Assembly (NCBI RefSeq): GCF_003612125.1
Contig: NZ_RAWI01000055.1
Span: 1-34,439 of the forward strand
From: Corallococcus praedator
GTDB taxonomy: Bacteria > Myxococcota > Myxococcia > Myxococcales > Myxococcaceae
Direction: 5' to 3'
Length of the DNA: 34,439 nucleotides
In this document: piece after piece, positions 1 through 34,439 of the stretch
Layout of the letters: each line of letters begins with the position of its first letter
Numbering within the stretch: the first letter of the stretch is position 1
Program-made: the position numbers and the translations under genes
Notes under the pieces: model-generated
Told to the model about the DNA's origin: nothing
Seen by the model: the letters and a program-made list of their open reading frames with translations, nothing else
Databases searched by the model: none

Positions 1-94
1 AATGGGGACCGGGGCGGGGTGGGACAAAGCAGCCTGCCAGGCCCTTCATTGCGGCTTCGCGGAACACTGTCACCCGGCCCCTCCCGCGTGCTAA

Positions 95-1417
<1,323 letters not shown>

Positions 1418-1441
1418 GAAGGGCGGAGGCGCCCGGCGGCG

Positions 1442-1470
1442 CCGGGGTTGGCCTTGAAGGGCCACCCCGG
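1442..1470 (+). terminator. Hairpin after purA
   Basis: The arms CCGGGGTTGGCC and GGCCACCCCGG pair over 11 bp with one bulged T and a short TTGAAG loop. It starts 25 nt after the purA stop. There is no T tract, so it may be a Rho-dependent or weak terminator, or an mRNA-stabilising 3' end. Confidence 0.45.
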
Positions 1471-1843
1471 AAGGGCCTGCCGGGCGTGTCCGAAGCTCCC
1501 CACCCCGGCCGTGGTGTCGCCGTGCGCATGTCCCGCGCGCCGCACGTGGCCACTGGCGAGCAACCCCACCGCGTGAGCCTGGGCGGCTTGCCGGACACGT
1601 CCGACGCACATCCCGCGGTCCTTGTGGAAGCCGGGCGTGACGGGTGGACATGCGGCTGGATGATCTGGACCGGCGCAACCTGGGCTACGGTGGGGCCATC
1701 CCCCGCATCAGGTCGGGCATGGGGATCCCCCTTCGTCGATCGCAAGGTCGGCTGACGGACGGTGGGGTCGCGGATCCGTCAGGGACCGTGGCTCGCAGGC
1801 AGTAGAAATCCTCGCCCGCCGGGGGCAAGGACGGGAGAGGGAC
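1471..1843. other. Intergenic stretch, no convincing gene
   Basis: This lies between the purA hairpin and the first small secreted-protein gene. An open frame from GTG 1486 to 1755 (89 codons) has no Shine-Dalgarno, a mixed third-position pattern and no recognisable protein. A second short frame begins near ATG 1650. Local palindromes (for example GGGGATCCCC at 1721-1730) are present. I cannot assign a promoter, although the leader of the 1844 gene must lie here. Confidence 0.4.
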
Positions 1844-2203
1844 ATGGTTCGCACGCGCAGGTTCCAGCTCGCTGTGTCGGCGGTGGTGTTGTTCGGCACG
1901 GCGTCGACGTCCGCCTGGGGGCAGGGGACGGCCCCGGCGAAGGGGAGCGTCACCCGCCCGGCCTCGGGTGAGGCAGGTGCCCGGGCGGCCACACCGACTG
2001 CCGAGGCGAAGACGCCTGCGGTCCCCACGCAGGCTCCCGCCGCCGAGGCGAAGACCGAAGCTGCCGCGCCTGCTCCCGCGACCGGTGAAGTGAAGACCGA
2101 GGCCAAGACGGAGACCAAGACCGAGGCCAAGCCCGCGGGCAAGAAGTCCTCCAAGAAGACCACCACCAAGACCACCGAGAAGACCGAGAAGGCCGCGGAG
2201 TAA
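1844..2203 (+). CDS. Secreted Ala/Lys/Thr/Glu-rich low-complexity protein
   Basis: The 119-residue product has an N-terminal signal peptide (basic MVRTRRFQ, hydrophobic LAVSAVVLFGTAS, likely cleavage after SAWG or nearby). The rest is low-complexity sequence dominated by Ala, Pro, Thr, Glu and Lys, ending in a run of Lys-Thr-Thr and Glu-Lys blocks. No fold is apparent and it is probably disordered in the periplasm or outside the cell. The ATG is preceded by a strong GGGAGAGGG ribosome site. The next gene encodes a similar protein, sharing KTETKTEAK. Both genes are followed by a related hairpin with matching flanks, which suggests an old tandem duplication. I do not recognise a function. The charged repeats could bind polyanions or cell-wall material, but that is speculation. 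Confidence 0.8.
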   Translation: MVRTRRFQLAVSAVVLFGTASTSAWGQGTAPAKGSVTRPASGEAGARAATPTAEAKTPAVPTQAPAAEAKTEAAAPAPATGEVKTEAKTETKTEAKPAGKKSSKKTTTKTTEKTEKAAE

Positions 2204-2260
2204 TCCCGCCGCAGCACCGTCTGCCCGCCTCCAAGGGACGGACATGACGCCGTGCCCGAC

Positions 2261-2289
2261 AGGGGCGCCTTCTTCACGAAGGTGCCCCT
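2261..2289 (+). terminator. Perfect 12-bp hairpin, copy 1
   Basis: AGGGGCGCCTTC pairs with GAAGGTGCCCCT around the loop TTCAC, giving 12 pairs with one G-T wobble. It begins 58 nt after the preceding stop and is followed by the moderately T-rich GTTGTCGTTCGT. The upstream flank GACGCCGTGCCCGAC is also found before the hairpin at 2774. It is a likely terminator of the 1844 gene. Confidence 0.65.
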
Positions 2290-2448
2290 GTTGTCGTTCG
2301 TGCGATGCCGTGCGCGGGAAGCCTCCACCGTCTTCCAGCGCGCGTGTTCCGACTGAATAAAGAAACCCGCTGTCCCCTCTACACCCGCGATGACGATGAC
2401 CACGCAATCACGCGCTGGCAGAGCGTCATCAGACCTTCGAGACCCATC

Positions 2449-2745
2449 ATGAAGACCTTCATCGCCGCCGCCGCCCTGTTCGCCGCCACCGCCGCCTTCG
2501 CCACCACTCCCGCCAAGGCGCCCGCCGCCAAGACGGAGACGGCCCCCGCGTCCAGCGACGTGAAGGCCGACCCCTCCACGGAGACCAAGACGGAGACCAA
2601 GACCGAGGCGAAGAGCGAGACCAAGCCCTCCGGCCGCACGCAGACCCTCAAGCAGGGCACCACCGGCTCGAAGACCCTCGACAAGACCACCGAGACGAAG
2701 ACCGAGACCACCACCGAGTCCGTCAAGGCGCCCGGCACCAAGTAG
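2449..2745 (+). CDS. Secreted Lys/Thr/Glu-rich small protein, paralogue of its neighbour
   Basis: The ATG at 2449 gives a 98-residue protein that opens with a textbook signal peptide: MKTF, then a hydrophobic Ala-rich core ending in AFA. Upstream codons in the same frame look non-coding. The mature part is Thr/Lys/Glu-rich with overlapping KTETKTEAK, ETKP and DKTTETKTE motifs, no cysteines and no visible fold, so it is probably disordered. It resembles the product at 1844-2203 in layout and sequence, and its downstream hairpin is a diverged copy of that gene's hairpin. The ribosome site is poor (ACCCATC before ATG), so expression level or start is less certain. Function is unknown. Confidence 0.75.
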   Translation: MKTFIAAAALFAATAAFATTPAKAPAAKTETAPASSDVKADPSTETKTETKTEAKSETKPSGRTQTLKQGTTGSKTLDKTTETKTETTTESVKAPGTK

Positions 2746-2773
2746 TCCCCGAACCAAGGACGCCGTGCCCGAC

Positions 2774-2802
2774 GGGGGCTCCCTCTTCACGAGGGTGCCC
2801 CT
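2774..2802 (+). terminator. Hairpin, copy 2
   Basis: GGGGGCTCCCTC pairs with GAGGGTGCCCCT around the same TTCAC loop as copy 1, with one T-T mismatch, and is followed by GTCGTCGTTT. The inner stem reads CCCTC/GAGGG where copy 1 reads CCTTC/GAAGG. This compensatory change indicates that the structure is selected. It is a likely terminator of the 2449 gene. Confidence 0.65.
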
Positions 2803-2868
2803 GTCGTCGTTTCCGGCACCGGACGCTCCAAAACATTCTTCTTCTTAGGGTTTCAGCAAAACCACCAT

Positions 2869-2897
2869 TTGACAGCGACAGAAGAATCCTGCTTAAT
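2869..2897 (+). promoter_or_regulatory. Sigma-70-type promoter for the GAF gene
   Basis: A perfect -35 TTGACA (2869-2874) is separated by 17 bp from CTTAAT (2892-2897, 4 of 6 to consensus). The surroundings are unusually AT-rich for this DNA. It lies about 75 nt upstream of the chosen ATG at 2971. Transcription from here argues against the in-frame TTG at 2869 being the start. Confidence 0.6.
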
Positions 2898-2970
2898 GGG
2901 CTTTAGGTGGATGCCGGTGCATCCACGACAAGAAGGGGCGTCCCCCTCCCCCCCTTCAAGCGAGACGGTC

Positions 2971-3555
2971 ATGGTGGAAGCGTTCACGAAGGTGTCCGAA
3001 GCCTCCCGGTTGCTGCTGGACAAGGGCCTGTGCGCGGCCACGGGCGCGGAAGCGCTGGGCATGGTGGCCCGCACCCTGAAGGTGGATCGCGCCTGCATCT
3101 TCGAGAACCGCACCACCAATCTGGCGGGCCGGTTCCTCACGGACCTGCGCCACGCGTGGGCGGAGCCCGGCGTCGTGTCCCCGCACGCGCACCCGGTGCT
3201 GCGCGCGTTCGCGATGCGCGACTACGCGCTCTCCTGGATGGACATGCTGGAGGCGGGGATGGTGGTCTCCTGCGCGTCCCGCGAGGCGCCGCCCCTGATG
3301 CGCGAGGTCCTGGAGCGCCAGGGCGTCCAGTCCGTGCTCCTGTGCCCCATCATCCCGGCCAAGCAGTGGTGGGGGTTCGTGGCCTTCGAGGACTGCCACC
3401 AGGCGCGCGTGTGGCGCCCCGAAGAGGTGTCGCTGCTCAAGTCGCTGGCGCGGGCCATTGGCGCGTCGGTGCGGCACGCGAACATGCGCTCCTCGCTGTC
3501 ACAGGTGCGCACCAACCTCACCAGCGTGCTGCGCCCCGCCTCCGGGGATACCTGA
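2971..3555 (+). CDS. GAF-domain protein
   Basis: This 194-residue soluble protein is essentially one GAF domain. An N-terminal helix (about residues 5-25) leads into TLKVDRACIFENR, followed by a variable region and then VQSVLLCPIIPAKQWWGFVAFEDC and WRPEEVSLLKSLARAIGASV, the usual end of a GAF fold. No kinase, cyclase or DNA-binding output domain is attached, so it is either a stand-alone ligand-sensing module or a partner of another regulator. GAF domains bind cyclic nucleotides, haem or small metabolites, and the ligand here is not predictable. I chose the start at 2971 because it follows the promoter and directly precedes the fold. Earlier in-frame starts (2896, 2911) would add a basic/proline-rich tail. 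The membrane Ser/Thr kinase follows after 117 nt on the same strand, so a shared pathway is possible. Confidence 0.8.
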   Translation: MVEAFTKVSEASRLLLDKGLCAATGAEALGMVARTLKVDRACIFENRTTNLAGRFLTDLRHAWAEPGVVSPHAHPVLRAFAMRDYALSWMDMLEAGMVVSCASREAPPLMREVLERQGVQSVLLCPIIPAKQWWGFVAFEDCHQARVWRPEEVSLLKSLARAIGASVRHANMRSSLSQVRTNLTSVLRPASGDT

Positions 3556-3672
3556 GCGCACCCGGGTCACGGCTGCCCGCCCGCCATGCGGACGGGGAGG
3601 GAGCCGGGAGCAGGCGAGGAGCGGTAACGCGGCGCCCCGTTTCTGCTACCCTCGCCGCCCTGCGACCCGCCC

Positions 3673-5493
3673 ATGTCCTCGATTGAGCCCACCGCCATCA
3701 GCCGTGCCCGGACCCCTGACCTCATCAGCGGCTACCGCCTGGAGAAGCTCGTTGGTGCCGGTGGCATGGGGGAGGTCCACAAGGCCACCCAGCTCTCGCT
3801 TGGCCGCACGGTCGCGGTAAAGCTGCTCAACACGGAGCTGGCCAAGGACCCGTCGTTCATCGCGCGCTTCCAGAAGGAAGCCGCCGCGCTGGCGACGCTG
3901 AGCCACCCCCACGTCGTCGCCATCGTCGACAAGGGGAAGACGGAGAACACCTACTACCTGGTGATGGAGTTCGTGGACGGGCCGTCCCTGCGCGAGCTCA
4001 TGCGCAGCCCGCAGATGGACACGCCGGTGCTGCTGCGCCGGATGCTGGAGATCTGCCGCGCCATCGAATACGCGCACGGCCGGGGCGTCATCCACCGCGA
4101 CCTGAAGCCGGAGAACATCCTGCTGGATCAGCAGGCCGGCGGCATCGCGAAGGTGTCCGACTTCGGGCTCGCGTCCTTCCTGGACGACTCCACGGTGGCG
4201 TCGCGCTACGCGCTCACGTCCACGCACGTGTCCATGGGGACCATCTCGTACATGGCGCCCGAGCAGCGCGTGGACGCGAAGAGCGCGGACGCGCGCGCGG
4301 ACATCTTCTCCCTGGGCGTCATCCTCTACGAGACCTTCACCGGCGAGGTGCCGCTGGGCACCTTCGATCCTCCGTCGCGCAAGCGCTCGGGGCTGGACCC
4401 GCGCGTGGACGCCATCGTGATGCGGTGCCTCAAGCCGGATCCGGATGACCGCTACCAGACGGTGGGCGCGCTCATCGCGGAGCTGGAACCGCTGGTGCCC
4501 GGCGGCATGCTGTCCATGCCTCCCATGCGGCTGACGCGCATGGAGCGGGCGAAGCGGACCGTGAGGAGCGCGGTGCGCGTGGTGGCGCAGACGACCGCGA
4601 CGCTGCTGGTGCTGGCGTCGGTGGGCGTGCTGGGCGTGGCGTACTACCGCGGCGGACAGGTCCGGGCGCAGCCGGTGATGCCGGGCGCCGCCATCATGGC
4701 GGAGCACGCGCACGCGGACCCGCAGCGCAGCGCACCCGGCCGGCGCGAGGACGTGCTCCCGGGCAAGCAGCGCGTGACGGTGGGCGAGGGGCCGGATCAA
4801 CTGGCGGTTCCCATGGCCGGCAGGCCCGTGCTCTTCGAGAACAAGGCCGTCGTCTTCCCGCCCCTGAACCTCCCGCTTTTCTTCGCGAGCAAGGACGAGA
4901 ACGTGGCGCGCGTGGGACGGGTGCGCGCGGACGTGATGGGGCTGGTGGGCGGCGTCGCCCGGCTGACCGCGCGCGTGCGCGCCGAATCGCCGCCCCCCAC
5001 GATGAAGCGCCGCGTGAGGGCCCTGTTGGAGGGCCCGCCGCCGGACGCGGTGGCCGCGCTGATGCTGATGGGCCGGGACGGCCGCTACGTGGCCCTGGTG
5101 CACCATGGCGCGGGCGCGCCCCTGGCCCTGGAGTGGGCGCTGGGCGAGCGCAGCGGCACCATGCTGGGCCAGCCGTCCCCCCAGGGTGAGGCGCGCCTGG
5201 AGCTGTTCGTCACCGAGGAGGGCGTGATGCAGGCCTTCATCGGGCAGGGCAAGGATCAGCGCCCCATCGCGGAGCCGCTGAACCTGGGCCCGGACTGGCA
5301 GAGCCACTTCGGCGAGCCGCCCACGCCGGCCGTCGGCTGCATCGAAGGCACGTGCAGCATCGAAGGGTTCACCTACACCGTGGACCGGCCCTCGCCCGCG
5401 GTGGAGACCCCGTCCCCGCCCGTGGTGGTGGCCTCGCCGGGGGGATTGCATTATCCCTCGACTCCCCTATGCGCACCTTCCGCCGCGGCCTGA
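3673..5493 (+). CDS. Transmembrane Ser/Thr protein kinase (PknB/Hanks type)
   Basis: A cytoplasmic Hanks-type kinase domain spans residues about 21-275. It has glycine loop GAGGMGEV (28-35), Lys50 in AVK, Glu69 in the C helix, catalytic loop HRDLKPEN (141-148), DFG (163-165), a Thr/Ser-rich activation loop and APE (195-197). All catalytic residues are present, so it should be active. A basic stretch and one membrane helix (about 305-323) are followed by a roughly 280-residue outer region with no family I recognise and only two cysteines near its end (C556, C561), which could form a disulfide. The ATG at 3673 sits close to the domain start and lacks an obvious Shine-Dalgarno. The last 25 bases overlap the next lipoprotein gene, which suggests coupled expression and perhaps a shared envelope pathway. 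Confidence 0.93.
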   Translation: MSSIEPTAISRARTPDLISGYRLEKLVGAGGMGEVHKATQLSLGRTVAVKLLNTELAKDPSFIARFQKEAAALATLSHPHVVAIVDKGKTENTYYLVMEFVDGPSLRELMRSPQMDTPVLLRRMLEICRAIEYAHGRGVIHRDLKPENILLDQQAGGIAKVSDFGLASFLDDSTVASRYALTSTHVSMGTISYMAPEQRVDAKSADARADIFSLGVILYETFTGEVPLGTFDPPSRKRSGLDPRVDAIVMRCLKPDPDDRYQTVGALIAELEPLVPGGMLSMPPMRLTRMERAKRTVRSAVRVVAQTTATLLVLASVGVLGVAYYRGGQVRAQPVMPGAAIMAEHAHADPQRSAPGRREDVLPGKQRVTVGEGPDQLAVPMAGRPVLFENKAVVFPPLNLPLFFASKDENVARVGRVRADVMGLVGGVARLTARVRAESPPPTMKRRVRALLEGPPPDAVAALMLMGRDGRYVALVHHGAGAPLALEWALGERSGTMLGQPSPQGEARLELFVTEEGVMQAFIGQGKDQRPIAEPLNLGPDWQSHFGEPPTPAVGCIEGTCSIEGFTYTVDRPSPAVETPSPPVVVASPGGLHYPSTPLCAPSAAA

Positions 5494-8400
5494 CCGCGCT
5501 CGCCCTCGTCGCTGGCCTCACCGGCTGTCCCCGGCCGTCCTCCGTCGTCGCGCCCCACGTGCTCGAGTCCGCCGCCGAGCGCGCCGGCAAGGGTGACGCG
5601 GAGGCGCGCACGCTCGCGTTCGCGGGCTTCCACGCGTACCTCGTCGCGGGGGACGTGGCGCTCGCCCAGCAGCGCTTCGACGCCGCCGTGCAGAAGGACC
5701 CCGGCGACCCGTACGCCCTGGAGGGGCAGGCGCTGCTCGCCCGGCGCAAGGGCCAGTCCGACCGCGCGCTCGCGGCGTCGCTGGAGCTGGTGAAGCGCGC
5801 CCCCCGCCACCCGCTGGCCGCCATCGCCGCGCGGTACATGTTGGACCGCGTGGGCACGTCGCGCGCGGAGGACGACGCCATCCTCAAGGGCGTGGACGCC
5901 GCGCTCACGGCGGGCGCCCAGGGTGAGACGGCCTACCTGCTGCGCGCCTCGCGCCTGTCGGTGGCGAGCATCCGCGTGGACACGGCGGCCCAGGCCCAGG
6001 CGCTCAAGGACCTGGGCGGCGCGAGCGAGGCCTCGCTGGTGGGCCCCTTCTCGCCCTTCCACGTGCTGTCCATCCAGGAGCCCATCGCCCCGGAGAAGGA
6101 CGGCTCGTTCGCGGGCCCCTTCACGGGCGCGTACGGAGCGCTGCCCGCGCGCACGCTGCGCTCGCCGGACGGTCGGCTGGACCTGGGCGGAGAGCCCGGC
6201 CACGGGGACATGTACGCGCTGGGCATCGACGCGGAGGTGGCGGAGGCCGGCGTGTACGTGCTGCGCACGGTGAGCCAGACGTCGCACCGCGTGCTGATGG
6301 ATGGCGCCCCGGTGCTGGAGCGCAACGACTGGGCCCGCACCACGTCCACCGTGTCCGTGAAGGCGCTGGAGCTTCCCGCGGGCAAGCACCGCTTCGTCGT
6401 GAAGATGGCCAAGGACAACACCCAGGGCGGCCTCACGTTCGCGCTGCTCAAGGCGGACGGGAGCGCGTCCCAGGTGCGCCTCACCGCCGCCACCGGCCCC
6501 GCGCCGCGCTGGAACGCCACCCTGGACGAGGCCGAGGCCGCCTCCGTCTTCCCGGGCGCGGAGGACCTGGCGCAGGCCCTCCAGTCCGAGGCCGGGGAGA
6601 CGCTGGGCGCGTTCCTCGCGGTGCGCGATGGCCTGTCGCGCGACCCGGACGGCACGCGGCGGCTGATGGCGAAGCTGGAAGCCACGACGCCCGCGGTGCT
6701 GGCCCTGCGCGCGGAGCAGGCCGCGCAGGACCGCGGCATCCCGTCCAAGGTGGCGCGCGGCCGGGCCACGCGCGACCTGGAAGCGGCGCTGGCCAAGGAC
6801 CCGGGCAACGTGGCCGCGCTGCTCCTGCGCGCGGACCTGTTCCTGGATGACGGCCAGGCGGCCACCGCGCTGGAGACGCTGAAGTCAGCGCGCGACGCGG
6901 TGAAGCCCGGGGGCTTCCCGGTACACCTGCTGCTCGCCCGCGCGGCGCTGGCGCTGGACGTGGACGCGCAGGCGGAGACCTCCCTGGCCGCGGCGCTGGA
7001 AGCCCAGCCGGGACTGTGTGAAGCGCTGGGCCTCCAGTACTCGCTGGCGAAGCGCCGGGACGCGGTGGCGCGCACCGACGAGCTGGTGAAGGCCCAGGAG
7101 GGCTGCCCCGGCGCGGACGCGCGGCTCGTGGAGCACCTGCGCACGCGGGGCGACATGGAGGCGACGGCCAAGGGCTACGCGCGGCTGCTCGCGCAGGACC
7201 CCGACAACCTCACCAACGCCGCGGCGCTGTCCGGCATCTACGTCAGCCTGCGCCGCTACGACGACGCGGCGAAGGTGCTCCAGGCCCAGGCCGCCGTGTG
7301 GCCGCGCAACACGGAGCTGCTCAAGCGGCTGGCGGACGTGCGCGAGTACGCGGGCCAGCGCGAGGAGGCGCTCAAGCTGCGCGAGCAGGCGCTGAAGCTG
7401 GACGGCAGCGACCTGCCGCTGCGCCGCGCGGTGGAGCGCGCGAAGACGGGCAAGGAGCTGCTCGCGGCCTACGCCATCGACGGCAAGGAAGCGCTGAAGG
7501 CCTACGAGGCGGCCCCCATCACCGGCGGCAGCGCGGCGGCGTACGTGCTGGACGCGGCGGCGGTGCAGGCCTTCCCGGACGGCTCCCTCGTCAATCGCAT
7601 CCACACCATCCAGAAGGCGCTGGAGCAGTCGGGCATTCAGGACATCGCGGAGGTGAACATCCCCCGGGGCGCGCAGGTGCTGGCGCTGCGCACGCTCAAG
7701 GCCGACGGCCGCGTGCTGGAGCCGGAGAACTTCGAGGGCAAGGACGCGGTCAGCCTCCCCGGCGTGCAGGTGGGTGACTCCGTGGAGGTCGAATACCTGC
7801 TGGCCGAGGGCGAGCGGGGCCCCGCGCAGCCGGGCTTCACCGCGTCCGCCTTCTACTTTCAGATCGCCAACCAGCCGAACGCGTGGAGCACGTACACCGT
7901 CGTCGCGCCCAAGGGCAGCGGCATGAAGGTGGACGCGCACGGCATGAAGGCGCCGCCCCCGGAGGTGAAGGGCGACGTGGAGGTGTTCCACTACGACGCG
8001 CGCCGCGTGCCGCCGTTCCTCCCGGAGCCGGACGCGCCGCCCACGGGCAACGAATACCTGCCCTTCGTGATGGTGGGCGCGGGCGAGACGGGCAACGACG
8101 GGCTGGCGCGCGTGTACGGCGACGCCTTCCAGGACCGGTGGATCCGCTCCGCGGAGGTGGAGGCGTTCGCGCGCGAAGCCGTGGGCGACAAGAAGGGCCT
8201 GGAGGCGGTGAAGGCGCTGCACGCCGCGGTGATGAAGCGCTTCTCCGGACGGGACGCGAGCCTCGCGCAGTCCGCGGCCTCCACCGTGGCGCAGGACCGG
8301 GGCAGCCGGCTGTCGGTGATGAAGGCGGGCCTGGAGACGCTGGGCATCCCGTCGCGCGTGGCGGCGATCCGCACCTTCAACACCGACCCCGCGCCCTACC

Positions 8401-9242
8401 TGTTCCCGGCGGACGCGCTCTTGCCCTACGCGGCGCTGCGCGTGGAGGTGCCGGGCGAGTCCCCCGTGTGGCTGGACACGTCCGTGCGCTTCGGCCCCTT
8501 CGGCGAGCTGCCCGAGGCGGCCATGGGCGAGCGCGAGGCGTACCTGCTGCCGGAGCCCGGCAAGCCGCTGGAGAAGGTGAAGACGCCGCCGCTCAAGCCG
8601 CGCGCGGGCAAGACCGTGAAGCTCACGCTGGAGATTGGCACCGACGGCAAGCTCACCGGCAAGGGCGAGGAGACCTACTCCGGCTTCGATGCCGCGCAGA
8701 TCGCCGAGGCCTTCGAGCAGCTCTCCGCGGAGAGCCGCAACCAGGCGCTCCAGGGCGCGGTGGGGCGCTACTTCGGCGGCGCGGAGCTGTCGTCCGCGAA
8801 GCAGGAGCGCATCGAGGAGGTCGGCGCGCCCTTCGTGCTGCGCTACGCGTTCACCGTGCCCCGCTTCGGGCGCATGGAGGGCGACGGCCGCATGGCCATG
8901 GGCCCCCTCACCTTCCCCGCCCTGCTGGGCCGGCGCTACGTGCAGGTCAGCTCCCGCACCACGCCGCTCTACCTCGACGACACGGAGGCCAGCCGCACCG
9001 AGGTCACCCTCACCATGCCCCAGGGCTGGAAGCTCAGCGACCCGCAGGCGGGCCTGAAGGTGGACAGCGAGTTCGGCCACTTCACCCGCGCGGAGAAGCA
9101 GGACGGCCGCACGCTCTCCATCGCGGAGTCCATCCTGCTGCCCCGCGCGCGCATCGCCCCCAACCAGTACGAGAAGTTCTCCGCCTTCGCCGGGGACGTG
9201 GACCTGCTCCAGGTGCGCGAGCTGTTCCTCGTGAAGCAGTAG
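5469..9242 (+). CDS. Giant TPR lipoprotein with DUF3857 and a degenerate transglutaminase-like domain
   Basis: From ATG 5469 the product has 1257 residues and begins with a lipoprotein signal (MRTFRRGLTALALVAGLTGC, lipidated Cys20). The first about 680 residues are helical, TPR-like repeats interrupted near residues 180-350 by a beta-rich segment. Then come a DUF3857-like domain (about 680-850), a transglutaminase-like core (about 870-1010) and a C-terminal beta-rich part ending DLLQVRELFLVKQ. Active members of this superfamily use Cys-His-Asp. Here the Cys position reads Gly-Ser-Arg (Ser946), the His position reads Tyr-Ala (987-988), and only Asp1003 remains, so a binding rather than catalytic role is likely. 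The upstream in-frame extension is antisense-like sequence inside the kinase gene and was discarded. It overlaps the kinase stop by 25 nt. It is probably a periplasmic or outer-membrane scaffold. Confidence 0.88.
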   Translation: MRTFRRGLTALALVAGLTGCPRPSSVVAPHVLESAAERAGKGDAEARTLAFAGFHAYLVAGDVALAQQRFDAAVQKDPGDPYALEGQALLARRKGQSDRALAASLELVKRAPRHPLAAIAARYMLDRVGTSRAEDDAILKGVDAALTAGAQGETAYLLRASRLSVASIRVDTAAQAQALKDLGGASEASLVGPFSPFHVLSIQEPIAPEKDGSFAGPFTGAYGALPARTLRSPDGRLDLGGEPGHGDMYALGIDAEVAEAGVYVLRTVSQTSHRVLMDGAPVLERNDWARTTSTVSVKALELPAGKHRFVVKMAKDNTQGGLTFALLKADGSASQVRLTAATGPAPRWNATLDEAEAASVFPGAEDLAQALQSEAGETLGAFLAVRDGLSRDPDGTRRLMAKLEATTPAVLALRAEQAAQDRGIPSKVARGRATRDLEAALAKDPGNVAALLLRADLFLDDGQAATALETLKSARDAVKPGGFPVHLLLARAALALDVDAQAETSLAAALEAQPGLCEALGLQYSLAKRRDAVARTDELVKAQEGCPGADARLVEHLRTRGDMEATAKGYARLLAQDPDNLTNAAALSGIYVSLRRYDDAAKVLQAQAAVWPRNTELLKRLADVREYAGQREEALKLREQALKLDGSDLPLRRAVERAKTGKELLAAYAIDGKEALKAYEAAPITGGSAAAYVLDAAAVQAFPDGSLVNRIHTIQKALEQSGIQDIAEVNIPRGAQVLALRTLKADGRVLEPENFEGKDAVSLPGVQVGDSVEVEYLLAEGERGPAQPGFTASAFYFQIANQPNAWSTYTVVAPKGSGMKVDAHGMKAPPPEVKGDVEVFHYDARRVPPFLPEPDAPPTGNEYLPFVMVGAGETGNDGLARVYGDAFQDRWIRSAEVEAFAREAVGDKKGLEAVKALHAAVMKRFSGRDASLAQSAASTVAQDRGSRLSVMKAGLETLGIPSRVAAIRTFNTDPAPYLFPADALLPYAALRVEVPGESPVWLDTSVRFGPFGELPEAAMGEREAYLLPEPGKPLEKVKTPPLKPRAGKTVKLTLEIGTDGKLTGKGEETYSGFDAAQIAEAFEQLSAESRNQALQGAVGRYFGGAELSSAKQERIEEVGAPFVLRYAFTVPRFGRMEGDGRMAMGPLTFPALLGRRYVQVSSRTTPLYLDDTEASRTEVTLTMPQGWKLSDPQAGLKVDSEFGHFTRAEKQDGRTLSIAESILLPRARIAPNQYEKFSAFAGDVDLLQVRELFLVKQ

Positions 9243-9262
9243 CCGCCTGCGACCCGACATTC

Positions 9263-9282
9263 CAGGAATACAGTTATTCCTG
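9263..9282. promoter_or_regulatory. Perfect 8-bp inverted repeat
   Basis: CAGGAATA and TATTCCTG are exact inverted copies separated by CAGT, 21 nt after the lipoprotein stop. It could be a terminator stem (no T tract follows) or a dimeric operator for the glycosidase gene 67 nt downstream. Confidence 0.4.
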
Positions 9283-9305
9283 ACTGATAACGTCTTGTGC
9301 TAACG

Positions 9306-9341
9306 GGCTCCTGGCCGGGGTGGTTGCTCCGGCCAGGAGCC
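9306..9341 (+). promoter_or_regulatory. 13-bp hairpin burying the ribosome site of the glycosidase gene
   Basis: GGCTCCTGGCCGG (9306-9318) pairs perfectly with CCGGCCAGGAGCC (9329-9341) across a 10-nt loop. The right arm contains AGGAG (9335-9339), which is the only good Shine-Dalgarno for the ATG at 9349 (9-nt spacing). A folded transcript would hide it. The same hairpin could also act as a terminator of the upstream gene, though no T run follows. Confidence 0.6.
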
Positions 9342-9348
9342 TGTTCAC

Positions 9349-11064
9349 ATGAGACAGCAGGATTGGATTTCGCTCGGGGCGTGCGCGCTGTTGGGATTGC
9401 TTGGCGCGGGGTGTGGTGCTCCGGCCGCGGTGGACGGCGCGACGGGGCCGGCCCCCGAACTGGACACGCAGCGCGCGGGCGCGGCGGTGAAGGTCAGCAA
9501 GGCCGTGGGCAAGAAGGTGTACGTGCACCTGATGCCCTGGTTCGAGACGCGGGCCACGTCGGGCAACGGCGGCTGGGGCATCCACTGGACCATGGCCAAC
9601 CAGAACCCGGACGTGGTGGACGGCTCCGGGCGGCGGCAGATTGCGTCGTACTACTACCCGCTCATCGGGCCGTACGGCTCCGGGGACAGGGACGTCATCG
9701 AGTACCAGCTGCTGCTCATGAAGTACGCGGGCGTGGACGGGGTGCTCATCGACTGGCCGGGCACCATCAACGCGTTCGACTATCCGAAGAACCGCGCCAA
9801 CAGCGAGGCCGTCATCGCGCAGACGGCGGCGGTGGGGCTGGACTTCGCGGTGGTGTACGAGGACCACAACGCCACGCTCGCCTACAACGGCGGCTTCATC
9901 ACCGACAAGCTGGGCGCCGCGCGCAACGACATGGCGTACCTGCGCGACCGGTACTTCAACCAGCCCAACTACATCCGGCAGGACAACGCGCCGCTGCTGC
10001 TCGTCTTCGGGCCGCAGACGTTCCAGTCCCCGGGTGAGTGGACGAACGTCTTCTCCCCGTTGAGCCAGAAGCCCACCTTCCTGACGCTCTGGTACGAGTC
10101 GGGGGAGGCGGGCGGCAACGCGAAGGGCGAGTTCGCGTGGATCTACCCGGACTTCACGGCGGGCCTCACGCACTTCTACAACAACCAGCCGTCGCCCCTG
10201 AAGTTCGGCTCCGTGTACCCGGGCTTCCGTTCGTTCTACGCGGCGGGCGGCTGGGGCGGGCCCACGTGGGAGATTGCCCACAACGGGCTCAACAGCTTCA
10301 ACCAGACGCTGGACCTGGCGAAGAACGCGGCCAGCATCAACCACTTCCAGATCAACACCTGGAACGACTACGGCGAGGGGACGATGATCGAACCCACGCG
10401 CGAGTTCGGCTACGGCTTCCTCACGTCACTCCAGCAAAAGCTGGGCGTGCCGTATTCGCAGAGCGAGCTGGAGCTCATCAACACGCTCTACCAGCAGCGC
10501 AAGCAGTACGCGGGGGACGGCAACAAGCAGGCGCAGCTCAACCAGGCGGCCGCCGCGCTGTCGGCGCTGGACGTCACCCAGGCGCGCAACATCCTCAACG
10601 GGGGCGGTGGCGGCGGCACGGGCGTGTCCATCACCAACGGCGGCTTCGAGTCCGGCATGACGGGCTGGACGACGTGGACGCCCAACAACACCTCGGGCGC
10701 GGCCTTCTCGGAGACGTACAACGGCGGGCACAACAGCGCGAACCACCTGACGCACTGGAGCGGCTCTCCGTTCGAGACGTGGACGTACCAGGCGGTGTCC
10801 GGGCTGGCGTCCGGCAGCTACAAGGTCCGCGCGTGGGTGCGCAAGGGCGGCGGCTTCGACATGGCGCGCTTGCAGGTGAAGGCGTGCGTCTCCTGCACGT
10901 TCGCGTTCACGGAGCTGGGCACGTATGGGGACTGGACCCAGGTGGAGACGCCCGCCGTGTCCGTGACGGGCGGGTTCCTGGAGTTCGGCTTCCACACGCG
11001 CGCCCTCACCGGCAACACCGCCAACTTCATCCACATGGATGACGTGTCGGTCATCAAGCTGTAG
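9349..11064 (+). CDS. Secreted GH71/99-like glycoside hydrolase with C-terminal carbohydrate-binding-like domain
   Basis: The 571-residue product has a lipoprotein-type leader ending LLGAGC (Cys22; lipobox slightly atypical). The catalytic-like region (about 52-365) carries signatures of the GH71/GH99 TIM-barrel group: VYVHLMPWFET (57-67), YYYPLIGPYGSGD (101-113), GVDGVLIDWPG (128-138) and NTWNDYGEGTMIEPT (336-350). Family members cleave alpha-mannans or alpha-glucans, and the exact substrate cannot be read here. A helical segment (370-417) and a Gly-rich linker (about 418-425) lead to a jelly-roll-like module (about 426-571; FESGMTGWT near its start and HMDDVSVIKL at its end) typical of carbohydrate-binding modules. 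It is probably used outside the cell for polysaccharide or prey-wall digestion. Translation may be gated by the hairpin over its ribosome site. A strong terminator follows. Confidence 0.85.
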   Translation: MRQQDWISLGACALLGLLGAGCGAPAAVDGATGPAPELDTQRAGAAVKVSKAVGKKVYVHLMPWFETRATSGNGGWGIHWTMANQNPDVVDGSGRRQIASYYYPLIGPYGSGDRDVIEYQLLLMKYAGVDGVLIDWPGTINAFDYPKNRANSEAVIAQTAAVGLDFAVVYEDHNATLAYNGGFITDKLGAARNDMAYLRDRYFNQPNYIRQDNAPLLLVFGPQTFQSPGEWTNVFSPLSQKPTFLTLWYESGEAGGNAKGEFAWIYPDFTAGLTHFYNNQPSPLKFGSVYPGFRSFYAAGGWGGPTWEIAHNGLNSFNQTLDLAKNAASINHFQINTWNDYGEGTMIEPTREFGYGFLTSLQQKLGVPYSQSELELINTLYQQRKQYAGDGNKQAQLNQAAAALSALDVTQARNILNGGGGGGTGVSITNGGFESGMTGWTTWTPNNTSGAAFSETYNGGHNSANHLTHWSGSPFETWTYQAVSGLASGSYKVRAWVRKGGGFDMARLQVKACVSCTFAFTELGTYGDWTQVETPAVSVTGGFLEFGFHTRALTGNTANFIHMDDVSVIKL

Positions 11065-11117
11065 CGCGCCTTTTATTTTCTCTAGGCTCTCCACTTAACG
11101 CATTTCACGCCTGCGCT

Positions 11118-11161
11118 TATCGGCCGGTTCCGAGGAGCTTTGAATCGGCCGATATCTTTTT
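11118..11161 (+). terminator. Intrinsic terminator of the glycosidase gene
   Basis: TATCGGCCGGTTC (11118-11130) pairs with GAATCGGCCGATA (11142-11154): 13 bp with one G-T pair and an 11-nt loop, followed directly by TCTTTTT. This is the best-formed intrinsic terminator in the window. It points along the + strand and marks the boundary before the AT-richer DGQHR segment. Confidence 0.85.
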
Positions 11162-11175
11162 GGCAAACGCGGCCG

Positions 11176-12576
11176 CTACTCCCGAGGGCTCAGTTCCGCC
11201 AGGTAGCGGATGATTCCCGGCAGAACCAGAATCGATTCATTGTGGCGGCTACCGAAGCGAAGCTTTCCGTCAATCAACCCTCCGATGGACTTCTGGCGCC
11301 AGTTGTCGGGCAGGTAATCCAACAGCTTCGGGTAATGAGACAGCTTCTCGTCACCAAGGTTCTCAATGTTCCAAAGCTGGTTGCCATGGGAGAAGTCGAT
11401 CGTCGGGAGGCGTCCCAGGAACTTCTCTGCTACCTCGCGCCCTTCCGGCTTCCTGCCCCAAAGGATCTCAAAGTACACACGGGCGATTGACTTCAAGAGG
11501 GCCGGCTGAGCGGCTACAGATTGACCACGGTCGAAGATTCCGGGGATCTTGGTTACAGCAGTCCAGAAGGCCCAAGCGTCCTCTTCACGTTCAATAACAG
11601 AAGCAGTCGCTCCCGAAATGGTCGTCTGATTGAGAAAAAGCCGCGCATTAACAGCATTGAGGGAGTCGAGCTTCATCCACTGCGGGTCATCCCAATCAAC
11701 ACGCCCCTCTTCCACAATCGACACGCCCTCGAACATCGGATCGCTCTTGAGCCGGTGCGTGAAGATGTTGATCGGGTTCGACTGATCGAAAGCCTGCGCC
11801 TGACTGGTCGATACAGTCTTCTGCAAGTTATTCAAGTCGTGAAAAAGCTGTTTCTCCTGTTCGATCGTCAATCCGAAGTGGATCTCGATCGTAATCGAGA
11901 ATCGCTCAGTGAAGTACGACATTGCCTCATGCCAAAAAGGCGCTGCATCTTCGTGAACCTGCTTCAGTTCAGCGGGAACCAAACCACCAGACTTGGTGTA
12001 TTTGCGGTCGCGCGTCACCTGCTGAAGGTAGTCACGCACCAGTCCCCAAGCGAGTCGACGGTGCTGGCCATCCACGATCCAGAGTGTCTGGTTCGAGCGA
12101 AGCTTCAGAATCAGTTCACCGGCGGATTCAGGGATCGGAACCACCGTGATGTCACTCATTTCATCCCGAATGGATGCGACAACCGGCGCCCATGCGTAAT
12201 AGGGCTGGTTTCCGAGATCAGTCTTAATATTTTCGATCTCGGTGGGGAGTTTCCGGCCCGCGTCTTCCCACTTCTTGCTGGTGAAATTGACTAGGCCCTT
12301 GAAAATGAACCGCGCCATCTTGTGGGCATGGGTCATGTCCGGCTTGCGCTGAGTAACCGGTCCCTTCAGTGGATCATTACCCACCATGGACTGGAGAAGG
12401 AACGTCCCCATATCCACGGTGGTAACCATCGTATTCGAGCCGAGATTAAGCGCTCGTTTCACACGCAACTCGATGAAGCGATTGCCCCCTGAGTAGTCCA
12501 GCATATCTGCGAGGGTCGTCTCCCTAGGGCCAGCAACGTGCAGCTTAGAGGGGGTAGCGGTGTGACTATCCGACAT
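11176..12576 (-). CDS. Orphan DndB-like DGQHR-domain protein
   Basis: The 466-residue protein contains the exact motif IVDGQHRRLAWG (DGQHR at residues 169-173) and a downstream LFHDLNNLQKTVSTSQ segment (Asp247-Leu-Asn) matching the layout of the DGQHR/DndB family. DndB proteins accompany phosphorothioate DNA-modification genes and act in regulating them. Here no dndA, C, D, E or restriction partner is present. The protein is about 100 residues longer than typical DndB. No signal peptide or membrane helix is seen, so it is probably a cytoplasmic DNA-associated protein. A good AGGA site precedes the ATG. Base composition is clearly AT-richer than its neighbours (about 52% GC in a line I counted) and codon use is mixed, which points to horizontal transfer. 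An array of CCWGG repeats covers its promoter. The molecular role is unknown. Confidence 0.8.
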   Translation of the reverse strand: MSDSHTATPSKLHVAGPRETTLADMLDYSGGNRFIELRVKRALNLGSNTMVTTVDMGTFLLQSMVGNDPLKGPVTQRKPDMTHAHKMARFIFKGLVNFTSKKWEDAGRKLPTEIENIKTDLGNQPYYAWAPVVASIRDEMSDITVVPIPESAGELILKLRSNQTLWIVDGQHRRLAWGLVRDYLQQVTRDRKYTKSGGLVPAELKQVHEDAAPFWHEAMSYFTERFSITIEIHFGLTIEQEKQLFHDLNNLQKTVSTSQAQAFDQSNPINIFTHRLKSDPMFEGVSIVEEGRVDWDDPQWMKLDSLNAVNARLFLNQTTISGATASVIEREEDAWAFWTAVTKIPGIFDRGQSVAAQPALLKSIARVYFEILWGRKPEGREVAEKFLGRLPTIDFSHGNQLWNIENLGDEKLSHYPKLLDYLPDNWRQKSIGGLIDGKLRFGSRHNESILVLPGIIRYLAELSPRE

Positions 12577-12596
12577 TGGGCATCATCCTTAGAGCC

Positions 12597-12758
12597 ACCA
12601 GGCTCATCGTTTTTGGCAACCAGGCGAAAGGATTCTTTCGACCAGGCGAACGCTATATTCATCGAGCGCTGGCGCCTTGTCAACGCCTGGCGAGCAGAAA
12701 GTCGCATGCCCCTGGTGGGATCTTACCGCCAGGCGGACTTTACACTCCCGCCTGGCAA
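12597..12758. repeat. Eight CCWGG-core repeats with about 22-bp period (operator/iteron-like array)
   Basis: Nine-base units of the form N-CCWGG-YGR occur at 12597 (ACCAGGCTC), 12619 (ACCAGGCGA), 12641 (ACCAGGCGA), 12667 (CGCTGGCGC, degenerate), 12685 (GCCTGGCGA), 12710 (CCCTGGTGG), 12728 (GCCAGGCGG) and 12750 (GCCTGGCAA). Centre-to-centre steps are 22, 22, 26, 18, 25, 18 and 22 bp, an average near 22, about two helical turns. Six units fall on one 22-bp lattice. The array fills the intergenic space upstream of the DGQHR gene and overlaps its promoter. Intervening DNA is not conserved, so this is not a simple tandem repeat or CRISPR array. Confidence 0.75.
12652..12683 (-). promoter_or_regulatory. 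Candidate promoter of the DGQHR gene
   Basis: On the minus strand a perfect -35 TTGACA lies at 12683-12678. The -10 is less certain: GAATAT at 17 bp spacing or TATAGC at 20 bp (12657-12652). The AAGGA-type ribosome site and ATG 12576 lie about 75 nt downstream. Repeats of the array sit upstream of the -35, in the spacer and just after the -10. Confidence 0.5.
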
Positions 12759-12838
12759 GACCGACGCACCGCGCCATGGTCAAGTTTCTGATCGACCCGT
12801 TGTCTGTGGGGTGGTGTGACTTGCTTTGACCTCAAGAG

Positions 12839-12876
12839 GAGCTTGGCTCTGCCAAAGAGTCGGTCGAGACAAGCTC
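12839..12876 (-). terminator. Weak hairpin at the end of the isoaspartyl peptidase gene
   Basis: GAGCTTG (12839-12845) and CAAGCTC (12870-12876) form a 7-bp stem that includes the gene's stop codon, with a small nested CTCT/AGAG pairing. There is no T tract. It is a possible 3' end structure only. Confidence 0.25.
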
Positions 12877-14161
12877 ACGGCTGCTGGAAGATGGCGACGC
12901 TCGGCGTGCCGTCCTCGCCGATGTAGCCGCGATACATGCCGGTGGAGTTGAAGGGCATGGCCACGGTGCCCTGGCGGTCCATGGCGATGACACCGCCCTC
13001 GCCCCCGGCCTTCACCAGCACATCGTGGATGACGACGTTGGCGGCCTCCGGCAGCGGCAGGTCCTGGTACTCGACGCGGGCGCAGATGTCGCGTGCCACC
13101 GTGTAGCGGATGAAGAACTCGCCGTGCCCGGTGGCGGACACCGCGCAGCGTTCGTCCGCGTAGGTGCCCGCGCCGATGATGGGCGAGTCCCCGACACGGC
13201 CGAAGCGCTTGTTGGTCATCCCGCCCGTGGACGTGCCCGCCGCGAGGTTGCCTTGCTGGTCCAACGCCACCGCGCCCACCGTGCCGAACTTGTGGTCCCC
13301 CGTCACCGGATCCATGCCTGGCTCCAGCGATGAGGCAGGAGACTTCCCAGACGTCGCGGGTGGTTGCCCCGGCGTCGCGGGCTGCGGTCCCTGCTGCGTG
13401 GATGGAGATGCCGGCGACACAGGCGAGGCTCCTGGCGTCGCGGGCGGCTCACCCGGCGATACAGGCGCTGCTCCTGGCGTCCCGGCTGGCGGTTGCGTCG
13501 CGGGAGGCTGGCTCGGTGTGGCGGGCGGAGCCGCCTTCGCCTTCTCCTGCTCCAACGCGCGCTGGAGCCCCTGCCAGCGCTCCTCCGTGTAGAAGTACTT
13601 CGCATCCACCAGGGGCATGCCCTGCGACTGGGCGAAGGCCTCCGCGCCGTCGCCCACCATCATCACGTGCGGCGACTTCTCCATCACCCGCCGCGCCAGG
13701 TCGATGGGGTTCTGGATGTGGCGCACGCCGGCCACCGCGCCCGCCGCGCGCGTCTTCCCATCCATCAGCGCCGCATCCAGTTCATTCACGCCGTCGTGGT
13801 TGAACACCGCGCCCTTGCCGGCGTTGAAGTACGGCGAGTCCTCCAGCACGTGGATGGCGGCCGTCACCGCATCCAGGCTGCGGCCTCCCTTCGCCAGCAC
13901 CGCGTGCCCCGCCTGGAGCGCCTGGGTGAGCACGGCACGCATCGCGGCCTCGCGCTCCGGGGACAGGTTCTCGCGGGAGATGACACCCGCGCCGCCGTGG
14001 ATGACCAGCCCCCACTTCGGCTTCACCCGGGGCGGTGCATCCGTGCGCAGGACCGCCTCGTCGCGCGCCTGGGTAGACGTGGCACAACCGAGCGGGGCCA
14101 GCAGCAACGCGGCGCCAGCAAGCAGGCTTCGGTGCAACCAGGGAGAGAACGATGAGGACAT
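12875..14161 (-). CDS. Isoaspartyl peptidase / L-asparaginase (Ntn hydrolase), lipoprotein form with Pro-rich insert
   Basis: Members cleave isoaspartyl dipeptides and asparagine after self-cutting into alpha and beta subunits. Starting at ATG 14161 (AGGAGG 9 nt upstream) the protein has 428 residues and a lipoprotein-like leader (Cys26 in APLGCAT; lipobox atypical), so it is probably exported. Motifs are VIHGGAGV (53-60), SPYFNAGKGAVFN (109-121), the autocleavage/nucleophile Thr294 in FGTVGAVA, GTSTGG (309-314), RVGDSPIIGAGTYAD (322-336) and ATGHGE (344-349). Between the subunits sits an unusual roughly 70-residue Pro/Ala/Thr/Ser-rich linker (about 211-281) that includes a 14-residue tandem repeat. 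The catalytic set is intact. It is divergently transcribed from the PfpI-like gene with 198 bp between starts. The longer upstream open frame has no ribosome site. Confidence 0.9.
   Translation of the reverse strand: MSSSFSPWLHRSLLAGAALLLAPLGCATSTQARDEAVLRTDAPPRVKPKWGLVIHGGAGVISRENLSPEREAAMRAVLTQALQAGHAVLAKGGRSLDAVTAAIHVLEDSPYFNAGKGAVFNHDGVNELDAALMDGKTRAAGAVAGVRHIQNPIDLARRVMEKSPHVMMVGDGAEAFAQSQGMPLVDAKYFYTEERWQGLQRALEQEKAKAAPPATPSQPPATQPPAGTPGAAPVSPGEPPATPGASPVSPASPSTQQGPQPATPGQPPATSGKSPASSLEPGMDPVTGDHKFGTVGAVALDQQGNLAAGTSTGGMTNKRFGRVGDSPIIGAGTYADERCAVSATGHGEFFIRYTVARDICARVEYQDLPLPEAANVVIHDVLVKAGGEGGVIAMDRQGTVAMPFNSTGMYRGYIGEDGTPSVAIFQQP
13411..13494. repeat. Two 42-bp imperfect tandem repeats inside the peptidase linker
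   Basis: Units at 13411-13452 and 13453-13494 both begin CCGGCGA(C/T)ACAGGCG and share GCTCCTGGCGTC. Read on the minus strand they encode about 14 residues each (TPGAAPVSPG-type and TPGASPVSPA-type), which shows the linker grew by in-frame duplication. Confidence 0.65.
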
Positions 14162-14293
14162 GCCGTTGCGCCTCCTGAAGGGGCCTGACCTAAAGCTGTT
14201 CGTTCGCGCGCGTCCAGGCCCTCCGCCAGGGAGGGGCAAGCCAGCGGAATCCCGAGCCCCTGTCCGCCTGCCTGCCCTCCGCTTCCCCTCCCG

Positions 14294-14313
14294 GCAGGGC
14301 ATGTACACCCTGC
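14294..14313. promoter_or_regulatory. Inverted repeat in the divergent promoter region
   Basis: GCAGGG and CCCTGC are exact inverted 6-mers separated by the 8-nt CATGTACA, about 47 nt upstream of the PfpI-like start. It could be a dimeric regulator site acting on either divergent gene. No regulator can be named. Confidence 0.3.
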
Positions 14314-14359
14314 ATCATTGGGCTGTCGGAGAACCACGGACATCGGGAGGGTTTGGGCA

Positions 14360-15019
14360 ATGAGGACGCTGAAGGGGATGCGGGTGGCTGTACTGGCGGC
14401 GGATGGCTTCGAGCAGGTGGAGCTGACGCGGCCCGTGAAGCGCCTGGAGCGCGAGGGCGCCCAGGTCACCATCGTCTCCCTCCACAAGGGTCGCATCCGG
14501 GGCATGAACCTGTTGGTGCCCGGCAAGAAGGTCCGCGTGGACGCCACGCTGCGCGAGGTGAAGGCCGCGGACTTCGACGCGCTGCTCCTTCCCGGCGGCT
14601 TCATGAACCCGGACTTCCTCAGGCAGAGCGCGCTGGCGCTGGACTTCGTGCGCGACGCGGACCTGTTGGACCTGCCCATCGCGGTCATCTGCCACGGACC
14701 GTGGCTGCTCGCCTCCGCGGGGCTCCTGGAGGGCCGTCACCTCACGTCATGGCCCGGCATCCGCAACGACCTGGAGAACGCGGGCGCGCACTGGACGGAC
14801 GAACCGGTGGTGCGCGACGGCAACTGGGTCTCCAGCCGGGGACCGCACGACCTGCTCGCCTTCGAGCACGCGTTCGTGCAGCTCTTCGCCGAGCGCATGA
14901 CACCCGCCATCGCCCAGCGCGAAGCGACCGCGCCGAGCTGGCCCAAATGGGTCGCGGGCGGATTGGCCGCCGTGGCCACGCTGGGACTCGTGGCCCGGGG
15001 CCGTAAAGCGCTGGCCTGA
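14360..15019 (+). CDS. DJ-1/PfpI family protein with C-terminal membrane tail
   Basis: ATG 14360 is preceded by GGGAGG (9-nt spacing) and gives 219 residues. The PfpI/DJ-1 fold shows MRVAVLAADGFEQVEL (7-22) with Glu18, LLLPGGFMNPDFLR (75-88), and the nucleophile elbow AVICHGPWLL (108-117) with Cys111-His112. The family includes glyoxalase III-like deglycases, chaperones and intracellular peptidases, and the present sequence does not decide between them. After the domain a hydrophobic helix WVAGGLAAVATLGLVARG (about 197-214) followed by basic residues suggests a C-terminal membrane anchor, which is unusual for this family. It converges with the suf operon, whose sufT stop lies 26 nt away on the other strand. 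Confidence 0.9.
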   Translation: MRTLKGMRVAVLAADGFEQVELTRPVKRLEREGAQVTIVSLHKGRIRGMNLLVPGKKVRVDATLREVKAADFDALLLPGGFMNPDFLRQSALALDFVRDADLLDLPIAVICHGPWLLASAGLLEGRHLTSWPGIRNDLENAGAHWTDEPVVRDGNWVSSRGPHDLLAFEHAFVQLFAERMTPAIAQREATAPSWPKWVAGGLAAVATLGLVARGRKALA

Positions 15020-15045
15020 GACGTCAGGGCAGACGCCCCGCGACT

Positions 15046-15603
15046 TCACATCCAGCCGAGCTGGAGCTTCGCCACGTCCGTCATGCGGCTCTGGTCCCAC
15101 TGCGGCTCCCAGACCAGCTCCACCTGGGTCTCCTTCACGCCGGGCACGGAGGACACCTTCTGTCGCACGTCCTCCACCAGCACCTGCCCCATGCCGCACC
15201 CGGGCGCAGTCAGCGTCATCTCGATGGACACGCGCTGCCCGCCTTCTTCCAGCGGCGTCGCCTTGCACGTGTACACCAGACCCAGCTCCACGATGTTCAC
15301 CGGGATCTCCGGGTCATACACCGTGCGCAGCTGCTCCCAGACCTGCTCCTCGTGGAACTCCCCGGGCGTGCCTTCCGCCGCGTCTTCCGGCGGCTTCGCC
15401 TTCGCCGCGTAGTCCTCGCCCAGCACCGACGCGTTCCGCTCGTCGATGCGGAAGAGCTGGCCGTACGGGTCCTGCACCGTGACGTTGCCGCCCAGCGTCT
15501 GCACCACCGTCAACTCGGAGCCCGCCGGCAGCAACACCTTGTCCCCACTGGGGATGAGCATCGCGTCCACGTCGCGCTCGATGACCGTCATCGCACCTCG
15601 CAT
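15046..15603 (-). CDS. sufT: SufT-like Fe-S cluster assembly protein (DUF59/MIP18)
   Basis: This 185-residue protein is the last gene of the suf operon. A roughly 60-residue N-terminal part is followed by the DUF59 domain, with DPEIPVNIVELGLVY and LTAPGCGMGQVL carrying the conserved cysteine. SufT-type proteins assist Fe-S cluster maturation or delivery to apo-enzymes. ATG 15603 was chosen because it lies 13 nt after the sufU stop and has GGGAGGGG directly upstream. A second ATG four codons later is possible. The longer frame would run into sufU. Confidence 0.9.
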   Translation of the reverse strand: MRGAMTVIERDVDAMLIPSGDKVLLPAGSELTVVQTLGGNVTVQDPYGQLFRIDERNASVLGEDYAAKAKPPEDAAEGTPGEFHEEQVWEQLRTVYDPEIPVNIVELGLVYTCKATPLEEGGQRVSIEMTLTAPGCGMGQVLVEDVRQKVSSVPGVKETQVELVWEPQWDQSRMTDVAKLQLGWM

Positions 15604-15616
15604 CGCGTCCCCTCCC

Positions 15617-16065
15617 CTATTCCGTCGACACCGACGTGGAGCGGCCATCCAGCGCCGCGTGCAGCGTGTGCCACGCCAGGCTCGCGCACTTCACCCGGGC
15701 CGGAAACTCACTCACGCCCGACAGCACCGCCAGCTTGCCCAGGGCCTCCGGATCCACCTTCTCCGGCCCTTCCGTCACCAGCGTGTGCACGCGCTCGAAG
15801 AGCGCCTCCGCCTCCGCGCGCGTCTTGTCCTTCACCGCGCCCGTCATCAGCGACGCGGACGCCTTGGAGATGGCGCACCCCTGTCCCTGGAAGCCGATGT
15901 CGCGGATGACGTCGCCGTCCATCTTCAGCGTGACGGAGAGCTGGTCTCCACACAGCGGGTTGTAGCCCTCCGCCGTGCACGTCGCGCCCTCCACCACCCG
16001 GAAGTTGCGCGGGCGCTTGGAGTGCTCCAGCACCACCTCCTGGTAGAGGTCCTTGAGGTCTGAAC

Positions 16066-16069
<4 letters not shown>
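15617..16069 (-). CDS. sufU: Fe-S assembly scaffold/sulfur-transfer protein SufU
   Basis: SufU accepts persulfide sulfur from SufS in a zinc-dependent manner and feeds it to the SufBCD scaffold. The 150-residue product starts at GTG 16069, which overlaps the sufS stop (GTGA) with GGGAGGTG just upstream. Zinc/sulfur ligands are visible: Cys40 and Asp42 (NPLCGD), Cys65 (GQGCAISKAS) and Cys128 (RVKCASLAW). The 18-21-residue insertion between the second and third Cys that separates SufU from IscU appears present (EALFERVHTLVTEGPEKVD region). No SufE gene is in the operon, consistent with SufU taking that role. Confidence 0.93.
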
Positions 16070-17291
<1,222 letters not shown>

Positions 17292-17295
<4 letters not shown>

Positions 17296-18620
17296 CCCGT
17301 CACCTCCGGCCGGGCACCGCCCGGCAGCTTCGCCGACAACAACGCCTCCACCCGCTCGCGCACCGGACCCGCCGGCACCGCGAGCACCAGCTCGCTCGCG
17401 AACGCCTGCGTCAGCATCCGCTCCGCCTCCGGCTTCGGGATGCCGCGCGAGCGCAGGTAGAACAGCGCCGTGTCATCCAGCCGGCCCACCGCCGTGCCGT
17501 GGGCGCACTTCACGTCGTCCGCCAGGATCTCCAACTGCGGCCGCGTGTCCACCTGCGCGCCCTCCGACAACAGGAGGTTGCGGTTGGTCTGGCTCGCGTC
17601 CGTCTTCTGCGCGTCCTCGCGCACCCGGATGCGACCGTGGAACGTGCCGCGCGAGCGGTCATCCAGCACGCCCTTGTAGACCTCCCGGCTGGAGCAGCGG
17701 GGCACCGCGTGGTCCAGGTCGGTGCGGTTGTCCAGGTGCTGCGTGCCCCGGCCCACGAACAGGCCGTTGAGCAGGCACTCCCCGCCTTCACCCGCGAACA
17801 ACGCATGCACTTCGTTGCGGGCCAGCGCTCCACCAAAGGAGAAGGCGTGCGACTGGAAGCGGCTGTCGCGCCCCTGCCGCGAATACAGCCCGCCCAGGTG
17901 CAGCGTGGCGTCGCCCTCCGTCTGGAGCTTGTAGTGGTGCAGGCTCGCGTTGTCGCCCAGCGACACCTCCGTCACCGCGTTGGTGAAGGTCGCCTCCGTC
18001 CCCAACCCGGCGTACGTCTCCACCAGCGTGGCCTCGCTGCCCTCGCCCGCCACGACGACGACGCGGGGGCTGGCCAGCACCGGCCCGCTCCCACCGCGCG
18101 ACAGGAAGAGCAGCTGCACCGGCACCTCGCTCAGGGCCCGGGGCGCGAGCGTGAGCAGCGCGCCCTCCTCCAGCAGCGCGGCGTTCAGCGACGTGAAGGC
18201 ATTGGCCCCCAGCCGCGTGCGCTGGCCCAGCGTCCGCTCCAGCAGCTCACCGTCCTCGCGCAGCGCCTGCGACAGCGGCTTGAGCACCACGCCGCGCGGC
18301 AGGCCGGTGAGCACCGACAGCGCCGGCACGAAGCGGCCATCCACGAAGACGAGCCGGGGTCCGGGCAGGGCCAGCCGCGCCACCGCCGCCGCCACGTCCT
18401 CCCCCGCGTAGACATCCCGCGCGGGCTGGAACGGGAGCGCCGACAGCGTGGACACCGGCGTGTACTTCCACTCCTCGTCCTTCGACGTGGGCAGGCCCCG
18501 CGCCTCGAAGTGGCGCAGGCCCTCCGCGCGCAGCGTCCTGAGCCACGCCGGATCGTTCGCGCTTCCGCGCGCCTGGAAGGTCCGGGCGACTTCCAGGTAG
18601 TGCGCAAGGCCCGCGCTCAT
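17292..18620 (-). CDS. sufD: SufD, SufBCD scaffold subunit
   Basis: SufD forms the SufBC2D complex on which Fe-S clusters are built. The product has 442 residues. The N-terminal helical part (FEARGLPTSKDEEWKYTPVS near residues 33-52) and the long beta-helix core are typical, and the C-terminal core contains HNxxRxDLDHAVP-like and VKCAHGTAVGRLDDTALFYLRSRG sequences. The latter holds the conserved Cys-Ala-His. Stop and start codons overlap with sufC (ATGA) and sufS (ATGA). Confidence 0.95.
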
Positions 18621-19402
18621 CGCCGCGCCTCCTTCGCCTTGCCGGCCCCGACGCCCTCCCCGCCCAGCCAGCCGTAGCCCTTCTCCTCCAGCTCCAACGC
18701 CAGCTCGCGTCCGCCCGAGCGCACGATGCGGCCCGCCGCCATCACGTGCACGTGGTCCGGCACGATGTAGTCCAGCAGCCGCTGGTAGTGCGTAATCACG
18801 ACCATGGACCGGTCCGGCGCGCGCAGCGCGTTCACGCCCCCCGCGACGACGCGCAGGGCGTCGATGTCCAGGCCCGAGTCCGTCTCGTCCAGCAGCGCCA
18901 GCTTCGGCTGGAGCACCGCCATCTGGAAGATTTCATTGCGCTTCTTCTCACCGCCGGAGAAGCCCTCGTTCACCGAGCGGCCCATGAAGGCGCTGTCCAG
19001 CTCCACCAGCTTCGCCTTGTCCTTGGCCAGCTGCATGAAGTCCATGGCGTCCAGCTCCTCCTCGCCCTTCGCGCGGCGCTTCGCGTTGAGCGCGGTGCGC
19101 AGGAAGTGCAGGTTGCCCACGCCGGGGATCTCCACCGGGTACTGGAACGCCAGGAACACGCCAGCCTGCGAGCGCGCCTCGGGCGACAGGCCCAGCAGGT
19201 CGTTGCCATCGAAGCGCACCGAGCCCTGCGTCACCGTGTACGTCTCACGACCCGCCAGCACGCCCGCGAGCGTGCTCTTGCCGGAGCCGTTGGGCCCCAT
19301 GATGGCGTGCACCTCTCCGGGGCGGACCTCCAGGTTGATGCCCTTGAGGATCTCCTTGTCGCCCACCCGGGCGTGCAGGTCCTGAATGCTGAGCAGCGAC
19401 AT
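18617..19402 (-). CDS. sufC: SufC, ABC-type ATPase of the SUF scaffold
   Basis: SufC is the soluble ABC ATPase that drives conformational change in SufBC2D. The 261-residue product has Walker A GPNGSGKST (36-44), Q-loop Gln87, signature FSGGEKKR (148-155), Walker B LALLDETDSGLDID (168-181) and switch His205. The DETDSGLD form is characteristic of SufC. ATG 19402 overlaps the sufB stop by one base (TGATG). The longer frame upstream is inside sufB and was rejected. The last about 15 residues (Gly/Ala/Lys-rich) extend past the normal family end. Confidence 0.97.
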   Translation of the reverse strand: MSLLSIQDLHARVGDKEILKGINLEVRPGEVHAIMGPNGSGKSTLAGVLAGRETYTVTQGSVRFDGNDLLGLSPEARSQAGVFLAFQYPVEIPGVGNLHFLRTALNAKRRAKGEEELDAMDFMQLAKDKAKLVELDSAFMGRSVNEGFSGGEKKRNEIFQMAVLQPKLALLDETDSGLDIDALRVVAGGVNALRAPDRSMVVITHYQRLLDYIVPDHVHVMAAGRIVRSGGRELALELEEKGYGWLGGEGVGAGKAKEARR

Positions 19403-20841
19403 CACCCCACGCTCCCTTCCAGGCTCACGCCCAACAGCTTCTGCGCTTCCACCGCGAACTCCATGGGCAGCTCCTTGAAGACCTGCCGGCAGAAGCCATT
19501 CACGATCATCGACACCGCGTCCTCCTGGGAGATGCCCCGCTGCCGGCAGTAGAAGAGCTGGTCCTCGCCAATCTTCGACGTGGAAGCCTCGTGCTCCACC
19601 TGCGCGGTCGAGTTCTTCACCTCGATGTACGGCAGCGTGTGGGCGCCGCACTTGTCACCGAGCAGCAGGGAATCGCATTGCGTGTGATTGCGCGCGTTCG
19701 CCGCGCTCTTGAGAATCTTCACCTGTCCCCGGTACGTGTTCTGGCCACGCCCGGCGGAGATGCCCTTGGACACGATGGTGGAGCGGGTGTTCTTCCCGAT
19801 GTGGATCATCTTCGTGCCCGTGTCCGCCTGCTGCCGGTGGTTGGTGAGCGCCACCGAGTAGAACTCGCCCACCGAGTCATCCCCCTTGAGGATGACGCTG
19901 GGGTACTTCCAGGTGATGGCCGAGCCCGTCTCCACCTGGGTCCACGAAATCTTGGAGCCCTTGTGCGCGATGCCGCGCTTGGTGACGAAGTTGTAGATGC
20001 CGCCCTTGCCTTCGGCGTCACCCGGGTACCAGTTCTGCACCGTGCTGTATTTGATGGACGCGCCGTCCAGCGCCACCAGCTCCACCACCGCGGCGTGCAA
20101 CTGGTTGGTGTCGCGCATGGGCGCGGTGCAGCCCTCCAGGTAGCTCACGGAGGCGCCCTCGTCCGCGACGAGCAGCGTGCGTTCGAACTGGCCCGTGTCC
20201 GCCGCGTTGATGCGGAAGTACGTGGACAGCTCCATGGGGCACTTCACGCCCTTGGGCACGTAGCAGAAGGAGCCGTCGCTGAAGACCGCGGAGTTGAGCG
20301 CCGCGAAGAAGTTGTCGGAGAACGGCACCACCGTGCCCAGGTAGCGCTCCACCAGCTCCGGGTGCTCCTTCACCGCTTCGGAGAACGAGCAGAAGATGAC
20401 GCCCGCCTTGTAGAGCTTCTCGCGGAACGTGGTGGCCACCGACACGGAGTCGAACACCGCGTCCACCGCCACGTTCTGCAACCGCTTCTGCTCCTCCAGC
20501 GGGATGCCCAGCTTCTCGTAGGTGCGCAGGATTTCGGGATCCACCTGCGACAGGCTGTCCTTCAGCGGCTTCTGCTTCGGCGCCGAGTAGTAGCGGATGG
20601 CCTGGTAGTCGATGGGGTTGTACTTCACCGCCTGCCACGTGGGCTCGCGCAGGGTCAGCCAGTGCCGGTAGGCCTTCAGGCGCCAGTCGAGCATGAAGCC
20701 CGGCTCGCCCTTCTTGCGCGACAGCAGGCGGATGACGTCCTCGTCCAGGCCGGGCGGCAGCGTGTCCGACTCCACCTGCGTGACGAAGCCTGCCTGATAG
20801 CCCTTGCGGGTGAGCTCCTGGAGGGTTTCGGTGCTGCTCAT
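19402..20841 (-). CDS. sufB: SufB, SufBCD scaffold subunit
   Basis: SufB is the main cluster-assembly subunit of SufBC2D. Its 479-residue length and sequence are typical: an N-terminal helical segment ([18 protein letters not shown] at 44-61), the [22 protein letters not shown] region (191-212), and the C-terminal beta-helix end [16 protein letters not shown] (395-410) with the conserved Cys398, then [22 protein letters not shown]. The gene starts inside the stop of the Rrf2 regulator (ATGA) and is the first structural gene of the operon. Confidence 0.97.
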
Positions 20842-21359
20842 GACCGGACTCCCGTCGCGGAAGGAGGAAGGGCGCTGTTCACGGATCCGCTCACACCGGT
20901 GGCCCCCGCCGGCAGGCCCAGGCCCACCAGCCGCTCCGGCATGCGGGGAGCCGGCGCGCGCAGGTCCGCCAACGTCAGCTTCCCCAGCGCTTCCTGGATG
21001 GCTTGATTGATGAGCCGCCAGTGGCCTCGCACCTGGCAGACGGACTCCAGCTCACAAGGCACGGCGGGCGCGGTGTGCTGGCCACACTCGGTGAGGGCCA
21101 CCGGGCCCTCCAGCGCGCTGACCAGCTCCGCCAGGGAGATGGCCTCCGCGGGACGCGCCAGGCCGTAGCCGCCGCTGGCGCCCCGGTGGGACACCACCAG
21201 CCCCGCCTGCAGCAGGCCCTTGAGCACCTTGCTCGCGGAAGGAAGGGAGACACGCGTGCGTGCCGCCAGCTCGCGCGTGGTCCGGGTGTCCCCGTCCGCG
21301 CGTGCCAGCTCGGCCATCAGCACGATGCCGTAGTCGGTCATCTTGCTCATCCGGAGCAT
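20838..21359 (-). CDS. Rrf2-family Fe-S-sensing regulator of the suf operon (IscR/SufR-like)
   Basis: This 173-residue winged-helix repressor should sense Fe-S status and control the operon it leads. [16 protein letters not shown] (4-19), the recognition helix region [22 protein letters not shown] (35-55) and [14 protein letters not shown] (57-70) are standard Rrf2 features. Three cysteines, C92, C102 and C108, plus His113, match the cluster-binding layout, but with C-X9-C-X5-C spacing rather than the C-X5-C-X5-C of E. coli IscR. The last about 40 residues are Pro/Ala-rich. AGGAG lies about 12 nt before the first ATG; ATG at codon 4 is an alternative. Its stop overlaps sufB (ATGA). A palindrome matching the IscR type-1 consensus lies about 70-85 nt upstream. 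Confidence 0.92.
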
Positions 21360-21427
21360 GAGTGGGGGTCTCTCCTGTGCCTGCCGTGGCGTCGCGGGCC
21401 CGATGCCCGACGGCCTCTTACGTAATC

Positions 21428-21444
21428 TGGACCTATTCAGTCCA
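21428..21444 (-). promoter_or_regulatory. IscR type-1-like operator
   Basis: TGGACCTATTCAGTCCA is an inverted repeat (TGGAC/GTCCA) and fits the E. coli type-1 IscR pattern YYGACTRWWWYAGTCRR at almost every position. It lies in the only AT-rich patch upstream of the suf regulator, next to a possible -35 TTGAAT (21451-21446, minus strand). Autoregulation of the operon through this site is the natural inference. The divergent ABC-protein gene starts 145 nt away. Confidence 0.7.
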
Positions 21445-21588
21445 CATTCAAATCAGGGGCGCTCCCCTGTCCCTGCCGGGAGGGCCGCCAGGGTGGGGAG
21501 CGCACACCGACGTGCCGTGCGGGTTCGCCGCGCTCCACCGGTCAAGCTAGGGTGCGGCCGTCCGCTTTCCGGTCGAGGAGCCCCCCTG

Positions 21589-22785
21589 ATGCGCCATCCC
21601 CTGCCCCTTGTGCTCACCGCGCTGGCCCTGGCCCTGGTGGGCTGTGAGAAGAAGTCCGCCGCGCCCGCACCCGCCCCCACGTCCCAGGACGCGAAGGCCA
21701 CCACCGCCCCGTCGGGTCCTCCGCCGGAGGGGAGCATCCTCATCGGCGAGGTGGGCAGCCTCACCGGCTCCGAGGCCACCTTCGGCATCTCCGCGCGCAA
21801 CGGCATCGACCTGGCGCTGCAGGAGGCCAACGCCGCGGGCGGCGTGAGGGGCCAGAAGCTGGTGGTGCGCGTCTACGACAGCCAGGGCCGTCCTGAAGAG
21901 GGCGCCCAGGCCGCCACGCGGCTCATCGCGCAGGACAAGGTGGTGGCGCTGTTGGGTGAGGCCGCGTCCTCCGTGTCCATGGCCATGGCGGACAAGGCGC
22001 AGGCCGGGCGCGTGCCCATGATCACCCCCACGTCCACCAGCCCGGAGGTGACGAAGAAGGGCGACTACATCTTCCGCGTCTGCTTCATCGACCCGTTCCA
22101 GGGCCTGGTGATGGCGAAGTTCGCGCGGGAGAACCTGAAGCTGTCCAAGGTGGCGATGCTCGTGGACAACAAGAGCGCCTTCTCCGTGGGCCTGGCGGAG
22201 GTGTTCAACGAGAAGTTCAAGGCGTTCGGCGGGGAGGTGCTCACCCAGGAGAGCTACTCCAAGGGCGACACGGACTTCCGCGCGCAGCTGACCGCCATCA
22301 AGAACCGCAAGCCGGAGGCCGTGTTCGTGCCCGGCTACTACACGGACGTGGGCATCATCGCGAGGCAGGCGCGCGAGGTGGGCCTGCGCGTTCCGCTGCT
22401 GGGCGGTGACGGGTGGGACTCCGACAAGCTCTTCGAGCTGGGCGGATCCGCGCTGGAGGGCAGCTACTTCTCCAACCACTACTCGCCGGACAACCCGGAC
22501 CCCGTCGTCCAGAACTTCCTCAAGAAGTACAAGGGCGCCTACGGCGCGGTGCCGGACAGCGTAGCGGTGCTGGCGTACGACGCCGCGCGGCTGCTGGTGG
22601 ATGCGATGAAGCGCGCGCCGGACACCTCCGGGCCCGCCATCCGCGACGCCATCGCCGCGACGAAGGACTTTCCGGGGGTCGCGGGCACCATCAACCTGGA
22701 CGCCAACCGCGACGCGGTGAAGCAGGCCGTGGTGATGAAGGTCGAAGGCGGCAAGGCGGTGTTCGTCACCACCGTGAAGCCCTGA
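21589..22785 (+). CDS. ABC transporter substrate-binding lipoprotein (branched-chain amino acid type)
   Basis: The 398-residue protein begins at ATG 21589 with GAGGAG 9 nt upstream. The lipoprotein signal ends LALVGC (Cys19), followed by an Ala/Pro/Lys linker. From about residue 50 it is a Peripla_BP_6/LivJ-type receptor: ILIGEVGSLTGSEATFG, NGIDLALQEANAAGGV, GEAASSVSMAMADKAQ, VPMITPTSTSPEVT, DYIFRVCFIDPFQG and VAVLAYDAARLLVDAM. The family binds amino acids, amides or short ligands for uptake; the ligand is not predictable. No permease or ATPase genes adjoin it, so it either works with a distant transporter or is a sensor. A GC-rich hairpin follows. Confidence 0.92.
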   Translation: MRHPLPLVLTALALALVGCEKKSAAPAPAPTSQDAKATTAPSGPPPEGSILIGEVGSLTGSEATFGISARNGIDLALQEANAAGGVRGQKLVVRVYDSQGRPEEGAQAATRLIAQDKVVALLGEAASSVSMAMADKAQAGRVPMITPTSTSPEVTKKGDYIFRVCFIDPFQGLVMAKFARENLKLSKVAMLVDNKSAFSVGLAEVFNEKFKAFGGEVLTQESYSKGDTDFRAQLTAIKNRKPEAVFVPGYYTDVGIIARQAREVGLRVPLLGGDGWDSDKLFELGGSALEGSYFSNHYSPDNPDPVVQNFLKKYKGAYGAVPDSVAVLAYDAARLLVDAMKRAPDTSGPAIRDAIAATKDFPGVAGTINLDANRDAVKQAVVMKVEGGKAVFVTTVKP

Positions 22786-22801
22786 AGCTTCCGCATCCGT
22801 C

Positions 22802-22824
22802 CCCCGGGCCGTGAAGGCCCGGGG
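22802..22824 (+). terminator. GC-rich hairpin after the ABC substrate-binding gene
   Basis: CCCCGGGCC pairs perfectly with GGCCCGGGG (9 bp) around GTGAA, 16 nt after the stop. It is followed by TCCTCCCC rather than a T run. It is a likely terminator between convergent genes. Confidence 0.65.
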
Positions 22825-22828
22825 TCCT

Positions 22829-22851
22829 CCCCTGACTCAGCGACTCAGGGG
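22829..22851 (-). terminator. Hairpin at the end of the Tad-like operon
   Basis: CCCCTGA (22829-22835) and TCAGGGG (22845-22851) form a 7-bp stem that includes the stop codon of the Flp-like gene on the minus strand. Together with the adjacent hairpin it separates the two convergent transcripts. Confidence 0.4.
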
Positions 22852-23057
22852 ATGGGGGACTGGATGACGTAGTAGATGGAGTGGAAGTACTTGTGCAGGC
22901 CGTCCAGCAGGCTGACGAGGAACGGCCAGCCCAGCACGGTGAAGCCCAGGAGCGCGCCCGACACGACGGCGTACTCGGACATCGCCTGACCCCGCTGGCG
23001 CCGCTGATGCTGGAGGCGCGAAGCCCTCCGCCGCGTCGCCCTACTCTTCTTCTTCAT
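22845..23057 (-). CDS. Flp-like type IVb prepilin
   Basis: This 70-residue protein has a very basic leader (MKKKSRATRRRASRLQHQRRQRG) that ends in the prepilin-peptidase site G23-QAMSEY. Glu at +5 followed by Tyr is the Flp pilin hallmark. It is followed by a hydrophobic helix (VVSGALLGFTVLGWPFLVSLL, with a Pro) and a short polar tail. The start ATG 23057 has AAGGAGG six nt upstream and lies inside the preceding gene, overlapping it by 17 nt. It is the last gene of the Tad-like operon. It probably forms or initiates a thin pilus or pseudopilus after peptidase cleavage. The export ATPase and peptidase are not in this window. Confidence 0.8.
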   Translation of the reverse strand: MKKKSRATRRRASRLQHQRRQRGQAMSEYAVVSGALLGFTVLGWPFLVSLLDGLHKYFHSIYYVIQSPIP

Positions 23058-23325
23058 GGGCCGCCTCCTTCTCGCGGGACGTGTTCGACTGGCGGGAGCC
23101 ACGGCCCTCGTTCTTGCACTCGTCCATGCAGCTGTTCTTCTCTTCGACGCAGGCCGTGCTGCACTTGCCGACGACGGAGCCCGCGTGCTTGGTGCAGATG
23201 TCCTTGCACTGCTTGGCGTCCTGTTCGCACGACCTGTAACAGGCGGGGCTGCTCGCGAGCGCAGGGGTGCCCACCGTCGCGAAGGTCAGAAGCGCCCAGA
23301 GTCCCATTCCCGTCATCCGCCGCAT
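23041..23325 (-). CDS. Small secreted twin-CX3C cysteine-rich protein
   Basis: ATG 23325 (GGAGGAG 8 nt upstream) gives 94 residues with a signal peptide (MRRMTGMGLWALLTFATVGTPALA). The mature part has eight cysteines in two identical frameworks, C-X3-C-X6-C-X3-C: first CYRSCEQDAKQCKDIC, then CSTACVEEKNSCMDEC. This is the pattern of two helical hairpins pinned by disulfides. An acidic, charged tail follows (ending EEEE). I recognise no named family. Its position between the pilin-type genes suggests a periplasmic or surface accessory of that apparatus. An alternative GTG two codons earlier is too close to the ribosome site. The gene overlaps the Flp-like gene by 17 nt. Confidence 0.78.
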   Translation of the reverse strand: MRRMTGMGLWALLTFATVGTPALASSPACYRSCEQDAKQCKDICTKHAGSVVGKCSTACVEEKNSCMDECKNEGRGSRQSNTSREKEAAHEEEE

Positions 23326-23348
23326 CGTCACGTCTCCTCCGCACCCGC

Positions 23349-24209
23349 TCAGGGCGCCGGCTTCATCCGCCGCATCACCGACAAGTTGAACTCCACCACG
23401 CCCTCGGACGAGGACTGCTTCAGCATGGCCTGTCCGTTGAGGCCATCATGCCCCACCTCGAAGCCCCGGGCATTGGGCCCTGCTTCGGAGGACGGGCCTG
23501 CTTCCCAGCCCTGCGCGGCCATGGCCCGGCGCCAGTCCGCCTCCACCTCCGCCAGGCTGCCCGTGGGCGACGTCCCGGCCACCAGGAACTGGGTCACGCC
23601 TTCCAGCTGGAGGGTGATGACCTGGGGCTTGTCCGCGCCCGCCGGCAGGGGCAACCACCGGGGCGGCGCGGACGCGCTCTCCAGGGCCTTGGCCACCTCT
23701 CCCGCGGAGACGAACACCAGCGTTTCGCCGCCCTGGTACAGCACGGAGACCATCCGCATCTCCTTGGTGGCGGGGCTCCAGTAGCCCACGTAGCCGCCGT
23801 AGGCGCTGAACTCGTGCCCCAGCACCGGCAGCCCCGCGTCGCGCAGCACCTGCCGGTAGTGCAGGAGCACCTTCTGCGGCGGGTCCTGGGTGGAGAACCA
23901 CGCCACCGCGATGGGCACGTCCGGGCCCAGGTAGTCCGCGGCGAGCACCTCCGGACGGCCGGACGCGTTCGGGTAGGGCGGGAAGTGCACCAGGGCGCGC
24001 GCGAGGATGGCCTCTTCGAAGGCGGAGCGCTTGGTGCTGGGAGGAGGCTGGGCCAGTTCCTGTTCGGCCTTCGCCTGCACCACCTCCAGCGGCGTGGGGG
24101 CGTCGCGGTAGACGACGTCCTCCAGGGCCGCTCCCAGCAGTCCGCCAATCACGGCGAGGCCCAGCAGGCCCCCACCGATGCGGAACACCCACGACGAACG
24201 CAGCGACAT
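23349..24209 (-). CDS. Membrane-anchored protein of the Tad-like operon, unknown function
   Basis: The 286-residue product has a single N-terminal membrane helix (about residues 10-30, IGGGLLGLAVIGGLLGAAL) and a soluble, presumably periplasmic, alpha/beta region with no motif that I recognise. It contains no cysteines. The ATG overlaps the stop of the upstream TadE-like gene by one base (TGATG), so it is translationally coupled. The C terminus contains a beta-rich segment ending VVEFNLSVMRRMKPAP. By context it may help assemble or stabilise the pilin-like proteins. No direct evidence of function is present. Confidence 0.75.
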   Translation of the reverse strand: MSLRSSWVFRIGGGLLGLAVIGGLLGAALEDVVYRDAPTPLEVVQAKAEQELAQPPPSTKRSAFEEAILARALVHFPPYPNASGRPEVLAADYLGPDVPIAVAWFSTQDPPQKVLLHYRQVLRDAGLPVLGHEFSAYGGYVGYWSPATKEMRMVSVLYQGGETLVFVSAGEVAKALESASAPPRWLPLPAGADKPQVITLQLEGVTQFLVAGTSPTGSLAEVEADWRRAMAAQGWEAGPSSEAGPNARGFEVGHDGLNGQAMLKQSSSEGVVEFNLSVMRRMKPAP

Positions 24210-25303
24210 CAGCAGCTTTCAGGCTGCTTGCAGCCCATGTAGGAGACGCCGCGGTTGCCGTAGCTCTGCTGGGGGTTGTTCTTGTCCCAGTCGCGCCACT
24301 CGCTGTTGTAGAAGTACCGGTTCTGCCCCGCCTGCTCCACCTTCTGGCTGGGCGTCTGCATCCCGTTCGTGAACGGCTTGATGGAGACGTTGGGCGACTT
24401 GGGGTTGTCTCCCTTGATGGGGGAGTCGGAGTCGCCCGCGATGAGGGTGCCCACCTGCAACGGGCTCAGCAGCTGCTTGCTCATGGCCTGGCTGAAGAAC
24501 TGGGCCGAGGACGCCATCAGCATCGGGTAACCGAGGTTGGCGGTGTCCTGATAGACGCTCTTCACTTCCTTGTAGAAGTGCTCGCCGCCCTTGTCCCCGC
24601 CGCTCTTGTCCCCGGGCTCGATGGTCACGTCGTCGTTGATGGCCCAGGTGTCCGTGAGGATGGACATCTGCTCGGTGGGCATCAGGTAGGTCTTCTGCAT
24701 GTCCTGGTCGCCGGCCTGGGCGTTGCCGTGGATGCTGCCCTCCTGCTGCTCCTTGGCCAGGTCCTCCTTGGAGAACTCCGGGAACAGCGTCTGCGGCAGC
24801 ATGTAGTTCTGCACGCCGATGCGGGCCGAGCACCGGATGAGGCCGCCGTTGTTGTAGTCATCGAAGTAGCCGTTGTGGATGGGGACACCCAGCCTGCCGA
24901 CCTGCTTGTCCGGCGCCTGGCACTCCACCTGCTGGGCCCCGGTGTTGAGCCAGCACGGATGGGACGTGAGGGCGGCGTGCTCGTGGTGCTGCTCGCCCTT
25001 GCAGTCGAAGTCCACGTCGTCGTAGCTGTCCACGCCGGACTCGTGGTCGCAGTACATCAGGCGCGCGTAGCCCTGGACCTGGCTGAAGCCGCCGTACTCG
25101 CCCTGCTTGTCGGGCTCGGCCCAGTCCTGGACGGTGTAATCCCAGACGGTGGCCACCGCGGCCTCCTGGGCGTCCAGCGCGAAGCGCAGGAGGTCGTCCA
25201 GGAAGAGCGCGTAGAGGAACACCGGGATGAAGACCAGCATGCTCAGGGCCATCTCCACGGAGGCTGCACCGCGGGAGGCAGGACGGCGAAGAGAAGGGCT
25301 CAC
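24209..25303 (-). CDS. TadE-like prepilin with long C-terminal domain
   Basis: GTG 25303 overlaps the upstream stop (GTGA) and has GGAG 9 nt before it, giving 364 residues. The N terminus is a TadE/prepilin-type signal: RG12-AASVE with Glu at +5, then the hydrophobic helix MALSMLVFIPVFLYALFL. TadE proteins are minor pilins or pseudopilins of Tad systems. Typical members are about 150-200 residues, so the C-terminal region here is much longer. That region is polar, aromatic and Asp/Gln-rich with several cysteines (including YCDHE, DFDCKGE, HPCWLN, VECQAP, IRCSAR and the final CKQPESC). It probably faces the periplasm or the cell surface. The longer open frame upstream lies inside the preceding gene. 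Confidence 0.8.
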   Translation of the reverse strand: MSPSLRRPASRGAASVEMALSMLVFIPVFLYALFLDDLLRFALDAQEAAVATVWDYTVQDWAEPDKQGEYGGFSQVQGYARLMYCDHESGVDSYDDVDFDCKGEQHHEHAALTSHPCWLNTGAQQVECQAPDKQVGRLGVPIHNGYFDDYNNGGLIRCSARIGVQNYMLPQTLFPEFSKEDLAKEQQEGSIHGNAQAGDQDMQKTYLMPTEQMSILTDTWAINDDVTIEPGDKSGGDKGGEHFYKEVKSVYQDTANLGYPMLMASSAQFFSQAMSKQLLSPLQVGTLIAGDSDSPIKGDNPKSPNVSIKPFTNGMQTPSQKVEQAGQNRYFYNSEWRDWDKNNPQQSYGNRGVSYMGCKQPESC

Positions 25304-26841
25304 AGGCTCAGCTCCGGGGTGGCGGCGAGTTGGGCGGAATCGGCGCTGCCGGCGGCGCCCAGCACCTTGGCGGCCTCCTGCCCCGTGAACGGGTGCAGCT
25401 TCGCGCGCCAGAACGGGCTGAAGAGGTTGGGCGCTTCGCGCCAGCCGTTGGCGCCCAGCCGGTGGTAGTAGACCAGCGCCTTGGACAGCGCGGCGCCTTC
25501 GTCGGCCGCGAGCGTCAGCTTCGCGGTGCCCTGCTCGCCGTGCGTGAAGTTGAGCGTGGCGGAGCTGTTGAGCTCCCAGGGCGCCTGGCTGGCGTTGCCC
25601 GAGCGCAGCGTGCGCGTGACGTAGCTGTAGGAGCGGGGCTGGCCGAAGTCGTTGTCCGCCTGCGCGTTGCCGCGGAACTTCATGAAGCAGTTGCCCGTCA
25701 TCACGCAGCCCAGGCCCGTCTTCGTCGCGATGCCGTCGAAGTCGTGCTTGCCGGAGTGCGCCTGCTTGGGGTTGTGACCGCCGCCGTTGGAGTCGCTCCA
25801 GATCTCCGCGTCGAAGGGCATGTACGGCGCGATGCCGTCCTTCCACTGGTTGAACATGGCGCCGCCCTCGTCGCGGGAGACCACCGTGCTGCCCTTGGTG
25901 CCCACCTGTCCGGGAGGAGCCCAGTCGCCCTTCTTGGCGCCGACACCGGCGGAGCCCTTCATCGTCGGCAGGGGCAGGTGCAGGCCCTCGCCGGGGATGT
26001 CGCTCATCAGCTCGTTGAGGAAGCTGGGGTGCAGGTAGTAGGGCGCGGGGATGCCGCCCGCGTCACGGTTGGCCGTCCAGCCGGGGCGGCTGGCGTTGGC
26101 GATGTCCGTCATCGTCTTCGAGTGCGCGATGGCCGCCGAGTTCGAGCCGCCGCCCATGCACGGCAGGCCGTCCACGGCGCAGTTGAACTCGTTGGCGTTG
26201 AGGCCGCCCACGCCAGAGGCCACGGTGGACGCGCCCTTGGAGTTCCAGTCCGTCAGCTTGTCCAGGCCGCTGCCGCTGCCGTTCTGGATGGCCAGCGCCG
26301 TCTTGGTATGGGCGGCGACCTGCGAGGCGTGGACCGACTCCACGATGGTGTCCAGGGCCTTGATGGTCTGGTTGAAGCTGTCCTCCACGTCCTTGATGTC
26401 GCTGGCGTAGCTGTTCGCCTTCTTGGAGTACTTGTTCGCGACCTTCAGCGCCTGGATGCCGTGGATGCAGTGCTTGATGCACGTCCAGCAGGCGCACTGC
26501 GCGAACTCCATCGCCATGATGATGTAGAAGTTCGTCTGGGACGCCTTCAACATCTCACGCGTGAGGCTGGCCGTGGACATGTACGCGTGCATGCTGGCCA
26601 TCGCCACGTAGGAGGCGGCGATGGAGCGGTTGCTGACCGCGTAGTAGTTCAGGGCGCGAGCCTCCATCACGGCCATGGAGTAGGCCATGGTGTCGCTGTG
26701 CTGCTGGAGGCCCATCTTGTTGCGCAGCGCGTGGGTGAGGTTGAAGCTCAACGTCACCATCAGGGCCAGCGTCAGGAAGGACAGGCAGGCCAGCACCATT
26801 GACTGGCCACGGGAACGGCGGCGGCGCGAGATTTCAGGCAT
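25300..26841 (-). CDS. TadG-like pilus-assembly-type protein
   Basis: The 513-residue product has a basic N terminus and RGQSMVLACLSFLTLALMVTLSF, a pilin-like membrane helix. The residue at +5 after the possible cleavage Gly12 is Leu, not Glu, so standard prepilin processing is doubtful. After the helix come NKMGLQQHSDTMAYSMAVMEARALNYYAVSN-type sequence, as in TadE/TadG-like proteins, and a compact CAC-X2-C-X3-C cluster (Cys116, 118, 121, 125). The large remainder (about 150-513) is Gly/Asn/Ser-rich, presumably extracytoplasmic and of unknown fold. GGAG 8 nt before ATG 26841 sits in the 12-nt gap after the upstream TadE-like gene. Confidence 0.78.
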   Translation of the reverse strand: MPEISRRRRSRGQSMVLACLSFLTLALMVTLSFNLTHALRNKMGLQQHSDTMAYSMAVMEARALNYYAVSNRSIAASYVAMASMHAYMSTASLTREMLKASQTNFYIIMAMEFAQCACWTCIKHCIHGIQALKVANKYSKKANSYASDIKDVEDSFNQTIKALDTIVESVHASQVAAHTKTALAIQNGSGSGLDKLTDWNSKGASTVASGVGGLNANEFNCAVDGLPCMGGGSNSAAIAHSKTMTDIANASRPGWTANRDAGGIPAPYYLHPSFLNELMSDIPGEGLHLPLPTMKGSAGVGAKKGDWAPPGQVGTKGSTVVSRDEGGAMFNQWKDGIAPYMPFDAEIWSDSNGGGHNPKQAHSGKHDFDGIATKTGLGCVMTGNCFMKFRGNAQADNDFGQPRSYSYVTRTLRSGNASQAPWELNSSATLNFTHGEQGTAKLTLAADEGAALSKALVYYHRLGANGWREAPNLFSPFWRAKLHPFTGQEAAKVLGAAGSADSAQLAATPELSL

Positions 26842-26853
26842 TGGCTACTCCGG

Positions 26854-27630
26854 TTACTGCAGGGTCTCGAACGAGAAGACGCACTTGTTCGTGTCCGGCA
26901 GGGGGTTGGCGCCCAGGTAGAAATTGGACTGCATGCGCATGGTGTACGTCGCGCGGATGGGGAGGATGTAGACCGAGTTCTGGGCCGCGGCGTCGTACTT
27001 GCCAGCGCTCCCCAGCATCTCCCGGTCCGTGACGTACTCCTTCGTGTCCGTGCCGTTGCCCAGGCGCAGGACGAAGGGCATCTCCTTCTTCCGGGCGATG
27101 TTGTAGATGACCATGTCCGCGAACGGGATGGGCAGCCGGTAGTTGAACGTCACCTGGATGCGCAGCTTGGAGCGCTGGCTCTGGGCCCAGTCGCCGGTGG
27201 ACGTGATCTTCGAGGGGTTGTCGAAGTCCAGTTCGCCGGAGGTCGCGCCCATCTCGTCGCGCAGCGGGCCGCAGATGGTGACGTCCGCGTACTTCAGGCC
27301 GCCCGCGTCCATCATCTTGTTCTTGGACGCCCACGCGAACTTCATCTGGAAGTCGGTCGCGCTCTCGATGGCCTTGATGGTCTCGCCGCCGCCGCCCGAG
27401 GAGCTGCTGATGAGGGGCAGGAGCACGGCGATGGCCGCGCTCTCCATCTGCTTGACGTTGGCGTTGTGCAGGGCGCCCGCGCGCACCGCCTTGTAGGCGG
27501 CGTACTTCGTCATCAGCCGCGCTTGGTGCATCATCCCGAGCTGGAGTGTTCCCAGGATCAGGAACACGAACATCGGCAGCACGATGGCCGTCTCGACCGC
27601 CACCTGCCCGGATTCGCGTCTGTCCCGCAT
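26854..27630 (-). CDS. TadE-like prepilin, first gene of the operon
   Basis: From ATG 27630 (AGGGGCC upstream; an in-frame ATG seven codons earlier lacks a ribosome site) the protein has 258 residues. The signature is ESG8-QVAVETAIVLPMFVFLILGTLQLGMM: Gly at the cleavage point, Glu13 at +5, then a pilin-type hydrophobic helix. A helical stem (HQARLMTKYAAYKAVRAGAL) and a beta-rich C-terminal domain follow. This is the clearest TadE member of the cluster. It is the first of six genes with spacing of 12 nt or overlaps, pointing to one transcript from the region 27652-27850. Confidence 0.85.
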   Translation of the reverse strand: MRDRRESGQVAVETAIVLPMFVFLILGTLQLGMMHQARLMTKYAAYKAVRAGALHNANVKQMESAAIAVLLPLISSSSGGGGETIKAIESATDFQMKFAWASKNKMMDAGGLKYADVTICGPLRDEMGATSGELDFDNPSKITSTGDWAQSQRSKLRIQVTFNYRLPIPFADMVIYNIARKKEMPFVLRLGNGTDTKEYVTDREMLGSAGKYDAAAQNSVYILPIRATYTMRMQSNFYLGANPLPDTNKCVFSFETLQ

Positions 27631-27658
27631 GAAAGGCCCCTGGGTGCGCATGAAGTGG

Positions 27659-27673
27659 GAGTCTTACCGACTC
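27659..27673. promoter_or_regulatory. Small inverted repeat upstream of the Tad-like operon
   Basis: GAGTC and GACTC flank TTACC about 29-43 nt upstream of the TadE-like start, in the 221-bp divergent region shared with the acidic lipoprotein gene. It is a possible operator, but five-base arms are weak evidence. No convincing -35/-10 pair was found for the operon. Confidence 0.2.
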
Positions 27674-27851
27674 TCATGACTGGCCGCTACCTTGCCCCCG
27701 GAAGGCCCCCGGCGGAATCCGCCAAGTGGACGGGAGGGCGTACCCGGATCCATGCTGGCGGACATCCCGCCCCGGGGTCCTCCAGTGGGAACTTGACGGG
27801 TGTCCAGCCTCATGCTTGGCAGGCAAAAGGACCCTTCATGCAAGGAGCAGG

Positions 27852-28550
27852 ATGATGAACTGGCACAAGGCGCGGCTGGCGGGGTTGGTGGCGGGGGTGC
27901 TGCTGGCGGCGTGCAGCGGCTGCGGGGAGGACGAGGAGGAGCCCGGCGAGGACGAGGACCCCACCGAGCAGACCGACCGCCCGGGGTTCGCCAACAGCGA
28001 CAAGGCGCCTGAGGGTCTCCCGTTCACCCTGCCCGAGGGCATCGAGTTGGAGGAGCCCATCACCGGCTTCAACCCGTTCGACCCGGACGGCTCCTGCAAG
28101 CGCGAAGAGGACGAGACGGCGGTGGCCCCCCAGGGCAGCGGGGACCTCATCCGGCTGTGCCTGAAGTTCCGGAACACCACCCGCCAGCGGATCGACGTGG
28201 ACCTGCCGCCGGGCCTCGTCTTCATCTCGTCGAGCGACAAGGTGCAGCACGGCATGCTGGTGCAGGGCCTGACGCTGGAGGTGCCTTCCGAGCAGTACCT
28301 CTTCGCGCCCATCAAGGGCTACTGCCTCAACGACACCCGTTCGGGCAACGGCATCACCGACCTGTTCAGCAAGGGGCCCGTCACCCAGTACACCGACTTC
28401 AAGGAGCTGTTCGCGCTGCTGGCGAGCAAGAAGCTGCCCGTGACGGGCGGCGCGGTGACGCAGCTGCAGAACATCGTGTGGAACCTGACCCACGACAAGG
28501 CGCTGACCCAGGCGGAGCGGGACTTCATCGCGGCGCTTCCGAACAAGTAG
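27852..28550 (+). CDS. Acidic lipoprotein of unknown function
   Basis: The product has 232 residues, starting at the first of two adjacent ATGs (27852). The second, at 27855, has better spacing from AAGGAG. The signal peptide ends LLAAC (Cys21) and is followed by a strikingly acidic stretch (GEDEEEPGEDEDPTEQTD). The domain from about residue 75 has a beta-strand-rich LIRLCLKFRNTTRQRIDVDLPPGLVF segment, and SEQYLFAPIKGYCLNDTR with a second Cys, which could form a disulfide. A helical C-terminal part ends the protein. I recognise no family. It is divergent from the Tad-like operon, so co-regulation is possible but unproven. Confidence 0.8.
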   Translation: MMNWHKARLAGLVAGVLLAACSGCGEDEEEPGEDEDPTEQTDRPGFANSDKAPEGLPFTLPEGIELEEPITGFNPFDPDGSCKREEDETAVAPQGSGDLIRLCLKFRNTTRQRIDVDLPPGLVFISSSDKVQHGMLVQGLTLEVPSEQYLFAPIKGYCLNDTRSGNGITDLFSKGPVTQYTDFKELFALLASKKLPVTGGAVTQLQNIVWNLTHDKALTQAERDFIAALPNK

Positions 28551-28558
28551 TCCGTGCA

Positions 28559-28601
28559 GGTGAGGGGGAGCCTGTCGCCCATCGCGCGGCCTCCCTTCAC
28601 C
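28559..28601. terminator. Shared hairpin between convergent genes
   Basis: GGTGAGGGGGAG (28559-28570) pairs with CTCCCTTCACC (28591-28601) with one mismatch and one bulge. It fills the 46-bp gap between the acidic lipoprotein stop and the stop of the PATAN/TPR gene, so it can serve both strands. Confidence 0.5.
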
Positions 28602-30096
28602 GCTTCCGGGCGATGTCCTGGATGAGCGCCACGTAGCGGCGCTGCTGGGGGTTCAACTTGAAGGCCTTGCGCAGCGCGTCCTCCGCGAGCGCCCACTGGC
28701 CCTCGCCCCGGGCCACGTCCCCCAGGAAGGCCCAGCCCTCCTCCAGACCGGGCTCCTGGCGCACCAGCTCCTGGAGCTCCTGGAGCACGAGCCGGCCGTG
28801 GGCCTCCGGCTTCATCAGGTAGCGCGCCCAGGCGCGCCAGGCCTGGTAGAGCGGCCGGGGGTCGATGTCGCAGGCGTACTCGAAGTACTCGAAGGCGCCC
28901 GCGAAGTTGCGCGCCTCCAGGCGCCGCTTCGCCTCGTCGAACTGGGTGGTCGCGTCCAGCAGGTCCGTGCGGATGCGGAACTGTTCGGCCGCCGTGGGCC
29001 GGCCGGTGCCCCGGGCCTTCTCCCGCTGGGCCTGCCGGCGCTTCTTCCACAGCGCGTTCTGCTCCGGCTCCGACAGCGCGCCGTAGGCCCGCGCATAGGC
29101 GGCGAGCAGCCCTTCCGCCTTGTCCTTCAGCTCCGGGGTCAGGAAGCGCAGCGGGGCGAACCGGTCCGCGGCGGCGAGGAATGCCTTGCGCAGCGCCACC
29201 GGCTGCACGTCCTCCGGCACGTCCAGGAGCGCGAAAGGGTCCTGGCTCCGGTGGGAGAGGAACGCGCCCACCAGGGCGTTGCGCGCGCCCTCGTCCTCAT
29301 CCGAGTAGGACGTGCCGGTGGGGGTGGCCACGGGCGGGGCCTTCGCGGCGACCTCCGCGGCCCGCTGATCCACGTCCTCCACGAAGCCCGCCACGCCCAG
29401 CAGGCACAGGGCGTAGAGGCGGCGCAGCACGGACTCCATGTCGAAGCCGGTGCGCTCCAGCAGCTCGTTGAAGGTGGGCCGCTGGCGCAGGGCCTGGAAG
29501 AGGCGCGCGTCCTTGGATGACAGCTTGGGCGCGGACTCCACGCCGGGCATCTGCCCGAAGCGCCGGTCGTCGGTGAAGGTGAAGTGCGTGGCGACGGCGT
29601 CGAAGGGAAGCTGGGTGGAGACGCCGGTGAGGATGAGCTGCGCGCTGTTGGCGCGCACGGTGGCGTCCGGCGCCTCCACGTCCGAGATGAGCCGGTAGCG
29701 CGCGTCCGTCCAGCGGAAGCAGTCCAGCAGCTTGTGCGCCAGGTTCGCCTGCAGTTGCTTGTAGAGGTCGAAGGGGCTGATGAGCGCCTTCTGCACGAGC
29801 AGCGCGCCCATCTGCAGGCCGGAGGACACGCTCTCCGCCAGGGCCTTCTGGTAGTCGGCTTCCGCCAGGCGGCCCTTCTCCACCAGGTACTTGCCCAGCG
29901 TCTCGTGCAGGAGGTTGGAGTGGCACGCCACCGGCGCGCCGTCCTCGAAGGTGATGCGCTTCTCGCGCTGGCGCACCTTCAGCTCCAGCGTGCAGGTGCG
30001 CTCCTCCACCATCAGCGCGTGCAAGAGCAGCGGGAAGGGCGTATCCGCCAGCATTCCCTCCCGCTGGCGCAGCACCTGGGACGGCGGAGGGAACAT
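28597..30096 (-). CDS. PATAN (DUF4388)-J-like-TPR protein
   Basis: From ATG 30096 the product has 499 residues. The N-terminal about 130 residues (GMLADTPFPLLLHALMVEERTCTLELK onward, then TLGKYLVEKGRLAEADYQKAL and MGALLVQKALISPFDLYKQLQ) fit the DUF4388/PATAN domain common in myxobacterial signalling proteins. Around residues 290-360, DPFALLDVPEDVQPVALRKAFLAAADRFAPLRF resembles a J domain, but the HPD triad is missing. TPR-like helices follow (EARNFAGAFEYFEYACDIDP; GEGQWALAEDALRKAFKLNP). It is likely a cytoplasmic adaptor. The in-frame ATG at 30201 overlaps the upstream TPR gene and seems less likely, though 30096 has no clear Shine-Dalgarno, so the start is uncertain. Confidence 0.82.
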   Translation of the reverse strand: MFPPPSQVLRQREGMLADTPFPLLLHALMVEERTCTLELKVRQREKRITFEDGAPVACHSNLLHETLGKYLVEKGRLAEADYQKALAESVSSGLQMGALLVQKALISPFDLYKQLQANLAHKLLDCFRWTDARYRLISDVEAPDATVRANSAQLILTGVSTQLPFDAVATHFTFTDDRRFGQMPGVESAPKLSSKDARLFQALRQRPTFNELLERTGFDMESVLRRLYALCLLGVAGFVEDVDQRAAEVAAKAPPVATPTGTSYSDEDEGARNALVGAFLSHRSQDPFALLDVPEDVQPVALRKAFLAAADRFAPLRFLTPELKDKAEGLLAAYARAYGALSEPEQNALWKKRRQAQREKARGTGRPTAAEQFRIRTDLLDATTQFDEAKRRLEARNFAGAFEYFEYACDIDPRPLYQAWRAWARYLMKPEAHGRLVLQELQELVRQEPGLEEGWAFLGDVARGEGQWALAEDALRKAFKLNPQQRRYVALIQDIARKR

Positions 30097-30151
30097 GCTC
30101 AGGAGCCTGGGCCTCGGGTCGGGCGAAGGGCCCGGCGCGGGCTTGTGCGGA

Positions 30152-30967
30152 CTACTCCGCGTCGTCCCCGCCCGGGTCATCCGCAGCGTAGGGCTCATCA
30201 TAGCCGTAGCGCGGCGCCACGTCGTGCAGGGGCAGTTGGCGGGTCACGTAGGCCCCCACGCCCATCATCACCAGCGCCACGGCGGCGTACGTCAGCGGGC
30301 GGGACGGGCGCGCCCGGTAGGCCCACCAGCGGTCGCGGCGGCGCTGGAAGCGGGGCGCCACGGTGTACTCGCGCCAGGCGGCGTCGCGCATCGCCTTCGC
30401 CTCCGCCACGAGGCCTTCCTTCGCCAGCACGCGCGACAGCAGCACGCGGCCCTCCACCGAGCCCTGACGCACCTGGAGGAAGCGCTCCAGGGCCTCGCGC
30501 GCGCCCTTGAGGTCGCCGTGCTGGAGGCGGAAGCGGCCGCGCTCCAGGTCGATGGCGCCCTGGCGGTAGTCGGCGTCCAGGCGGGCGGCCTCGTCGAGCA
30601 GCAGCTCGCCCTTGGGCGCTTCGCCCGCGCCCAGGTAGGCCACGCCCAGCAGGAAGAGCGTGTCCACGTCGTCGTCGCCCGCGTCCAGGTTGGGGCGCAG
30701 CAGGTCCACCGCTTCCTGGTAGCGCTTCTGGCCCAGGCGGATGTCGGCCAGCTCCGCGCGAGCGCGGCGGTCGTGGGTGTTGGTGAGGATGGTGCCGGCC
30801 AGTTGTCCGGCGCGCTGCCACTTCTTCAGGACGCGCACCGGGCTGGGCAGCACCTGGAGCGTGAAGCGGTCCGCCGCGAAGAGCAGCACGGCCAGCAGGG
30901 CAAGGGACATGAGCGGGCTGCCCGTCAGCAGCGTGAGGCCCATCCACAACAACCACTTGGTCAGCAC
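30152..30967 (-). CDS. TPR-repeat membrane protein
   Basis: GTG 30967 is preceded by AAGGA (9-nt spacing) and gives 271 residues. The N terminus has hydrophobic segments (about 4-34: WLLWMGLTLLTG, then LMSLALLAVLLFAA). A TPR-like helical region follows (about 65-200; RLGQKRYQEAVDLLRPNLDAG, AYLGAGEAPKGELLLDEAARLDA, FRLQHGDLKGAREALERFLQVRQG). A further membrane helix (about 228-245, LTYAAVALVMMGVGAYV) leads to an acidic tail. It is probably an inner-membrane scaffold. It sits 50 nt after hemW and ahead of the PATAN/TPR gene on the same strand, so it is likely in one transcript with both. Confidence 0.85.
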   Translation of the reverse strand: MLTKWLLWMGLTLLTGSPLMSLALLAVLLFAADRFTLQVLPSPVRVLKKWQRAGQLAGTILTNTHDRRARAELADIRLGQKRYQEAVDLLRPNLDAGDDDVDTLFLLGVAYLGAGEAPKGELLLDEAARLDADYRQGAIDLERGRFRLQHGDLKGAREALERFLQVRQGSVEGRVLLSRVLAKEGLVAEAKAMRDAAWREYTVAPRFQRRRDRWWAYRARPSRPLTYAAVALVMMGVGAYVTRQLPLHDVAPRYGYDEPYAADDPGGDDAE

Positions 30968-31017
30968 GGTCGAACGTCCTTCCTCAATCCGTCGCTCCCG
31001 CTTCCCAGCGGTCGCCC

Positions 31018-32223
31018 TTAGAGCAGCCGCGCACAGATGGCGCTGTGCACGTCCGCGCCCCGCTCCGTCAGGGCCAGCCTGGGCCCGTTGCGCGTGGCGA
31101 AGCCATGGGCCACCAGCCGCTCGACTTCCGCGCGCCGGGACTCCACGGGCTGGCCGTATCGCTCACACACGGCCTCCCAGTCCACCCCCGACACCAGGCG
31201 CAGGCCCATGCTCAGTCGCTCGGCGAAGAGTTCCTCCGGGCCCAGGTCCTCGCGGTTCGCCTCCGGCACCCGGCCCTCCTCCACCGCGCGCAGGTACGCC
31301 TCCGGGCTGCGCAGGTTGACGTAGCGGTGGGCCTGGGGCGACAGCAGCATCCCCGTGGCCCCCACGCCCAGCGCCAGGTACTCGCCGCCGGTCCAGTACA
31401 GCGCGTTGTGCCGGGAGCTGAGGCCGGGGCGCGCGTGGTTGGACACCTCGTAGCGGGCAAGGCCGTGGGCGCCGTACACGTCGCGCACCGTGCGGGCCAT
31501 GGCCACCACGTCGTCGTCCTCCGGCAGCGAGAGCTCCCCGCGCGCCAGTTGCTTGGACAGCGGCGTGTCCTCCGCCAGCACCTCGCGCTCCACCGTGAGC
31601 GCGTAGGTGGACAGGTGCTCCGGCTGGAGCGCCACCGCCCTGAGCGCGTCCGCCTCCACCTGCTCGCGCGTCTGGCCGTGCACGCCGTAGATGAAGTCCA
31701 ACGCCACCACCGGGAAGCCCGCCTCGCGCGCCGCCGCCACCGCGCCCTCCACCATGGCCGCGTCGTGCGCGCGGCCCAGCGCCTTCAGCGTCTGCGGCTG
31801 GAAGGACTGCACGCCCAGCGACAGCCGGTTGATGCCCGCGGCGCGGTAGCCGGCGAAGCGCTCCGCGTCCGCGCGCTCCGGGTTGCCCTCCAGCGACACC
31901 TCCAGGCCCGGCGCCAGGGACATCCGCGCGGCGATGCCCTCCAGCACCCGCGCCACGTAGCGCGGGTGCCACAGGGACGGCGTGCCCCCGCCCAGGAAGA
32001 GCGACTCCAACGGCTTCGTGCGCAGCGCCGGGTCGGCGGACAGGCGTGCGTCCAGCTCCGCCAGCACCGCGTTCGCGTACCGCTCCTCCGGCACCTGGCG
32101 CGCCACCGCCACCGCGAAGTCGCAGTAGGGGCACTTGGCCAGACAGTACGGGAAGTGCAGGTACAGCCCGAAGCGGGCCGCCTGCATCCCCGTCAGCGGA
32201 TCCGTGGGCGCGGCGAAGGACAT
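31018..32223 (-). CDS. hemW: HemW, radical-SAM haem chaperone (formerly 'oxygen-independent coproporphyrinogen oxidase-like')
   Basis: The 401-residue product has the radical SAM motif C27-LAK-C31-PY-C34 in CLAKCPYCDF, GGGTPS (78-83), and the haem-binding HNxxYW motif in HNALYW (272-277). That motif marks HemW rather than HemN, because true coproporphyrinogen dehydrogenases have an extra cysteine and lack it. HemW binds haem and delivers it to respiratory enzymes. The start at ATG 32223 has GAGG upstream; an in-frame ATG at codon 13 is also possible. The gene lies 13 nt after the long coiled-coil gene on the same strand, indicating co-transcription. Confidence 0.93.
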   Translation of the reverse strand: MSFAAPTDPLTGMQAARFGLYLHFPYCLAKCPYCDFAVAVARQVPEERYANAVLAELDARLSADPALRTKPLESLFLGGGTPSLWHPRYVARVLEGIAARMSLAPGLEVSLEGNPERADAERFAGYRAAGINRLSLGVQSFQPQTLKALGRAHDAAMVEGAVAAAREAGFPVVALDFIYGVHGQTREQVEADALRAVALQPEHLSTYALTVEREVLAEDTPLSKQLARGELSLPEDDDVVAMARTVRDVYGAHGLARYEVSNHARPGLSSRHNALYWTGGEYLALGVGATGMLLSPQAHRYVNLRSPEAYLRAVEEGRVPEANREDLGPEELFAERLSMGLRLVSGVDWEAVCERYGQPVESRRAEVERLVAHGFATRNGPRLALTERGADVHSAICARLL

Positions 32224-32236
32224 GGAGGTGGAACCT

Positions 32237-34439
32237 CTACTTCAGGGCCTTCAATTGCGCTTCCAGCCTCGCCACCTTCGCCTTGGCGCTGGCGGCCGAT
32301 TCGAGCGCCGCCTCGGCCGCCATCAGCTTGCGCTTCATGGAGGCGATGTCCGCCTTGAGCTGCTCGCGCTCCTGCGCCCATTCGGCGGGCGCGTCCGAGG
32401 CGCCCGCCGCAGGAGCCTCCTCCAGCTGGGCTTCAAGCAGTTGCCGGGTCGCCTGCTCCGCCTGCAACGCCGCCTGGGCCTGCGCGAGCTGGGCCTCCAG
32501 CGAGGCCCGCTCCGTCTGCTGCGCGCCCCCGGCCTGGGCCTGCGCGGCGTTGGCCTGCGCGAGCTTCGCATCCAATGCGGCCTTCGCGGCCTGCTCCGCC
32601 TGCAGCGCGGTGTTGGCCTGCGCGAGCTTCGCGTCCAGGTCCTTCACCCGGGCCGCCTGCGTTTCGGCGACGCGGCGCTTGGACTCGGAGGCTTCCAGGG
32701 CGCCTTCCACCATCTTCACGCGCTGCTGGAGTCGGTCCACCTTGTCCGCTTCCGCGCGGGCCGCCTCCAACTGCTCGGTGAGGGCGGTCAGCTCCTCGCG
32801 CTGTCCACCCTGCCCCGCCGCCAGCGCATCCACGCGGGCCTCGGCCTCCGCGGCGTTCACCCGGGCGTCCGCGGCCTCGGCTTCCACCGCTTCGCGCCGG
32901 GCCCGCTCCAGCGCCAGCTCCTCCTGCGCCTTCGCGACCTGGGCCTGCAGGCGCTGCAGCTCCGCGTCGCGCTGGCCCACGGCCGTTTCCAGCATGGACA
33001 CGCGCGCGGAGAAGCCGACGCGCTCCGCCTGGGTGGTGGCCAGCTTGCGATCCAACGCGGCGAGCTGCTGCTGATGGGCTTCGTCACCGGCCTGCGCGGC
33101 CGTCATCTGCGCCGTCAGCTCCGCCACCTTCGCCTCGGCGGCCTGCACCCGGGCTTCGGCGTCGTGGACCCGCGCCTCGGCGTCGTGCACCGCCTCGCCG
33201 AGCGCCGCCGCGTCCGACTCCATCCGGTCGCGCAGCGACACCTGTTCGACCTCGGCCGCCTCCAGCACCTCGCGGAGCGAGGCCAGGTCCGACTCGGCCA
33301 TCCGCACGCGGACTTCCGCGGCCTCCACCTCCGCGCGCGACCCTTCCTTCGCCTGGGCCAGCTCCGCTTCCAGCGCGCGGACGCGCGCCTGCGCCTGGCC
33401 TGCCTCTCCGGCACGGCCTTCCAGGGCGCTTCTGAGCGAGGGCAGCTCCGCGGCCTCCGCCGTGCGCGCGGTGAGCGCGGCGCGCAGTCCCACCGCGTCC
33501 GCGTCCTTCAGCGCGAGCGTCCGCTCCAGCTCCGTCACGTGCGTCTGGAGCGAGCGCAGTCCGTCCTCCACCACCGCGAGCTGCCGGCGCGCGGCGTCCC
33601 GCTCGCCCTCCAGCAGCTTCGCGTGGTTGTGCGCCTCCTCCAACGAGCTGCGCGACCAGTCGCTCTCGCTCTCCAGCGTGCCCAGCGAGCCCTGCGCCTC
33701 CGCGAGCGCCGCCTCCAACTGGCTGCCCCGCAGGGTCAGCGCGTCGCGCTCGGCGGTGAGCGCCTGGACCTCCGCGGTCAGCCGCTCCACGTCCCCGAGG
33801 ACCGACTGGTACTGCTCCTGGACGGCCTCCAGCGCGCCCTGCGCCTCCGACTTGCCGGCGGCCAGCTCCGCCACCCGGTCCTGCGCGAGCCCCAGCGCCT
33901 CCTTGGCGCCGACCAGCTCCTCCGCCATCGACCCGCGCGATTCGCGTTCGACCTGGAGCTCCTCCGTCAGCCGGGGGACCTCCGACTCCACCTCCGCCAG
34001 CGCGCGCGTGAGGTCCCGGCGGTCCGCTTCCGACGCGGCCAGCTCCGCCTCCAGCGCGGCGATCTTCGCCTGGGCCAGCTGCGCGCGCTGCTCCTCCTGG
34101 GCGCTCCGGGCGGGCGTTCCCGCCGCGCCCGCGTCCTTCTTCGCCTTCTCCAGCGCCGCGCGCAGGGGGGCCAGCTCCGCCTCGCGCTCCGCGTACAACG
34201 CGCGCGCCCGGGCCAGCGTCTCCGTCTTCTGCTTCAGGATGCCCCGGAAGAACTCCAACTTGTCCTCGGGCGAGCCACCCATGGGCAACCGGGGCTCGGC
34301 GGGCTCCCCGAACGGGTCTCCCTTGCCGGGACTGCGCGCCGCGGCGGCCGGGGACAGCGGGGCGGTCGTGGGCAACCCTCCACCGCCGATGGGCGCGGTG
34401 GTGGCCGGGACTCGGGCGGCGACCGGGGCGGGCGTGGGA
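32237..34439 (-). CDS. Long coiled-coil protein, N terminus outside the window
   Basis: The frame stays open to the window edge, so the start lies beyond 34439. At least 733 residues are visible. The first about 60 are Pro/Ala/Gly-rich linker (PTPAPVAARVPATTAP, then PLSPAAAARSPGKGDPFG). From EDKLEFFRGILKQKTETLARARALYAEREAEL to the end it is almost uninterrupted Ala/Glu/Leu/Gln/Lys/Arg heptads with no Cys, so it is a rod. Fused receiver- or FHA-plus-coil proteins of this build occur in myxobacterial motility and signalling, but the missing upstream domain would decide. It could instead be a polar or cytoskeletal scaffold. Its downstream partner is hemW (13-nt gap). Confidence 0.8.
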   Translation of the reverse strand, partial: PTPAPVAARVPATTAPIGGGGLPTTAPLSPAAAARSPGKGDPFGEPAEPRLPMGGSPEDKLEFFRGILKQKTETLARARALYAEREAELAPLRAALEKAKKDAGAAGTPARSAQEEQRAQLAQAKIAALEAELAASEADRRDLTRALAEVESEVPRLTEELQVERESRGSMAEELVGAKEALGLAQDRVAELAAGKSEAQGALEAVQEQYQSVLGDVERLTAEVQALTAERDALTLRGSQLEAALAEAQGSLGTLESESDWSRSSLEEAHNHAKLLEGERDAARRQLAVVEDGLRSLQTHVTELERTLALKDADAVGLRAALTARTAEAAELPSLRSALEGRAGEAGQAQARVRALEAELAQAKEGSRAEVEAAEVRVRMAESDLASLREVLEAAEVEQVSLRDRMESDAAALGEAVHDAEARVHDAEARVQAAEAKVAELTAQMTAAQAGDEAHQQQLAALDRKLATTQAERVGFSARVSMLETAVGQRDAELQRLQAQVAKAQEELALERARREAVEAEAADARVNAAEAEARVDALAAGQGGQREELTALTEQLEAARAEADKVDRLQQRVKMVEGALEASESKRRVAETQAARVKDLDAKLAQANTALQAEQAAKAALDAKLAQANAAQAQAGGAQQTERASLEAQLAQAQAALQAEQATRQLLEAQLEEAPAAGASDAPAEWAQEREQLKADIASMKRKLMAAEAALESAASAKAKVARLEAQLKALK

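Follow-up and report, generated by a model that had tools for sequence, protein, structure and literature searches.

The closest described counterpart of the protein considered here is DndB (DptB) of Salmonella enterica, the autorepressor of dndBCDE; in the passages of the published account cited here it binds TACGN10CGTA, present as two inverted repeats within its own promoter, and represses, regulating its own operon (PMC4507180). Control of DndB by ATP has been reported (in excerpts from PMC12704722 and PMC10853773), and one DndB-like protein is described as binding both ATP and GTP (again in an excerpt, PMC12704722). The CTP-switch proteins ParB, Noc and KorB, and the DUF262 effectors SspE, GmrS and DndI, are the other systems with which we compare it.

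The window (the whole stretch of DNA analysed), one contig of 34,439 bp from a genome of 10.5 Mb, carries the only copy in that genome of a gene whose product has the DGQHR motif in common with the Salmonella protein. The two systems differ in other respects: Salmonella dndB is followed by dndCDE and has its site twice, whereas the window gene stands alone and its family has a CCWGG array, with TACGN10CGTA found in 0/71 upstream regions of the DGQHR set. That word is also found at 0/10 dndB control loci and so may not define DndB at large. ParB, Noc and KorB differ from the array in both site word and lattice, and no ParA partner lies beside the window gene; the DGQHRR of the window protein would occupy the place of the ParB C motif. 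SspE, GmrS and DndI carry or partner a defence nuclease domain, none of which was recognised in the window protein, and the literature passages seen on them held no CCWGG operator. The features of the locus are as follows (site centres are given relative to the start codon).

11070–12874, no strand: stretch of ~1.8 kb with gene and array, absent from congeners (26–55 bp instead in six of them)
11176–12576, minus strand: DGQHR / DndB-like protein gene, 466 aa, PF14072
12598–12602, no strand: CCAGG lattice site, centre −24; same offset in relative L004
12620–12624, no strand: CCAGG lattice site, centre −46; same offset in L004
12642–12646, no strand: CCAGG lattice site, centre −68, 13 bp downstream of the predicted −10 centre; same offset in L004
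12655–12660, minus strand: predicted −10 hexamer, GAATAT on the gene strand, 17-bp spacer; prediction only
12678–12683, minus strand: predicted −35 hexamer, TTGACA on the gene strand, from a consensus scan, letters checked; prediction only
12686–12690, no strand: CCTGG lattice site, centre −112, 2 bp from the predicted −35 hexamer; offset −111 in L004
12711–12715, no strand: CCTGG, off lattice, gaps 25 and 18; not in L004
12729–12733, no strand: CCAGG lattice site, centre −155; same offset in L004
12751–12755, no strand: CCTGG lattice site, centre −177; same offset in L004

The DGQHR protein and the array in the window

The window protein matches the Pfam DndB profile PF14072 well (E 2.2e-23; 83.3 bits against a gathering score of 29.1) and scores slightly below the cut-off of NCBIfam TIGR03187 for DGQHR proteins (55.7 bits; cut-off 58.85). 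The canonical DndB equivalog TIGR03233, with its curated cut-off of 328 bits, gives no match to the window protein at 1e-3 and only weak matches in 45 of 57 aligned family members (best E 1.9e-10); the DGQHR pentapeptide itself, D169–R173, is invariant across the 57 sequences. The gene lies between a glycosyl-hydrolase-like gene and an asparaginase gene, with no linkage to dndCDE. A genome-wide search for DndE gave no match, nor did its controls, and the PADLOC DndB model matched nothing at 1e-20 in 195 Myxococcota genomes, a search in which no control matched either. As an aside, the asparaginase gene (12875–14308, minus strand) exceeds its Pfam profile by ~67 residues across the span of the match, and contains a repetitive stretch (~13320–13560) at which the congeners' alignments break.

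An AlphaFold2 model of the protein has a mean pLDDT of 85.1 and a pTM of 0.66. Structure comparison, over spans of residues 45–253 or longer, gave scores of 7.7 with SspE, 7.4 with ParB, 7.2 with Noc, 6.9 with PadC, 6.3 with DndI and 5.8 with KorB, on account of which the N-terminal half of the protein likely adopts a ParB/Srx-type (ParB/SspE-like) fold; this agrees with published work, in the passages of it cited here (PMC4619093). A plain Foldseek search with the model gave no match under E 0.001, and a search of solved structures by sequence no convincing match.

Working upstream from the gene, we see seven exact CCWGG pentamers between 12598 and 12755. Within 300 bp of the start codon, on its upstream side, there are seven copies, where dinucleotide shuffles average 0.94 and 0/200 of them reached seven; the original prediction of this array, made from the letters of the window, had likewise counted seven where fewer than one would be expected. 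CCWGG is not rare overall in this GC-rich DNA (225 copies in the window vs 136 in shuffles), and it is the clustering and phasing of the word, rather than its frequency, that set the array apart; it is the sole chain of at least three lattice-spaced CCWGG in the 34,439 bp.

Six of the sites sit on a two-turn lattice with gaps of 22, 22, 44, 43 and 22 bp, as had been proposed, the seventh (12711) lying outside it. An eighth, near-copy unit had also been proposed; this is GCTGG at 12668, which is off lattice and corresponds to a different sequence in L004, the locus of a relative with an 80% identical protein. We therefore give the gaps between all seven exact sites as 22, 22, 44, 25, 18 and 22 bp, in place of the earlier spacing of 22, 22, 26, 18, 25, 18 and 22. 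L004 keeps the six lattice sites at the same distance from its start codon to within 1 bp, lacks the 12711 site and has an additional site at −205. Outside the cores the surroundings have diverged (53/165 positions identical), and W differs at four of the six lattice sites, as expected of a palindrome with a free centre. The longer unit first described, CCWGG-YGR, can be read at five of the seven window sites and is no feature of the family, since in the AT-rich surroundings of 193 CCWGG sites no single base exceeds 47% at any flanking position.

The six lattice copies flank the predicted −35 and −10 boxes on one helix face, in two-turn steps, and a consensus scan of the loci places CCWGG sites at or adjoining predicted sigma-70 promoters more generally; these calls are consensus predictions, one best-scoring candidate per locus. 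Measured from the −10 centre, the best candidates in a number of other loci have a site near −31, −10 or +12.

Recurrence and geometry of the array in the family

Loci were collected by protein similarity, blind to upstream DNA, and comprise 53 bacterial-genome loci, L003 from a related genome, five of six plasmid hits (the sixth, H6, at 27% of the query, being left out of the fetched set) and 12 viral contigs. Three loci already present (L001, L002, L057) and one cut off (L052) were dropped; L028, near-identical to L022, was left out of the 50-locus test and the gap analysis and kept in the 51-region count, the chain count and the tree, and L050 is included in the counts and absent from the tree. 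With lattice classes of 20–23, 31–33 and 42–44 bp, 43 of the 50 bacterial loci (window included) carry at least two lattice-spaced CCWGG upstream (shuffle mean 0.68, maximum 3) and 38 carry at least three (shuffle mean 0.01), which bears out the expectation that homologues would show the same phased motif upstream; the plasmid regions have at least two in 5/5 cases. Across 51 upstream regions, the window among them, CCWGG occurs 192 times (28.9 in shuffles), and the word ranks first of the 32 palindromic pentamer classes counted (CCSGG has 18 copies).

Loci with at least two sites span seven phyla—Myxococcota, Acidobacteriota, Planctomycetota, Verrucomicrobiota, Bacteroidota, Bacillota and Pseudomonadota—and include low-GC examples such as L029 (23% GC upstream, four sites) and L041 (25%, five sites). 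Actinomycetota is absent from this count because its representative, L043 (a Nakamurella silvestris record), may be a contaminant: its contig is 34% GC, its gene groups with that of Acinetobacter apis, and it is probably foreign to an actinobacterium. When a prediction was fixed beforehand and a new search then run, five loci beyond the queries' own were returned, none of them from the set of 397 genomes; L042 and L038 were already known, and the newly found L121, L123 and L125 carry two or three lattice sites in 3/3 cases, a small number. The arrays of L033, L040, L022 and L028 lie ~250–355 bp from the rule-chosen start codon. On the Paenibacillus plasmid pPC02 the gene copy (L062) is broken into four annotated pieces, its two CCWGG sites being kept at the same places as in its twin on pPC01.

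The geometry is equally regular. In 57 regions we counted 164 gaps between neighbouring sites: 90 measure 21 or 22 bp, 136 belong to the classes of two, three, four or six turns, and none is of one turn; pairwise distances between CCWGG have a period of 10.85 bp (R 0.706; random 0.105, maximum 0.225). Chains of at least three CCWGG number 46 in 749,775 bp, of which 44 (counting both L022 and its near-copy L028) are upstream of a DGQHR gene, the other two being in L033 and L048. We also considered degenerate sites midway in the gaps of 41–45 bp; the 20 sequences concerned have no common core by eye.

The other DndB-named genes compared are without such arrays. Ten dndB genes from plasmids, of which nine have dndC behind them, show no CCWGG chain (a single upstream CCWGG in two), no more than one CCWGG lies upstream of the stand-alone Bacillales 'DndB' loci L101 and L102 and of the Aeromonas copy L104, and the remote loci L054–L056, which with the weak viral match L074 are array-less and stand outside the counts, have none. 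The array therefore marks this subfamily and not all DndB-named proteins.

Apparent mobility and exceptions

Gene and array are jointly missing at the equivalent site of congeners. In six of 15 congeneric loci only 26–55 bp separate the flanking genes and the 1.8-kb stretch is absent; no part of it occurs in the flanks fetched for the other nine, seven of which also lack the upstream glycosyl-hydrolase-like gene, the remaining two showing the asparaginase side only. At the empty site (counterpart of window 11065–11075 / 12870–12880) a GC-rich inverted repeat can be seen by eye in five of the six congeners, likely a terminator between the two flanking genes. The genus-mate with the 80% identical protein is Corallococcus sp. 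AS-1-6, and in this 80% relative (genome G029) gene and array are found at a different genomic place. The gene is sparse, with 3/96 genomes of the family and 2/104, 4/394, 2/398 and 1/397 of other families carrying it, each count including the genome that supplied the query.

A search for defence-island or operon partners took in 113 adjacent ORFs, chosen by a mechanical rule, the neighbours of L054–L056 among them. No frequent partner emerges in the best 25 of 71 families, which include HTH_3 (4), resolvase (3), Vsr (2) and integrase (2), or in the best 25 of 108 for PADLOC. Some loci adjoin integrases, resolvases, toxin-antitoxin genes or plasmid genes, neighbourhoods in keeping with mobile DNA, and gene and array appear to travel together as a small self-regulating cassette.

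Seven of the 50 bacterial loci fail the CCWGG test. Two of these, L021 and L024, have CCCATGGG twice instead of CCWGG, before the −35 and in the spacer; they form a supported two-member CCATGG clade nested inside a CCWGG clade and differ from their relatives at 11 protein positions, and L121, a 77% relative, has CCWGG upstream. The other five (L014, L023, L032, L036 and L045) have no lattice array. We note in passing that a BglII-type endonuclease adjoins L021, and that Vsr and NOV_C genes adjoin L024 and L014. Homologues free of repeats, the outcome named at the outset as counting against an operator, do therefore exist, as a minority made up of these five loci and eight viral contigs of CCWGG-avoiding type.

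Those eight contigs (L066–L073) have an array in 0/8 cases and 0–1 CCWGG each, three of them encoding identical proteins; by their like upstream DNA and low CCWGG we judge them by eye to be of the same phage type as the Pseudomonas phages that carry the gene. A tblastn search with the window protein found the gene in 21 of 50,697 phage records, and some Pseudomonas phages with CCWGG-avoiding genomes have the gene and no array, phage REC among them. REC has 0 CCWGG vs 77.9 expected (50 kb), and VCM, NoPa, UAVern and Ep020, gene carriers likewise, 0 vs 44–51 (25 kb each). We considered avoidance as a sign of DGQHR activity and rejected it, as the gene-free relatives phiPsa374, PPSC2, Bobbio and psageK4 also have 0 (vs 33–48 expected) and KIL4, again without the gene, 5 vs 36.7. 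Avoidance is a trait of the phage lineage, and so no evidence for the protein; as CCWGG is avoided with or without the gene in the phages examined, an array is hardly possible in such genomes. Taking the Pseudomonas phages and relatives L105–L114 together, nine of ten have 0 CCWGG vs 33–78 expected, with GGWCC also avoided in several.

Reading of the array

Sequence comparison shows a conserved, phased and palindromic array that goes with the DGQHR gene and lies at its predicted promoter. As the same layout recurs before most relatives, in seven phyla, the most likely reading is that the array is where the protein binds to control its own expression; this supports the idea of an operator read by the neighbouring DGQHR protein. 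We consider it probable that the array is an operator through which the protein represses its own promoter, in a cooperative and nucleotide-gated manner, gene and array together forming a mobile cassette. A predicted, probable dimer would bind each CC-W-GG palindrome symmetrically; neighbouring dimers would cooperate along one helix face, tolerating gaps of two, three or four turns, and a filled array would block RNA polymerase and hold the promoter down. From the fold and the relatives, ATP or GTP in a ParB-like pocket around the DGQHR motif may gate occupancy, and protein level would therefore follow the nucleotide pool or invading DNA.

The layout of sites around the window promoter fits repression. 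That the protein reads the array and mainly activates its own gene, the sites upstream of −35 being class I/II activator positions, seems unlikely, though a part of the family would suit it: seven Bacillota loci have sites solely upstream of the predicted promoter, a layout that would fit activation too, all promoter-near sites in L027, L037, L039, L042 and L059 lying upstream of the predicted −35 (the nearest 31–33 bp from the −10 centre) and those of L020 and L061 likewise. Against this, protein bound in the window and at a number of Pseudomonadota loci would stand in the way of polymerase, since sites there also occupy the spacer or positions +9 to +14 and +31 to +36 relative to the predicted −10 centre; and the Salmonella DndB is, in the passages cited, a repressor (PMC4507180).

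We give very little credence to the array being used by a common host factor, for instance a Dcm-type methyltransferase or its readers, with the DGQHR protein a bystander. CCWGG is the Dcm/EcoRII site, Vsr homologues adjoin L014 and L024, and L060 has a cytosine methyltransferase two genes downstream; yet arrays go with the DGQHR gene in seven phyla, 44 of 46 chains being upstream of one, gene-free congeners have no array at that place, and a methyltransferase would need no two-turn spacing. An iteron or centromere-like element, serving a mobile element mainly in its replication or partition and only secondarily in regulation, is just as improbable despite the ParB-like fold, a replication initiator near L025 and the occurrence of several copies on plasmids (in one case a plasmid of 5.8 kb, in another with a ParA gene at ~3 kb), because the array hugs the gene start whatever the replicon and the 113 adjacent ORFs have no common rep or parA neighbour (best 25 of 71 families); of the original 'operator or iteron array', the iteron is not supported.

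Returning to autorepression through the array, a further role for the protein might be sought in defence against mobile DNA, our likeliest guess. A broader and rather doubtful reading takes the family as stand-alone, mobile, nucleotide-gated readers of CCWGG, in which a ParB-fold protein would nucleate on the array, polymerise or slide, sense nucleotide state, and mark or silence CCWGG DNA; were this so, phages could turn the protein against CCWGG-rich host or rival DNA, their own genomes untouched.

Among the matches listed in the open-licence literature (titles and abstract openings), we found no description of a phased CCWGG array with a DndB / DGQHR gene, and our best reading is that site code and array constitute a new form of DndB-type autoregulation, real and widespread. 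Stand-alone genes named 'DNA sulfur modification protein DndB' are present in many bacteria with no job found for them; a CCWGG code every two turns, kept in seven phyla, names a candidate binding site and predicts cooperative assembly on one face of the DNA. The change from CCWGG to CCATGG in one clade, with its 11 candidate residues, offers a natural specificity switch, and the operator code separates the stand-alone genes from the true dnd operons that share their database name.
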